From positions 1 through 55,283 of the forward strand of contig NSKI01000014.1 of the NCBI GenBank assembly GCA_003586005.1: DNA of 55,283 nt. The letters are read 5' to 3'. The notes beneath the pieces are model-generated. The model saw only the letters and a program-made list of their open reading frames with translations, was not told the origin of the DNA and did not search any database. The DNA is from Haloplasmatales bacterium 4B (GTDB lineage Bacteria; Bacillota_I; Bacilli_A; Haloplasmatales; Haloplasmataceae). A program made the position numbers and the translations under genes. This document shows positions 1 through 55,283 of the stretch, in pieces. How positions within the stretch are numbered: position 1 is the stretch's first letter; every line of letters begins with the position of its first letter.

Positions 1-30
1 GGAAATTGGATTTATGTCTCTTTTTGTGTA

Positions 31-60
31 CAAAAAAACTGATGTGAGTTTTCACCCACA
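31..60 (-). terminator. Minus-strand hairpin with T-run, no gene visible for it
   Basis: Read on the minus strand, a 7-bp stem (43-49 with 54-60, one G-T wobble) closes a GAAA tetraloop and is followed by seven T residues. This is the form of a rho-independent terminator. No minus-strand gene is seen upstream of it inside the window, so it may be a relic or end a small transcript. Confidence 0.55.
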
Positions 61-175
61 CCAGATATTATAGAACCGTTTTTTTATATTCATACATAAT
101 AAGCTTTTATAATTGCTAAGCTTCAACTTAATGGGTAATTGGTTATCTGTTAAAATACAAATAGTCTTGGAAAAT

Positions 176-204
176 TTGTTAAGAACATCAAATTATGCTA
201 TAAT
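176..204 (+). promoter_or_regulatory. Probable sigma-A promoter with extended -10
   Basis: TTGTTA at 176-181 and TATAAT at 199-204 are separated by 17 bases, and TGC directly precedes the -10 (an extended -10). It would drive the small membrane protein at 450, leaving a leader of about 240 bases in which I see no gene or clear structure. Confidence 0.65.
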
Positions 205-449
205 ATAATAAATATTGGACTTTTATATGAAGTTAGGTAATTTATAATATACTTATTAAAAAATAAAGGAGTCATATTATTTCTATAATTAAGTAACATA
301 GTAGTGGAACTGATAAAATATGACTATTAGAAAAAAATAGGTATGACAGAAATAAAAAGAGATGATGTACTGATATATTAGGAGATTGTAAAATAAAAGA
401 AAAATTTTATATTAATTGTTTTTAAATATTTGTAGGAGGTGAAATTAAC

Positions 450-818
450 GTGAAGCGTATTATCTTAAAACATCACAAAAATAGAACTATTGCTCTCTTT
501 GTTGCTCGTGTAATCTCTACTATAGCAATAGCCTTTTTTCTATTAATGGTTACTGGTGACCTAGAATCCATTAATGAACCTTTTACAATTGAAGGGCTAT
601 TAGTGGGTGGGTTTGCAATTATGTTATTGCTAGCTATTATATTTTGTTGGTTTAAAGAAGGTATTGGAGGGATAATTTTAATAATTATTTCTGTATTATT
701 TGCTATTTTTATATATATTTCAGCAGGAAATTACAAACTTTTGGCATCTGTGTTAATAAGCCTTCCCTTCTTACTATCGGGTATACTATTTTTTACAGTA
801 GGTAGAGTTGAGAAATAA
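450..818 (+). CDS. Small four-helix membrane protein, function unknown
   Basis: I do not recognise a named function. The 122-residue protein has a basic N-terminus (MKRIILKHHKNR) and about four hydrophobic segments, at roughly residues 14-34, 48-67, 72-92 and 98-116. This suggests an integral membrane protein with short loops. Translation starts at GTG 450 behind a strong SD (GGAGGTG, 435-441). An extended -10 promoter lies about 250 bases upstream. The gene stands alone in a sparse region next to decayed fragments, so it may be accessory. Confidence 0.7.
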   Translation: MKRIILKHHKNRTIALFVARVISTIAIAFFLLMVTGDLESINEPFTIEGLLVGGFAIMLLLAIIFCWFKEGIGGIILIIISVLFAIFIYISAGNYKLLASVLISLPFLLSGILFFTVGRVEK

Positions 819-822
819 TTAA

Positions 823-972
823 ACATTAAAAAATGATGAGTATGAAAAAAGAAGAGCTAATCCTTATATTATGTTTTTGACAATGGAAGATATAGAAACA
901 AGTATTATTGAAGTATTGGGTGATGCAGCAACGGTGGCTGAATTTGATAGAGGAAATAATATATCATATTGA
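823..972 (+). other. Open fragment without a start signal, possible gene remnant
   Basis: The frame is open from 823 to the TGA at 970-972. Its C-terminal part looks protein-like (TMEDIETSIIEVLGDAATVA). An internal ATG exists at about 871, but no ribosome binding site precedes it. The stretch 819-1098 is otherwise empty, so this could be the tail of a lost gene. Coding status is unproven. Confidence 0.25.
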
Positions 973-1098
973 TTGAATTAACTCAAAGTAGAAGAAATAT
1001 TATGGTTGTACCTGTCACTTTTGTTGGATAAATCGAAGATTAGCGATCAAAACTTATTAATTTATAGTGAAGGAATGGAAATAGGAGGATTTAAAGCT

Positions 1099-1962
1099 AT
1101 GAATTTATTAAAGATAAGTGATTTAAATAAACCACAAATACTAGAGATATTTGACATTGCTGACAAGCTAAAAGCAAAAGAGAATCATCATGTCCTAAAG
1201 GGCAAAACATTTATATTATTCTTTCCGACAACAAGTATAAGGACAAGGATTTCATTTGAAAAAGGTATTCATGCTTTAGGGGGACAGTGCATCTTATTTC
1301 CACCTGATACCCTTGATAAAAGAGAAAAATTAGAAGATACCATCAAGTATATTGAAAACTGGGCAGATTTAGTAATTGTTAGGCATCCTGATTTGAATAA
1401 AATTCGTGAGATTACAAAACATTCACAGATTCCCATTATTAACGCCATGACTCTACTTAACCATCCATGTGAGATTCTTTCAGATTTGTATTCAATAAGT
1501 AAATTAAGAAGGGATTATCAAGATTTAACTTACACCTTTGTTGGAGAAGACGGGAATATATCAAGGTCATGGGTGGAAATCGCAAAAATTATGAACCTCG
1601 ATTTAAATCACGTATGTACAGCTGAAAATAGAATAAAGGAAAATGACGCTAATTATAAATTTTATATAGAATTAGATGATTTATTAACTAAAAGTGATAT
1701 TGTTCTAACAGATTCACTTTCTGACAAATTGAATACAGATGACTATATAAGTAAATATCAAATAACACTTAAACGAATGATGCTAACAAAAAACAATGCA
1801 TTATTGAATCCATGTCCACCTTTTTACAGAAATGAGGAAGTAAGCAAGGATGTAATTGAGTCTAAGTATTTTGTTGGCTATGATTTTAAGAAAAACTTAC
1901 TATATATACAACAAGCAATTATTATTTATTGTCTTGGAATTAGTATTGATTATTACAAATAG
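1099..1962 (+). CDS. Ornithine/aspartate carbamoyltransferase-family protein
   Basis: The 287-residue protein has the carbamoyl-phosphate-binding fold of the transcarbamylases. SIRTR (about residues 49-53) stands in for the STRTR phosphate loop, HPCE for the HPCQ motif, and NPCPP for the HCLP loop. The start at 1099 is chosen because AGGAGG (1083-1088) lies 10 bases upstream and the resulting N-terminus (MNLLKISDLNKPQ) matches the family; the frame is open further upstream but without a ribosome site. It is slightly short for an OTCase (about 310-330). The second-substrate loop differs from both OTCase and ATCase, so the amino acceptor cannot be named. No arginine or pyrimidine genes are adjacent. 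Confidence 0.8.
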   Translation: MNLLKISDLNKPQILEIFDIADKLKAKENHHVLKGKTFILFFPTTSIRTRISFEKGIHALGGQCILFPPDTLDKREKLEDTIKYIENWADLVIVRHPDLNKIREITKHSQIPIINAMTLLNHPCEILSDLYSISKLRRDYQDLTYTFVGEDGNISRSWVEIAKIMNLDLNHVCTAENRIKENDANYKFYIELDDLLTKSDIVLTDSLSDKLNTDDYISKYQITLKRMMLTKNNALLNPCPPFYRNEEVSKDVIESKYFVGYDFKKNLLYIQQAIIIYCLGISIDYYK

Positions 1963-2160
1963 GTTTCTAGGTTATTTGGAAATAACCGAGTTAAAAATGA
2001 CAAAGGGTGAAAAGGAAGTATTTTGTTTTGAATTTACCTTTAGAGGTCAATCTACTCCTGAGGCGAATCTCCGAAAGAAGATGATTATTTACTAACTCAG
2101 GAATTTATGTTTCTGATACGAGTTATTCAGTAGGGACAGTTCAACTATATTTAATTATAG
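1963..2160 (+). pseudogene. Decayed, frameshifted gene remnant
   Basis: Just after the carbamoyltransferase a frame reads GYLEITELKMTKGEKEVFC and continues to a stop at 2095. Another frame then carries protein-like sequence (EDDYLLTQEF) before it too stops. This pattern of short open pieces in changing frames, with no start signal, is typical of a disrupted gene. The parent family is not recognisable. Confidence 0.35.
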
Positions 2161-2265
2161 ATGTTCCTGAAGTTTAAGTATATACAGAGTTTTGTCAGAC
2201 TAAGGATTATGACTATGTTTTACAGATAAAGAAATAGATAAAATGTTTAAAGATAATTCCTAATT

Positions 2266-2304
2266 AGGTTACTAGCTTAATAAAGTTGGTAACCTTTTAT
2301 TATA
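2266..2304 (+). terminator. Rho-independent terminator
   Basis: A 13-bp stem including two G-T wobbles (2266-2278 with 2283-2295) with an AATA loop is followed by a T-rich tail. It would end the transcript of the carbamoyltransferase region. Between it and the alpha-glucosidase promoter at 2611 I see only AT-rich sequence without a supportable gene. Confidence 0.75.
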
Positions 2305-2593
2305 ATAATTAATTGATATTATTGGGAGAAAGTTAGGTTCTTGGAATAAAATTCTGTTTAACAAATTGTTTATTTGTACAGTATTAATAGTCTTTGGTTA
2401 AGAAGATTGAATAATAAGAAATATTACTAAAAGAAAGGTATAATTATCAAAATGATTGATTCTTTATCGTTTATAAAAAGTAGTGATATAAAATAAAATA
2501 GTTATGAAAATAATGATTATCATATTGACTAATATAGAGAGAATTTAGTAAAGCATAATATCATTAATCAGTTAAATATTAATCAGTAATCGA

Positions 2594-2606
2594 TTACACA
2601 TGGTAA
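2594..2606 (+). promoter_or_regulatory. Candidate operator (TTAC-5-GTAA palindrome)
   Basis: TTACACATGGTAA forms TTAC/GTAA half-sites and ends five bases before the -35 of the alpha-glucosidase promoter. LacI-family operators are short palindromes in such positions, and a LacI-type gene at 13653 has GTTAC/GTAAC repeats in its own control region. Binding is inferred, not shown. Confidence 0.4.
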
Positions 2607-2610
2607 CTCT

Positions 2611-2639
2611 TTGACTTTATGATTTCGTTATAATAAGAT
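2611..2639 (+). promoter_or_regulatory. Probable promoter of the glucan operon
   Basis: TTGACT (2611-2616), a 17-base spacer and TAAGAT (2634-2639) precede the alpha-glucosidase start by about 40 bases. A TATAAT at 2630-2635 is also present but would be only about 12-13 bases from that -35. Confidence 0.5.
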
Positions 2640-2677
2640 TAGAATTGAAATAAAATATAATTATTGGAAGTGATCAT

Positions 2678-4375
2678 ATGCATGGGAAATGGTGGCAAGA
2701 AGCTGTTATCTATCAAATATATCCTAAAAGTTTTAAAGACAGTAATAATGATGGTATTGGTGATATTCAGGGAATTATAGAAAAACTCGATTATTTAAAA
2801 GATTTAGGAGTAACAGCAATATGGGTATGCCCATTTTATGAATCACCAATGGATGACCAAGGATATGATGTAAGTGATTTTTATAAAGTATCAAATGACT
2901 ATGGAACATTAACGGATATACAAAAATTAATAGAAGAATTACATCAAAGAGATATGAAATTAATCATTGATTTAGTCTTGAATCATACATCTGATGAACA
3001 TCCATGGTTTGTTGAATCAAAAAAAACAAAAGATAATCCCTATAGAGATTACTACATCTGGCATAAAGGAAAAGATGGATGTCCACCAACCAATTGGGAA
3101 TCATTTTTTGGTGGTTCTGTCTGGAAATATGATGAAATAACTGATGAATATTACATGCACATCTTTAGTGAAAAAATGCCTGACTTAAATTGGAATCATG
3201 CTCAAATGCGCAAAGATATTTATAGAATGATGCATTGGTGGTTAAATCAAGGTGTTGATGGTTTTAGAATTGATGCGGTTGCTCATTTAGATAAAAACTG
3301 CAATTTTGTCAATCGTTCTATTCCTGAGGGAAGGCTTTATTCCCCTTGTTATGATGAATTTTCGAATCGACCTAAAGTGCATAAACACATTCAAGAAATG
3401 GTTAAAGATGTTTTATCATTTTATGATGTCATGACTGTTGGTGAAGCAGGTGGAGCTAGTTTAGATGATGCTTTAAAGTATTGTGCTTATGACAGAAATG
3501 AATTTAATATGATCATCTCATTTGATCATTGTTGGGTTGATGTAGATCCTTGTTCAGCCTCTTATCTTCCTAGTAAATGGACATATAAATCACTTCATTT
3601 ACCTGACTTAAAGAAATCATTAGCAAAGTATCAGATAAATTTATATGGAAAGGCATGGAATACAATTTTTTGGAGTAACCATGATCAACCTCGGGTACTT
3701 TCACATTATGGTAATGATTCAACCGCCTATCGTAAAAAGTCGGCGAAAATGCTAGGTACCGTACTATATTTTTTGGGAGGAACTCCATTTATCTATCAAG
3801 GTGAAGAAATTGGAATGACAAACGTCAGTTTCACTAATATTGATGATTATCGAGATATTGAAATATTCACTTTATATAAAGAAACAGTATTAAATCATAT
3901 CTCTACAAAAGAAGATATAATAGATAGAATTCAAAAGCGTTCACGTGACAATGCACGAACACCCATGCAGTGGGATGATAGCAAAAATGCTGGATTTAGT
4001 CAAAGTGAACCCTGGATAAAGGTTAATCCAAACTATATAGATATTAATGTAGAAGATAATCTTTTAGATAAAGGTTCGATTTATCATTATTATCAAAAGA
4101 TATTTAATATAAGACAAAATACAAAAACACTCATTTATGGTGATTTTAAACTCTATCTTGAAGAAGATGAAAATATATTTTTATACACACGTTCCTATCA
4201 AGAAGAAACATATATTGTTTTAGCCAACTTCTTTGAAAAAACTATTGATGTAGTATTACCGGAAGAAATCTGTTGGAAAAAAGCAGAAATTATGATTTGT
4301 AATGATATAGAAAAACCTTTAAGCAGAAACATGAAGTTACACCCATATGAAGCTATTGTATATCGTATTTTATAA
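2678..4375 (+). CDS. malL: GH13 alpha-glucosidase (oligo-1,6-glucosidase type)
   Basis: This probably cytoplasmic enzyme hydrolyses terminal glucose from maltodextrins and/or isomaltooligosaccharides. The 565 residues match the oligo-1,6-glucosidase/TreC subfamily length. Visible GH13 marks are QIYPKSF with DSNNDGIGD near the N-terminus (calcium-type loop), VLNHTSDEHPWF (region I), GFRIDAVAHL with nucleophile Asp199, TVGEA with acid/base Glu256, and SNHDQPR with Asp336. The residue after the nucleophile is Ala rather than the Val of classic 1,6-specific enzymes, so linkage preference is uncertain and may be broad or alpha-1,4. No signal peptide is present. It is first in a run of glucan genes and is followed 51 bases later by a maltosyltransferase. 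Confidence 0.88.
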   Translation: MHGKWWQEAVIYQIYPKSFKDSNNDGIGDIQGIIEKLDYLKDLGVTAIWVCPFYESPMDDQGYDVSDFYKVSNDYGTLTDIQKLIEELHQRDMKLIIDLVLNHTSDEHPWFVESKKTKDNPYRDYYIWHKGKDGCPPTNWESFFGGSVWKYDEITDEYYMHIFSEKMPDLNWNHAQMRKDIYRMMHWWLNQGVDGFRIDAVAHLDKNCNFVNRSIPEGRLYSPCYDEFSNRPKVHKHIQEMVKDVLSFYDVMTVGEAGGASLDDALKYCAYDRNEFNMIISFDHCWVDVDPCSASYLPSKWTYKSLHLPDLKKSLAKYQINLYGKAWNTIFWSNHDQPRVLSHYGNDSTAYRKKSAKMLGTVLYFLGGTPFIYQGEEIGMTNVSFTNIDDYRDIEIFTLYKETVLNHISTKEDIIDRIQKRSRDNARTPMQWDDSKNAGFSQSEPWIKVNPNYIDINVEDNLLDKGSIYHYYQKIFNIRQNTKTLIYGDFKLYLEEDENIFLYTRSYQEETYIVLANFFEKTIDVVLPEEICWKKAEIMICNDIEKPLSRNMKLHPYEAIVYRIL

Positions 4376-4426
4376 GATAAAAAAGCATGAATTTAATGTA
4401 TTATTTGAGTTTGCGAAGGAGATTAG

Positions 4427-6571
4427 ATGATGGAGTATTTAGAAAATAGACAATCAACAAATAAATTAATTAAACTAATGAATAGATTAAAAAATAGAAG
4501 AACTTCAACTATTTTTAACTATACCGTTCCTGATTTGTGGAATGTTTGGAACTATAATGGTGAAGAAATGCTTCGGAGCGATTGTGGTGAGTTAACTGTA
4601 AATCCCCATAACTTTTATTTTGAAGTAATTAATTCTTATATTTTACCAAAAATGAATAAAAACTGTGATTATGCAAAACCGCTTTATAAAATGAAAAATT
4701 TAGTTGTATCGAGTCAAAATGATTATATGGGGGGAGATTGGATAAAGAAAAGCGTTGTTTATTCAATGATGATTCGTACTTCAACTGCTTGGGATCATGA
4801 TGGAAGTGGTGATTTAGAAAATGAAAATAGATTTGGATTGAAGGATACAGGAACTTTTGTGAAAACCTTAGTACTCCTACCTTTATTAAAGAAATTGGGT
4901 GTCGATGTTGTTTATATGTTACCAATCTTTAAATTTTCAGCTAAAAATAAAAAAGGAGAATTAGGCTCACCTTATAGTGTATCAAATTTTTATGAACTAG
5001 ACCCTAATCTAAAAGACCCAATAACTGGTTGCGATTTTACTGTCGAAGATGAGTTTCAAGCATTCGTAGAGGCTTGTCATATATTAGATATGAAAGTAAT
5101 GATAGATATTATTCCAAGAACGAACGCAATTGAAAATGATTTAATCATTGATCATCCAGAATGGTTCTATTGGATTAAAAATGAAGAATATACCAATTAT
5201 ACTTCACCAGTAATACAAACATTAGGAGATTCCGTATCCCCTATCCCAGAATTAATTAGTAAAATTTATCAATCAAAAAGCGTTTGGAATCATATTCAGA
5301 AATTTTCTTATGACCCAAAAACAATTGATTCTGAAAAGTACGAAAGATTAATTACTGAATATAAAGAAAACCCAGGTACTTGTTTTTCAGACCTGATTAA
5401 ACGGGAGTATCAAATTCAGATTGCGCCTGCATTTTCTGACCACATTAATGATCCGCAACCACCTTGGTCAGATATTACTTTTTTTAGAATGTATGAGGAC
5501 CATCCCATATTAGCACAACAAGAATTATATAAGTATCTAAAAAATAATGAACAAGTTCCTCCCTACATTTTATTTGATACGATTAAATGTAATTTTTACC
5601 CAGGAAATAAACCAAATAAAGCATTGTGGGAGATGCTTTCAGGTATCATTCCATACTATCAAGAACATTTTGGTATTGATGGCGCTAGAATTGATATGGG
5701 ACATGCGCTTTCAAGTGATTTATTAAATTTGATTATATCTAAAGCACGTGAAGTTGACCCGTATTTTTGTTTTATCGCAGAAGAATTGAATCCTAATAGT
5801 GCTAGTAAAGCTAGAGAATTAGGTTATAACATGATAATTGGTTCAGGCTTTTGGCATGAACCTCGTTACAAAGAACGGCATTTACATAGATTTATGGATC
5901 AAACACATAAACTTGCATGTCCAGTATTTGCTTGTGGAGAAACACATGATACCCCCCGTTTAGCAGCACGTACGGGGGGACAAATATTAGCAAATATGTT
6001 AACTATTTTGAATATGTTTGTACCGAATGCTGTGCCTTTTATTAACTCTGGGCAAGAGCTATTTGAAACTCAACCAATGAATACAGGGCTAGATGCACGT
6101 CCAAATGAACAATATCAACTTGATAAAAATGATCGTTACTACGGAAAACTAGCCTTATTTGATAAATATGCTTTTCATTATCTAGGCAAAAAGAGGTGGG
6201 ATATACCAGAACAGCTGGCATGCATTTCAAAAATTCGTCAACAGTATCTTTCCATAATAACGGATATAAGTAAATTTGTACCGATATATTTTGAGCAAGA
6301 AGCGGCAGAGGCGATTGGTTTTGCTTATATCGAGAATGACAAACTTTCTAAAGATAATGTTTTAATGATATTGGCAAATACAAATCCTACAAGTACGACA
6401 GAGTGTACAGCGATTTTAGAAACATTAAGAGAAATCTTATATAATAGAGCTACAAACGTGAATATATTATTTTCACAATATAAAGTTAAAGAAGCATCTA
6501 TATCTTTTGATGATAATCAAAATCTTAACTTAAAGTTAAAACCAGGTGAAGTAATCATTTTAAAATTATAA
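4427..6571 (+). CDS. Maltosyltransferase (Thermotoga MTase-type GH13 4-alpha-glucanotransferase)
   Basis: The 714-residue protein resembles, as I recall that sequence, the Thermotoga maritima maltosyltransferase, which moves maltosyl units between alpha-1,4-glucans. Shared-looking blocks are FVEACHILDMKVMIDIIPRT, DLIIDHPEWFYWIK, DHINDPQPPWSD and GQELFETQPMN(T)GLD. The catalytic triad is visible as GARIDMGHA (Asp423), IAEELNP (Glu452) and ETHDTPR (Asp508). The family is associated with intracellular maltodextrin remodelling. SD GAAGGAG precedes ATG 4427; ATG 4430 is an alternative. It sits between alpha-glucosidase and phosphorylase, so it likely redistributes maltosyl units to make longer phosphorylase substrates. 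No signal peptide is seen. The family call rests on remembered similarity, not an alignment. Confidence 0.82.
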   Translation: MMEYLENRQSTNKLIKLMNRLKNRRTSTIFNYTVPDLWNVWNYNGEEMLRSDCGELTVNPHNFYFEVINSYILPKMNKNCDYAKPLYKMKNLVVSSQNDYMGGDWIKKSVVYSMMIRTSTAWDHDGSGDLENENRFGLKDTGTFVKTLVLLPLLKKLGVDVVYMLPIFKFSAKNKKGELGSPYSVSNFYELDPNLKDPITGCDFTVEDEFQAFVEACHILDMKVMIDIIPRTNAIENDLIIDHPEWFYWIKNEEYTNYTSPVIQTLGDSVSPIPELISKIYQSKSVWNHIQKFSYDPKTIDSEKYERLITEYKENPGTCFSDLIKREYQIQIAPAFSDHINDPQPPWSDITFFRMYEDHPILAQQELYKYLKNNEQVPPYILFDTIKCNFYPGNKPNKALWEMLSGIIPYYQEHFGIDGARIDMGHALSSDLLNLIISKAREVDPYFCFIAEELNPNSASKARELGYNMIIGSGFWHEPRYKERHLHRFMDQTHKLACPVFACGETHDTPRLAARTGGQILANMLTILNMFVPNAVPFINSGQELFETQPMNTGLDARPNEQYQLDKNDRYYGKLALFDKYAFHYLGKKRWDIPEQLACISKIRQQYLSIITDISKFVPIYFEQEAAEAIGFAYIENDKLSKDNVLMILANTNPTSTTECTAILETLREILYNRATNVNILFSQYKVKEASISFDDNQNLNLKLKPGEVIILKL

Positions 6572-6616
6572 AGTAATTAAGTAAATTTTCATTTTTATAT
6601 TAATAATTTTGAAAGA

Positions 6617-6630
6617 TGTAAACGTTAACA
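6617..6630 (+). promoter_or_regulatory. Perfect cre-type catabolite site upstream of glgP
   Basis: TGTAAACGTTAACA matches the Bacillus cre consensus TGWAARCGYTWNCW at every position. It lies 26 bases upstream of a TATAAT (6656-6661) that could be the glgP -10, so it overlaps or precedes the -35 zone. CcpA binding would fit carbon control of glucan breakdown. The local LacI-family protein is an alternative ligand. Confidence 0.7.
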
Positions 6631-6692
6631 GCCTAATATACAAAAATATAAATGATATAATTAAGAACGAATTACAGCTAACGAGGTGAATT

Positions 6693-9119
6693 ATGATAGA
6701 AAATATCTTTAGTGAGAAAAAAACATTTATTGAGACATATACAAAACGTGTAGAATATGTATATGGGAAAAGATTTAATGAAACCACTGACCAACAAAAG
6801 TATGTCGTATTGGTAACATTGGTGAAAGATTATATTAGCCAGAACTGGATTGAAACGAATGATGTCATTAAAAAACAACAATTAAAACAAGTATACTATT
6901 TCTCAATGGAATTTTTAATGGGTAGATTATTAACTAATAATTTAATGAACCTTGGTTTATATCCTGTAGTTAATGAGTCATTAAAAAGTTTAGGACTAGA
7001 TATAAACGAGATAGAAAGTAAAGAAAGTGATATTGGACTAGGTAATGGTGGTTTGGGAAGGCTAGCTGCATGTTTCCTTGATTCAATTGCATCTTTGTCT
7101 TTTCCAGGTCATGGAAATTGCATACGTTATAAATCTGGCTTTTTTAAACAAAAATTAATAGATGGCAATCAAGTGGAATTACCTGATCATTGGTTAGAAG
7201 AAGGCTTTGTGTGGGAAGTTCGGAAAGCAGATGAATCTGTCCTCGTGCCTTTCTATGGTGTTATAAATAGAAAAGAAGTTGATGGCAAGTGTCAAATAAG
7301 TCATCATAAAGCGACTTATGTTAAGGCAGTTCCTTACGATGTTCCTATAGTTGGCCATAATACAAAAACAGTTAATACGTTAACCATATGGTCGGCTGAA
7401 CCGTGCGAAGATTATCCTGAAGGTGTAGACGTTTATGAGTATGAACATAGTATTCATAAAATATCAGAATGTTTATACCCTGACGATTCAACAGATGAAG
7501 GGAAAATTTTAAGGCTAAAGCAACAATATTTCTTTGTATGTGCAGGATTATGTCGCATAATTAATAAGCATAAAGCCCTTTATCATACATTGGAAAATTT
7601 TCATGAAAAAGTAACTTTACACATAAATGACACGCACCCTACCTTGTTAATCCCTGAGTTAATGCGAATTTTATTAGATGAAGAAAACATGAAGTGGGAT
7701 AAAGCTTGGTATATTACGAAAAAAACTTGTGCTTACACGAATCATACTATTTTAGCTGAAGCTTCAGAAAAATGGCCAATCCATTTATTTAAACCGTTAT
7801 TACCACGAATTTATGAAATCATCACTGAGATTAATCAATATTTCAATCAAGAATTGACTAAACAATTTGGAATTGACAATCCTAAGGTAAATTCATTAGC
7901 AGTAATAAATAATGGTTTAATTCACATGGCACATCTTTGTATAATAGGCTCATTTAGTGTGAATGGTGTAGCCGCACTTCATACTCAACTATTAAAAGAA
8001 GTGGAAATGAAAGATTTTAATGAGATCTATCCTGTTAAATTTAATAATAAAACAAATGGAATAACCCACAGACGTTGGGCTTATCATTGTAATCCGCAAT
8101 TAACGGATTTTTTAAATAAATATGTTGGAAAAGAATGGATAAATGATATTAATCGTTTAAAAAAATTAAATTCATATGCTCATGATGATGAAGTAAAGAA
8201 AGCTATTTTTAAGGTGAAACAAGCTCGCAAAAAGATTTTAGCTGATTATATTGAGCGTAACGAAGGAATCAAAATAGATATCAATTCTATCTTTGATATC
8301 CAAGTTAAACGTCTACATGAGTATAAACGTCAACTGATGAATGCGCTACATATCATGTATTTATACAACAAATTAAAAGAAGATCAAGCATTCTATGAAT
8401 CATTTTATCCACAAACATTTATATTTGGGGCAAAAGCAGCAGGAAGCTACCATATTGCGAAAAAAGTAATAAAGTTAATTAATACAATTGCTGATGTGGT
8501 TAATAATGATTTAGATGTAAATGAAAAGATAAAAGTTGTATTTGTGGAAAATTATAATGTGTCTTATGCTGAACTTATATTCCCTGCAGCTAATATTTCT
8601 GAACAAATATCGACAGCTTCTAAGGAAGCCTCGGGAACAGGAAATATGAAGTTTATGATGAATGGCGCTGTAACACTTGGTACTTTAGATGGTGCTAATA
8701 TTGAAATTATTGAATTGGCAGGAATAGAAAATGCCTTTATTTTTGGTTTAACTGCCGAGGAAGTAAATGGTTATTACCAAAACAAAACTTATCATTCAAA
8801 AGATATTTATCAAAATGATCCAGAAATTAAAAGGATTCTAGATCAATTAGTTAATGGGTTCTTTAAAAATGTTAGAGATAATGAATTTAAGGACATTTAT
8901 GATAACTTATTAGACCAAGGTGATCACTTTTTTGTTCTAAAGGATTTTAAAGCATATGTTGAAGTACAAAAAAAGGCTAATGAAACTTATAGAAATCAAG
9001 ATAAGTGGCTAGAAATGGTATTGAAAAACATCGCAAATTCATCATTTTTCTCAAGTGATCGTACGATTACACAATATGCAGATGAAATTTGGAATTTAAA
9101 TAAAATGAAATTTGATTAA
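6693..9119 (+). CDS. glgP: Glycogen/maltodextrin phosphorylase (GT35)
   Basis: The enzyme releases glucose-1-phosphate from the non-reducing ends of alpha-1,4-glucans using a pyridoxal phosphate cofactor. At 808 residues it is of normal bacterial length. GLGNGGLGRLAACFLDS lies near residue 110. FDIQVKRLHEYKRQLMN is the conserved central block. EASGTGNMKFMMNGA contains the PLP lysine (Lys653), followed by TLDGANIEI. The start is ATG 6693 behind GAGGTG. A perfect cre site and a TATAAT lie in the 121-base gap before it, suggesting its own catabolite-controlled promoter. It cannot be decided from sequence whether glycogen or maltodextrin is the main substrate; the neighbours favour maltodextrins. 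Confidence 0.95.
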   Translation: MIENIFSEKKTFIETYTKRVEYVYGKRFNETTDQQKYVVLVTLVKDYISQNWIETNDVIKKQQLKQVYYFSMEFLMGRLLTNNLMNLGLYPVVNESLKSLGLDINEIESKESDIGLGNGGLGRLAACFLDSIASLSFPGHGNCIRYKSGFFKQKLIDGNQVELPDHWLEEGFVWEVRKADESVLVPFYGVINRKEVDGKCQISHHKATYVKAVPYDVPIVGHNTKTVNTLTIWSAEPCEDYPEGVDVYEYEHSIHKISECLYPDDSTDEGKILRLKQQYFFVCAGLCRIINKHKALYHTLENFHEKVTLHINDTHPTLLIPELMRILLDEENMKWDKAWYITKKTCAYTNHTILAEASEKWPIHLFKPLLPRIYEIITEINQYFNQELTKQFGIDNPKVNSLAVINNGLIHMAHLCIIGSFSVNGVAALHTQLLKEVEMKDFNEIYPVKFNNKTNGITHRRWAYHCNPQLTDFLNKYVGKEWINDINRLKKLNSYAHDDEVKKAIFKVKQARKKILADYIERNEGIKIDINSIFDIQVKRLHEYKRQLMNALHIMYLYNKLKEDQAFYESFYPQTFIFGAKAAGSYHIAKKVIKLINTIADVVNNDLDVNEKIKVVFVENYNVSYAELIFPAANISEQISTASKEASGTGNMKFMMNGAVTLGTLDGANIEIIELAGIENAFIFGLTAEEVNGYYQNKTYHSKDIYQNDPEIKRILDQLVNGFFKNVRDNEFKDIYDNLLDQGDHFFVLKDFKAYVEVQKKANETYRNQDKWLEMVLKNIANSSFFSSDRTITQYADEIWNLNKMKFD

Positions 9120-9134
9120 TTTATATAGGTCTCT

Positions 9135-9176
9135 CTTTCAAAATTCTACGAGCTAATGCTCGTACAATTTTGAAAG
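9135..9176 (+). other. Long hairpin between glgP and pulA without a T-run
   Basis: Arms 9135-9153 and 9158-9176 form an 11-bp stem, one C-C mismatch and a 7-bp stem around a TAAT loop. No T-run follows on the plus strand (GTAAAATAATATT), so it is not a classic terminator. It may act as an mRNA 3' stabiliser, a weak terminator or a processing site. Confidence 0.7.
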
Positions 9177-9265
9177 GTAAAATAATATTGGTTACAATTG
9201 AAGTTTTGAATAAAACCTATTTAAAACAACTCTTTTTTTTATAGAATAACAGCAAGGAGGTAAGT

Positions 9266-12052
9266 ATGAAAAAAATAGTTTCTTTACTGTTTTTAATAAT
9301 CACTTTAACAGTTACAGTACTCTTTGAAAATAAAATCTTTGTAAATGCAGCTGATGATTTGAAAATTATCGTTCATTATCATCGATTCGATAATAATTAT
9401 TTAAATTGGGATCTTTGGATATGGCAAAATCAACCAACGCCGAAAGATGGAAAAGCTTTTGTATTTACAAGTGAAGATGAATTTGGAAAGGTAGCCGAAA
9501 TAAATTTATCTGAATTAACCGATTATGACGCGCTGAATCCAGCAACGGAGATTGGATTTATTGTTCGTGAAGGGTCATGGGATGCAGGACGAGAACCAGG
9601 TGGAGATCGATTTATCGATTTATCAAATCCTAATGAAAATAATGAAGTTCATGTATATCTTATCACGAATGATGAATCAGTTTATTTAGATCGGGCTTTA
9701 GCTGATGTTTCTCCACAATTTATTTCTTCATCATTTTCATCATTTACTACCATCAACTTTATGACTACTGAGTCAGTTATAAATACACTTCAATTTAAAG
9801 AATCAATTTATGTATTAGGAGATGGTTTAGAAATGGATATTACCAATATTGTGATGAACCCAGATAATAGAAGTGGTAGTCTTACATTAAAAGATACCAT
9901 TACCTTTGAAAAAGATTATTTAATTGGTTCATCTAATTTTTCTAAAGATTTGTTAATTAATAAATCTAAATTATTTGATAGTGATGAATTTGCCAGTAAT
10001 TATGTGTATGATGGGGATGATTTAGGCGCAATATATACAAAAACTGCAACAACATTTAAAGTATGGGCTCCTACTGCCTCAAAAGTGGAAGTAGTCTTAT
10101 ATCATAGTGGTGATTATCGTAATGGATTTATTACTGATACGAAAGAACCTACTGATTTAAGAGCTGTTTTACAGATGGCTCGCTCTGATAAAGGAACTTG
10201 GCTTCTTAAGGTTAATGAAGATTTAAATGGTGTGTATTATACGTATAAAGTCACTTTTGGAACAAGATCGGTGGAAGCTGTTGATCCATATGCCAAAGCA
10301 GTTGGTGTCAACGGGAATAGGGGAATGGTTATTAACCTTGAAAGCACTAATCCAGAGCGGTGGGTAGAAGAAAAGCCAGCGTTTATTCATTATAATGATG
10401 CCATTATTTATGAATTGCATATAAGAGACTTATCTATTCACAGTAGCAGTGATATTCAAAATAAAGGTAAATATTTAGGACTCATCGAAACAGATACTAA
10501 ATATAATTCAACTAAAACTGGTCTTGATCACTTAAAAGATTTAGGGATAACACATCTACACCTTTTACCAACCTTTGATCATCGATCTATTGATGAAACA
10601 AACTTAGAAATACCACAATATAATTGGGGATATGATCCTTTAAACTTTAATGTGCCTGAAGGATCCTATTCAAGTAATCCAACACTAGGTGAGGTTAGAA
10701 TCAATGAATTTAAACAGATGGTTCAGGGTTTACATGATAATGATATTCGGGTTGTCATGGACGTTGTTTATAATCATTTAGGCGATGCAGCTTCATCAAG
10801 TTTTGAAAAAATTGTTCCAGGTTATTATTTTCGTTATAACAATAACGGAGAGTATACGAATGGTTCAGGAGTTGGGAATGAAACAGCTTCAGATCGCGAG
10901 ATGTTCCGTAAATTTATGATTGATTCCTTAAAATATTGGGCAACAGAATATAATATAGATGGATTTAGATTTGATTTAATGGCGGTTCATGATATCGAAA
11001 CAATGAATTTAATTCGTCAAACTTTAAATGATATTGATCCAACCATTTTAATCTATGGTGAAGGTTGGACAGGTGGTGCCTCACCACTTCCTGAGAATGA
11101 ACAAGCATTAAGAACAAATGTGGCTCAAATGCCAGGGATTGCGGTATTTAATGACATTACCCGTGATGGAATTAAAGGTTCAGTATGGGAGGACACAGAT
11201 AAAGGATTTATTCAAGGAACTGGTAATGCTCAGGATGTTATGTTTGGTATTGTTGGTGGAATTGAACATCCCGATACTAGTAATTATTGGGCATTAAGTC
11301 CTAATCAAATTGTTAACTATGTTGAAGCACATGATAACTTGACCTTATGGAATAAATTAGCGTTATCATTACCTAATGCATCAGAAAATACTCGATTAAG
11401 TATGGACAAACAAGCCGCTGCTATCGTTTTGACAAGTCAAGGGATACCTTTCTTGCATGCTGGTCAAGATTTTTTAAGATCTAAATCATCTGGTGGTACG
11501 TTTGATGATAATAGTTATAATGCACCAGATAAAGTAAATCAACTTAGATGGGATTATAAAGATGAGAATTATCAAATATATGAATATTATAAAGGCCTAA
11601 TTGAGTTAAGAAAGGCGCACCCAGCCTTTAAAATGGGGAACGCTGAAGAAATTAATAAGAAATTAAGATTCTTCGATACCGGTGTCGATAAGGTAATTGG
11701 CTATACTATTAATGATGCAACAGGAGATGAGTGGGATAAGATTGTTGTTTTATTCAATGGAAATACTTCTGGACAACGCTATGTCACTTTACCTGAAGCT
11801 GGAACCTATAATATTGTCGTTGATCTAGCTAGAGCTGGAACAGAAACGATTAGAACAATAAATGATAGTGGTATTGAACTTCGCCCAAATGAATCAATCG
11901 TCATGTATATGACTGATGATACAACAAATCCGATCAATGATTTAACAGATAATAAACGAGATATTTCTAAAATATTGATTGGTGTATCAATTGGCGTTGT
12001 TTTACTTGTGGGGGCAGGTGTATCCTCTATCTATTTCAAAAATAAATTCTAA
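9266..12052 (+). CDS. pulA: Secreted, membrane-anchored type I pullulanase
   Basis: The enzyme cleaves alpha-1,6 branches of pullulan, starch and glycogen at the cell surface. The 928 residues read in order: signal peptide (about 1-29, ending FVNAA), a CBM41-like domain (about 33-135, HYHRFDNNYLNWDLW), a CBM48-type domain (about 250-345, TFKVWAPTASKVEVVLY), and the GH13_14 catalytic domain. That domain carries YNWGYDP (about 452-458, diagnostic for type I pullulanase), VVYNHLGDA, DGFRFDLMA (nucleophile Asp570), YGEGW (Glu599) and VEAHDN (Asp690). A C-terminal hydrophobic helix (about 900-922) followed by KNKF implies a membrane anchor, not an LPXTG wall anchor. SD AAGGAGG precedes ATG 9266. 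It probably feeds debranched dextrins to the intracellular enzymes encoded upstream. Confidence 0.95.
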   Translation: MKKIVSLLFLIITLTVTVLFENKIFVNAADDLKIIVHYHRFDNNYLNWDLWIWQNQPTPKDGKAFVFTSEDEFGKVAEINLSELTDYDALNPATEIGFIVREGSWDAGREPGGDRFIDLSNPNENNEVHVYLITNDESVYLDRALADVSPQFISSSFSSFTTINFMTTESVINTLQFKESIYVLGDGLEMDITNIVMNPDNRSGSLTLKDTITFEKDYLIGSSNFSKDLLINKSKLFDSDEFASNYVYDGDDLGAIYTKTATTFKVWAPTASKVEVVLYHSGDYRNGFITDTKEPTDLRAVLQMARSDKGTWLLKVNEDLNGVYYTYKVTFGTRSVEAVDPYAKAVGVNGNRGMVINLESTNPERWVEEKPAFIHYNDAIIYELHIRDLSIHSSSDIQNKGKYLGLIETDTKYNSTKTGLDHLKDLGITHLHLLPTFDHRSIDETNLEIPQYNWGYDPLNFNVPEGSYSSNPTLGEVRINEFKQMVQGLHDNDIRVVMDVVYNHLGDAASSSFEKIVPGYYFRYNNNGEYTNGSGVGNETASDREMFRKFMIDSLKYWATEYNIDGFRFDLMAVHDIETMNLIRQTLNDIDPTILIYGEGWTGGASPLPENEQALRTNVAQMPGIAVFNDITRDGIKGSVWEDTDKGFIQGTGNAQDVMFGIVGGIEHPDTSNYWALSPNQIVNYVEAHDNLTLWNKLALSLPNASENTRLSMDKQAAAIVLTSQGIPFLHAGQDFLRSKSSGGTFDDNSYNAPDKVNQLRWDYKDENYQIYEYYKGLIELRKAHPAFKMGNAEEINKKLRFFDTGVDKVIGYTINDATGDEWDKIVVLFNGNTSGQRYVTLPEAGTYNIVVDLARAGTETIRTINDSGIELRPNESIVMYMTDDTTNPINDLTDNKRDISKILIGVSIGVVLLVGAGVSSIYFKNKF

Positions 12053-12074
12053 ATGTTTATTAGGTAAAGAGTTA

Positions 12075-12108
12075 AAAAAACTCCTCAAATAAAATCGAGG
12101 AGTTTTTT
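12075..12108. terminator. Bidirectional terminator between pulA and the neopullulanase remnant
   Basis: Arms 12075-12086 and 12097-12108 pair perfectly (AAAAAACTCCTC with GAGGAGTTTTTT), giving T-runs in both directions. It lies between converging genes. Confidence 0.9.
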
Positions 12109-12124
12109 GAATATCAAAAATATT

Positions 12125-13411
12125 TTATTCATTATTCATAACTTGTAGGATTAAGAAACCATAATTACCTATTTCAACTGTTTTGTCAATGGTAATATGG
12201 GTATCTGAATATAAGTCAATGCATTGTTTACCAACAAGTTCATTAATCAATAGAGTGATATTTGAATCCTCTTTATTGATAATGACATAAACAGTTTCTT
12301 CTTTAGACTCTTTTTTATAAACGATTTGATTGTTTGAATTATCAACTTCTATCCATGTTAAATCTACTTCTCGTAATGCGGTATGGGTTTTTCGAAGTTT
12401 AATTAGTTTTTGTATGTGCGTAAACATCTGTAAATCTTGCTTTTTTTTATCCCAAATCATACAACGACGATTGTCTGGGTCATGCCCGCCTGCTAAACTA
12501 ATTTCACCTCCGTAGTAAATACTTGGAGTTCCACCAAATGTTTGTTGGAAAACATAGGCTAATTTAACTTTTTCCTTATTTCCTTGACAGATGGTTAAAA
12601 TTCGAGTTGAATCATGACTGTCTAATAAGTTAAATAAATATTGACCGATGTGTTTTGGGTAAGTAGTTAACAATCTATTGATATCGCTTTTGAAACATTC
12701 ACTAGATCCGTTAGTATAACCAAAGAATTTCCATACAGAAAACATAAAATCATAATTCATAACTGATTGCATCTGATCAGGTTGTATCCAAGGATTTGAT
12801 TCATCCCAATTTTCCCCAACGATGAAAAAATCTTTCTTTACACTGTCACATGCTTTTCTAAAGTCGCGCCAGAATGAGTGATCAACCTCATTTGAAACGT
12901 CTAATCTCCAGGCATCGATATCGCACTCTTTAATCCAGTACATAGCTACGTTTAATAAATGTGCTTTTACTTCCTTATTTTCTGTATTCCATTTTGGCAT
13001 GAAGGGTGTAAAAGCAAAGGTATCATAGTTTAATGTGCTTGTTTCATCATCAAATCTAAATTTCTTCGGATCCCCTTCAAAAATAGGGAATTTTTTAATA
13101 TGGAAATAATCTTTATATGGAGAGTTTATACCATTTTTTAATACGTCTTGGAAAAAGGGGTGATTCCAACCGCAATGATTAAATACAGCATCTAACATCA
13201 CCTTTATCCCGCGTTTATGGGCTTCTTTGACTAACCTTTTCATTGTTTCGAGATTTCCAAATTGTGGATCAATTTGAAAATAATCTTCTGTATCATATTT
13301 ATGAGTAGAAGGTGACTTGAATATTGGGGTAAAGTAAATTCCTGTTGCCCCTAATTTTTGTATATAATCTAATTTTTTGATTACGCCATCTATATCTCCA
13401 CCAAAAAACAT
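12125..13411 (-). pseudogene. 5'-truncated neopullulanase/cyclomaltodextrinase (GH13_20 type)
   Basis: The 428 codons encode a neopullulanase-like barrel. Region I is VMLDAVFNHCGWNHPFF, region II DAWRLDVSNEVDH with nucleophile Asp171, region III IVGENWDE with Glu200, and region IV LLDSHDSTR with Asp267. However, the frame begins at MFFGGDIDGV. In full-length relatives this motif follows an N-domain of about 120-150 residues and the first barrel strand with its YQIFPDRF-like motif. Upstream, the frame is open for only about 23 low-complexity codons (a Tyr run) to a stop near 13483. No SD precedes the first ATG. All catalytic residues remain but the N-domain and strand beta-1 are gone, so activity is doubtful. 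The break faces the divergent lacI-type gene. Confidence 0.8.
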
Positions 13412-13535
13412 ATCATTATGTACTTTTTCAATATAATAATAATAATATATGTTATTTTTTGTGCTAACATCTAGTACGTTTTAGACTGCTATATACAGAT
13501 AATTAGTAATTTTGATGAAAATCTATTTTTTAAAA

Positions 13536-13548
13536 GTTACGGTATAAT
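13536..13548 (+). promoter_or_regulatory. GTTACGG box overlapping a TATAAT
   Basis: GTTACGG (13536-13542) directly abuts TATAAT (13543-13548), a candidate -10 for the lacI-type gene; no good -35 is visible. The same 7-mer recurs in inverted form at 13616-13622 and as GTAACGG at 13641-13647, suggesting a repeated recognition element. Confidence 0.4.
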
Positions 13549-13615
13549 TAATTAGGTATGCAGTTATATAGAATTATCTACTTTACTCATGGATTTAATT
13601 AATAGGAGGTGGGTT

Positions 13616-13647
13616 CCGTTACTTAATTATATTCATTTATGTAACGG
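13616..13647 (+). promoter_or_regulatory. Inverted repeat between the SD and start codon of the lacI-type gene
   Basis: CCGTTAC (13616-13622) and GTAACGG (13641-13647) are perfect 7-base inverted arms with an 18-base spacer. They lie between AGGAGG (13604-13609) and ATG 13653. As RNA they could fold and bring the SD to about 11 unpaired bases from AUG. As DNA they could be autoregulatory half-operators. Confidence 0.6.
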
Positions 13648-13652
13648 TATTT

Positions 13653-14627
13653 ATGGCAAATATAAAGAATGTAGCTAAGAAAGTCAATGTATCTGTAGCC
13701 ACTGTGTCTAGGGTCATCAATAATAAGGGATATGTTAATGAAGAAACAAGAAAATTAGTTGAAGATGCTATTAAAGAATTAAATTATATACCTAATGAAT
13801 TTGCACGTTCGTTATTCAAAAAAGTGTCAAAAACAATAGGTGTTATTTTTCCGCATTTAAGTAACTCTTTTTATTATAGTGTATTAGAAGGAATAGAAGA
13901 GATAGCATTTGAACATGGGTATAAAGTGATGATATGTAATTCACATGAAGATGCCGAAAGAGAAAGTGAGTATATTAAACAGTTTGTTAAATATAATATT
14001 GATGGAATTATTATTGGGTCTAATAGTAATTTACTTTCAAGGTATAAAGAACTAGAAATCCCTATTGTTACAATTGATCGAATTATTGATGAATCGGTAC
14101 CTTCTGTTACAAGTGATAATGTAAGTGGAGGTTATCAGGCTGCTTTGAAATTAGTGAGTAGCGGATGTAAAAATCTTGTTCATTTTCGTGGTCCTAGTAT
14201 TTTATTAACTGTCCAAGAGCGTAGCAAAGGTTTTCAAAAGTTTCTGAATGAGAAAAATCTAACTTGTGATACGGTTGATTTGGCTTTCATAAATCCAGAA
14301 ATGAGTTTAATCCAGCAATATCTAGAAAGCAAACAGAATATTGATGGTGTATTTTGTGATAGTGATATAATAGCAGCTAAAGTAATGGATGTATTAGTAC
14401 GTTTAGGGAAAAAAGTTCCAGATGATGTTCAAGTAATAGGATATGATAATACGCTATTAGCAGAATTAATTTCTCCAAAACTAACAACTATTTCTCAAAG
14501 AATGATTGAAATGGGTAAGGAAGCGATTATATCTTTAAATTGCTTAATTGATAAGGAAGAGCTTATTGAAAAGCATAAATTAATTCCTATTGAGTTAATT
14601 GAACGAGACACTACTAAATTAATTTAG
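13653..14627 (+). CDS. LacI-family transcriptional regulator, likely for maltodextrin genes
   Basis: The 324-residue protein has the family's N-terminal helix-turn-helix (NVAKKVNVSVATVSRVINNK, residues about 5-24), then the hinge helix PNEFARSL. A periplasmic-binding-like effector domain follows (TIGVIFPHLSNSFYYSVLEG; C-terminal QVIGYDNTLLAE and LTTISQ). ATG 13653 gives the canonical N-terminus MANIKNVAKK, but the only SD is 43 bases upstream across an inverted repeat. The position at the end of the glucan island suggests a MalR-like repressor of the alpha-glucosidase operon responding to maltose or maltodextrin. CcpA itself is less likely because of this local context. The effector is inferred. 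Confidence 0.9.
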   Translation: MANIKNVAKKVNVSVATVSRVINNKGYVNEETRKLVEDAIKELNYIPNEFARSLFKKVSKTIGVIFPHLSNSFYYSVLEGIEEIAFEHGYKVMICNSHEDAERESEYIKQFVKYNIDGIIIGSNSNLLSRYKELEIPIVTIDRIIDESVPSVTSDNVSGGYQAALKLVSSGCKNLVHFRGPSILLTVQERSKGFQKFLNEKNLTCDTVDLAFINPEMSLIQQYLESKQNIDGVFCDSDIIAAKVMDVLVRLGKKVPDDVQVIGYDNTLLAELISPKLTTISQRMIEMGKEAIISLNCLIDKEELIEKHKLIPIELIERDTTKLI

Positions 14628-14889
14628 TAGCTATATTTTATTAAGCATATTATAAATTAGAAATAAAGAACTGTTATTACGGCAATTATTTAGGTGCCTT
14701 ATGGAATGAATTTATAGTGATAAAAAGGATATAACTCTTTATAGTAAAGCTTAAATTATTAATTGGATGTCTGTAATATTCAATAATTTTGTTATTTGAA
14801 GATGTTATAGAAGGAGATGACAATATTAGTTTTGATTGTAGATAAAGAGAATCGTTGAATAGTGTTATTGAAATTTTGTTTAAAGACAA
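14628..14889 (+). other. Gene-free stretch with broken coding pieces
   Basis: I see no intact gene. Short plus-strand pieces look protein-like (GALWNEFIVIKR near 14695; EDVIEGDDNISFDCR then RESLNSVIEILFKDKYKY near 14800-14900) but are separated by stops and lack start signals. They end just before a terminator hairpin, as if a small gene had decayed. Confidence 0.3.
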
Positions 14890-14929
14890 GTATAAGTATC
14901 AATTATTTTAATACTTATACCTTTTAGTT
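14890..14929 (+). terminator. Probable rho-independent terminator after the lacI-type gene
   Basis: GTATAAGTAT (14890-14899) pairs with ATACTTATAC (14911-14920), followed by CTTTTAGTTTT. It lies 260 bases beyond the regulator, after broken coding pieces. Confidence 0.6.
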
Positions 14930-15035
14930 TTATTCGAATTGAAGGAATGTAAATTTACTTAAGACTCTTTTCTATATCTTAGGTGCTTTATTTGTAGTTA
15001 TTACGTGCCATTTTTCATAACAAATAATAATTAAA

Positions 15036-15072
15036 AATAACAATCCATTAGCTAAGCTATTGGATTGTTATT
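15036..15072 (-). terminator. Terminator of rnjA
   Basis: Arms 15036-15046 and 15062-15072 form an 11-bp stem with an inner TAGC/GCTA stem. On the minus strand the hairpin is followed by T-rich sequence, seven bases beyond the rnjA stop codon. Confidence 0.75.
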
Positions 15073-15078
15073 AATATA

Positions 15079-16770
15079 TTAAGCCTCTTGATCTTTGACA
15101 TTCATTATTACTGGTATAATCATTGGTTTCCTTTGTATTTTATCATAAACTAAATTAGTTAAATAATCTGTTAATTCATTTTTAATTTGGATAATGGATT
15201 TCTTTGATTTGAGAATTTTTGACATAAAATCAGTAGTTCCAGATAATATTTCTTTAACTAATTCTTGTGAATCTTTTAAATAAATAAATCCTCGAGAAAT
15301 AATGTTAGGAGATTTCAAAACTTCTTTCGTTTTTAAGTTAACATTAATAACAACTGCTAATAAACCATCGTTAGATAAGATTTTTCGATCACGAATAACA
15401 ACATTACCAATGTCTCCTATGCCACTTCCATCAATAAAGATTACTCCTGATGGAACTTCGCCAGCGATTCTCACACCTTTGTTTGAAAATGCTAGAACTT
15501 GTCCATTATCTAAAACATAAATGTTATCAGGATTTATTCCACATTGAGCACCTAATTGACCATGAATTTTTTGCATGCGATATTCACCATGAATAGGCAT
15601 AAAATATTTTGGTTTCATTAATTGAAGCATTAATTTTAATTCTTCTTGTCCTGCGTGCCCTGATGTGTGGGTATCAGTTAAGGGGCTATTAGTTATAACT
15701 TCAGCTCCTGCTCGGAATAACTTGTTTATTGTATTATCAATACTAGTAGCGTTACCTGGAATTGGTGAAGAAGAAAAAATTACTGTATCGCCAGGTATTA
15801 TTGATATCTGGCGATGTGTACCATTAGCTATTCTTGACAATGCAGCTAAAGGTTCACCTTGAGAACCTGTACATAAAATAGTTACACGATTGTCATCAAT
15901 AAATTTTAATTCTCCTCCAGAAATAAAAGTATCTTTAGGGCATTTTATATAGCCTAATTCTAAACCTACTTTTAAGGTAGACTCCATACTTCTTCCAAAA
16001 ACTGCTACTTTCCTATTAGTAGCTACACTCGCTTCGACAATTTGTTGAACCCGATGAATATTAGAAGCAAATGTAGCTACAATAACTCTACCATTAATTC
16101 GTCTAAAAATTTCGTTCATACTATCACTTACCCTACGTTCACTCATGGTAAACACAGGTAATTCACTATTAGTACTATCTGATAATAAACAAAGAACTCC
16201 TTTTTCACCTAGTGTCGCAATTTTAGCGAAATCAGTAATAGGTCCGATTGGTGTAAAATCAAATTTAAAATCACCGGTATGACAAATGATACCTACTGGA
16301 GTTTCAATTGCAATTCCAAATGAATCAGGTATAGAATGATTAGTTCTAAAAAAGGAAATTCTCATGTGTTTAAATGTGAATATATCTGAGGCGGAGTATG
16401 TAACAAATTCAGTTGATTTCAATAATCGGTGTTCTTCTAATTTATTTCTTATAATTCCCATAGCTAAATTCCCAGCATAAATTTTGGGAATTTTAACTTG
16501 TTTTAATAAAAAAGGTATTCCCCCTATGTGATCTTCATGTCCATGTGTAATAAACAGCCCTTTTATTTTGTCTTGGTTATCAATAATATATTGATAATCA
16601 GGTATAACATAATCTATACCTAATAAATAATTCTCAGGAAATTTTATGCCAGCATCAATTATAATAATTTCATCGTTAAATTGTAAACAGTAAGTATTCT
16701 TTCCGATTTCTCCTAGTCCGCCAAGTGCAAAAATACCCAATTCATTTGGTTTTAATACTTTATTATTCAT
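15079..16770 (-). CDS. rnjA: Ribonuclease J
   Basis: The enzyme is a zinc-dependent metallo-beta-lactamase/beta-CASP ribonuclease with endo- and 5'-3' exonuclease activity in mRNA decay and rRNA maturation. The 563 residues fit RNase J. The N-terminus has GGLGEIGKN, and HGHEDH (His76, His78, Asp80, His81) is the metal motif. CHTGDFKFD and SDSTN lie in the MBL/CASP core, and MPIHGEYRM is the late conserved histidine. Whether it is the J1 or J2 paralogue cannot be told from one copy; the intact metal motif favours J1. Start ATG 16770; GGATTG lies about 12-17 bases upstream, a rather distant SD. The gene is transcribed alone, divergent from the HAD phosphatase gene. Confidence 0.93.
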   Translation of the reverse strand: MNNKVLKPNELGIFALGGLGEIGKNTYCLQFNDEIIIIDAGIKFPENYLLGIDYVIPDYQYIIDNQDKIKGLFITHGHEDHIGGIPFLLKQVKIPKIYAGNLAMGIIRNKLEEHRLLKSTEFVTYSASDIFTFKHMRISFFRTNHSIPDSFGIAIETPVGIICHTGDFKFDFTPIGPITDFAKIATLGEKGVLCLLSDSTNSELPVFTMSERRVSDSMNEIFRRINGRVIVATFASNIHRVQQIVEASVATNRKVAVFGRSMESTLKVGLELGYIKCPKDTFISGGELKFIDDNRVTILCTGSQGEPLAALSRIANGTHRQISIIPGDTVIFSSSPIPGNATSIDNTINKLFRAGAEVITNSPLTDTHTSGHAGQEELKLMLQLMKPKYFMPIHGEYRMQKIHGQLGAQCGINPDNIYVLDNGQVLAFSNKGVRIAGEVPSGVIFIDGSGIGDIGNVVIRDRKILSNDGLLAVVINVNLKTKEVLKSPNIISRGFIYLKDSQELVKEILSGTTDFMSKILKSKKSIIQIKNELTDYLTNLVYDKIQRKPMIIPVIMNVKDQEA

Positions 16771-16916
16771 TTTTATTGCATCAATCCTTTCTATGTAATG
16801 AAAAATAATAACTGTATATATTATAATCGTTTATGAAGAAAATGTCTAAAATATTGGTAAAAAAATTAAATTTAATTTATAATAAATATAAGGCAACTTA
16901 GATTTTGGAGGATAGT

Positions 16917-17696
16917 ATGGATAGAAAAATAGTATTTATTGATATAGATGGAACTCTCTTTGATAATTTAAATAATAAAGTTCATCAATCAACAATTGAG
17001 GCAATTAATAAATTAAAGGAAAATGGTGTATATGTTTGTATAGCATCTGGAAGATCTATGGCTTTAGGAGACGAAGTGTTTCTCCGTTATCAATTAGCTT
17101 TTGATGGATATGTCTTAATTAACGGTCAATTTGTAGTTTTAAACAAAGAGGTAATCTATAAAAAACCATTAAACAAAAAATTTATTAATGAATTTATAAA
17201 TGAATGTAATAGTTTAGATATTGACTATGGATTTGTAACTAATGATGAAACATTCATATCAAGTAATAGTCCTAAAGTAAATAAGGCATTTGCTGACTTT
17301 AAAATGAATGTACCTAGATTAATAACAGAAAAGGATTTACATAAAGATATTTTTCAGGGACTACTTTTTGATAAAACATCTCTTAATTATTTTTCGCAAA
17401 AATTTAAAAGCTATGTGAAATTAATAGGCTGGATAAGTAATGGTGCTGATATTATTGATAAAGATGCATCAAAAGCTATCGGAATGGCAAAGATATGTGG
17501 AAAACTAGGAATTAAACGAGAAAATGTGTACGCAATTGGTGATTCAAATAATGATATTGAGATGATCGAGTACGCTAATGTAGGGATAGCAATGGGTAAT
17601 GCTAAGGAGTCACTAAAAGAAGTGGCAGACTATGTCGCAGATGATATTTCTGAAGATGGGTTAGCAAAGGCTTTAAAAGAATTTAAATTAATTTAA
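16917..17696 (+). CDS. Cof-type HAD-family sugar/nucleotide phosphatase
   Basis: The 259-residue cytoplasmic phosphatase has the HAD motifs of the Cof/YidA subfamily: FIDIDGTL (nucleophile Asp, residues 6-13), CIASGRS (motif II) and IGDSNNDIEMIE (motif IV). A C2-type cap lies between them. Substrates in this family are usually phosphorylated sugars or flavin mononucleotide; the specific one cannot be read from sequence. ATG 16917 is chosen over an upstream in-frame TTG because GGAGG lies seven bases before it. It is followed 15 bases later by the TPR gene, so the two are probably co-transcribed. Confidence 0.88.
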   Translation: MDRKIVFIDIDGTLFDNLNNKVHQSTIEAINKLKENGVYVCIASGRSMALGDEVFLRYQLAFDGYVLINGQFVVLNKEVIYKKPLNKKFINEFINECNSLDIDYGFVTNDETFISSNSPKVNKAFADFKMNVPRLITEKDLHKDIFQGLLFDKTSLNYFSQKFKSYVKLIGWISNGADIIDKDASKAIGMAKICGKLGIKRENVYAIGDSNNDIEMIEYANVGIAMGNAKESLKEVADYVADDISEDGLAKALKEFKLI

Positions 17697-17711
17697 GAAA
17701 GTGGTGATAGT

Positions 17712-19079
17712 ATGAATGATACTAAATTGAAGAATTTACACTTATTAGTTGAAAATAATCATGATAGCGATGCCCTTAAAAAATTAATTAGTTATTATAA
17801 TGAAGAAAATAAGTATGATGAACTGGCCAAATTATATCTACATGTATTAGAAAAGAATAAGTTTGATGCCAAAGCACTAAATAATTTAGCTGTCATTTAT
17901 GCAGATTACTATCAGGATTATGATAAAGCAAAACAGTTTTATGAAAAAACATTACAATTAGAACCAAATGAAGCAAATGTTCATTTTAATTATGGAGTTA
18001 TATTAGAAGCAAATTTTAATGAATTTTATACCGCAAGAGAGCATTATTTGAAAGCAATTGAAATCGATAATAAATATGTTGATGCTTATATAAATTTATC
18101 AAGGTTATATCTTAGACAATTTTCTGATTTGAATACAAGTTACATTGTGGTCAAAGAAGCCTTAAAATATGTAGAAGATACAAAGATATATGCACAAATT
18201 GCATATATCGAAATGAAAAAATATAAAGAATTAGATAAAGCTTACAAAAATTTAGAGAAAGCATTAGAATTGGATAATAAGAATGATTTAGCATTAACTT
18301 ATCTAGGACAATTATATATTATTAAGAAAAATTATGATTTAGCTAAAAAAACATTTGCCAAGGTAATAGAATTAAATAGAGTGAATGAGTTACTCATTTA
18401 TGAATATGGTAAGTTACTTATACAACATTATAAAGATTTTAATGGTGCGATAAAAGTCCTTGAAAAAGCTGTTGAATTTTATCCTGAAAAAGTTGTCTAT
18501 TATTGTTATTTAGCAAATTTGCATTTTGTATTAGGTCATATTAGTGAAGCAAAATCATATTTAAAACAAGCAGAAGATTTTGTAGTGACAAATCAAGAAG
18601 CGCTACTTATGATTGGATATTTAAAAGTTATGCTCAATGAGGATAAAGAGGGAGCATTGATGTATTTCGAGAAAGTAATAGAGCTAAATCCAAATAATAT
18701 AAATGCCTTGACCTTTATCGGTTTTTATAATTTAATGAATAATGAACATATAGAAATCGCACTTGATTATTTCATAAAAATAGCAGAAATAAGTCAAGAA
18801 TATTTCATCGTTAATTTTATTGTTGCCCAAATATATTTACAATATTATCATGATTCAACTCAAGCTTTAGCTTATTTATTAAAGATAAACGCTGATAACT
18901 TGAATAATTTTGATTTAGCCCACTTATATTATTTAATCGGTAATATTTATGAATTACATGAAAATAATAATATGCAAGCTCTTGAGTATTATGAACGGGC
19001 ATATCTTGCTAAACCTGATAAGTTTTTGAAATCAGTTATAGAGAAATTATATGAAAATGATAAAACAATTATAAACTAA
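17712..19079 (+). CDS. Tetratricopeptide-repeat protein
   Basis: The 455-residue protein is built almost wholly of TPR helical repeats. Repeated signatures include ALNNLAVIYADYYQDYDKAKQFY, LALTYLGQLYIIKKNYDLAKKTF and NALTFIGFYNL, each followed by the typical L.P/L.. turn (LEPNEANVHF, LNPNNINALT). About ten repeats are visible. No signal peptide, membrane helix or catalytic domain is seen, so it is likely a cytoplasmic scaffold. The SD-like GTGGTGAT precedes ATG 17712. The partner is unknown; it shares an operon with the HAD phosphatase and ends in a strong bidirectional terminator. Confidence 0.85.
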   Translation: MNDTKLKNLHLLVENNHDSDALKKLISYYNEENKYDELAKLYLHVLEKNKFDAKALNNLAVIYADYYQDYDKAKQFYEKTLQLEPNEANVHFNYGVILEANFNEFYTAREHYLKAIEIDNKYVDAYINLSRLYLRQFSDLNTSYIVVKEALKYVEDTKIYAQIAYIEMKKYKELDKAYKNLEKALELDNKNDLALTYLGQLYIIKKNYDLAKKTFAKVIELNRVNELLIYEYGKLLIQHYKDFNGAIKVLEKAVEFYPEKVVYYCYLANLHFVLGHISEAKSYLKQAEDFVVTNQEALLMIGYLKVMLNEDKEGALMYFEKVIELNPNNINALTFIGFYNLMNNEHIEIALDYFIKIAEISQEYFIVNFIVAQIYLQYYHDSTQALAYLLKINADNLNNFDLAHLYYLIGNIYELHENNNMQALEYYERAYLAKPDKFLKSVIEKLYENDKTIIN

Positions 19080-19109
19080 AGGGATGTTTTAAACATCCCT
19101 TTAGTTTAT
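19071..19109. terminator. Bidirectional terminator, 16-bp perfect stem
   Basis: Arms 19071-19086 and 19094-19109 pair perfectly. The left arm includes the TPR gene's stop codon. It lies between the converging TPR and def genes; the T-tracts are interrupted but present in both directions. Confidence 0.8.
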
Positions 19110-19143
19110 AATGTAAATCGGAATTTACTAAATTATATAGTTA

Positions 19144-19716
19144 TTAGAAAAACTCAACAGGTTTTATTTTAGAATCTACTAGAAATGGTGTTTCATTATT
19201 GATTTTATCTGTGAATAGGATTCCATTTAAATGATCAATTTCATGTTGAAATACAACTGAAAGATAACCTTTTAGTCTAAGTGAAACAGGTTCTAATTCG
19301 CCATTGCTTTTTAATAGCAAAGCTTTTACAGTAATTCTCTTATATCTTAAAACATATCCTGGAGCTTCACGGTCAATTGATAAACAACCTTCCCCAGGAG
19401 CTATATAAGTTAGTTCTTCTGAATGACTAACAATTTTGGGATTAACTAGCATATAACTAAAAACATTGTCATTGTTTTCATCAGCTGTATAAACTGTAAT
19501 CATTCTTTTATTGACATTTATTTGGGGAGCTGCTAAACCAACGCCAGCTCTTAACTGATATTTTGCTGCGATTTCTTCATTTTGTGAATTTTTAAGAAAT
19601 TCTAGCATCGAAAACAATGTATTTTTATCTGAATCGGACATTGGAATTTCAACTTCGTTTGCAACTTTTTTTAAAGTAGGATGCCCTTCACGAATTATAT
19701 CTTTCATTGTCAACAT
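19144..19716 (-). CDS. def: Peptide deformylase
   Basis: The enzyme removes the formyl group from the N-terminal Met of nascent proteins, using a metal ion. The 190 residues include an insertion before motif I typical of longer Gram-positive (type 2) enzymes. The three family motifs are all present: GVGLAAPQ (58-65), EGCLS (109-113, metal-binding Cys111) and QHEIDH (157-162, His158 and His162 with catalytic Glu159). The start is ATG 19716 behind TAGGAGGT. It is a single-gene unit converging on the TPR gene. Confidence 0.96.
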   Translation of the reverse strand: MLTMKDIIREGHPTLKKVANEVEIPMSDSDKNTLFSMLEFLKNSQNEEIAAKYQLRAGVGLAAPQINVNKRMITVYTADENNDNVFSYMLVNPKIVSHSEELTYIAPGEGCLSIDREAPGYVLRYKRITVKALLLKSNGELEPVSLRLKGYLSVVFQHEIDHLNGILFTDKINNETPFLVDSKIKPVEFF

Positions 19717-19782
19717 ATTTATTGACCTCCTATATTAAATTATATTATATTCATTATTATAGCAAATAAATATATAAAAGAA

Positions 19783-19804
19783 AAGGAAGTAAACTTACTC
19801 CCTT
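19783..19804 (-). terminator. Terminator of the first YjcZ-like gene
   Basis: On the minus strand, arms 19797-19804 and 19783-19790 pair with one wobble and run into TTTTCTTTT. It ends the transcript of the micro-gene at 19823-19957. Confidence 0.7.
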
Positions 19805-19822
19805 CTAGGTAATTTTATCGTT

Positions 19823-19957
19823 TTATCCAGGACAACATGTGCAGCCTATAATTACTAATAATATAAATAATACCAGTATAAACGCATATCCTAGCCCTGA
19901 TCTACCATAGTTACAACATTGACTATCATAACCATAACCTTGTCCGCCGTAATACAT
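19823..19957 (-). CDS. YjcZ-like small sporulation-associated membrane protein (copy 1)
   Basis: The 44-residue protein begins MYYGGQGYGYD, has a Gly/Tyr/Cys-rich head, and then one hydrophobic helix (GYAFILVLFILLVIIG) ending in CTCCPG. This is the architecture of the YjcZ family, which is found in endospore formers and has no known biochemical activity. CAGGAG lies about eight bases before the ATG. It is one of four tandem, similarly built genes on the minus strand, each with its own SD. Confidence 0.85.
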   Translation of the reverse strand: MYYGGQGYGYDSQCCNYGRSGLGYAFILVLFILLVIIGCTCCPG

Positions 19958-20001
19958 ATAATCACTCCTGTTTAAGTTTCATAATTAATATATGTAAAGA
20001 T

Positions 20002-20021
20002 TGAAAAATTGAATGTTCAAT
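20002..20021 (-). terminator. Weak terminator-like hairpin below the second YjcZ-like gene
   Basis: ATTGA/TCAAT arms (20008-20021) on the minus strand are followed by TTTTTC. The stem is short, so this is tentative. Confidence 0.4.
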
Positions 20022-20041
20022 CCACCTATATTTAAAAGATT

Positions 20042-20188
20042 TTATTTAATACAAGTACATCCTATAATAACTAACAATATAAATAGCACTAAAACAAATG
20101 CATATCCATATCCACTTCCTCCAGAATGTGGATAATTTTCCATAGGTTGACATCCAAAACCATATCCACCGTAACCTGCTTCATTCAT
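20042..20188 (-). CDS. YjcZ-like small membrane protein (copy 2)
   Basis: The 48-residue protein has a Gly/Tyr-rich head (MNEAGYGGYGFGCQPMENY) and the hydrophobic helix GYAFVLVLFILLVIIG, ending CTCIK. The helix is almost identical to those of copies 1 and 3, while the heads differ. A very strong SD (GAAGGAGGGG) precedes the ATG, implying high expression. The family is linked to sporulation in Bacillus; the role here is inferred from similarity. Confidence 0.85.
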   Translation of the reverse strand: MNEAGYGGYGFGCQPMENYPHSGGSGYGYAFVLVLFILLVIIGCTCIK

Positions 20189-20274
20189 ATGATACCCCTC
20201 CTTCGATTTATGTCAATTATAGTATATGATTAATACCTATTGATGAGTGGGGATTTGTCACGATAAAATAAAAT

Positions 20275-20292
20275 GGGAAACCAAAGTTTCCC
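20275..20292 (-). terminator. Terminator of the third YjcZ-like gene
   Basis: GGGAAAC/GTTTCCC arms (20275-20281 with 20286-20292) with a 4-base loop are followed on the minus strand by ATTTTATTTT. Confidence 0.8.
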
Positions 20293-20303
20293 AAAGTATT
20301 TAT

Positions 20304-20477
20304 TTATCTAGGAAAGTAGCAAGTACATCCAATAATTACTAAAAGAATAAATAATACTAAGATTAACGCGTAACCGTATCCTCCACGGCCACAACATTGA
20401 TAAGCGGGCTCACAGCAATTGTATCCTGCACCATAACCATATCCATATCCACCTTGACCTTGACCACCGTAATACAT
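20304..20477 (-). CDS. YjcZ-like small membrane protein (copy 3)
   Basis: This is the longest copy in the array at 57 residues. The head is MYYGGQGQGGYGYGYGAGYN, with two Cys pairs (NCCEP, QCCG), followed by GYALILVLFILLVIIGCTCYFPR. The Cys pairs and CTC end resemble copy 1 and could allow disulfide cross-linking in a coat or mother-cell layer (inference). The SD is GGAGGGG. It has its own terminator, so it is likely monocistronic. Confidence 0.85.
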   Translation of the reverse strand: MYYGGQGQGGYGYGYGAGYNCCEPAYQCCGRGGYGYALILVLFILLVIIGCTCYFPR

Positions 20478-20566
20478 TAACACCCCTCCTTAGTCTTTGA
20501 TTCAATATTAATATATGGGTTATATAACTTTTAGAGTGTGTTTTTAACTATAATAAACAAAAAACT

Positions 20567-20683
20567 TTACTTTGATTTATTGATAATAACTAGTAAAATA
20601 AATAAGACTAAGACTAAAGCATATAAATAACCCCTACCATTATCAACTGGTCTACTATAATAGCAATTATAATTTGGATACAT
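20567..20683 (-). CDS. YjcZ-like small membrane protein (copy 4, divergent)
   Basis: The 38-residue protein, MYPNYNCYYSRPVDNGRGYL then YALVLVLFILLVIINKSK, keeps the family helix but lacks the Gly-rich head and the CTC tail. The frame is open further upstream, but AAGGAGG lies eight bases before ATG 20683, which fixes the start. The gene is divergent from ylbD, with about 150 bases between them. Confidence 0.8.
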   Translation of the reverse strand: MYPNYNCYYSRPVDNGRGYLYALVLVLFILLVIINKSK

Positions 20684-20832
20684 AAATTTCCTCCTTAAGG
20701 AATTAACTATCTTTAATAATATATGCATTTGTCCATAAAATGGTTTGTCATATTTAAAAAAATTAGAATTATAATGCACCTTTTCAATATTATTTTATAT
20801 TTTATTAATAGAATAGTATAAGGAGGTATTAT

Positions 20833-21219
20833 ATGGCAAATTCAATTGATGAATTCAAAACATTCGTTAAAAAATATCCGAAACTAAAATTTGAAGTAAG
20901 AGATGGAAAACGATCATGGCAATCTATATATGAAGAATGGACATTACTTGGTGATGATGGAAGTTGGGAAGATTTCAAAGAATCGACGAATGAAATAAAA
21001 GTTGATTCTTCTGAAAGTCAGGAATTTTTACGTAGTGCATTGCAATACGTAAAAAAAATTAATCCTGACGATATAACTAAAACAGTAGGAACAGTTCAAA
21101 AAGTGTTAAGTATTGTACAATCCTTTAGTGGCGGAAAGAATAATCAATCTAAAGTAAATTATTCACCACGTAGAAGAATTGATCCATTGTTTAGAAGATA
21201 TGATGATTACGATGATTAA
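20833..21219 (+). CDS. ylbD: YlbD-family spore-coat-associated protein
   Basis: The 128-residue protein matches Bacillus YlbD in its N-terminal half: FKTFVKKYPKLKFEVRDG, WQSIYEEW and LLGDDGSWEDFKE. YlbD is annotated as a putative spore coat protein. The second half is polar and ends in a basic/acidic tail (SPRRRIDPLFRRYDDYDD). SD AAGGAGG lies ahead of ATG 20833. The next gene, ylbE, overlaps its end by eight bases, so the pair is probably translationally coupled. The ylbD-ylbE-ylbF-ylbG order is the same as in Bacillus. Confidence 0.82.
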   Translation: MANSIDEFKTFVKKYPKLKFEVRDGKRSWQSIYEEWTLLGDDGSWEDFKESTNEIKVDSSESQEFLRSALQYVKKINPDDITKTVGTVQKVLSIVQSFSGGKNNQSKVNYSPRRRIDPLFRRYDDYDD

Positions 21220-21436
21220 AAGAGTCATTGCCGATTTATATAAAAATAATGATATGCTGTTTTATTTGCGAACTCATCCTGAATGGTATAAAGTGTTAAA
21301 TCGTCATCCAAATTATTATAGTCAATTCACAAAAGAGGCAAAGGAAGAATTAAAATTAACATTAAACCATAAATTAGATCGATTTAAAAATCAAATCCAC
21401 TTATTAAGCTTAGTTAAAGAATACATGAATAGATAG
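21212..21436 (+). CDS. ylbE: YlbE-family protein
   Basis: The 74-residue protein aligns in length and motif with Bacillus YlbE (NNDMLFYLRTHPEWYKVLNRHP against its NNELKRFIRMQPHWYRTLSRNP, from memory). Its biochemical function is unknown. Three in-frame ATGs exist (21200, 21203, 21212). I chose 21212 because it gives the same N-terminal length as YlbE; an AGAAG just before 21200 could favour the earlier one. It overlaps ylbD. Confidence 0.78.
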   Translation: MIKRVIADLYKNNDMLFYLRTHPEWYKVLNRHPNYYSQFTKEAKEELKLTLNHKLDRFKNQIHLLSLVKEYMNR

Positions 21437-21459
21437 TTTGTGAATTTTTTCATTTTATG

Positions 21460-21488
21460 TTTACTATACTATTTAATTATTGTATAAT
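21460..21488 (+). promoter_or_regulatory. Promoter of ylbF-ylbG
   Basis: TTTACT (21460-21465), a 17-base spacer and TATAAT (21483-21488) lie 22 bases before the ylbF ATG. Confidence 0.7.
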
Positions 21489-21509
21489 AGAAATAAAGTT
21501 GGTGACAAG

Positions 21510-21887
21510 ATGAATTTTACAAAAATAATTGTAAAAACTTATGAATTGGTTGATGTAATAAAGAAAAGTGATACTTATAAAAATTATTTATCATATGAAT
21601 TTGAGGTTTTGAATAATAAAGATTTAAAACAACTACTTTCAGAATTTAAGATAAAAAAAGAAAAATTTGAAGAAGCTTATAAACATAAGGATTATTATCC
21701 AGAAATTGATAAAATCAAAGATGAATATCAAAGTATAAAAATAAACTTGATGAATAATTCAATTTTTAAATCCTACAAGGCATCAGAGAAAGAATTAGAT
21801 TTTTATATTAATGAAATCGAAAATAAATTAAAACAAGTTGTTAATTTGAAAGAAAAACATGATAAATCAAACATTAGATTAATTTAA
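21510..21887 (+). CDS. ylbF: YlbF-family regulator (Y-complex / RNase Y partner)
   Basis: The 125-residue, mostly alpha-helical protein belongs to the YlbF/YmcA family. In Bacillus, YlbF with YmcA and YaaT forms the Y-complex, which modulates RNase Y and affects sporulation, competence and biofilm development. Seen here are the family-like core KQLLSEFKIKKEKFEEAYKH and YPEIDKIKDEYQSIKINLMN. The start is ATG 21510 behind GGTGAC; the upstream TTG in the same frame overlaps the promoter -10 and is rejected. ylbG follows 15 bases downstream. Confidence 0.8.
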   Translation: MNFTKIIVKTYELVDVIKKSDTYKNYLSYEFEVLNNKDLKQLLSEFKIKKEKFEEAYKHKDYYPEIDKIKDEYQSIKINLMNNSIFKSYKASEKELDFYINEIENKLKQVVNLKEKHDKSNIRLI

Positions 21888-21902
21888 GCAAGGTGATATT
21901 TA

Positions 21903-22133
21903 ATGGAAGTTGCAAGAAAGCTAATTATTGTATATTATAACAACAAATACTGTTTAAAAAAAATAGCTAGTTTTGGTAATTTAATCTATCATTCAAATAA
22001 ACTTAGATATGCTTATATTTATGTTGATGAAAAGAAAACAAGAACAGTTATGGAAAGTTTACGCCAAATACATGGTGTAACAAATGTTGAGATTTCTTTA
22101 GCAGAAATGTCAGACTTTACTTTTAAATTATAA
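21903..22133 (+). CDS. ylbG: YlbG-family small protein
   Basis: The 76-residue protein belongs to the YlbG (UPF0298) family: a hydrophobic RKLIIVYY strand, then YHSNKLRYAYIYVDEKK, then RQIHGVTNVEIS. Its function is unknown, but it is regularly found next to ylbF in Firmicutes. SD-like AAGGTGAT precedes ATG 21903. It is the last gene before a strong terminator and the rpsP promoter. Confidence 0.85.
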   Translation: MEVARKLIIVYYNNKYCLKKIASFGNLIYHSNKLRYAYIYVDEKKTRTVMESLRQIHGVTNVEISLAEMSDFTFKL

Positions 22134-22136
22134 TTC

Positions 22137-22170
22137 AAGAAAGATATTAATATTAATATCTTTCTTTTTT
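22137..22170 (+). terminator. Terminator after ylbG
   Basis: A 30-base perfect palindrome (22137-22166) ends in a T-run. It sits immediately upstream of the rpsP -35. Confidence 0.85.
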
Positions 22171-22173
22171 CTA

Positions 22174-22203
22174 TTGACATTTTTGTAAAAAGTGATATAT
22201 AAT
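22174..22203 (+). promoter_or_regulatory. Consensus promoter of rpsP-khpA
   Basis: TTGACA (22174-22179) and TATAAT (22198-22203), both exact consensus, have an 18-base spacer. This should be a strong housekeeping promoter, as expected for a ribosomal protein gene. Confidence 0.88.
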
Positions 22204-22250
22204 ATTTGTGTCAAGTAAAATTACTTAACACCATAAAAGGAGGTAAGAAA

Positions 22251-22520
22251 ATGGTAAAATTACGTATTCAACGTTTTGGTTCTAAAAAACGTCCGTTTTA
22301 TCGTATCGTTGCTGCTGATAGTAGATATCCTCGTGATGGAAGATTTCTTGAAATATTAGGAACTTATAATCCGGTTACACAACCAGCACAAGTGAAAATA
22401 AATGAGGAAAAAGTATTAAAATGGCTATCAACTGGGGCACAACCAACTGATACAGTTCGTTCATTATTTTCACGTCAAGGCATCATGGAAAAATTTCACA
22501 ACCAAAAAAATGGTAAGTAA
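22251..22520 (+). CDS. rpsP: 30S ribosomal protein S16
   Basis: The 89-residue protein starts [20 protein letters not shown], the universal S16 N-terminus, and contains [12 protein letters not shown]. It binds 16S rRNA during 30S assembly. ATG 22251 lies behind AAAGGAGGT; in-frame sequence further upstream is leader. It is followed two bases after its stop by khpA, the common Firmicutes pairing. Confidence 0.97.
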
Positions 22521-22522
22521 AG

Positions 22523-22768
22523 ATGTTAATTGAAAATTTAATTAAAACTTTAGTTGAGCCGTTAGTAGACCATCAAGAAGATATTGTTGTTAAACAATTC
22601 GAAAAAGACAACGACGGTTATATTATTTATGAAGTTATAGTAAATAAAGAAGATATTGGTCGTGTAATTGGTAAAAATGGTAGTGTAATACAATCTGTTA
22701 GAACCATTTGTTATGCAGCTGCAATGAAAAATAAAATGCGTATCCGCATTAATGTTGATCATTTTTAA
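22523..22768 (+). CDS. khpA: KH-domain RNA-binding protein KhpA
   Basis: The 81-residue protein is a single KH domain with the GxxG loop intact (IGRVIGKNGSVIQSVR). KhpA (YlqC) pairs with KhpB/Jag and binds RNA, influencing cell division and envelope genes in streptococci. It lies directly behind rpsP as in Bacillus, but here an exporter gene on the other strand separates it from rimM. Confidence 0.93.
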   Translation: MLIENLIKTLVEPLVDHQEDIVVKQFEKDNDGYIIYEVIVNKEDIGRVIGKNGSVIQSVRTICYAAAMKNKMRIRINVDHF

Positions 22769-22773
22769 GATAG

Positions 22774-22813
22774 AAAAGTCTATATAAAATATGTTTATTT
22801 TATATAGACTTTT
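22774..22813. terminator. Bidirectional terminator between khpA and the exporter gene
   Basis: 18-bp perfect arms (22774-22791 with 22796-22813) around a TGTT loop, with A/T runs at both ends. The right arm overlaps the last codons and stop of the minus-strand gene. Confidence 0.9.
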
Positions 22814-23895
22814 TTGATTTTAGGTCTTATAAATATAAATGTTTCACTTAAAATAATATAAATTGGAACTGCCATGAAAATGCCAATTATTCCGCTTGAT
22901 GTACCGCCAATTATCATAACAACCATTACTTTTAACGGATGTATTTTAAGTTGTGATCCAAAAACTAAAGGTTGCCCTATTCCACCATCTAGTTGTTGCA
23001 TAACTAAGATAACTATAAAGGATGCAAGTAATAGTTGTGGAGATTGAAAATAGGCATAAGTACATAAAGGGATACCACCAATATAAGGACCTAAATAGGG
23101 AATTAAGTTTGTAAAGGCTATTATTAGCGAAAATATAAAAGCATTAGGCATCCCTATGATTGTAAGCATTGTAAGAGTTCCTACAAACATATAAGATATA
23201 ATCATTAATTCGCCTCGAATATATGCCCCTAGTTTTTTATCAATGTTTTTTAGTAATTGAATCCATTCTTTTTTTCGGTGTTTTTCTAAAAATTTTGTAA
23301 CTTGTTCATAAATTAAATTGTAATCTTTCATCATAATAAAGATAATGATGGGAATTAGGATCATGAGCCAAATTGATTTAAATAGGAAAATTGTTGTATT
23401 AATAACGAAATCTACTAATAAAGAACTAACTTTACTTGAAATTAAATCGGTTGTATTATTAATAGCGTTAATTACTTCAGGGTGATTTAATAGCGATATA
23501 TTTTCTTTTGATCTAAAAATAAGAATTTCAAATTCATTAATATAGCCTGGTATATCTAATAAAATATCTTTTAATTGTTTGCCAAATAAGGGTAAAATAA
23601 AGTTAATTAATAATATTATCAATGAAGCATAAATTGTTATTAGAACTAAAATAGACACCCAGGTTTTTATTGAAAAATTTTTTTCTAACCAATATAATAC
23701 CGGATGGAAAATATAAACGATAATAAAACTCAACAAAAAAGGAATTAAAATATTGATTATACCCTTTTTAATACTATAAAAAAAAGGATATTGAAGAAGT
23801 AATTTTAATAAGAAAAATATAAATATCGTTAATGCGAAAATAAGGAATATCCTAATTATTCTAGTGTATTTTGTTTTATTATCCATATTAAACAC
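22795..23895 (-). CDS. AI-2E family transporter (PF01594-type permease)
   Basis: The 366-residue integral membrane protein has about seven to eight helices in the family's pattern. There is an N-terminal pair, a long loop with the amphipathic stretch around residues 120-165, then helices around 200 and 240-350. Family-like blocks are FTNLIPYLGPYIGG and GQPLVFGSQLKIHPLKVM, near the C-terminus. Members transport varied small molecules or ions (for example TqsA, YdbI-like); the substrate here is unknown. It interrupts the usual rpsP-khpA-rimM order on the opposite strand, and a terminator isolates it. Confidence 0.85.
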   Translation of the reverse strand: MFNMDNKTKYTRIIRIFLIFALTIFIFFLLKLLLQYPFFYSIKKGIINILIPFLLSFIIVYIFHPVLYWLEKNFSIKTWVSILVLITIYASLIILLINFILPLFGKQLKDILLDIPGYINEFEILIFRSKENISLLNHPEVINAINNTTDLISSKVSSLLVDFVINTTIFLFKSIWLMILIPIIIFIMMKDYNLIYEQVTKFLEKHRKKEWIQLLKNIDKKLGAYIRGELMIISYMFVGTLTMLTIIGMPNAFIFSLIIAFTNLIPYLGPYIGGIPLCTYAYFQSPQLLLASFIVILVMQQLDGGIGQPLVFGSQLKIHPLKVMVVMIIGGTSSGIIGIFMAVPIYIILSETFIFIRPKIKKVYIK

Positions 23896-24012
23896 CTGCT
23901 TTATATAAATTATATCATATCTTAATTATATTAATAGGGAATAGATTGAAAATTTGCGACTTTTATTGTATATTGAATATTAAAAGAGTTAAAATTTAAT
24001 AGGAGTTTTTAT

Positions 24013-24537
24013 ATGAAAAATTATTATGTAATTGGTACAATTGTATCAACACATGCCTTAAAGGGCGAAGTGAAGATTTATTCGACTACAGACTTTAAAG
24101 AGGAAAGATATAAGGTTGGTAATATATTATATATTGAAAAAGGTAATCAAATGTTTGAAGTAAAAGTTAAATCATATCGAGTGCATAAAGATTTTGAATT
24201 AGTGAGTTTTGAAAATTATAATAACATTAATGATGTTTTAGAATTAATTAAATGTAAGGTATATGTGCATGAATCACAATTACATGATTTAGAATCTGAT
24301 GAATATTATTATCATGAGCTAATTGATTCTTTTGTATATAATGAAAATAATTTGATTGGAAAAGTAATTGATGTAGTAAATTATGGGGCAAGTGATATAT
24401 TGATAATAAAGAGCGCTCAAGGTAAAGAAATTATGATTCCTTTTGTTGATGAATTTATTAAGGAAATTGATTCTGAAAATAAAACTATTAAAATTGAAAT
24501 TATAGAAGGATTATTAGGAGAAAACAATGAAAATTGA
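24013..24537 (+). CDS. rimM: Ribosome maturation factor RimM
   Basis: The 174-residue protein aids 16S rRNA processing and 30S head assembly, binding S19. The N-terminal RimM domain shows IGTIVSTHALKGEVKIYSTT. The C-terminal PRC-like barrel shows YYYHELIDSFVYNENNLIGKV and IPFVDEFIKEID. AGGAG precedes ATG 24013. It ends in a TGA inside the trmD start region (11-base overlap), so the two are coupled; this TGA also shows the standard code is used. Confidence 0.94.
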   Translation: MKNYYVIGTIVSTHALKGEVKIYSTTDFKEERYKVGNILYIEKGNQMFEVKVKSYRVHKDFELVSFENYNNINDVLELIKCKVYVHESQLHDLESDEYYYHELIDSFVYNENNLIGKVIDVVNYGASDILIIKSAQGKEIMIPFVDEFIKEIDSENKTIKIEIIEGLLGENNEN

Positions 24538-25264
24538 TATATTAACACTATTTCCAGATGTTATTAATACATTTGTAAATGAATCAATTATCGGAAGAGC
24601 TATTCAAAATAATAAAATAGAAATAAATGTCATTAATTTCCGTGATTATGCAAATAATAAACACAAGAAAGTTGATGATTATCCTTTTGGTGGGGGAAGC
24701 GGAATGTTACTTGGTATTCAACCAATTTACGATGCACTTACCGATATAAAAAGTAATAATAAACCTAAAGTTTTACTTACAAGCCCACAAGGGAAAACTC
24801 TAAATCAACCACTTGTTGAAGAATTAAGTAAAGAAGAGCATCTAGTAATTATATGTGGTCATTACGAAGGAATAGATGATCGAGTGAGAGAATATTTAGT
24901 TGATGAAGAAATATCAACCGGAGATTATGTTTTAACTGGAGGAGAACTAGCAGCTTTAATAATAGTTGATTCTGTTAGTCGACTTATTCCCGATGTAATA
25001 AATGAAGAATCTCATAAAAATGATTCTTTTTCAACCCGGCTATTAGAATATCCGCAATATACAAGACCTGTTGAATTTAAAGGAATGAGAGTTCCAGATG
25101 TTTTAGTATCTGGAAACCATAAATTAATTGCTGAGTATCGAATTAAGGAATCATTAAGAAACACCTATTTAAAAAGGCCTGATTTATTAGAAAATTATAC
25201 TCTAAATACTCAAGAAACAAAACTTTTACAAGAAATTATAATTGAAGAAGGTAAAAAATCATAA
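24527..25264 (+). CDS. trmD: tRNA (guanine-37-N1)-methyltransferase
   Basis: This SPOUT enzyme methylates G37 of tRNAs with SAM, preventing +1 frameshifting. At 245 residues it is full length. Diagnostic blocks are MKIDILTLFPDV, the knot sequences LLTSPQGKTLNQ and ICGHYEGIDDRVREYLVDEE, STGDYVLTGGELAA, and LEYPQYTRP. It overlaps rimM by 11 bases and precedes rplS, the standard rimM-trmD-rplS arrangement, although rplS has its own promoter here. Confidence 0.97.
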   Translation: MKIDILTLFPDVINTFVNESIIGRAIQNNKIEINVINFRDYANNKHKKVDDYPFGGGSGMLLGIQPIYDALTDIKSNNKPKVLLTSPQGKTLNQPLVEELSKEEHLVIICGHYEGIDDRVREYLVDEEISTGDYVLTGGELAALIIVDSVSRLIPDVINEESHKNDSFSTRLLEYPQYTRPVEFKGMRVPDVLVSGNHKLIAEYRIKESLRNTYLKRPDLLENYTLNTQETKLLQEIIIEEGKKS

Positions 25265-25269
25265 AATAG

Positions 25270-25298
25270 TTGCTATATTGTCCAAAATATGTTATGAT
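25270..25298 (+). promoter_or_regulatory. Promoter of rplS
   Basis: TTGCTA (25270-25275), a 17-base spacer and TATGAT (25293-25298) predict a start near 25305, leaving about 87 bases of leader before rplS. Confidence 0.6.
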
Positions 25299-25304
25299 AT
25301 CTTG

Positions 25305-25391
25305 CGTGTTAATAAGAATTATTATTAACCGTTATTACCATGTTCCGCTGGAGATTTCTTTAAGAACATTGGATAGAAGGAGTGTGAGACT
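25305..25391 (+). ncRNA. Probable L19 leader RNA (ribosomal protein autoregulation)
   Basis: The leader carries TTACCATGTTCCGCTGGAGA with a stem ATGTTC (25340-25345)/GAACAT (25364-25369) just ahead of the SD (AGAAGGAG). This position and sequence look like the L19_leader RNA described upstream of rplS in Firmicutes, thought to bind L19. The match is from memory and the fold is only partly checked. Confidence 0.6.
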
Positions 25392-25739
25392 ATGAGCCAA
25401 CAATTATTATATGAAATTACTAAAGAGTATTTAAAAAATGATATTCCGCAATTTCGCCCTGGTGATAATGTAAAAGTATATACACGTATTAAAGAAGGTG
25501 AACGTGAGCGTATCCAAATATTCGAAGGTTTGGTAATTTCACGCCGTGGTGGTGGAATCAGTGAGATGTTCACTGTGCGTAAAGTCTCTTATGGAGTTGG
25601 TGTAGAACGAACATTTCCAATACATTCACCATTCATTGAGAAAATTGATGTGGTGCGTCGTGGGAAAGTACGTAGAGCTAAGTTATTCTACATCCGTCAC
25701 TTGTCAGCAAAAGCTGCTCGTATTAAAGAACTTAGATAA
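25392..25739 (+). CDS. rplS: 50S ribosomal protein L19
   Basis: The 115-residue protein sits at the 30S-50S interface. Recognisable are [49 protein letters not shown] and the C-terminal [30 protein letters not shown] precedes ATG 25392. It has its own promoter and structured leader although it follows trmD, so its dosage can be set separately. Confidence 0.97.
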
Positions 25740-25743
25740 TGCT

Positions 25744-25783
25744 AAAAAAGAACTTACAGACATGTGTTGTAAGTTCTTTTTTC
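25744..25783 (+). terminator. Terminator of rplS
   Basis: AAGAACTTACA (25748-25758) pairs with TGTAAGTTCTT (25768-25778), followed by a T-run. It separates rplS from lepB. Confidence 0.88.
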
Positions 25784-25899
25784 CTAGGTAGAAAAGTTAT
25801 ACATATTTTTCCAATATATGATATAATTATAAAATAAATGGCTGTAATTTTAAAAAAAGCGCCATAATAAAAATGAATATTTTGAAAAGAGATGATTTT

Positions 25900-26571
25900 A
25901 TGACAGATAACCATCAAGAAGAGATTAACCCTGAAGCAATCAAGATAATTGATAATAAAGAACCTGCTGAAATCTCATTAAAACCAAAGAAAAAAGATAA
26001 TGTAGTTAGAGAAATATTTAATTATGTTGTTATTATTTTGATAGCTTTTGTTTTAGCACAAATTATTCACAAATATGTATTTACACCAGTAACTGTTTAC
26101 CAACATTCAATGATGAATAACTTACACGAAGGTGATATACTTTTCTTATGGAGACCGATAAAAGTTGAACGATTTGATATATATGTATTTGAAAAAGAAA
26201 ATGAACTTGATGAAACACATCTTATTAAAAGAATTATCGGATTACCTGGTGATGAAATAAGAATGGAAAACTATAATTTATACATTAATAATAAGCTGGT
26301 AAATGAACCATATTTAGATTCTGAGAATATTAATCTTAATAACACTAGTAGAGCTAGTTTTACATTAGCTGAGATTTGTCAAATAAATTCTGTAAATTGT
26401 AATGAAGATGGGAAAACCCGAATTCCTGAGGGTTATTATTTAGTTTTAGGTGACAATAGAAATTCAAGTAGAGATAGCAGAGATTTTGGGCTAATCGAAG
26501 AAGATCAATTAAGAGGTGAAGCTAAGTTTATAATTTATCCTTTTAATAGATTTGGAAAAATAGGGAAATAG
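25900..26571 (+). CDS. lepB: Signal peptidase I
   Basis: This membrane serine protease cleaves signal peptides on the outer face of the membrane. In the 223 residues one sees a charged cytoplasmic N-tail, a single helix (about 41-57, NYVVIILIAFVLAQIIH), QHSM with nucleophile Ser70, KRIIGLPGD with general base Lys110, and the late box DNRNSSRDSRDFG. ATG 25900 behind AAGAGATGA is preferred over an in-frame ATG at 25873 that lacks an SD. rbgA follows eight bases later, as in several Bacilli. Confidence 0.95.
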   Translation: MTDNHQEEINPEAIKIIDNKEPAEISLKPKKKDNVVREIFNYVVIILIAFVLAQIIHKYVFTPVTVYQHSMMNNLHEGDILFLWRPIKVERFDIYVFEKENELDETHLIKRIIGLPGDEIRMENYNLYINNKLVNEPYLDSENINLNNTSRASFTLAEICQINSVNCNEDGKTRIPEGYYLVLGDNRNSSRDSRDFGLIEEDQLRGEAKFIIYPFNRFGKIGK

Positions 26572-26579
26572 GTGATTAA

Positions 26580-27434
26580 ATGACAATTCAATGGTTTCCT
26601 GGTCATATGTCAAAAGCGTTAAGACAAGCAGAAGAAAAATTGAAATACGTTGATATAATATTAGAATTACGGGATGCAAGAATTCCTTATGCTTCAAGCA
26701 ATCCCAAAATTGAAGTTATTATAAAAAATAAACCTCGCTTAATTTTGCTTAATAAAGCAAATATGGCAGATAGAAAAAAAACAAGTGAATGGATAAAATA
26801 TTATGAAAACAATGGTGTCAAGACTTTAGATATTGATAGTATTACTGGTTACCATATTGATAATATAATTCCAATTTCTAGAGAAGTATTAAAAGATGTG
26901 TTGATAAAAGAAAAACAAAAAGGAATTAAATCTAGGCCAATCAAAGCGATGATAATTGGCATACCTAATGTAGGAAAATCTACCCTTATCAACACGCTTG
27001 CAAAAAGGAAAGTAGCACAAACTGGCAATAAACCTGGAGTAACTAAAAATCTACAATGGATTAATGTCAAAGAAGAAATGATGCTTCTTGATACACCGGG
27101 AGTACTATGGCCAAAGTTTAAAGATCAGTTTGTTGGACTAAGACTTGCTGTTACAGGTGCAATTAAGGACAATATTTTAGCGCTTGATGATGTGTGTATG
27201 TTTGCTTTAGATTTTTTAAAGGATAATTATCCTAATGAATTGAGTGTTCGTTATAATTTAGAAACATTACCTGACAATAATTTAGATATTTTGGAACAAA
27301 TTGGTAGAAATCGAGGTTGCTTACTGCCTGGAAATAAAATTAATTATGATAAAGTAATAGATATAATTTTATATGAAATTCGAAATGAAAAGATAGGGAA
27401 AATTACATTTGAGCTTCCGACTGATATAAAATAA
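26580..27434 (+). CDS. rbgA: Ribosome biogenesis GTPase RbgA (YlqF)
   Basis: This circularly permuted GTPase is needed for late 50S assembly. The 284 residues show the permuted motif order: the G4-like NKANMADR (about 59-66) comes before G1 GIPNVGKST (about 125-133), then G3 DTPGVLWPK (about 169-177). The N-terminus MTIQWFPGHMSKALR is characteristic. The G4 motif reads NKAN rather than NKAD. The C-terminal RNA-binding helical domain is present (IGRNRGCLLPGNKINYDK). It is co-transcribed with lepB. Confidence 0.96.
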   Translation: MTIQWFPGHMSKALRQAEEKLKYVDIILELRDARIPYASSNPKIEVIIKNKPRLILLNKANMADRKKTSEWIKYYENNGVKTLDIDSITGYHIDNIIPISREVLKDVLIKEKQKGIKSRPIKAMIIGIPNVGKSTLINTLAKRKVAQTGNKPGVTKNLQWINVKEEMMLLDTPGVLWPKFKDQFVGLRLAVTGAIKDNILALDDVCMFALDFLKDNYPNELSVRYNLETLPDNNLDILEQIGRNRGCLLPGNKINYDKVIDIILYEIRNEKIGKITFELPTDIK

Positions 27435-27513
27435 TTAATAATTGTATTTTTATAGAAATATTTATTAATTCTAAATTAAAGTTTATTGAGACTTTTTATT
27501 TCCATAAATAAAG

Positions 27514-27549
27514 AAAAAGGATGTAAATTATTTATTAACATCCTTTTTT
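27514..27549. terminator. Bidirectional terminator between rbgA and the DUF1700 gene
   Basis: AAAAAGGATGT (27514-27524) pairs with ACATCCTTTTT (27538-27548), giving T-runs on both strands, between converging genes. Confidence 0.85.
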
Positions 27550-27558
27550 AGTTACTGC

Positions 27559-28029
27559 TTATATTTGTTTATTATTATCTTCATTGTCATCATTTTGCTT
27601 TTTATCTTTTCTAAGGGCTTTTTTCATTTCATTTATTTTTTCTTCACCAAATTTCAATGTTTCTTTATAAACATTTTTAGCTACATGTCCTGTCGTACGA
27701 GCAAAATCGGAAACAGATTCTTCAATTTTACCATAAACTGAGCTTGATACATCTGTTAGCTTAAGTACGAAATCATTAATTTCATCAATTAATTTCTCTT
27801 TGCCTATAAAAAGTTTGATATAGGTTTCTGAAATTTTATAACTCTTCAATATCTTCTTGGCTAATTCATTAACGTTGCCTAACTGATCAATTACTTCTTC
27901 CTCTGTAGAGCCAATATTAATCTTTTGATTTATTAAATCAAGGTATTCACATACTATATCATCAACTACTTTTTCATCAAGAATGGATAAACGCTTTCTT
28001 AATTCGATAATATATTTTTCTTTTTTCAT
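27559..28029 (-). CDS. DUF1700/HAAS-domain protein
   Basis: The 156-residue protein has the HAAS-type N-terminal helical module (KEKYIIELRKRLSILDEKVV, EYLDLINQKINIGSTEEEVIDQLG) found in DUF1700 proteins, which often accompany PadR regulators or membrane sensors. The rest is an amphipathic/charged helix region (VKLTDVSSSVYGKIEESV, ending KKQNDDNEDNNKQI). No clear membrane helix is seen, unlike many DUF1700 members. GGAAA before the second ATG supports the start at 28029; the first ATG at 28047 lacks an SD. Function unknown. Confidence 0.7.
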   Translation of the reverse strand: MKKEKYIIELRKRLSILDEKVVDDIVCEYLDLINQKINIGSTEEEVIDQLGNVNELAKKILKSYKISETYIKLFIGKEKLIDEINDFVLKLTDVSSSVYGKIEESVSDFARTTGHVAKNVYKETLKFGEEKINEMKKALRKDKKQNDDNEDNNKQI

Positions 28030-28148
28030 CTTTAAATTTCCTTTCATTAAATAGTTTATTAGTTTATTTTTATTATATCATTAATTATATTATATGAAAG
28101 TTTTTTTTAATATATAATTTAATATCTTATAAATTGAGGAAAATTTGT

Positions 28149-28177
28149 TTTACAGTCGAAAAATGGTATGTTATAAT
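28149..28177 (+). promoter_or_regulatory. Promoter of rnhB, downstream of the only early ATG
   Basis: TTTACA (28149-28154), a 17-base spacer and TATAAT (28172-28177) predict transcription from about 28184. This is downstream of the in-frame ATG at 28163, so that codon would not be on the mRNA. Confidence 0.7.
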
Positions 28178-28207
28178 TTTAAATATGTTTATCAAGAAGG
28201 TGATATT

Positions 28208-28933
28208 ATTAAGCAGGATTATGAATTAAATATATTAATAAATGAAATATTAAATAATAATAATGAAATAAATAACGAAAAAGAATTTTTAACTTATATG
28301 AAATATCTAGAAATGCGCGCATATGAAAATGATTTGGTTAACCGAAAAATTAAAATTATTGCTGGAATCGATGAAGCTGGTCGTGGTCCACTTGCCGGAC
28401 CTGTTGTTGCCGCTAGTGTAATTTTACCTAATGATTATTTTTTACCAGGATTAAATGACTCAAAAAAATTATCACGTCGTAAACGCGAATATTTTTATGA
28501 AGAAATTGTAAAAAATGCGATTAGTTATGGTGTAGGAGTTGTAAGTGTTGACGATATTGACAAATATAATATTTATAATAGCACAAAAATAGCAATGATA
28601 AAATCGGTTTTAGAACTATCGGAAAAGCCTAACCATCTTTTGATTGATGCTATGAAAATTGAATTAGATATTCCTCAGACAAGTATTATTAAAGGAGACG
28701 CTAAAAGTGTCTCAATTGCAGCAGCTAGTATAATTGCTAAAGTTACACGTGACCGTTATATGAGCGAATTAGCAAAAACCTATCCACAATACAATTTTAG
28801 TAATAATGCTGGCTATGGGACTAAAGAACATATTGAAGCTATTAAAAAACATGGAATAACACCCGTTCACCGAAAAACTTTTGAACCTATTAAATCTATT
28901 TTAGCAAAAGAAAATAATCTATTTAATATATAA
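28208..28933 (+). CDS. rnhB: Ribonuclease HII, apparently with an ATT start codon
   Basis: RNase HII removes ribonucleotides from DNA and RNA primers. The catalytic domain is complete: [15 protein letters not shown] (the DE pair), [13 protein letters not shown] and [10 protein letters not shown], with the C-terminal [15 protein letters not shown] helical N-terminal extension is present as in Bacillus RnhB. The start is unusual. AAGAAGG at 28194-28200 is the only good SD; the codon seven bases after it in the correct frame is ATT (28208). The ATG at 28163 lies above the predicted transcript start, and the next in-frame ATG (about 28300) has no SD but would still give the whole catalytic core. 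The product is certain; the start is inferred. Confidence 0.9.
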
Positions 28934-28967
28934 TCTTATAGCGTATATAGATAATGAGGTGATAATA

Positions 28968-29825
28968 ATGGAAGATATTAAGAATATTTTGCTTAAACTT
29001 CATTATCTAGATTTGGAAATAAATGAAATATACCAAATTTTACAAAGATTGTATCAATTCAAAAAAATAGAAAATAATATTTTAAGAAAAGTTTTAAATG
29101 AAAAATATGAAAAATTTCTAAAACTAAGTACAGAACAAATAAAAAATGATCTATTCTTTCAACAAATTGAATTTATTACGATTGTTGATAAAAATTATCC
29201 TAAAAGTTTAGAAAATATTTTTATGCCACCACTCATATTATTTTATCAAGGAAATATAAATTTATTTAATAAAAAAGCTTTAGCTGTTGTCGGATCAAGA
29301 TATAACAGCCCTTATGGAGAAAAGGTAGCAAAAAAATTTGTTTGTGATTTAGTTAGACATGATTTTAATATAATTAGTGGATTAGCATATGGTATTGATT
29401 CCATAGCTCATAAAGCATGTATTGATAATAATGGAAAAACTATTGCTGTGTTAGGCTCTGGTCTTTTGCATATATATCCAAAGGAACATAGTGAATTAGC
29501 TAATGTAATTGCAAAAGAGCACTTGTTAATTAGCGAATATCCACCGCATGTTTTGCCTCAGAAAACACATTTTCCATTTCGAAACCGAATTGTTAGTGGG
29601 TTAGCGAATGGGGTTTTAGTAATTGAAGCTAAAGAAAGAAGTGGAACTTTAATTACATGTGATTATGCCCTAGATCAAGGGAAAGATATATTTGTAGTTC
29701 CTAATAATATATTTGATCAAAATAGTATAGGTACTAATAATTTAATTAAACAAGGAGCAAAGCTTGTAACTAATATAAATGATATTTTGGAAAGTTTTAA
29801 GCTGAAAACACTTGCAAATTTTTAA
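28968..29825 (+). CDS. dprA: DNA-processing protein DprA
   Basis: The protein loads RecA on incoming single-stranded DNA in natural transformation. The Rossmann-like core is visible: AVVGSRYNSPYGEKVAKKF, ISGLAYGIDSIAH, AVLGSGL, FPFRNRIVSGLANGVLVIEA and SGTLITCDYALDQG. The length is 285 residues; an N-terminal SAM-like region is present, and the C-terminal winged-helix domain of long DprA proteins is absent. ATG 28968 is chosen behind GAGGTG; the GTG at 28959 overlaps that SD. It lies between rnhB and topA, a conserved Firmicutes order. Confidence 0.95.
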   Translation: MEDIKNILLKLHYLDLEINEIYQILQRLYQFKKIENNILRKVLNEKYEKFLKLSTEQIKNDLFFQQIEFITIVDKNYPKSLENIFMPPLILFYQGNINLFNKKALAVVGSRYNSPYGEKVAKKFVCDLVRHDFNIISGLAYGIDSIAHKACIDNNGKTIAVLGSGLLHIYPKEHSELANVIAKEHLLISEYPPHVLPQKTHFPFRNRIVSGLANGVLVIEAKERSGTLITCDYALDQGKDIFVVPNNIFDQNSIGTNNLIKQGAKLVTNINDILESFKLKTLANF

Positions 29826-29877
29826 CTTTTCTTACATAATATATTAATATAAACTACATTAAGACAGGTGAAGTAAA

Positions 29878-31965
29878 ATGGGGAAAAAATTAGTAATTGT
29901 CGAATCTCCTGCGAAAGCACACACAATTGAAAAATATTTAGGTGAAGACTATATCGTTTTATCAAGTGTGGGACACATTCGTGATTTAGCAAAATCAGGT
30001 CCTGGAGGTTTAGGAGTAGATATTGAAAATAAATTTACACCTAAATATTCTGTTATTAGCGGGAAAAAGAAAATTATAAATCAGCTAAAGAAGGCTGTAG
30101 ACTTAGTAGACGAAGTATTTTTAGCTACTGACCCGGATAGAGAAGGGGAAGCAATTAGTTGGCATTTATATGATGCTTTAAACTTACAGGAAGCTAAAAA
30201 CGTGGATGTCCATCGGGTGGTTTTTCATGAAATAACTAAAAGTGCGATTTTAAACGCGGTAAAGAATCCGCGAGAAATTAATTATGATTTAGTTAAGTCA
30301 CAAGAATCAAGAAGAATTTTAGACCGAATTATTGGTTTTAAATTATCAAAATTACTTCAATCAAAGATTAAATCAAAATCGGCAGGTCGTGTGCAATCTG
30401 TTGCGTTAAAGTTAATTGTTGATAAGGAAAAAGAAATTCAAAGTTTTATAGTTGAAGAATATTATACAATTGAGGCAATATTTGAAAAAAATCAACAACA
30501 ATTTGAAGCAAATTTATTCGCTAAAAATAAAGAAAATATTAAAATAAATTCGTTAGAGGAAGCACAAGCTATACTAGATAGTTTAAGTGATGATTATAAA
30601 GTTGTTAGTGTTGATAAAAAACAAAAAAATAAATTTCCTAAACAACCCTTTATTACATCCACATTGCAACAAGAAGCTGCAAATAAGCTAAATTTTAACG
30701 CTAAAAGAACGATGAGTTTAGCACAAAAACTGTATGAGGGAATTGATATTAAAAATAACCCTGTTGGTTTAATTACTTATATGCGATCTGATTCTGTAAG
30801 GTTTGCTGACGAATTCATTAAAGATACAAAAGCATTTATAAAAGAAACTTATGGTTCTAATTATGCTGTAGATGATCCCAAATTTAAGAAAAATAAAAAT
30901 GCTCAAGATGCTCACGAAGCAATTCGTCCTACTGATATTTCTCGGACTCCTGAGAGTTTAAAAAAATATCTCTCTGCTGATTTATTTAAATTATATAAAT
31001 TAATTTATGCTAGATCTTTAGCATCATTAATGAATCCTGCAAAACTAAATCATACAACGTTAATTGTTAATAATAATGATTATTCATTTAAAGCAACAGG
31101 ACAAATTATAGTTTTTGATGGATATTTAAAAGTTTACCAGGATTACGAGGATACAAAAAATACATTATTGCCATCTTTAGAAGTTAATGAAACAGTAAAT
31201 TGTGTTGAAGTAAATCATAAACAACACTTTACTCAACCCCCAGCTCGGTTTACTGAATCTAAGTTAATTAAGGAGATGGAAGAATTAGGAATAGGACGCC
31301 CGTCAACTTATGCTCAAACAATGGAGACATTGAAAAATCGTGATTATGTTAGAATAGAAGAAAAAAAGTTTGTTCCAACTGAACAAGGTATTATTACTAG
31401 TGATAAATTACAAGAATTTTTCGATAATATTATCAATATTTCTTATACTAGAAATATGGAAGAGAATTTGGACTCTATTGCTCAAGGAGAAAAAGTTTGG
31501 TATGAAGAATTAAAGAATTTTTATGATTTCTTTATGCCAGTATTAGAATATGCCCAAAATAATATGGAAAAAATTCCACCAAAAATTTTAGATGAAGAAT
31601 GTCCAAATTGTGGTAAACTTTTAGTTGTCCGTCGCGGTCGTTATGGAGAATTTATTGGTTGTAGTGGATATCCTGATTGCAAATATATTAAAAAAGAAAA
31701 AAATGAATCAGAAAATTTGATTTCTTTAGATATAAAATGTCCTAAGTGTAATGAAGGCCATTTTGTTGAAAGAATTACTAAAAAGGGAAGACTAAAGGGT
31801 AAAAAATTTTACGCCTGCAGTAATTATCCAAAATGTAAAAATATTGTGGTTAATATGCCAATTGATGAAAAGTGCCCAAATTGTGGTAATATTCTATCAA
31901 CATTTAATGATACTATAATTTGTGAAAATAAAGAATGTAAATATACTAGACCAATAAATAACTAA
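29878..31965 (+). CDS. topA: DNA topoisomerase I (type IA)
   Basis: The enzyme relaxes negative supercoils. The Toprim domain begins KKLVIVESPAKAHTIEKYLG and holds DPDREGEAISWH. The catalytic tyrosine is Tyr301 in GLITYMRSDS. PPARFTESKLIKEMEELGIG marks the gate domains. Three C-terminal zinc-ribbon units follow: CPNCGKL to CSGYPDC, CPKCNEG to CSNYPKC, and CPNCGNI to CENKEC. The 695 residues are a normal Firmicutes length. SD-like AGGTGAAG precedes ATG 29878. Confidence 0.97.
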   Translation: MGKKLVIVESPAKAHTIEKYLGEDYIVLSSVGHIRDLAKSGPGGLGVDIENKFTPKYSVISGKKKIINQLKKAVDLVDEVFLATDPDREGEAISWHLYDALNLQEAKNVDVHRVVFHEITKSAILNAVKNPREINYDLVKSQESRRILDRIIGFKLSKLLQSKIKSKSAGRVQSVALKLIVDKEKEIQSFIVEEYYTIEAIFEKNQQQFEANLFAKNKENIKINSLEEAQAILDSLSDDYKVVSVDKKQKNKFPKQPFITSTLQQEAANKLNFNAKRTMSLAQKLYEGIDIKNNPVGLITYMRSDSVRFADEFIKDTKAFIKETYGSNYAVDDPKFKKNKNAQDAHEAIRPTDISRTPESLKKYLSADLFKLYKLIYARSLASLMNPAKLNHTTLIVNNNDYSFKATGQIIVFDGYLKVYQDYEDTKNTLLPSLEVNETVNCVEVNHKQHFTQPPARFTESKLIKEMEELGIGRPSTYAQTMETLKNRDYVRIEEKKFVPTEQGIITSDKLQEFFDNIINISYTRNMEENLDSIAQGEKVWYEELKNFYDFFMPVLEYAQNNMEKIPPKILDEECPNCGKLLVVRRGRYGEFIGCSGYPDCKYIKKEKNESENLISLDIKCPKCNEGHFVERITKKGRLKGKKFYACSNYPKCKNIVVNMPIDEKCPNCGNILSTFNDTIICENKECKYTRPINN

Positions 31966-32028
31966 ACTTACTGAATTATCAGAAATGATTGAAAAAAATT
32001 TCAATCATTTTTGAATCAGTAAGTTTTT
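31965..32028 (+). terminator. Terminator of topA, nested double stem
   Basis: Outer arms 31965-31974 and 32016-32025 pair, with a second hairpin (ATGATTGAAA/TTTCAATCAT) inside, then seven T residues. Confidence 0.85.
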
Positions 32029-32129
32029 TTGTATAAATCAAGCAATATAGTCAAAAATAATATTAATATTTAAAAATTACTTTATAAAATCTAAACTAAT
32101 TCCAGTAAAAAGAAAGAAAGGTGAAATTA

Positions 32130-32384
32130 ATGGGTTACTATATTTTAGGAACAATCATCTTTTTATTACTTATAGTCTTTATTAGTGATTTATTAAGAAA
32201 CTCACAGGATAATCGCGGTGAAGAAATTGATAATGATGAATTTTATAATCAATTATCTAATCAATATCCTGGAACTTTTGCTTATAAAGAAGAATTTTCT
32301 GAAGAAAATTTAGAAGATGATTTAGAAACTGAAGACAATGATTTAGAAAATGCAGATTCAGATGAAGAAAAACTTAGTAGATAA
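32130..32384 (+). CDS. Small single-pass membrane protein with acidic tail
   Basis: No named family is recognised. The 84-residue protein has one N-terminal hydrophobic helix (YYILGTIIFLLLIVFISDLL), then a hydrophilic tail of 60 residues that becomes strongly acidic (EENLEDDLETEDNDLENADS). GAAAGGTGA precedes ATG 32130; the frame's earlier GTG overlaps that SD. It is isolated between the topA terminator and the helicase gene, and reads like a membrane-tethered intracellular acidic peptide. Function unknown. Confidence 0.65.
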   Translation: MGYYILGTIIFLLLIVFISDLLRNSQDNRGEEIDNDEFYNQLSNQYPGTFAYKEEFSEENLEDDLETEDNDLENADSDEEKLSR

Positions 32385-32517
32385 AAAATATTAAATAATA
32401 AGCAGCTAATTGTGGATTCAATTGGCTGTTTTTATTTAGTGATAATTAAGCTATTATTTATTGAAAAATAGTTCTTAAATGTAAATATTTATGTTAATAT
32501 TAATTGTGGTGATAATA

Positions 32518-34815
32518 ATGAAAAAGGAAATAAATGCATCTGTCCATGACATAGTTGATTTTGTATTTAGTCAAGGTGATATTGTTCCAATTATGACACA
32601 AAAAAACAATATGCGAGATGGCACCTTAATTCACATAGATATTCAAAAACAATATGAATGTGAAAAAGAATTTTATGTCAAATATTGCGGCGATATTAAT
32701 AATTATTTAGTAACATTACAAGGACGTATTGATTTACTTGAAAAAAAGGATGAAGCATATCATTTAATTGAAATTAAAAGTATACATACATTTGAGGATT
32801 TAACAGAAACATCTTTCCCTGCTCATTTTGCCCAAGTAAAATTTTATGGTTTTATGTTAATAAATCAATTAAATTTAGATAAATTAAAAGATTTAACTAT
32901 ATCAGTAATGTATGTTAATAAATATACTTATGAAAAGAAGTTTTTTACTAAAGTCTATACTTATAAAAATTTAGAAACTTTTTTTAATGAAACAATGAAT
33001 AAGTATATTGAGTTTATATCAGTTATTGATAATTGGCATGAGTTAAAAATTAATCAGTTGTCACAACTTGAATTTCCATTTTCTACATATCGTATAGGCC
33101 AAAGAGAATTAATTGAAAATGTTTTTGATGTTATTGAAACAAACAATAGTTTATTTGTTTGTGCTCCTACGGGTATTGGTAAAAGTTTGGGAACAATTTA
33201 CCCTGCTTTAAAAACAATCAGAAGTAAGGAAAACAAAATTTTTTATTTAACGAGTAAATCCATGGTTAAAGATGTAGCAAGAGGAGCTCTAGAGCTTATG
33301 CGGCAAAATAGTAAACTGAAACTTAAGTCGTTATCAATTACCGCGAAAGATAAAATTTGTATTAATGATCGTGTAAAATGTAACCCTAATGATTGTATTT
33401 ATGCTAAAGGATTTTATAATAGGATTAATGATGCTGTTTTAGACATATTTGAAAATGTTGATGATATGTATGTTGATAATATCCTTGTGTATGCTAAAAA
33501 ACATCAAGTATGTCCTTTTGAATACCAGCTAGCTTTATCGCTTTATTCTGATTTAATTATTTGTGACTATAATTATGTTTTTGATGTAAAAGTTTATTTA
33601 CGAAGATTTTTTGATAGTGATACATCAAATTTAATTTTATTAATTGATGAAGCTCATAACATGTATGATCGCGTTTGCAATATGTTTACAACAAATATAA
33701 ATTTTAAGACAATTCACATAATTCTTGATAATGTAGAAAAGGATAAAGAAATTATTAAGTTATGTCAAGTTATAATTAACAAACTAAAACAATATCAAAA
33801 TCATTTAGTATCTGCTAATAAAAATGCCACGAAATTTAGTGACATAGATGAGGTTTTATTAAATGATATTGCATTGGTTAACAGTAAGTTAGAAAAATAT
33901 TTTGATAAAATTAGAGAAAACGAAAAGGAAATTCCTGAAGATTTATTAGACAGTTATTTTAGTCTTTCAGCATTTTTAAAAATAGCAGATTATTTTTGTG
34001 ATGACTTTATGATTTGGGTAAGTAACAAATATGATGAATTGAATTATCAAATTACTTGTTTAAATCCACGTGAATTAATTAGAATGAGGACAAGCATTGT
34101 GAAATCGAGTATCTTCTTTTCGGCAACACTGCATCCTTTGAATTATTATCTTTCTTTATTAGGTGGAGATAACAACACTAAACAATTAATTCTAAATCCA
34201 CCATTTGCCCAAGATAATTTAAACTTGTTTATAAACTCACATATTTCAACAAAGTATAATAATAGAGAAAATACTAAATATCAAATCGCCTATGAAATTC
34301 ATAAATTTATCGCAAATGGTGGAAAATATATCATATACTTTTCAAGTTATCAATATTTAGATTTAGTATATAAAGCTTTTTTAAAGATAATTGAGTTTGA
34401 TGTAGAGATAATTAAACAAGAAAGGTCGATGAAAGAAAATGAGCAGTCTGAGTTTATAAATAAATTTGATGAAAGTTCTAAAAACATTGTGGGATTTGCT
34501 GTATTAGGTGGAATATTTGCTGAAGGAATTGATCTAAAGGGAGAAAAATTAAACGGTATCGCTGTAATTGGTGTTGGATTGCCGATGTTTGATGATTTTC
34601 GTAACGAATTAAAAAATTATTTTGAAATTGAATATAAAAAAGGTTATCAATTTGCTTATATGTATCCAGGTTTTAATAAAGTTTTACAAGCTGTAGGTCG
34701 GGTTATTAGAAGCGAGGATGATAAAGGAAGTGCTTTATTAATTGATGAAAGATATTTGACCTATGAATATCTAAAGTTATTTCCGACACATTGGTCACAC
34801 TATAATAGAATATAA
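32518..34815 (+). CDS. XPD/DinG-type helicase fused to a PD-(D/E)XK nuclease-like domain
   Basis: The 765-residue protein combines two parts. Residues about 1-170 resemble a PD-(D/E)XK nuclease, with GRIDLLEKKDEAYHLIEIKS giving the D...ExK core. Residues about 185-765 form an SF2 Rad3/XPD helicase: Walker A APTGIGKS, an Fe-S cysteine set (CINDRVKCNPNDC ... CPFEY), DEAH box IDEAHNMYD, SATLHPL (motif III region), and VLQAVGRVIRS (motif VI). ATG 32518 behind GTGGTGAT is the best start. Such proteins probably process damaged or branched DNA; the precise role is unknown. DinG of Bacillus also couples a nuclease to this helicase, but of a different exonuclease type. Confidence 0.85.
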   Translation: MKKEINASVHDIVDFVFSQGDIVPIMTQKNNMRDGTLIHIDIQKQYECEKEFYVKYCGDINNYLVTLQGRIDLLEKKDEAYHLIEIKSIHTFEDLTETSFPAHFAQVKFYGFMLINQLNLDKLKDLTISVMYVNKYTYEKKFFTKVYTYKNLETFFNETMNKYIEFISVIDNWHELKINQLSQLEFPFSTYRIGQRELIENVFDVIETNNSLFVCAPTGIGKSLGTIYPALKTIRSKENKIFYLTSKSMVKDVARGALELMRQNSKLKLKSLSITAKDKICINDRVKCNPNDCIYAKGFYNRINDAVLDIFENVDDMYVDNILVYAKKHQVCPFEYQLALSLYSDLIICDYNYVFDVKVYLRRFFDSDTSNLILLIDEAHNMYDRVCNMFTTNINFKTIHIILDNVEKDKEIIKLCQVIINKLKQYQNHLVSANKNATKFSDIDEVLLNDIALVNSKLEKYFDKIRENEKEIPEDLLDSYFSLSAFLKIADYFCDDFMIWVSNKYDELNYQITCLNPRELIRMRTSIVKSSIFFSATLHPLNYYLSLLGGDNNTKQLILNPPFAQDNLNLFINSHISTKYNNRENTKYQIAYEIHKFIANGGKYIIYFSSYQYLDLVYKAFLKIIEFDVEIIKQERSMKENEQSEFINKFDESSKNIVGFAVLGGIFAEGIDLKGEKLNGIAVIGVGLPMFDDFRNELKNYFEIEYKKGYQFAYMYPGFNKVLQAVGRVIRSEDDKGSALLIDERYLTYEYLKLFPTHWSHYNRI

Positions 34816-34907
34816 TGACAATTATTATATTAAAGATATAGTTTGTTGAAAGATGCTTGGATTTGTGATAAAATGGATTGAAATAAAAAAATTGGGGGTG
34901 TTAACCC

Positions 34908-37900
34908 GTGATTCCGTTAGATGTTACAGTATTTATAATAATAATGATTTTCACTGGTGCCTGGACTGGTTACATTACAAATGACGTAGCAATTAAAATG
35001 TTATTTAGGGAATATGGAATTGGAAGGCTTAAGTTTGGTGGAGTAATTGTAAAAACAAGAAAAAACTTAGAAAAGAGCCTTTCTTTATTAGTTGAAAAAG
35101 AAATTATTAATCATAATACATTAAAAAATCAGTTTCATAAAAAAGAATTAAAAGAAGTTATTTCTAAAACAGTTGTTGCTTTTTTTAATGATTCTATTTT
35201 CAAAAATAGTAAAAATGTGAAATTGAGTGACTTATCTGGGTTTGATGATACAAAAGATAATATACTTATTTTTTTACGTAAGTATTTAACTGAAAATTTA
35301 ACTGGTTTTTTCATGGATATGAGTAAGAATATTGAGTTAAGCGATATTGCTTCAAGTGAACAAGCTTATAATTTAGCAGTAACGATTTCCAATCAAATAT
35401 TACTAATCATGAAAGATAAGCGGTTATTAGAAATTATTATTAAAGAGTTATATGATAGTTACCATGAAGTTTCTATCGATAAATTAATTGGTGATGAAAT
35501 AACCAATACTATTATTAATAATCTTAATGAATTATTAAACAATATATTTGATGAAATGCGATATAAGAATGATCGTGATATACAACTTTTAATTAGTAAG
35601 CTTTATCGTGATCTAGATTTCGACACATTTGTTGAATCATTAGAAAAATATATTGGCGATAAAAAACTTAGTTATTTTATTTCTGAATTAAGTTTAGAAA
35701 AGCTTTATGACTTGTTTGTAGAATATTTAAAGAATCCCAATTCAAAAGAATCAATAGGAGTTTTTTGTGAAGGCTTAATTATCGCCTTGAAAAAAATTGA
35801 TAAACCAATTATTGAATTATTTACAGGGGATTTGAGAGTTGAAGTAGAAAAGTTTTTAGAAACACAACTACCTAATATTATTGATAAATTAATCGAAATA
35901 GTGCAAAAAAACAGCCATGAAATAGAAGAATTAATTGAGTCTTCAATTGATCAAACAATTTATGATCAACAGACAATAAAAAGGTTAATTTTGTCAGCTA
36001 TTAGGGTCTTTTTAATTGAAAACTTTACAAAAAAATATGACATTATTAATAAAATTGTAGAGATGTTAAAAGGTATTGATATTGAAGATCTCTCAAAAAC
36101 AGTTTCTGAGCAAGTAGTTGACTTACTTCATAACAAAAGTATTGCTAGTATTATTAATGAATTAGAAGTAAATAATATTTTAACAACTAATATAATATCT
36201 GTGCAAGTTCATAAAATTTTATCATTCTTATGTGAGAGATATCTATCTAAGGATATAGAACATGCTGATATTTTAAATAAACAAATTAAACAAATTTTCA
36301 AGATTAATTTGAAACCATTTGTGAATAATATAACTGTGACTGTTATAACAAAACAAATAATTTATAATGAAGATGTATTAAAATTTATTAAATCACAAAT
36401 TGGTAGTGCATTAAAAGGAATTACTAAGATGCCTATCAACACATTCATAATAGATTCAAAAGTTAGTGATTTCGCCTCTAGTCTTCAAGAGAGTATTAGT
36501 AAAAAATTAACTAGTAATCATGATGAAATACAAGACATCGTTTATAAACATCTTAACAATTATTTTGTTAATAATAAATTATCATCAATCATTAATAAAA
36601 ATAATGATGTTGTATTCAAAAGTGAAATTGTAGTTGATGTAATTATAAAATCATTAAGTAATCTTATAGATGATAATAAAAATTATAAAGTACATGATTT
36701 ATTTAATCAGATTAATTCCATTGATAATTTAAGTGAAAATGTTGTAAATGCAATTATGGATTATTTAGACAATGGCTTAAGTAGTATTTTAGAAGGGAAT
36801 ATAGCTAAAGTTGTTGAAGAAAATATTAAAAGTCTAAGTAATGAAGAAGTCCTTGAAATGATGCAAGAATTTATGGGGAAAAAACTAAAACCATTAACAA
36901 TCCTTGGGGCTTTCTTTGGAGGAATAGTAGGTCTGATTTTAGGATTTAATTTAGATACACAATCGATTTTTAATTTTAATAACCTGCCTCTTATACTAAG
37001 TAGTATGGGAATGTATGCACTTTTAGGTTATATAACAAATGTTTTTGCTATTTTCTTTATCTTTAGACCGTATAAACCTCTTTTTGGTATCAAATGGTTC
37101 CGAGGTATTATACCTAAACAAATACCTATTTTAGCCAAGGCGATGGGGAAAGTTGTAAGTAATAATCTGTTAAATCAAGATAGTATCAATAATATGATTG
37201 TTGATAATGAGCCAAAGTTAAAAAAAGATTTTATATATAATATAGAAAAAGAAGACTATAAAGTATTAAAAACCTATTTTTCAGAAAACAGCAATCAAAT
37301 AACTAGCAACTCTACTAGATATGTAATAAAATATTTACGAGATAATAATTCAATGTTAGCTACTAAATTTACAGATGAATTACTAAAATTTAGTCTTAAA
37401 AATGTTGAAACAGCGATATTTGTTCAAGTGTTTTCTAAAATTTTCACTGAAAAAATAAATCATTCAAGTGAATCAATAAGCAAATTTTTAGCAAGTAACT
37501 TCAAATCAAGTAAATCAATAAAAGAGTTATCTGATGAGTTAAGTATAAACACAGTTGAGAATAAAATTAATTCAATAATTGAAATCGAAGTTTTAAAGTT
37601 TATTAATAAATTTAGTAATAGTAACTATTTGATTTCAATAATTAAAACAAATAGTAATAAAATTGATGAGTTAATTACTAAACAAATAAATGATGTAATG
37701 CCTGATTCAACAAAGCTAAGTATTGAAAATTTCCTATATAATTTTATTTCTGAATATCTTTTTTCTAGAGATAAACAAAGATCTCTATCAAATTACGTTA
37801 TAACTGAAATAACAACTATACTTAATAATAATGATAGTATTGATGAATTATTTGGTGGTCGCTTCATAGAATTAGTTAATTTTAATATGTCGACTATATT

Positions 37901-39077
37901 AGAAAAAATTGATGAATCTGTACAAAACTGGTTAATTAGTTACCGAGATGAAATAAATGAGTCTGTTACTAAACACGTTGTAGAAGAATTAACAGTTGTA
38001 CAACAGGTAGGTTACAAGGCTATAAACGGTGATAAATTAATTAATGAAACTGTTTATCGAATAATAGAAAAACGGTTACCAGAGTTTATTTCTCAAAAAA
38101 TGGATAGTTTGAATAATGATTTCAATAATTTCTTTGTTAATTTTGGGAAAATTAGATTAAAAGATGCAAAATTAGAATTAAAGAAAGAAGAACTACAAAA
38201 TTATTTAAGTGAAGTTTTCGAAAGTAAAGAAATTGAAATTAAGACAAGGCGTTTTATCCACGTAGTAATGGGTTATTTCTATGATTTTAAAACATATAAA
38301 GTTTTTGATATCTTAGGTATTAATTCAACTCAAGATATAATCAATAAATATAAAGATATCTTTATATTAGTTAATAATGGCACATATAATACGATTGATA
38401 TTAGAAAAGATAAAATTGTCTTTGATGTATCGCTGTTAATCAATAAGTTTATAACTAAAGAAATATTATCAAATAAAGTAAGGAATTTAACTTTAGGTAT
38501 AACTAGTGATCAAATTGACCGTTCTGTTGGAAATCTTTTAGAAACTTTAAATAATAATGATTTTTTATACAATAATATAACTCAATTGGTAGATGCTGTA
38601 TTATTAAACCTTATCAAACTACCAATCAATGAAATTTTTGATGATTTATACTTAAAACAAGATATGAAAAAACTGATAAGAAAACTTACAATTAATCGTG
38701 AGTTTGAAGAAGGTATTTATCAATCAATCTTTAATTTATTTACATTAACAATTAAAGATTTTACGGAAATTGTTGATGATGATTTAAAATTAATTATATT
38801 ACAAAATATAATAGACTCTACTTATGATGTTGTAAAAGATAATTTAGTAGACATCTTAAAGGCTGTAGATTTTCAAGAGGTAACTATTCGTGAAATAAGT
38901 AGTATGGAACCTAAAAAAATAAAACAATTATTTTATAGTTTTGGTGGTAAGTATTTCCGTAAATTAGAGTATTATGGTGTATTTGGAGGAATTTTCGCAA
39001 TAGAATTAGTTTCAATGGCTATGTTTGCATCTTATATTGTTAATCACTACAAAAAAGACAAGAATCAATTGCCTTAA
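34908..39077 (+). CDS. Giant tandem DUF445 membrane protein
   Basis: The 1389-residue protein carries the DUF445 (YheB-like) N-terminal signature twice. The first is at residues about 7-50 (GAWTGYITNDVAIKMLF). The second is at about 657-760, where two helices (LGAFFGGIVGLILGF and SSMGMYALLGYITNVFAIFF) precede FRPYKPLFG and GIIPKQIPILAKAMG. A last helix is at about 1354-1378 (GVFGGIFAIELVSMAMFA). Between them lie long alpha-helical, Asn/Ile/Lys-rich stretches. Usual DUF445 proteins are about 380-420 residues, so this looks like a fused duplication with expanded helical arms. GGGGGTG precedes the start. Function unknown; YheB-type proteins are linked to the membrane or spore envelope in Bacillus. 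Confidence 0.8.
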   Translation: MIPLDVTVFIIIMIFTGAWTGYITNDVAIKMLFREYGIGRLKFGGVIVKTRKNLEKSLSLLVEKEIINHNTLKNQFHKKELKEVISKTVVAFFNDSIFKNSKNVKLSDLSGFDDTKDNILIFLRKYLTENLTGFFMDMSKNIELSDIASSEQAYNLAVTISNQILLIMKDKRLLEIIIKELYDSYHEVSIDKLIGDEITNTIINNLNELLNNIFDEMRYKNDRDIQLLISKLYRDLDFDTFVESLEKYIGDKKLSYFISELSLEKLYDLFVEYLKNPNSKESIGVFCEGLIIALKKIDKPIIELFTGDLRVEVEKFLETQLPNIIDKLIEIVQKNSHEIEELIESSIDQTIYDQQTIKRLILSAIRVFLIENFTKKYDIINKIVEMLKGIDIEDLSKTVSEQVVDLLHNKSIASIINELEVNNILTTNIISVQVHKILSFLCERYLSKDIEHADILNKQIKQIFKINLKPFVNNITVTVITKQIIYNEDVLKFIKSQIGSALKGITKMPINTFIIDSKVSDFASSLQESISKKLTSNHDEIQDIVYKHLNNYFVNNKLSSIINKNNDVVFKSEIVVDVIIKSLSNLIDDNKNYKVHDLFNQINSIDNLSENVVNAIMDYLDNGLSSILEGNIAKVVEENIKSLSNEEVLEMMQEFMGKKLKPLTILGAFFGGIVGLILGFNLDTQSIFNFNNLPLILSSMGMYALLGYITNVFAIFFIFRPYKPLFGIKWFRGIIPKQIPILAKAMGKVVSNNLLNQDSINNMIVDNEPKLKKDFIYNIEKEDYKVLKTYFSENSNQITSNSTRYVIKYLRDNNSMLATKFTDELLKFSLKNVETAIFVQVFSKIFTEKINHSSESISKFLASNFKSSKSIKELSDELSINTVENKINSIIEIEVLKFINKFSNSNYLISIIKTNSNKIDELITKQINDVMPDSTKLSIENFLYNFISEYLFSRDKQRSLSNYVITEITTILNNNDSIDELFGGRFIELVNFNMSTILEKIDESVQNWLISYRDEINESVTKHVVEELTVVQQVGYKAINGDKLINETVYRIIEKRLPEFISQKMDSLNNDFNNFFVNFGKIRLKDAKLELKKEELQNYLSEVFESKEIEIKTRRFIHVVMGYFYDFKTYKVFDILGINSTQDIINKYKDIFILVNNGTYNTIDIRKDKIVFDVSLLINKFITKEILSNKVRNLTLGITSDQIDRSVGNLLETLNNNDFLYNNITQLVDAVLLNLIKLPINEIFDDLYLKQDMKKLIRKLTINREFEEGIYQSIFNLFTLTIKDFTEIVDDDLKLIILQNIIDSTYDVVKDNLVDILKAVDFQEVTIREISSMEPKKIKQLFYSFGGKYFRKLEYYGVFGGIFAIELVSMAMFASYIVNHYKKDKNQLP

Positions 39078-39090
39078 GGAGGTTAATTTA

Positions 39091-39798
39091 ATGATTAAAT
39101 TCAAAGACTATAATTGGTTTTTAGAAGGTTTAGCTGCTTTGGTATTATTAGTGTCATTTGTATTAATGCTTATATATGACACAGAAGTTGCATTGATTTC
39201 TATTCGTTTAACAGGTTTGGGTATCCTATTTTTTACAATTATTAGAGTAAAACCAATAATAGCAAGTAGAAATGAAAAAGATTTTTTATTACTATTGTTT
39301 GTGGAATTCATGATTGACTTAATTGTAGGAATAGTGATGTTGTTTTCCCCTGAATATCTAACCAAAAAAGATAATGAAATTTTTAACTTCGCTCGTTTAA
39401 TTGGTGCGGTATTATTTGTGCGTGGGGTTACACATTTTTATACAACAGCAAAGCGCTATGAATTACATGATATATTTTCTTTTGTTTTTCACATAATCGC
39501 TATTTCATTTGGATTTTTATACTTGTGGAATGGCAATTTAACAATTGAAAAAATTGTTTTAGCTCTTGAGGTTATAGCAATTATCTTATCAATTTACTTT
39601 GGTTACCGTTCTTACAGAGGGTATAACAACTATCGAATTCAAAAATCTAATTTATTAAAAATGGAAGATTATTTACATAAACCACAGGAAAAACCAGAAG
39701 TTAAAATTGAAGATCCATTACATATTGATGAAAAAATTAATCCTAAAATAGTTGATGAACCAGAAGAAGATAAAAGACCTTCAATTGATATAAATTAA
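39091..39798 (+). CDS. Six-helix membrane protein with charged tail, function unknown
   Basis: The 235-residue protein has about six hydrophobic helices: residues about 11-30, 36-55, 62-82, 92-112, 122-142 and 151-172. A hydrophilic C-terminal tail (LHKPQEKPEVKIEDPLHIDE) follows. The paired-helix layout recalls HdeD/DUF308-type proteins, but I cannot confirm this. ATG 39091 behind AAGGAGG is preferred to an upstream ATG inside the DUF445 gene. It starts 13 bases after the DUF445 gene and probably shares its transcript, so the two may act together at the membrane. Confidence 0.72.
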   Translation: MIKFKDYNWFLEGLAALVLLVSFVLMLIYDTEVALISIRLTGLGILFFTIIRVKPIIASRNEKDFLLLLFVEFMIDLIVGIVMLFSPEYLTKKDNEIFNFARLIGAVLFVRGVTHFYTTAKRYELHDIFSFVFHIIAISFGFLYLWNGNLTIEKIVLALEVIAIILSIYFGYRSYRGYNNYRIQKSNLLKMEDYLHKPQEKPEVKIEDPLHIDEKINPKIVDEPEEDKRPSIDIN

Positions 39799-39812
39799 AA
39801 AAAAGCTTATAG

Positions 39813-39846
39813 TAAAGTCGATTAATCTTCGACTTTATTTTTTCTA
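39813..39846 (+). terminator. Terminator after the DUF445 operon
   Basis: TAAAGTCGA (39813-39821) pairs with TCGACTTTA (39829-39837), followed by a T-run. Confidence 0.88.
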
Positions 39847-39910
39847 TTTTATTGTATTTATTTAAATTTATATGTATAATTAATATTAACATAAACAAAG
39901 GAGGAATATA

Positions 39911-40996
39911 GTGGTAAAATACGACGACACAATAAAATTATTAAAAGCTATTACTGACGCCAATGGTGTACCAGGCAATGAGAGGGAGCCTAGAGAGGTA
40001 ATGCGAGAATATTTAGAACCTATTGCTGATGAAATTGTTTATGATAATCTAGGGTCTATTATAGGAATATTAAATGGGGATAAATTTGCTCCAAAGATTA
40101 TGCTTACAGGTCATTTAGATGAAGTTGGGTTCATGGTTTCTAAAATAACTGATAAGGGATTTATAAAATTTCAAACTTTAGGTGGCTGGTGGAATCAAGT
40201 TATGCTTGCACAACAAGTAACAATCACAACTAGTAAAGGAGACCATTATCATGGTGTAATTGGCTCTAAACCACCACATGTTTTATCAGCTGATGATAGA
40301 AAAAAACCTGTTGACATAAAAGATATGTATATTGACTTAGGAGTAGCTAGTAAAGAAGAAACAGAAAAACTAGGAATTAAACCTGGTGATATGATTACTC
40401 CATATATTGAGTTTAAAACCTTAGCTAATGACAAATTCTTATTAGCCAAAGCTTGGGATAATCGAATTGGATGTGCTATCGCAATTGAAGTCTTAAAACG
40501 ATTAAAACAAGAAAATCATTCAAGTAATCTTTATGCAGTTGGTACCGTTCAAGAAGAAGTAGGGTTACGTGGAGCTAAAACATCAGGATTTAAGATTAAT
40601 CCTGACATTTGTTTCGCAACAGATGTTGGAATAGCTGGTGATACACCAGGAATTGGTGATGCGGCAGATGCTGAATTAGGAAAAGGGCCACAAATTGTTT
40701 TATATGATGCTACTATGGTTGGTCATAAAGGTTTAAGAGAATTTGTCCTTAATATTGCTGAGGAGCAAAACATTCCTTATCAATTTGAATCAATGAGTGG
40801 TGGTGGACTAGATTCAGGTGCGATTCATGTTACTCATCAAGGTGTACCATCATTAGGAATTTGTATTCCTTCACGTTATATTCACACTCATACATCTATC
40901 ATTCATCGTGATGATTATGAGAATGCTATTAAATTACTAGTTGAAGTTATCAAAAGACTAGATATGGATACTGTAAATCAAATTACATTTGATTAA
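39911..40996 (+). CDS. M42-family metal-dependent aminopeptidase
   Basis: The 361-residue cytoplasmic peptidase belongs to the M42 (glutamyl aminopeptidase/TET) family. Two-metal residues are visible: TGHLDEVGF (His, Asp), KAWDNRIG (bridging Asp), [11 protein letters not shown] (catalytic Glu and metal Glu), [14 protein letters not shown] (Asp), and [17 protein letters not shown] (His). Members form large tetrahedral complexes that trim peptides. It starts with GTG 39911 behind AAGGAGG. It is monocistronic with its own terminator. Residue specificity cannot be called. Confidence 0.93.
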
Positions 40997-41015
40997 TAAT
41001 AATTATAATAAATAT

Positions 41016-41047
41016 CTCCTAGCTAAGCTGGGGGAATTTTCTTTTTT
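41016..41047 (+). terminator. Terminator of the M42 peptidase gene
   Basis: CTCCTAGC (41016-41023) pairs with GCTGGGGG (41027-41034) using two G-T wobbles, followed by AATTTTCTTTTTT. Confidence 0.75.
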
Positions 41048-41136
41048 CAATATGGGAAAAGCTATTTTTAATATTTATTTCTTTAATAAAATCTTTTATG
41101 CTATAATATAATTATCAATTTAATTGAGGTGATAGT

Positions 41137-42180
41137 ATGAAAAAAATAATTAAATCAAGTTTTATCTTTGTAGTAATTATTTTTGGTGTATTGTTGTTTT
41201 TAGAACTAATACCAACTGCACCAAAATTTAATCACGATAATCCATGGATTATAGAAGATGGAGAAAGACCTTTAGTAATACCACATAGAGGAGCTAAAGA
41301 TCTTTATCCAGAAAACACTATTTATTCCTATGATAAATTAGATGAAGATGGATATGATGTATTTGAAATAGACTTATCTATCACAAAAGATGGAATACTT
41401 GTAACACATCACGATGTGTTTTTTATCAATGATCAGGGGGAAGAAAAAAAGATCAGAGAGATAGATTATAATGATTTAATACTAGAAAAAACTAATTTCG
41501 CCAAAGATTTTGTTAATCTAGATAATGAAAAAGAATTTGAAAATGTAGTAGATACTGAGTTGTTAGCTAAGTTAAAACCAGCAAAATTAGAGGATTTATT
41601 TAAAAAATATAAAGATAAGTTATATATTCTTGAATTAAAAGATACAGTTGAAAGTAGTGGAGATGTAATATTTGAAAAGGCTGTAGATAAATTAATTACT
41701 TTAGTAGAAGAATATGAAATGGAGGAAAATATAATTGTTTCTTCATTCGATGATAAGATAACTGAACTCATTCGTAAAGAATCTAATAATAAAATATATA
41801 CTTCTACCGCAACAAAAGAGACATTTAATTTTGTGATTTATAATACATTGAGGATTGATTTTTTCTATAAACCTAAAGATATAGCGTTAATATTACCGGT
41901 AAGAGATGATTTATCTGATTCTCAAAGAAAATTAATTGAAAAAGCACCTGGTTTTTTAAGAAATCAAATTACTACTTATGACTCAAGTACAGATACATAC
42001 TATACTAAACTAGTTAAACAAGGTATCATTGATGATGCGCATCGACATAATATGGCAATTTTATATTGGACTGTAAATGATAAAGATTTGATGATAAAAT
42101 TAATTAAAATGGGTGTTGATGGGATTATTACAGATCGTCCTGATATTTTGAAAGAAGTGTATGATGAATTAGGAATGTAA
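41137..42180 (+). CDS. Membrane-anchored GDPD-family phosphodiesterase
   Basis: The 347-residue protein belongs to the glycerophosphodiester phosphodiesterase family. It has an N-terminal hydrophobic anchor (about 9-26, FVVIIFGVLLFLELI), then PHRGAKDLYPENT (catalytic HRG and PENT box), FEIDLSITKDG and VTHHD (metal Glu/Asp and second His), LYILELKD, and the C-terminal YWTVNDKDL and GVDGIITDRPDIL. The catalytic domain should face outside the cell. Substrates would be glycerophosphodiesters from lipids or teichoic acids. Residues about 225-275 form an insertion before the C-terminal part. SD GAGGTGAT precedes ATG 41137. Confidence 0.9.
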   Translation: MKKIIKSSFIFVVIIFGVLLFLELIPTAPKFNHDNPWIIEDGERPLVIPHRGAKDLYPENTIYSYDKLDEDGYDVFEIDLSITKDGILVTHHDVFFINDQGEEKKIREIDYNDLILEKTNFAKDFVNLDNEKEFENVVDTELLAKLKPAKLEDLFKKYKDKLYILELKDTVESSGDVIFEKAVDKLITLVEEYEMEENIIVSSFDDKITELIRKESNNKIYTSTATKETFNFVIYNTLRIDFFYKPKDIALILPVRDDLSDSQRKLIEKAPGFLRNQITTYDSSTDTYYTKLVKQGIIDDAHRHNMAILYWTVNDKDLMIKLIKMGVDGIITDRPDILKEVYDELGM

Positions 42181-42182
42181 AA

Positions 42183-42208
42183 AAAACCAACACATTTGTG
42201 TTGGTTTT
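42183..42208. terminator. Bidirectional terminator between the GDPD gene and sspI
   Basis: AAAACCAACACA (42183-42194) pairs with TGTGTTGGTTTT (42197-42208), with A/T runs outward, between converging genes. Confidence 0.85.
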
Positions 42209-42212
42209 AATT

Positions 42213-42419
42213 TTATTGAAGATTTTTGACTAGTTTATTGATGATATCTTGTTTTCCTTGATCGTCACTAGCATTATATAGTACTTCAAATAAAACACCG
42301 AGTCCCGGTAACATTTTTTCTTCACCACTTGATATAGCATCAAGAACTGTAGACTTAACATCATCAAATGTAGACTGATTCATATTCTGTAATACTGCAC
42401 GCCTAATATTAATATCCAT
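42213..42419 (-). CDS. sspI: Small acid-soluble spore protein SspI
   Basis: The 68-residue protein matches SspI of Bacillus. It starts MDINIRRAVLQNM and has the near-invariant core SGEEKMLPGLGVLFEV. SspI is a minor SASP made in the forespore late in sporulation (sigma-G dependent in Bacillus) and held in the spore core. AGGAGG before ATG 42419 sets the start; the longer open frame upstream crosses the neighbouring promoter region. The next gene is divergent, 63 bases away. It is the clearest sign in the window of an endospore former. Confidence 0.93.
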   Translation of the reverse strand: MDINIRRAVLQNMNQSTFDDVKSTVLDAISSGEEKMLPGLGVLFEVLYNASDDQGKQDIINKLVKNLQ

Positions 42420-42482
42420 TTTATCTAACCTCCTAAATATATTGTTAAAAGATTCATTAAATTTATACATTAGAGGTAAAAA

Positions 42483-43154
42483 ATGACTAAAAGTAAAATA
42501 AAAGAGATTTTGATTGCTAATAACAAATATCAAGTAATTATTAATCGCAAAGCTATTAAAAATACATATATTAGAATAGATGAAAAAATAAATATTGTTG
42601 TTAATACTAATAAATATACACCTTATAAACAGATAGAAACTTTAATTTTTAAAAATCAAGATAAATTAGTTAAAATTGTTAACAATAAAAAAGAGCAAAT
42701 GCTTCCCAAAAATAAAATAGCGTATTTAGGTGAATATTTTGAGATGGTTTTTAAAAAGAAGTCAGGTTTTAATTATGACATAATAAACGATAAAATCGTT
42801 TTTTATACAAATTTAAATAAGGAAGAAGCACTTAATTTGTTTTATAAAATAGAAGCAGAAAGTTATTTGCCGAAAAGATTACAAATTTGTCATACTAATT
42901 TTATAAAATATATTAGGATTTCTTTACCAGAATTATCAGTTAGAAAAATGAATTGTAGATATGGGACTTGTTACTATACTAAAAACAAGATTAATTTAAA
43001 TAGTTATATAATGAAGTATAATGATGAACAAATTGATTATGTTATATATCATGAATTGTGTCATTTTATCCATCATAATCATGGAAAAAAATTTTATGAA
43101 TTATTGAGCACCATTATACCGAACCATAAGAATATTCGGAAAAATTTAAATTAA
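42483..43154 (+). CDS. YgjP-like (DUF45) metal-dependent hydrolase
   Basis: The 223-residue protein resembles the YgjP/WLM-type zincin family. The metal motif HELCHFIHHNHGKKFYELL (HExxH plus a downstream His) lies at about residues 190-208. It is preceded by the family-like RKMNCRYGTCYYTKNKINLNSYI, which matches the usual WGSC..K..I.LN pattern but with RYGTC in place of WGSC. N-terminal beta-rich segments (YIRIDEKINIVV) fit too. The real substrate is unsettled for the family. No signal peptide is seen. No SD stands out before ATG 42483 (AGAGG lies about 12 bases upstream). Confidence 0.8.
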   Translation: MTKSKIKEILIANNKYQVIINRKAIKNTYIRIDEKINIVVNTNKYTPYKQIETLIFKNQDKLVKIVNNKKEQMLPKNKIAYLGEYFEMVFKKKSGFNYDIINDKIVFYTNLNKEEALNLFYKIEAESYLPKRLQICHTNFIKYIRISLPELSVRKMNCRYGTCYYTKNKINLNSYIMKYNDEQIDYVIYHELCHFIHHNHGKKFYELLSTIIPNHKNIRKNLN

Positions 43155-43251
43155 TACTATTATTATTTATAATTGGGGCATTTGTTATAAGGGAGTTTTA
43201 TTCAGTATCATAGTATAGTAATGACTCGTAGATTATTAGGGGGTGACGTTA

Positions 43252-43467
43252 GTGTATTATCAAAATCGTCCAGTTGGATGTTGTCCTCAACCTGAACCAA
43301 TACCTCAATGCAGAGTAATTAATCGCTATTGCTATAAAGATGTACCACACATTTGCCCTAAGCATACTCATATTGTAAACCATACTATTTATAGACATCA
43401 CTATATTCCACAATATACATGCTCACAAGAACAGAAATGCCAAGATATTCATTGTGGCGGATGTTAG
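43252..43467 (+). CDS. cotD: CotD-like spore coat protein
   Basis: The 71-residue protein is rich in Cys, His, Pro and Tyr: MYYQNRPVGCCPQPEP, then VPHICPKHTHIVNHTIYRHHY, ending CQDIHCGGC. The central VPH..PKHT..VNH..Y.HHY block follows the inner-coat protein CotD of Bacillus, whose His/Cys-rich chain is cross-linked into the spore coat. I use GTG 43252 because GGGGGTGA lies just upstream; GTG 43243 overlaps that SD. It sits immediately ahead of the pheST leader promoter but has no evident functional tie to it. Confidence 0.82.
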   Translation: MYYQNRPVGCCPQPEPIPQCRVINRYCYKDVPHICPKHTHIVNHTIYRHHYIPQYTCSQEQKCQDIHCGGC

Positions 43468-43470
43468 TTG

Positions 43471-43499
43471 TTGATTTTGTTAATATTATGCAGTATAAT
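43471..43499 (+). promoter_or_regulatory. Promoter of the pheST T-box leader
   Basis: TTGATT (43471-43476), 17 bases, TATAAT (43494-43499). The -35 begins four bases after the cotD stop codon. Confidence 0.8.
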
Positions 43500-43520
43500 A
43501 GTAACATAATAAATTAAAAT

Positions 43521-43735
43521 GGTGATAAAGGATTAGTAGTTAGTAACTGATTATAAAGGAAGAGTACATCATAGATTGTAAGTGTACTTATAATAAAGAC
43601 TAATGAATTCGCCTTTTGAATGATGTTAATCGCATCCGGGATATCCGTTATTATTGTCGAGTGGTGAATATAATATTCACAATTAAGGTGGTACCACGGT
43701 AATAAACGTCCTTTCTTTTAGGGGCGTTTTATTTT
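43521..43735 (+). ncRNA. T-box riboswitch sensing tRNA-Phe
   Basis: Stem I closes with AAAGG (43527-43531) and CCTTT (43612-43616). GAATTC lies on the 3' side of the specifier loop, giving TTC (43608-43610), a Phe codon. The antiterminator T-box sequence AAGGTGGTACCACGG ends near 43699 and contains TGGT, which complements an ACCA tRNA end. A terminator follows (43704-43713 with 43720-43729, then a T-run). Uncharged tRNA-Phe should permit read-through into pheST. Confidence 0.93.
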
Positions 43736-43761
43736 TTATTTTAGATTAGAAAGGTGATATA

Positions 43762-44796
43762 ATGTTAAAACAATTAAAATCAATTTGTGAAATTGCGTTG
43801 AAGGACATTGAAGAGTGTCAAGAGATTAAGCAACTAAATGAGTTGCGAGTAAAGTATTTAGGCAAAAAAGGACCAATTCAAGAAGCAATGAAAATGATGA
43901 AAGATTTAGATACTGAGGCAAGAAAAGAGCTTGGATTAGTTTCTAACGAAACTAAATTTACGATATCTACAGCGATTGAAAATAAGCAAAAGGAGTTAGA
44001 AAACCTAGTAATAGAGGAACAATTAAAAAATGATTTTATTGACGTTACTTTACCATCAAGAAAAAGAGCTCTGGGACAAGCCCATTTGACTAATCAAATA
44101 ATTACAGAAATTGAAGATTTGTTTATTGGAATGGGATATTCGATAGCTGAAGGTCCAGAAATTGAAACTGATCATTATAATTTTGAGATGTTGAATTTAC
44201 CTAAGGGGCATCCAGCTCGTGATATGCAAGATTCTTTCTATATTACTGAAGAGTTATTACTTCGCACCCATACCTCTCCTGTTCAAGCAAGGACGATGTT
44301 AAAACAAGGTGGAAAAGGTCCTGTAAAGATAATATGTCCTGGGAAAGTTTATCGTCGTGATGACGATGATGCCACACATTCTCATCAATTTTTTCAAATT
44401 GAAGGTTTAGTTATTGATAAAAATATAACTATGTCTGATTTGAAAGGAACTTTAGAATATTTTGTGAAGAAAATTTTTGGAGAAAATAGAGAAATTCGCT
44501 TCCGCCCTTCGTTTTTTCCGTTTACAGAACCAAGTGTAGAAGTTGATGTAACATGTGCAAAATGTAGTGGTAGTGGATGTTCAATGTGTAAGAATAGTGG
44601 ATACATTGAAATACTTGGAGCAGGTATGGTACATCCAGACGTATTGAAGATGGGTGGATTTGATCCTGAAGTATACCAAGGATTTGCATTTGGAATGGGA
44701 CCTGAAAGGATAGCGATATTAAAATATGGAATAGATGATATTAGGCAATTTTACACAAACGATTTAAGGTTTAATAATCAATTTAACTTAAAATAA
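43762..44796 (+). CDS. pheS: Phenylalanyl-tRNA synthetase alpha subunit
   Basis: This is the catalytic subunit of the alpha2-beta2 class II synthetase. The 344 residues include the N-terminal coiled-coil arm that contacts tRNA and the catalytic core: [25 protein letters not shown] (motif 2 region), [37 protein letters not shown], and [14 protein letters not shown] (motif 3). Its [19 protein letters not shown] segment has the family's extra Cys set, here five Cys. It is controlled by the upstream Phe T-box and followed 17 bases later by pheT. Confidence 0.97.
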
Positions 44797-44813
44797 TAAG
44801 GAGGTTAGAGTAA

Positions 44814-47222
44814 ATGTTATTACCTTTAAAATGGTTAAAAAGTTATGTAGATATTAGTGGAATTAGTGCAAATGATTTAGCTAAGAAAATTACTTTATCA
44901 GGAATAGAAGTTGAACGAGTATATCCTATGTCTAAAGCAACAAATTGCGTAATTGGACATGTATTGGAAAAAACAAAGCACCCACAAGCAGACAAATTAA
45001 GCGTTTGTCAGGTTGATTTAGGAAGTGAAGTTACACAAATAGTGTGTGGCGCTCAAAATGTAGACAAGGGTCAAAAAGTGGTTGTATCGAAGGTTGGTGC
45101 AACCTTACCTGGTGGAGTAAAAATTAAAAAAGCAAAATTACGTGGTGAAGAATCAAATGGAATGATCTGTTCATTAAAAGAATTAGGTATTGAAAATAAG
45201 TTTATACCTCAAGAATTTCAAAATGGAATTACAGTATTAGATGAAAAAGCTCCTGTTGGAGTAGATGCTATTGAATATTTAGGATTTAATGATACAATTT
45301 TAGAGCTGAGTTTGACACCTAATCGTTCTGATTGTTTGTCGATGTTGGGAATAGCTTATGAGGTATCTGCTATTATAGATAAAGATATAAATAAACCATA
45401 CGGTGAAAAAATTGCATATTCTATAAACCCAAATTTCAAAGTGAAAATTAATTCAGATGATTGCCCACTTTATTACGCGAAAACAATTAAAAATGTTAAA
45501 ATAAAAAGATCACCAGAGTGGTTACAAAGTGCCCTTATATCTTGTGGAATTCGTCCAATAAATAACGTTGTTGATGTAACAAATTATGTTATGCTTGAAT
45601 TAGGTCAACCGCTACATGCCTTTGATTTTAAAAAATTAAATAGCGATGAAATTATTGTAAGAAATGCGTTTAAAAATGAAACTATTGTAACATTAGATAA
45701 CATTAAAAGAGAATTATTACCCACTGATTTAGTTATCACAGATGGGAAAAAACCAATTGCGATAGCTGGAGTAATGGGAGGGCAAAATACTGAAATTGAT
45801 GAAAATACGTGCGATGTAGTTTTAGAAAGTGCAGTTTTTAACCCTTTAACAGTACGTAAAACTTATACAAGACTAGGTCTACGTAGCGAATCAAGTATTC
45901 GTTTTGAGAAAAAGGTTGATCCAGAAAGGACAATATATGCCTTAAATCGTGCTTGTCAATTATTAGTAGAATTAGTAGATGCTGAAATTGATGATAAATT
46001 ATCAGTAGAAAATAATATTAATGATAAAATTAATTCAATTGAGATTAAGTTAGAAAAGATTAACCGTGTTTTAGGAATAACTTTATCTGATGAAGATGTA
46101 TCTTTAGTTTTTAGAAAATTAAAATTTGATTATAAACTATCAAAAGGAACTTTTGTAGTTATAATTCCTTCTCGAAGACCAGATATTATGATAGCAGAAG
46201 ATTTAATTGAAGAAATTATAAGAATCTATGGTTATGATAAATTAAATAAAACACTGCCTCAAACAAATACCGTCGCCTCACTTTCAGAAAATCAACTAAA
46301 AATCCGTAAAATAAAAAGTGTGTTATTAGCTCAAGGTTTAAATGAAGTAATGACCTATTCTTTAACAAATCCGAAATATTTTAATCGTTTTTCACACCAT
46401 GAAGTAAATAGTTTATTACCAGTTAAATTGTCAATGCCAATAAGTGAAGAAAGGTCTTTTATGAGACCGGGATTAATCCATAGCTTAGTTGAGGTTATGA
46501 GTTATAATAATGCTCGCAAAAATAACAATGTGTTTTTATTTGAATTAGGAAAAAGGTATTATTTAAATCAAGGTGAACCATGTGAGAATATGGTTTTAGC
46601 TGGTGCATGCTCTGGTGTAATAGTTGAAAATAAATGGCAAAAGAAAAAAGAAGTTTGTGATTTCTATTATGTTAAAGCTATTATAGAACAAGTTTTTGAA
46701 AAAATGAGTTTAGATAAACAAATTTCTTTTGCACAAGCAGATAAGTCTGTTGGAGCTGATTTTCATCCAAGTAGGTCGGCATATATTCTTTATAAGAATA
46801 AAGAAATTGGAATTATTGGCCAAATTCATCCAAATAGCCAAAGAGAATATGATATTAATGAAACATATGTTTTTGAAATTATTTTAGACCAAGTATTAGA
46901 TGCAAAATTGGAAGAAAATAAATTCAAAGCAATTTCAAAGTATCCAACTGTTACTAGAGATATAGCTATTGTTGTTGATAAAGATATTACTGTAAGTACA
47001 TTGAGTCAAGCTATAGCAAGTAAGGGTGGGAGAAATTTAAAATCTGTACAAGTATTTGATGTTTACAATGGTAAAAATGTTGATAAAGGGAAAAAATCAA
47101 TAGCGTTTTCATTAATGTTTGAGAATGTTGAAAGAACATTAACTGATAATGATGTAAATAAGATATATGATAAAGTTGTTAAGCATCTAGAGGATAGTTT
47201 TAATGCGATTTTGCGCAAATAA
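44814..47222 (+). CDS. pheT: Phenylalanyl-tRNA synthetase beta subunit
   Basis: The 802-residue subunit of the Phe enzyme has the expected domain order. An N-terminal tRNA-binding OB fold (VIGHVLEKTKHPQADKLSVC) comes first, then the B3/B4 editing domain (RPINNVVDVTNYVMLELGQP, GVMGG). Next are B5 (RRPDIMIAEDLIEEIIRIYG), the catalytic-like fold (FMRPGLIHSLVEVMSYN, FELGKRY), and the C-terminal FDX-ACB anticodon-binding domain (KYPTVTRDIAIVVDKDI). SD AAGGAGG precedes the ATG. The length and all domains are normal. Confidence 0.97.
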   Translation: MLLPLKWLKSYVDISGISANDLAKKITLSGIEVERVYPMSKATNCVIGHVLEKTKHPQADKLSVCQVDLGSEVTQIVCGAQNVDKGQKVVVSKVGATLPGGVKIKKAKLRGEESNGMICSLKELGIENKFIPQEFQNGITVLDEKAPVGVDAIEYLGFNDTILELSLTPNRSDCLSMLGIAYEVSAIIDKDINKPYGEKIAYSINPNFKVKINSDDCPLYYAKTIKNVKIKRSPEWLQSALISCGIRPINNVVDVTNYVMLELGQPLHAFDFKKLNSDEIIVRNAFKNETIVTLDNIKRELLPTDLVITDGKKPIAIAGVMGGQNTEIDENTCDVVLESAVFNPLTVRKTYTRLGLRSESSIRFEKKVDPERTIYALNRACQLLVELVDAEIDDKLSVENNINDKINSIEIKLEKINRVLGITLSDEDVSLVFRKLKFDYKLSKGTFVVIIPSRRPDIMIAEDLIEEIIRIYGYDKLNKTLPQTNTVASLSENQLKIRKIKSVLLAQGLNEVMTYSLTNPKYFNRFSHHEVNSLLPVKLSMPISEERSFMRPGLIHSLVEVMSYNNARKNNNVFLFELGKRYYLNQGEPCENMVLAGACSGVIVENKWQKKKEVCDFYYVKAIIEQVFEKMSLDKQISFAQADKSVGADFHPSRSAYILYKNKEIGIIGQIHPNSQREYDINETYVFEIILDQVLDAKLEENKFKAISKYPTVTRDIAIVVDKDITVSTLSQAIASKGGRNLKSVQVFDVYNGKNVDKGKKSIAFSLMFENVERTLTDNDVNKIYDKVVKHLEDSFNAILRK

Positions 47223-47236
47223 TTATTAATAAATTT

Positions 47237-47284
47237 AAAAAACTCATATAAAATGAGCTATTGCTCTGAAATATGAGTTTTTTT
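47237..47284 (+). terminator. Terminator of pheST
   Basis: AAAAAACTCATAT (47237-47249) pairs with ATATGAGTTTTTT (47271-47283), with an inner GAGC/GCTC hairpin and a trailing T-run. Confidence 0.85.
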
Positions 47285-47339
47285 ATTGGGAGTTAATCGA
47301 AAAATGACGACAAACTAAACACTATAAATATCATATAAG

Positions 47340-47353
47340 TCAATCTTTATTGA
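47340..47353 (+). promoter_or_regulatory. Small inverted repeat upstream of the regulator gene
   Basis: TCAAT (47340-47344) and ATTGA (47349-47353) flank CTTT about 90 bases before the RRNPP-like regulator. It is a possible operator or a chance AT-rich palindrome. Confidence 0.25.
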
Positions 47354-47438
47354 TTATAATAAGTAAACAATTTGCACAAATAAAAAATATATAGTTACTA
47401 TTATATTATTTGATAAAATAAAAGAGGGTGAGAAGTTC

Positions 47439-48419
47439 ATGAACGAAAAATTATCAGAAAAGGTGGTTTTATATAGAATAAATAATAATGACAAAAATGA
47501 GATCAATGAACCAATAGGAACTTATATAAAACGTGAAAGAGTAGCTCAAGGATTAAATCAAGATTTTGTTTGTAAAGATATATGTTCTATATCATATTAC
47601 AGTAGAATTGAAAATAATGTTATTCAACCATCTAGTGAATATATTGAAAAAATATACAAGAAGTTAAATAAGCCTATACCAAAGTTTTCATCTAGTAAGG
47701 TAGATAAAGAATTAATAAATAATTTTCTTTTAGCTATTGAATACAGAAACAAAAATCTGATTGAAATGGAATTTGAGAAAATAAAGAATAATCAAAATAT
47801 AAATAATACATTATACCATTTTATCTATCACTCATTTCATAAAAATACTGATAAACTTGAACATTATATTAAGATACTACATAAACAACAAGCTAATTTT
47901 GATGATGATGAATTAGTTATTTATCTTGAAAATTTGTCTAGCTATTATATACAAATATGTGATTATATTGAATCAGAAAAATATTTATCTTTAATTTTAT
48001 TATTATTAAAATCAAAAAATTACAAAAAACCAATGGTTTTATATAAGTATGCTTGGGTACTTGGGAAATTAAATGATGATTTGAAATGTATTTATTATGC
48101 TGAAGAAGCAGATAAATTATTTGTTGAAAATCAAAATATTTATCGTTCTGTGCAATGTAAATTGTTAATCGCAATTAAAATGAGTAATAAGTTCCCAAAT
48201 AAGGCAATAAAAATATATGAAAATATAATTAAAATATCAATTCTATGCGGAATTGATGATGTTCAAAAAATTAGCCAATTTAATCTAGCTATATTGTATA
48301 AAAAATGTAGCTGTATCAAAGAAGCCGAAATTAATTTTCGTAAATTAATAAAAATTTATAATAACGATTTACCATTTATGAGTAATGTATATATAGAATT
48401 TATTGATAAATTATTTTAA
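47439..48419 (+). CDS. XRE-TPR regulator, RRNPP (NprR/PlcR-like) quorum-sensing type, possibly truncated
   Basis: The 326-residue frame has an XRE helix-turn-helix at about residues 27-78 (IGTYIKRERVAQGLNQDF, DICSISYYSRIENN). Degenerate TPR-like helices follow to the end (YLENLSSYYIQICDYIESEKYL, ISQFNLAILYKKCSCIKEAEINF). This is the layout of RRNPP regulators, which bind a re-imported peptide in the TPR groove. A secreted-peptide gene follows, as for PlcR-PapR and NprR-NprX. After the TAA at 48417 the same frame continues (second stop at 48456) to a TGA overlapping the peptide ATG. An ancestral protein of about 436 residues, closer to NprR size, is therefore likely. The 326-residue form may be functional or damaged. 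SD GAGGGTGA precedes the start. Confidence 0.75.
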   Translation: MNEKLSEKVVLYRINNNDKNEINEPIGTYIKRERVAQGLNQDFVCKDICSISYYSRIENNVIQPSSEYIEKIYKKLNKPIPKFSSSKVDKELINNFLLAIEYRNKNLIEMEFEKIKNNQNINNTLYHFIYHSFHKNTDKLEHYIKILHKQQANFDDDELVIYLENLSSYYIQICDYIESEKYLSLILLLLKSKNYKKPMVLYKYAWVLGKLNDDLKCIYYAEEADKLFVENQNIYRSVQCKLLIAIKMSNKFPNKAIKIYENIIKISILCGIDDVQKISQFNLAILYKKCSCIKEAEINFRKLIKIYNNDLPFMSNVYIEFIDKLF

Positions 48420-48458
48420 CAAATGAATTCAAAAGAAGAAAAGCAACAGATAAACTGA

Positions 48459-48749
48459 TTAAAAAATATTAATATAAGATCAGAAAAACATAGATTTTAT
48501 ATTAAATATTTTTCTATTAAGTTTATAAAAGATGAATTAAGTACACAAATTTCATTTTATAAACATGAATTTATTCCCTATTCTATGAAGACTAAAAATA
48601 AAGATATGCAAATTAGAATTAGGAAAGAATATGTTGAATTATTGGAAAAAAATTGTAATTATGAAGATTGTGTAAATGAATATAAAAACTTATTGTTATT
48701 AATTGATGAGAGAAGCAAGAATATTTCATCATATAAGGAGGAAAAATGA
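48459..48749 (+). pseudogene. In-frame 3' continuation of the regulator beyond two stops
   Basis: In the regulator's own frame, 96 open codons run from after TGA 48456-48458 to TGA 48747-48749. The encoded chain is helical and charged (SEKHRFYIKYFSIKFIKDEL, RKEYVELLEKNCNYEDC, NEYKNLLLLIDERSK), as expected for further TPR helices. It has no SD or start of its own, and its stop overlaps the ATG of the peptide gene by four bases (ATGA). This fits a C-terminal TPR segment cut off by nonsense mutations, or one reached by read-through. Confidence 0.6.
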
Positions 48750-48874
48750 AAAAAATTGTTATTTTTTTACTAGTTTGTTTTTTATTTGTAAGTATTAAAC
48801 CAGCTATAGAAAATATTGAAATTGTTGGTGAGAAATATCCAGATCCAAATTCAGTTAGTAGTGATTATTTATAA
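48746..48874 (+). CDS. Putative secreted signalling-peptide precursor (PapR/NprX/Phr-like)
   Basis: The 42-residue precursor begins MKKIVIFLLVCFLFVSIKPA, a signal-peptide-like stretch, followed by a 22-residue polar propeptide (IENIEIVGEKYPDPNSVSSD, then YL). A strong SD, AAGGAGG (48735-48741), lies five bases before the ATG. Precursors of PapR, NprX and Phr peptides have the same size and layout, with a mature 5-8-residue peptide cut from the C-terminal part; here this could be the region NSVSSDYL. The gene directly follows an RRNPP-like regulator and overlaps that frame's final stop. It is new as far as I can tell; no homologue was searched. Confidence 0.7.
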   Translation: MKKIVIFLLVCFLFVSIKPAIENIEIVGEKYPDPNSVSSDYL

Positions 48875-48947
48875 AAATAATTAACTTGTACATAATTTGA
48901 CATAATGTATATCTTTTATGTGGTATTCTTCATAAGAGGTGTTAATT

Positions 48948-49157
48948 ATGGTAAAGTTAAGAATAATATATAATTATGAAAAGAAAATTTGGGAATTGTT
49001 TCATGAGGATTTAATTGAAAGAATTGCGTGTAATCATAATGTTTATAATTTAATAGTTAGTGCTAATACTATCGCAAAATTAATTAAACCAGCACAAATA
49101 GTTTTTGTGCCTCAAAATTTATTGAAAGAAATTGTGATTAACGAATATATTGAATAA
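48948..49157 (+). CDS. Small protein of unknown function
   Basis: I do not recognise this 69-residue protein (MVKLRIIYNYEKKIWELFHE, then HNVYNLIVSANTIAKLIKPA, ending EIVINEYIE). It has no signal peptide or membrane helix and looks mixed alpha/beta. AGAGGTG gives a good ribosome site for ATG 48948, and a terminator follows closely, so expression is likely. A TTGACA at 48897-48902 has no well-spaced -10. It could belong with the quorum-sensing pair upstream or be unrelated. Confidence 0.6.
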   Translation: MVKLRIIYNYEKKIWELFHEDLIERIACNHNVYNLIVSANTIAKLIKPAQIVFVPQNLLKEIVINEYIE

Positions 49158-49160
49158 ATA

Positions 49161-49190
49161 AATAGAGGAATATTTTATTCCTCTATTTTT
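49161..49190 (+). terminator. Terminator after the small gene
   Basis: AATAGAGGAAT (49161-49171) pairs with ATTCCTCTATT (49177-49187), followed by a T-run. Confidence 0.88.
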
Positions 49191-49306
49191 CTTGATGGTT
49201 ATATAAATTGCTTTTTGATAGGTTTTAATGTAAACTTAATATTAGAGAAAAGTAAGTATTTAATTCTATAATCTTGATGATAATATAATATGAAAGAGTT
49301 GATTTA

Positions 49307-49564
49307 ATGTTTGAATATACTAAAAATAATTTAAATTTAATAATTGATGAAGTAAAAGTTGGTTATATTTTATATGATGAAAAAGATAATTTTTTTGCAG
49401 CTACTCATATTTATCTCAACAAAGAAGAACGTGGGAAAGGTTATTCAAGTTTATTAATTGAGGAATTTGTTGAATTTGCGAAGAAAAAAAACAAAAAAAT
49501 TTATCCTACTTGTCCTGTAATTAAACGTTACTTAGAATCAACTTATCCTGAATTAGCTAAATAA
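49307..49564 (+). CDS. Short GNAT-like N-acetyltransferase (YjdJ type)
   Basis: The 85-residue protein resembles the minimal GNAT-like family (PF14542-type). It has a beta strand pair (VGYILYDEKDNFFAATHIYL) leading to the acetyl-CoA loop-like KEERGKGYSSLLIEEFVEFAKKK, then IYPTCPVIKRYLE. The RGKGYSSLL loop stands for the RGxGxxLL motif. It lacks the longer GNAT half, normal for this family; the substrate is unknown. It lies 10 bases upstream of the rRNA methyltransferase gene and probably shares a transcript. Confidence 0.75.
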   Translation: MFEYTKNNLNLIIDEVKVGYILYDEKDNFFAATHIYLNKEERGKGYSSLLIEEFVEFAKKKNKKIYPTCPVIKRYLESTYPELAK

Positions 49565-49574
49565 TGGTGCAATA

Positions 49575-50309
49575 ATGAATATAACTTCATTAAATAATAA
49601 TAGAGTTAAATACTACACAAAATTACTTAATAGTAAGAAGGAAAGAGATAAAGAAAAGCTTTTTATTGTTGAGGGTGATCACTTAGTTGAAGAAGCAATG
49701 AAGGAAAATGTGGTGAAAGAATTGCTTATTTCTGATTTAAGTTATGATCACTATAAAGATGTAGATAAAATTTTTGTTTCTCAAGAAGTTATGAAAAAGA
49801 TTTGTGATACGATTACACCACAAGGCATTATTGCTTTATGTTCACAAAAAGAAATGTATGATTTGACCACATTAAATCGATTATTGTTGTTAGATAATAT
49901 TCAAGACCCAGGAAATTTGGGTACTATAATTCGCTCAGCTGATGCCTTTAATTTTGATGGAATTGTTTTGAGTGAGAATACCGTCGATTTATATAATCCA
50001 AAGGTGGTTCGTTCAACCCAAGGTGCAATCTTTAGAGTTAAGGTTATAAAAACTAATTTATTACAATATATCAATAAATTAATTGCTAAAGGAGTTTTAG
50101 TTTATGGCACATCTCTAAACGGGAAAAATTTAAATGCCATATTACCTAGTGATAATATGGCATTTATTATGGGGAATGAAGGCAATGGAGTGTCAGAAGC
50201 GTTAATGAATATCGCTAATGATAATATCTTTATTGAAATGAATGGCAATAGTGAATCATTAAATGTTGCGGTTGCTTCTTCAATAATAATGTATAATTTT
50301 AGAAAATAG
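49575..50309 (+). CDS. TrmH/SpoU-family RNA 2'-O-methyltransferase (YsgA type)
   Basis: The 244-residue SPOUT enzyme has an N-terminal substrate-binding domain (YYTKLLNSKKERDKEKLFIV). The knotted SAM domain shows LLLDNIQDPGNLGTIIRSAD (motif 1 with the catalytic Arg), AFIMGNEGNGVS (motif 2) and SESLNVAVASSIIMY (motif 3). Members methylate ribose in rRNA or tRNA; the target nucleotide cannot be fixed here. In Bacillus the similar ysgA lies near pheST, which is also the case here. Confidence 0.9.
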   Translation: MNITSLNNNRVKYYTKLLNSKKERDKEKLFIVEGDHLVEEAMKENVVKELLISDLSYDHYKDVDKIFVSQEVMKKICDTITPQGIIALCSQKEMYDLTTLNRLLLLDNIQDPGNLGTIIRSADAFNFDGIVLSENTVDLYNPKVVRSTQGAIFRVKVIKTNLLQYINKLIAKGVLVYGTSLNGKNLNAILPSDNMAFIMGNEGNGVSEALMNIANDNIFIEMNGNSESLNVAVASSIIMYNFRK

Positions 50310-50320
50310 TTTATTTTTTA

Positions 50321-50349
50321 TTGAATATTTTTTTTATATGTGGTAAAAT
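50321..50349 (+). promoter_or_regulatory. Promoter of the rimP-nusA-infB operon
   Basis: TTGAAT (50321-50326), 17 bases, TAAAAT (50344-50349), with a start expected near 50356. A terminator-like hairpin lies downstream of it in the leader. Confidence 0.6.
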
Positions 50350-50372
50350 TATAAATGCAAAAAAGAGACATT

Positions 50373-50405
50373 AAAGAGTGGGCAGTCCCCCACTCTTTTA
50401 TCTTT
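50373..50405 (+). promoter_or_regulatory. Terminator-like hairpin in the rimP leader (possible attenuator)
   Basis: AAAGAGTGGG (50373-50382) pairs with CCCACTCTTT (50389-50398), then TATCTTT. Because it lies after the predicted promoter and before rimP, it would act inside the operon leader. Similar hairpins ahead of rimP are, as I recall, common in Bacilli. Autocontrol by NusA, encoded in the operon, is a reasonable inference. It could instead terminate the upstream methyltransferase transcript. Confidence 0.6.
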
Positions 50406-50427
50406 AGAAATCGAGGTGTTTTTAAAA

Positions 50428-50895
50428 GTGTCAACTGTGTTAGATACATGTGTTAAAATAGGACAACCAATCATTGAGGATATGGGTTATTCTTTAGTTG
50501 ATGTTGAGTATACTAAAGAGGGGAGAATTTATGTTTTACGATATCTTGTTGATTCTCAAAATGGTATTGATATTGAGGAGTGTGCTCTGATTAGTGAAAA
50601 AATTAGTATTGAACTAGATAAACAAGACCCTATTGAAGATGAATATGTTTTAGAAATCTCTTCTCCAGGTGCAGAAAGAACATTGAAAACAAAAGATGAT
50701 ATTCAAAATGCATTAAATAAATATGTAAATATAAAATTATATGCACCTATTAATAAAACTAAGGAATATGTTGGTGACTTAATAGCGTTTGATGGTAATG
50801 TTTTAACTCTAAGATATATTGTAAAGACAGTAGAAAAAACAATTGATATTAATTATGATCAAATTTCCAAAATTCGTCTTGCTATTAAATTTTAA
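50428..50895 (+). CDS. rimP: Ribosome maturation factor RimP
   Basis: The 155-residue protein is needed for 30S maturation. Its two domains are visible: IIEDMGYSLVDVEYTKEGR and IDIEECALISEKIS, then YVLEISSPGAERTLK (family signature) and the Sm-like C-terminal barrel (NKYVNIKLYAPIN ... KIRLAIKF). GTG 50428, nine bases after GAGGTG, is chosen; an earlier in-frame GTG overlaps the SD. It is the first gene of the operon running to rbfA. Confidence 0.93.
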   Translation: MSTVLDTCVKIGQPIIEDMGYSLVDVEYTKEGRIYVLRYLVDSQNGIDIEECALISEKISIELDKQDPIEDEYVLEISSPGAERTLKTKDDIQNALNKYVNIKLYAPINKTKEYVGDLIAFDGNVLTLRYIVKTVEKTIDINYDQISKIRLAIKF

Positions 50896-50909
50896 GGAGG
50901 GCCAGAGAA

Positions 50910-51971
50910 GTGATTAGCAAAAAGTTTTTTGAAGCACTTAGTGACATCGAAAAGGAAAAAGGTATTCCTAAAGAAGTTATCATAGATGCTTTTGAACAAG
51001 GTATTATTTCAGCATATCGTAAAAATTATGGGAAAGAAACCGCTAATGTTCGAATTGATATTAAAGAAAAAACAAATAAAATTATTGTTTATGGAATTAA
51101 AAATGTTGTAGAAGAAGTAACAAATCATGCTAATGAGATATCTTTAGAGGATGCATTAAAAGTTAATAAAAATTATAAATTAGGTGATTCGGTTGAAATA
51201 GAAGTAACACCTAAAAATTTTGGTAGAATTGCGATTCAATCAGCTAAACAACGAGTTCAACAAGTTGTTATTGAAGCTGAACGTGAGATTATTTATAATC
51301 GTTTTGCTGATAGAGAACTTGATTTAATAACAGGTTTAATGAACAGACGTGACGAAAAAAATATTTACATAAATCTAGACCGAGTTGATGGAATTTTACC
51401 AATAAAAGAATTATTGCCTAATGAAGAATTTGTTCCTAATGAAAGAATAAAGGTTATAATAAGTAAAATTGAAAAAACAACTAAAGGTCCTATTATCTTC
51501 CTGTCAAGAACAAGTCCAATTTTAATTAAACGTTTATTTGAGTTAGAAGTGCCTGAAATATATGATGGAGTAGTCGAAATTAAGGCAGTTGCTAGAGATG
51601 CTGGTGATCGTTCAAAAGTACTTATACATTCAAAAGATGAAAATGTAGATCCAATTGGTGCATGTATTGGGCCGAATCAATCAAGAATTAATAATATAAT
51701 TAGGGAGATTAAAGGTGAGAAAATTGATTTAGCACTTTATAGTAGTGACCCGGAAGTACTAATCAAGAATGCATTAGCTCCTGCTAAAGTGATTGCGGTA
51801 AAAATTATCGATGATCATAACAAACAATCACAAGTTATTGTTCCTGATGATCAGTTGTCATTAGCTATTGGTAGAAAAGGACAAAATGCTCGATTAGCTC
51901 ATCAATTAACAGGTTGGAAAATTGATATTAAATCTGAAAAAGATGCGCAAAATCTTGACATTGAATATTAA
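50910..51971 (+). CDS. nusA: Transcription termination/antitermination factor NusA
   Basis: The 353-residue protein binds RNA polymerase and RNA and modulates pausing and termination. The N-terminal domain shows IPKEVIIDAFEQGIISAYRKNY. The S1 domain follows (GIKNVVEEV ... ISLEDALKVNKNYKLGDSVE). KH1/KH2 show VDPIGACIGPNQSRI and LSLAIGRKGQNARLAHQLTG. It lacks the acidic C-terminal repeats of proteobacterial NusA, as usual in Firmicutes. GTG start behind AAGGAGG. Confidence 0.96.
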   Translation: MISKKFFEALSDIEKEKGIPKEVIIDAFEQGIISAYRKNYGKETANVRIDIKEKTNKIIVYGIKNVVEEVTNHANEISLEDALKVNKNYKLGDSVEIEVTPKNFGRIAIQSAKQRVQQVVIEAEREIIYNRFADRELDLITGLMNRRDEKNIYINLDRVDGILPIKELLPNEEFVPNERIKVIISKIEKTTKGPIIFLSRTSPILIKRLFELEVPEIYDGVVEIKAVARDAGDRSKVLIHSKDENVDPIGACIGPNQSRINNIIREIKGEKIDLALYSSDPEVLIKNALAPAKVIAVKIIDDHNKQSQVIVPDDQLSLAIGRKGQNARLAHQLTGWKIDIKSEKDAQNLDIEY

Positions 51972-51992
51972 TTTTAAAATTAGGTGAAAGTG

Positions 51993-52265
51993 ATGAAACA
52001 AAAGAAAATCCCATTGAGAAAATGTGTAGTTACTAATGAGCAATTTCCTAAGAAAGAATTAATTAGAATTGTTAAGACAAGTGATAACGAAGTCTTTGTT
52101 GACCCAACAGGAAAGAAAAATGGTCGAGGAGCATATATTCAACTTAAAAAAGATATAATAGATAAAGCTAAAAAGACGAAAATATTAAATAAACGTCTAG
52201 AAATAGATTTACCTGAGAATATTTATGATGATTTGTATTCATTATTAAATATAGGTGAAAAATAA
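51993..52265 (+). CDS. rnpM: YlxR/RnpM-family nucleic-acid-binding protein
   Basis: The 90-residue protein belongs to the YlxR family, recently named RnpM because it binds RNase P RNA and modulates it. Seen are IPLRKCVVTNEQFPKKELIRIV, FVDPTGKKNGRGAYIQL and the helical tail. ATG 51993 behind TAGGTGAAAG is preferred over two in-frame GTG codons inside the SD. Its stop overlaps the next start by one base. The nusA-ylxR-ylxQ-infB order is conserved in Bacilli. Confidence 0.93.
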   Translation: MKQKKIPLRKCVVTNEQFPKKELIRIVKTSDNEVFVDPTGKKNGRGAYIQLKKDIIDKAKKTKILNKRLEIDLPENIYDDLYSLLNIGEK

Positions 52266-52564
52266 TGAATGATTGGATAAAAACATTAGGTTTAGTCAAC
52301 AAAGCTGGGAAATTGATTACTGGTGAAGATAATATTATTAATAATATTCGTAATCAAAAAGTATACTTAGTTTTAGTAGCAAATGACGCTTCCTTAAATT
52401 CGAAAAAGAAATATTTTGATAAATGTAAATTTTATAATGTTTCTGTAGTGGAAGCTGGTACAATTGCTCAATTATCTCATGCGATAGGAAAAGAAAACCG
52501 AGTCGCAATTGGAATATGTGATAGAGGTTTTGCTAAAGGGTTACTCGCAAAAATAACGAAATAG
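52265..52564 (+). CDS. ylxQ: L7Ae-family RNA-binding protein YlxQ
   Basis: The 99-residue protein has the L7Ae/L30e fold: [40 protein letters not shown], and the C-terminal [16 protein letters not shown]. Family members bind kink-turn RNA; YlxQ associates with the ribosomal operon in Firmicutes. Its ATG overlaps the ylxR stop (TAATG), so translation is coupled. Confidence 0.93.
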
Positions 52565-52575
52565 AGGTGAATTTT

Positions 52576-54642
52576 ATGCGTGTACATGAATTTTCTAAAA
52601 AATATAATATACACTCAAAAGATATTATCGAGGTTCTTACTAATAAAGGTTTTGAAATAAAAAATCATATGTCAACTATAAATGAAAAAGCAATAAAAAT
52701 ATTAGAAGAACATTTTGACAAAGATATAAAAAAACATTTGATGGACACTGATAATGAATACTGGGAATCGGAATTTCAAAAAGACAAAGTTAAAACACAA
52801 AAAAAGAAAAAGGGATCTAATCAAAATAAGAATAAAGGAAATAAAGATCAAAGGATTTCTAATATTCCCGTTATTGATGAAAAAGAAAATACTTCGGTAA
52901 TTTATTATAATAATGATATTACTGTTGGTAAATTAGCTGAACAACTTAAAAAACCAGTATCTGATGTTATTAAGAGTCTTATGATGTTGGGAGTTATGGC
53001 TACTGTCAATCAAAGTTTAGACCGGGATACTGTTGAATTACTAGCAAATGAAGTTGGTTACGAACTAAAAGATGAAATTATAACTGATGCAACTGAATTC
53101 GAAAAAATTGTTTTTGATGATGATGATCAAGATTTAGAGAGTCGACCTCCAGTTGTAACTATCATGGGACATGTTGACCATGGAAAGACAACTTTATTAG
53201 ATGCAATACGTCATAGTCGTGTTGTGAACACTGAAGCAGGTGGTATCACTCAACATATAGGTGCTTATCAAATTGAACAAAACAAAAAAATAATTACTTT
53301 TATTGACACTCCAGGACATGCCGCATTTACAGCGATGCGTGCACGTGGGGCATCAGTTACTGATATTACAATTTTAGTTGTCGCTGCTGATGATGGTGTT
53401 ATGCCACAAACACGTGAAGCTATAGAACATGCTCGTGCAGCAAAATGCCCAATAATTGTTGCGGTAAATAAAGTAGATAAACCAAATGCTAATGAAGAAA
53501 AAGTTATGCAGCAATTAACTGAATTCAATTTATTACCTGAGGAATGGGGAGGGGATACAATTTATTGTAAAATCTCTGCTCTAAAAAATGAAGGTATTGA
53601 AGAATTATTAGAGATGATAAATTTAGTTGCTGAAATGGCAAATTTAACTTCAAATCCGAAACGCTTGGCCTCAGGAACAGTTATTGAAGCTAAACTTGAT
53701 AAAGGAAGAGGTCCTGTTTCTACATTATTAGTTCAAAATGGAACCCTTCGTGTAGGTGATGCGATAGTAGTTGGAAATACCTTTGGAAAGATTCATGCTA
53801 TGAATGATGATTTAAATCGACCTATTGAAAAAGCTGGTCCTTCAAAACCTGTTGAAATTATTGGCTTAAATGAAGTTCCTAAAGCTGGAGATAATTTCAT
53901 GGTATTTAATGATGAAAAAGAAGCAAGAAAAATTTCTGAAGCTAGAGAACAAAAATCTAAAGATGCTGAATTTAAACCAATGAAACCAGTATCACTAGAT
54001 GATATTTTCGCTCAAATTCAAGAGGGAGAATTAAAAGAATTAAACCTAATTCTTAAAGCTGATGTTCAAGGAAGTTTAGAAGCCCTAGCAGGTTCTTTAT
54101 TGAAATTGAATGTTGAAGGTGTAAAAATCAATATCATAAGATCTGGTGTTGGTGCTATTACAGAAACTGATGTCACTTTAGCTTCTGCATCTCAAGCAAT
54201 AATAATTGGATTTAATGTGCGCCCTACTGGTAAAACAAGAGAGTTATCAAGAGAAGAAAATGTAGAAATTCGTTTATATAATATTATTTACAATGTAATA
54301 GAAGAAATCGAAAAAGCTATGAAAGGTTTATTAGATCCAGTATTTGCTGAGAAAATAATCGGTAATGCTGAAGTAAGGGAAACATTTAAAGTTTCTAAAA
54401 TTGGTACTATAGCTGGATGCATGGTAACTAATGGTCAAATTAAACGTAACTGTGGGGTTCGATTAATTAGAGATGGTGTTGTTAAATACGAAGGGAAATT
54501 ATCAACTTTAAAACGTTTTAAAGATGATGCTAAAGAAGTAAACCAAGGATATGAATGTGGATTAACAATTGAAAATTATAATGACTTAAAAAAAGGTGAT
54601 GTAATTGAATGTTATGTTATGGAAGAAACTGAAAGAAAATAA
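52576..54642 (+). CDS. infB: Translation initiation factor IF-2
   Basis: The 688-residue GTPase delivers initiator tRNA. A short N-terminal region ([20 protein letters not shown]) is followed by a Lys/Asn-rich linker. The IF2-N module comes next ([20 protein letters not shown]). The G domain has GHVDHGKTT (G1), [10 protein letters not shown] (G2), DTPGHAAF (G3), NKVDKP (G4) and SALKNEG (G5). The C1/C2 domains include [11 protein letters not shown] and IAGCMVTNG. It is at the short end for IF-2 because of the small N-terminal part. ATG 52576 behind AGAGGTGA. Confidence 0.96.
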
Positions 54643-54658
54643 TCACTGAGGTGACATA

Positions 54659-55012
54659 ATGGCTAATGTTAAAATTCAAAAACTTGAAAAGCAAATTGAA
54701 ATAGAGTTATCAAAAATTCTATTAACTGATGTAAAAGATGATATAGGTTTTGTTACAATTACAGGTGTTAATTTAACAAATGATTTATCATTTGCGAAGA
54801 TTTATTATTCTGTTTTAGGCAATGAAGATAAAAAAAATGCTGTTGCTAAAAAACTTAATAAAGTAAAGGGTTTTCTTAGAACTTCTTTGGGTTCTAGGGT
54901 TCAAATGCGAAAAGTGCCTGAATTAATTTTTGCTTATGATGAGTCAATCGAATATGGTAATAAAATCGAAAAAATTATCACTGAAATCAAAGAAAAAGAT
55001 AATGAAAAGTAA
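54659..55012 (+). CDS. rbfA: Ribosome-binding factor A
   Basis: The 117-residue KH-like protein binds the 30S during late maturation and cold growth. Recognisable are KLEKQIEIELSKILLTDVKD, GFVTITGVNLTNDLSFAKIYYSVL, the LNKVKGFLRTSLGSRVQMRKVPEL helix-strand region (given here in parts of the chain about residues 64-87), and FAYDESIEYG. GAGGTGAC precedes the ATG. It is the last gene of the rimP operon, followed by a strong terminator. Confidence 0.95.
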   Translation: MANVKIQKLEKQIEIELSKILLTDVKDDIGFVTITGVNLTNDLSFAKIYYSVLGNEDKKNAVAKKLNKVKGFLRTSLGSRVQMRKVPELIFAYDESIEYGNKIEKIITEIKEKDNEK

Positions 55013-55020
55013 ATAGTCAA

Positions 55021-55060
55021 AAAAACATATATGAATTTAAAATTTCATATATGTTTTTTT
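55021..55060 (+). terminator. Terminator of the rimP-rbfA operon
   Basis: AAAAACATATATGAA (55021-55035) pairs with TTCATATATGTTTTT (55044-55058), followed by more T residues. Confidence 0.9.
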
Positions 55061-55212
55061 TATTGTTTATTTATTTTAAATTTTCACTAATATAATAATA
55101 ATTTCTGACAAATTTTGACAAAATAAACTATTTTTTTTTGATATTATTATATAATGTTATATCTAATTTATCTGATATAACATAGTAAAATATAAAAAGG
55201 GGGATGTTTTTT

Positions 55213-55283
55213 GTGAAATTTTTAAAGAGAAAGATAGTTTATTTTACTCCAAAACAAAGAAAAAAGATTTTTAAACAATTCAC
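55213..55283 (+). CDS. Start of an unidentified gene, cut by the window edge
   Basis: GTG 55213 follows a GGGGG SD by nine bases and opens a frame to the window end (MKFLKRKIVYFTPKQRKKIF, then KQF). ATG 55204 in the same frame touches the SD and is less likely. A TTGACA lies at 55115-55120, but the clear TATAAT (55150-55155) is too far from it. Too short to identify. Confidence 0.5.
   Translation, partial: MKFLKRKIVYFTPKQRKKIFKQF

Follow-up and report, generated by a model that had tools for sequence, protein, structure and literature searches.

The locus at positions 47,439–48,874 of contig NSKI01000014.1 of Haloplasmatales bacterium 4B (the 55,283-nucleotide stretch analysed here, hereafter the window) is probably a peptide-signalling pair of the RRNPP family, belonging to the Haloplasmataceae and lying on the NprR side, whose receptor is cut by two stop codons in the window. 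The initial annotation had taken it for a working cassette of this type. The layout, the fold and the position of NprR as nearest solved relative agree with an RRNPP-type pair, but a working regulator gene is missing: the regulator frame (47,439–48,749) contains two internal stops ahead of its last stop, TGA at 48,747–48,749 (Table 1). The uninterrupted receptor gene needed for a working RRNPP cassette is absent from this genome, and reading the locus as a working cassette would miss the broken receptor.

Table 1. Features of the regulator-peptide locus (window positions)
Feature	Position	Strand	Basis
pheT, conserved upstream neighbour	44814..47222	+	ORF list; 3' end aligned in 8 genomes
Candidate operator 1: upstream palindrome TTTGCGCAAA, within the final pheT codons	47210..47219		comparison of 8 upstream regions
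Candidate promoter ACGACA-16-TATCAT, weak consensus match, between the palindromes	47307..47334	+	block conserved in 8 genomes
Candidate operator 2: downstream near-palindrome TTTGCACAAA, 68 bp ahead of the regulator ATG	47371..47380		comparison of upstream regions
Truncated RRNPP-type regulator ORF, 326 aa (HTH and about 6 of 9 TPRs)	47439..48419	+	ORF reading; aligned to intact relatives
In-frame stop no. 1, TAA	48417..48419	+	frame reading
In-frame stop no. 2, TGA	48456..48458	+	frame reading
Receptor C-terminus remnant (TPR7 end to TPR9), outside the translated ORF	48420..48749	+	alignment
Shine-Dalgarno AAGGAGG, four bases before peptide ATG	48735..48741	+	sequence
42-aa prepropeptide gene, ATG overlapping the last stop of the regulator frame (ATGA)	48746..48874	+	ORF reading, conservation, codon positions
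Candidate pheromone core GEKYPDP, conserved	48827..48847	+	comparison of peptides
69-aa protein, conserved downstream neighbour, function not assigned	48948..49157	+	relatives' loci

Because the TAA and the TGA both lie in frame, the encoded regulator has 326 residues instead of about 432. It carries, as previously described, an XRE-type HTH domain (PF01381, 32.5 bits, above the cut-off, residues 30–81) followed by TPR-like repeats. After the second stop, the remnant shows 37% identity to the Haloplasma protein (genome G001) in alignment columns 327–436. Two intact relatives, G001 and G006, show 33% identity over these columns. The remnant is thus as similar as intact relatives are to each other, and the loss of the receptor looks recent. 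The cut corresponds to helix 310–326 of the modelled Haloplasma relative, in the middle of TPR7, and about a quarter of the receptor is missing, with the residue matching NprR Y410 among the losses. NprR carrying both N407A and Y410A is monomeric and inactive (PMC4970707), and the lost part covers the region used by NprR for dimerisation. Recoding of TGA was rejected as an explanation of the frame because TAA also interrupts it; TGA is seldom used as a stop here, ending one of 33 long ORFs of the window. Most likely, as judged from the reading frame, the strain still makes the peptide and cannot respond through its own broken receptor.

The stops may have originated either from two nonsense changes or from a pair of compensating frameshifts. 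In the stretch between them, another frame matches the relatives somewhat better, with shuffled-null fractions of 0.07 and 0.17, neither of them decisive. This better fit would also agree with an error in the 77-contig draft assembly, for example compensating indels in the nearby T and A runs, the receptor being intact in the living strain; the preservation of the frame past the second stop, close to that of the intact pair, points the same way. Such an error is unlikely. Judged by eye, the window's remaining protein genes look full-length, which speaks against frequent frame errors in the assembly, and in a second genus the receptor at this locus has been broken independently. In the genome of that genus (G004), a stretch of the regulator is deleted and the frame lost, and the prepropeptide gene beside it is intact (L034, reverse complement, about 9211–10,480). 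Alternatively, the cut might be adaptive and not a sign of decay, with the 326-aa product acting as a dominant-negative form or as a functional repressor that needs no peptide. It does retain the HTH and the groove asparagine discussed below, and Mycoplasmatota relatives keep a regulator with no peptide gene, so that peptide-independent forms probably exist. A functional short form is nevertheless very unlikely, since the cut passes through a TPR helix and removes the NprR dimerisation region, and the downstream remnant is undecayed, as after a recent loss.

The gene that follows the regulator frame largely bears out its first description as a tiny gene with a strong Shine-Dalgarno sequence, a signal-peptide-like N-terminus and a start codon sharing four bases with the preceding stop. 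The hydrophobic leader and the polar tail ending in NSVSSDYL were both recovered, the export leader being called from hydrophobicity alone. Counterparts adjacent to the regulator were found in G001 (MKKIIAILLLSLLVAIGFNYAVNEVEITGEKYPDIICVQVK), G006 (MKKLIMILLFCMMLVAMKSSIINNVCADLVDGEIYPDPFISLG) and G004 (MKTLKKLFIVVCLVGLFMGGLKAYASKTLDPLEGEEYPDPLTIFFLK). The counterpart in G005 is longer, about 110 aa, with a C-terminal GGDEKLPDPV, and in G003 the contig opens with the tail PDIVTVLPIK directly before the 69-aa neighbour gene. The Haloplasmataceae peptides have in common a core [GD]-E-x-[YL]-P-D-[PI], PDP or PDI being present in all six, and differ in their last residues. The strict core motif was present in 18 of the 25 listed peptides, compared with a mean of 0.2 and a maximum of 3 in shuffles. 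As the core is conserved and the terminal residues are not, a signal centred on GEKYPDP appears more likely than the terminal 5–8-mer of NSVSSDYL that had been proposed. Between the window and G001 peptide genes, differences were seen at position 2 in 8 of 40 codons and at position 3 in 22 of 40, the pattern expected of coding DNA. DNA identity over the whole stretch was discarded as a coding sign: it was alike in the peptide gene (57%) and in the following spacer (61%), which leaves the codon-position pattern as the informative one. By these sequence criteria the peptide ORF is more than a chance ORF, and is a real gene recurring across genera of the family.

It is highly improbable that the small protein is an ordinary membrane or secreted protein placed beside the regulator by chance. 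Its secretion and activity are predicted and the G005 counterpart is much longer, which would suit an ordinary protein; against this, the position, the same or nearly the same overlap and the core motif recur in separate genera, and the gene co-occurs with the peptide-binding asparagine across Bacillota.

The regulator was found in all eight genomes examined from the Haloplasmataceae, the family of the window, whose nearest relatives include a Haloplasma contractile MAG and an uncultured Haloplasmataceae bacterium. It is full-length (428–433 aa) in G001, G002, G005, G006 and G007, and runs off the contig end in G003. The search of related genomes suggested in the initial annotation showed that the regulator and the secreted-peptide gene recur across related genera between pheT and the 69-aa gene, with the peptide gene at the same position in G001, G004, G005 and G006. 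Relatives conserving the regulator without any peptide gene had been named as evidence against the pair; this situation was found in part, in one genus, g3 (G002 and G007), which has intact receptors and no adjacent peptide gene. The inspected regions around other HTH regulators of the window genome gave no convincing second pair of NprR-like receptor and peptide gene. Two Haloplasmataceae genera may have separately lost the receptor and kept the pheromone gene because signalling without answering is favoured ("deaf but speaking"), or because the peptide has another target, either an unlinked second receptor or neighbouring cells, a reading that we consider rather unlikely. The 69-aa gene lies beside the regulator in all Haloplasmataceae genomes examined, and relatives of it occur beside a similar regulator in two other genomes of the class (L015 and L028). 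Its product had no match in Pfam or NCBIfam.

The intact Haloplasmataceae regulators consist of an HTH and nine TPRs. The structure model of the intact Haloplasma receptor had a mean pLDDT of 91, and its first PDB match with Foldseek was NprR (5dbk, E 9e-9); Rap was matched as well. The family profile searched against the PDB likewise returned NprR first (4gpk, E 6e-13), then RapI and PlcR. RRNPP/RRNPPA receptors are defined by a superhelix of 5–9 TPRs, which the intact relatives possess and which in the window copy is cut in TPR7, and by a neighbouring short propeptide gene with an export leader, which is present here (leader from hydrophobicity). Direct sequence similarity is low. Aligned directly by BLAST to the TPR domain of NprR, the window protein reached at best 24% identity over 177 residues, and the identity of the family to NprR stays below 25% over any long stretch. 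RRNPP_detector assigns to the NprR subfamily receptors with at least 30% identity to NprR over 80% of the length (PMC10075063), and the Haloplasmataceae receptors consequently fall outside it. In the tree, a branch with 99% SH-aLRT support parts NprR, the Bacillaceae and the Haloplasmataceae from the peptide-less Mycoplasmatota receptors. Membership of the wider RRNPP family, peptide binding aside, is well supported, and we place these proteins on the NprR side of it, as a new lineage that presumably binds a peptide. A tethered chain of receptor, linker and propeptide, which occurs in Bacillus tianshenii as a natural read-through, was folded; the peptide had a pLDDT of about 30 and was not placed. 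No published mention of Haloplasma with RRNPP systems was found in the texts searched.

A homologue scan with the single window protein as query gave no matches; with the alignment as query it returned 80 related loci, mostly from Bacillaceae, Planococcaceae and Mycoplasmatota. All 41 related loci with an adjacent peptide call have the asparagine that corresponds to N275 of NprR. Among the 33 loci that lack it a single one had a peptide call, apparently spurious, and 21 loci had the asparagine and no call. The Fisher test gave p = 6e-10, a value that overstates the association, as the rows are related and not independent. In RapF the corresponding residue is N227, which holds the peptide backbone; with alanine in its place, binding is abolished (PMC3601957). 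Within the Haloplasmataceae, the asparagine is present in the window, G001, G002, G005 and G006, and is replaced by L in G007, where the receptor lacks a neighbouring peptide gene. The Mycoplasmatota relatives have kept the regulator and have neither the asparagine nor an adjacent peptide gene. Many Bacillaceae and Planococcaceae loci have a neighbouring prepropeptide of 38–118 aa with a looser version of the core, acidic-x-[HYLI]-P, in some cases in tandem copies. Downstream of the receptor at loci L102, L110, L118, L121 and L061, such tandem prepropeptides include six HESHPDP units in Bacillus suaedaesalsae, three SEPDHPKIV units in Metabacillus and Peribacillus, and two KDEHPP units in Anoxybacillus. 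One contig titled Gammaproteobacteria (L084) encodes a regulator end nearly identical to that of a Bacillales MAG (L103) and is probably misbinned.

Two 10 bp sites were found in all eight Haloplasmataceae upstream regions. The nearer one lies 66–69 bp before the regulator start. The farther one is most distant in the window, at -229; it lies at -216 in G004 and between -207 and -209 in the other six genomes. TTTGCGCAAA or a one-base variant occurs in seven genomes. In G005 the sites are TTTGAGAAAA and its reverse complement TTTTCTCAAA, which indicates that both changed together. Where the upstream site overlaps the end of pheT it contains CGC, a rare codon that accounts for 6% of the Arg codons in the window. 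The spacing of the two sites is 139–141 bp in six genomes, 150 bp in G004 and 161 bp in the window, corresponding at 10.5 bp per turn to 13.2–13.4, 14.3 and 15.3 turns. The spacings differ by close to whole turns and the sites keep the same helical phase across genera, which suggests autoregulation by DNA looping. Binding of the regulator to the palindromes would be the basis of such a loop, by analogy with PrgX of the Enterococcus plasmid pCF10: the PrgX tetramer joins two operators, and helical-phase-dependent looping was established by experiment in the PrgX-cCF10 system (PMC5552905). PrgX differs in its five-TPR fold, which belongs to another clan (PMC12700828), and in the 91 bp distance between its sites. 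The eight regions also have in common a block similar to GACAAA-N7-ACTA-N2-TA-N-ATC (about 47,307–47,334 in the window), a candidate promoter or third binding site. As a regulon box, TTTGCGCAAA was rejected: most of its further copies lie inside unrelated coding genes, and only the local pair is credited.

We propose that in the intact relatives the leader would export the prepropeptide (41 to about 110 aa), which after cleavage would yield a short peptide around [GD]-E-x-[YL]-P-D-[PI]. An oligopeptide permease would re-import it; oligopeptide-binding (SBP_bac_5) proteins are encoded in all eight Haloplasmataceae genomes. The groove of nine TPRs may then hold the peptide through the conserved asparagine, and the bound receptor may alter its own binding to the two palindromic operators flanking its promoter, thereby controlling its own operon, peptide gene included. 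With the last quarter of its receptor gone, the window strain would make the peptide and have lost the response.

Among the closest known systems is NprR-NprX of the Bacillus cereus group, in which an HTH and nine-TPR receptor with the groove asparagine N275 is followed by a 42–43-aa prepropeptide, and which gives the best PDB match by profile and by fold. The peptides NprX SKPDIVG and EKYPDP/EKYPDI have a P-D pair in common, with only two or three residues shared. The Haloplasmataceae locus differs in receptor identity (<25%), in its start-stop overlap, in the broken window receptor and in its neighbourhood. The uncharacterised pairs of Bacillaceae and Planococcaceae (Sutcliffiella, Psychrobacillus, Metabacillus and others) lie on the same side of the receptor tree and share the acidic-x-[HYLI]-P core, as in KDEHPDPLPNG and NDYPDTQEVQV. 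However, their receptors are only about 15–22% identical, core variants such as EIPRPTS occur, some have two to six tandem core copies, and the TTTGnnCAAA pair is absent upstream. Rap-Phr systems share the TPR fold and the backbone-binding asparagine (RapF N227), but Rap has no DNA-binding HTH and acts on response regulators.

The link to sporulation suggested at first was not supported. The relatives' locus adjoins pheT, and the residues of NprR that contact Spo0F (D107, Y118, E188 and Y223) are not kept in the MAFFT alignment, whereas the HMM alignment retains some of them. All eight Haloplasmataceae genomes encode Spo0A. Nothing ties the regulator-peptide locus to sporulation; its neighbours are pheT and the 69-aa protein.

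These observations would extend NprR-side peptide signalling to the Haloplasmataceae, a family close to wall-less bacteria, and would place its boundary at the Mycoplasmatota relatives, whose regulator comes without peptide gene or asparagine. The locus yields candidates for the signal core and for a pair of operators with a directly testable spacing, as well as a natural case of receptor loss. Elsewhere in the window, an alpha-amylase-like ORF of 428 aa on the minus strand (12,125–13,411) seemingly lacks its N-terminal part and abuts a divergent LacI-type gene.
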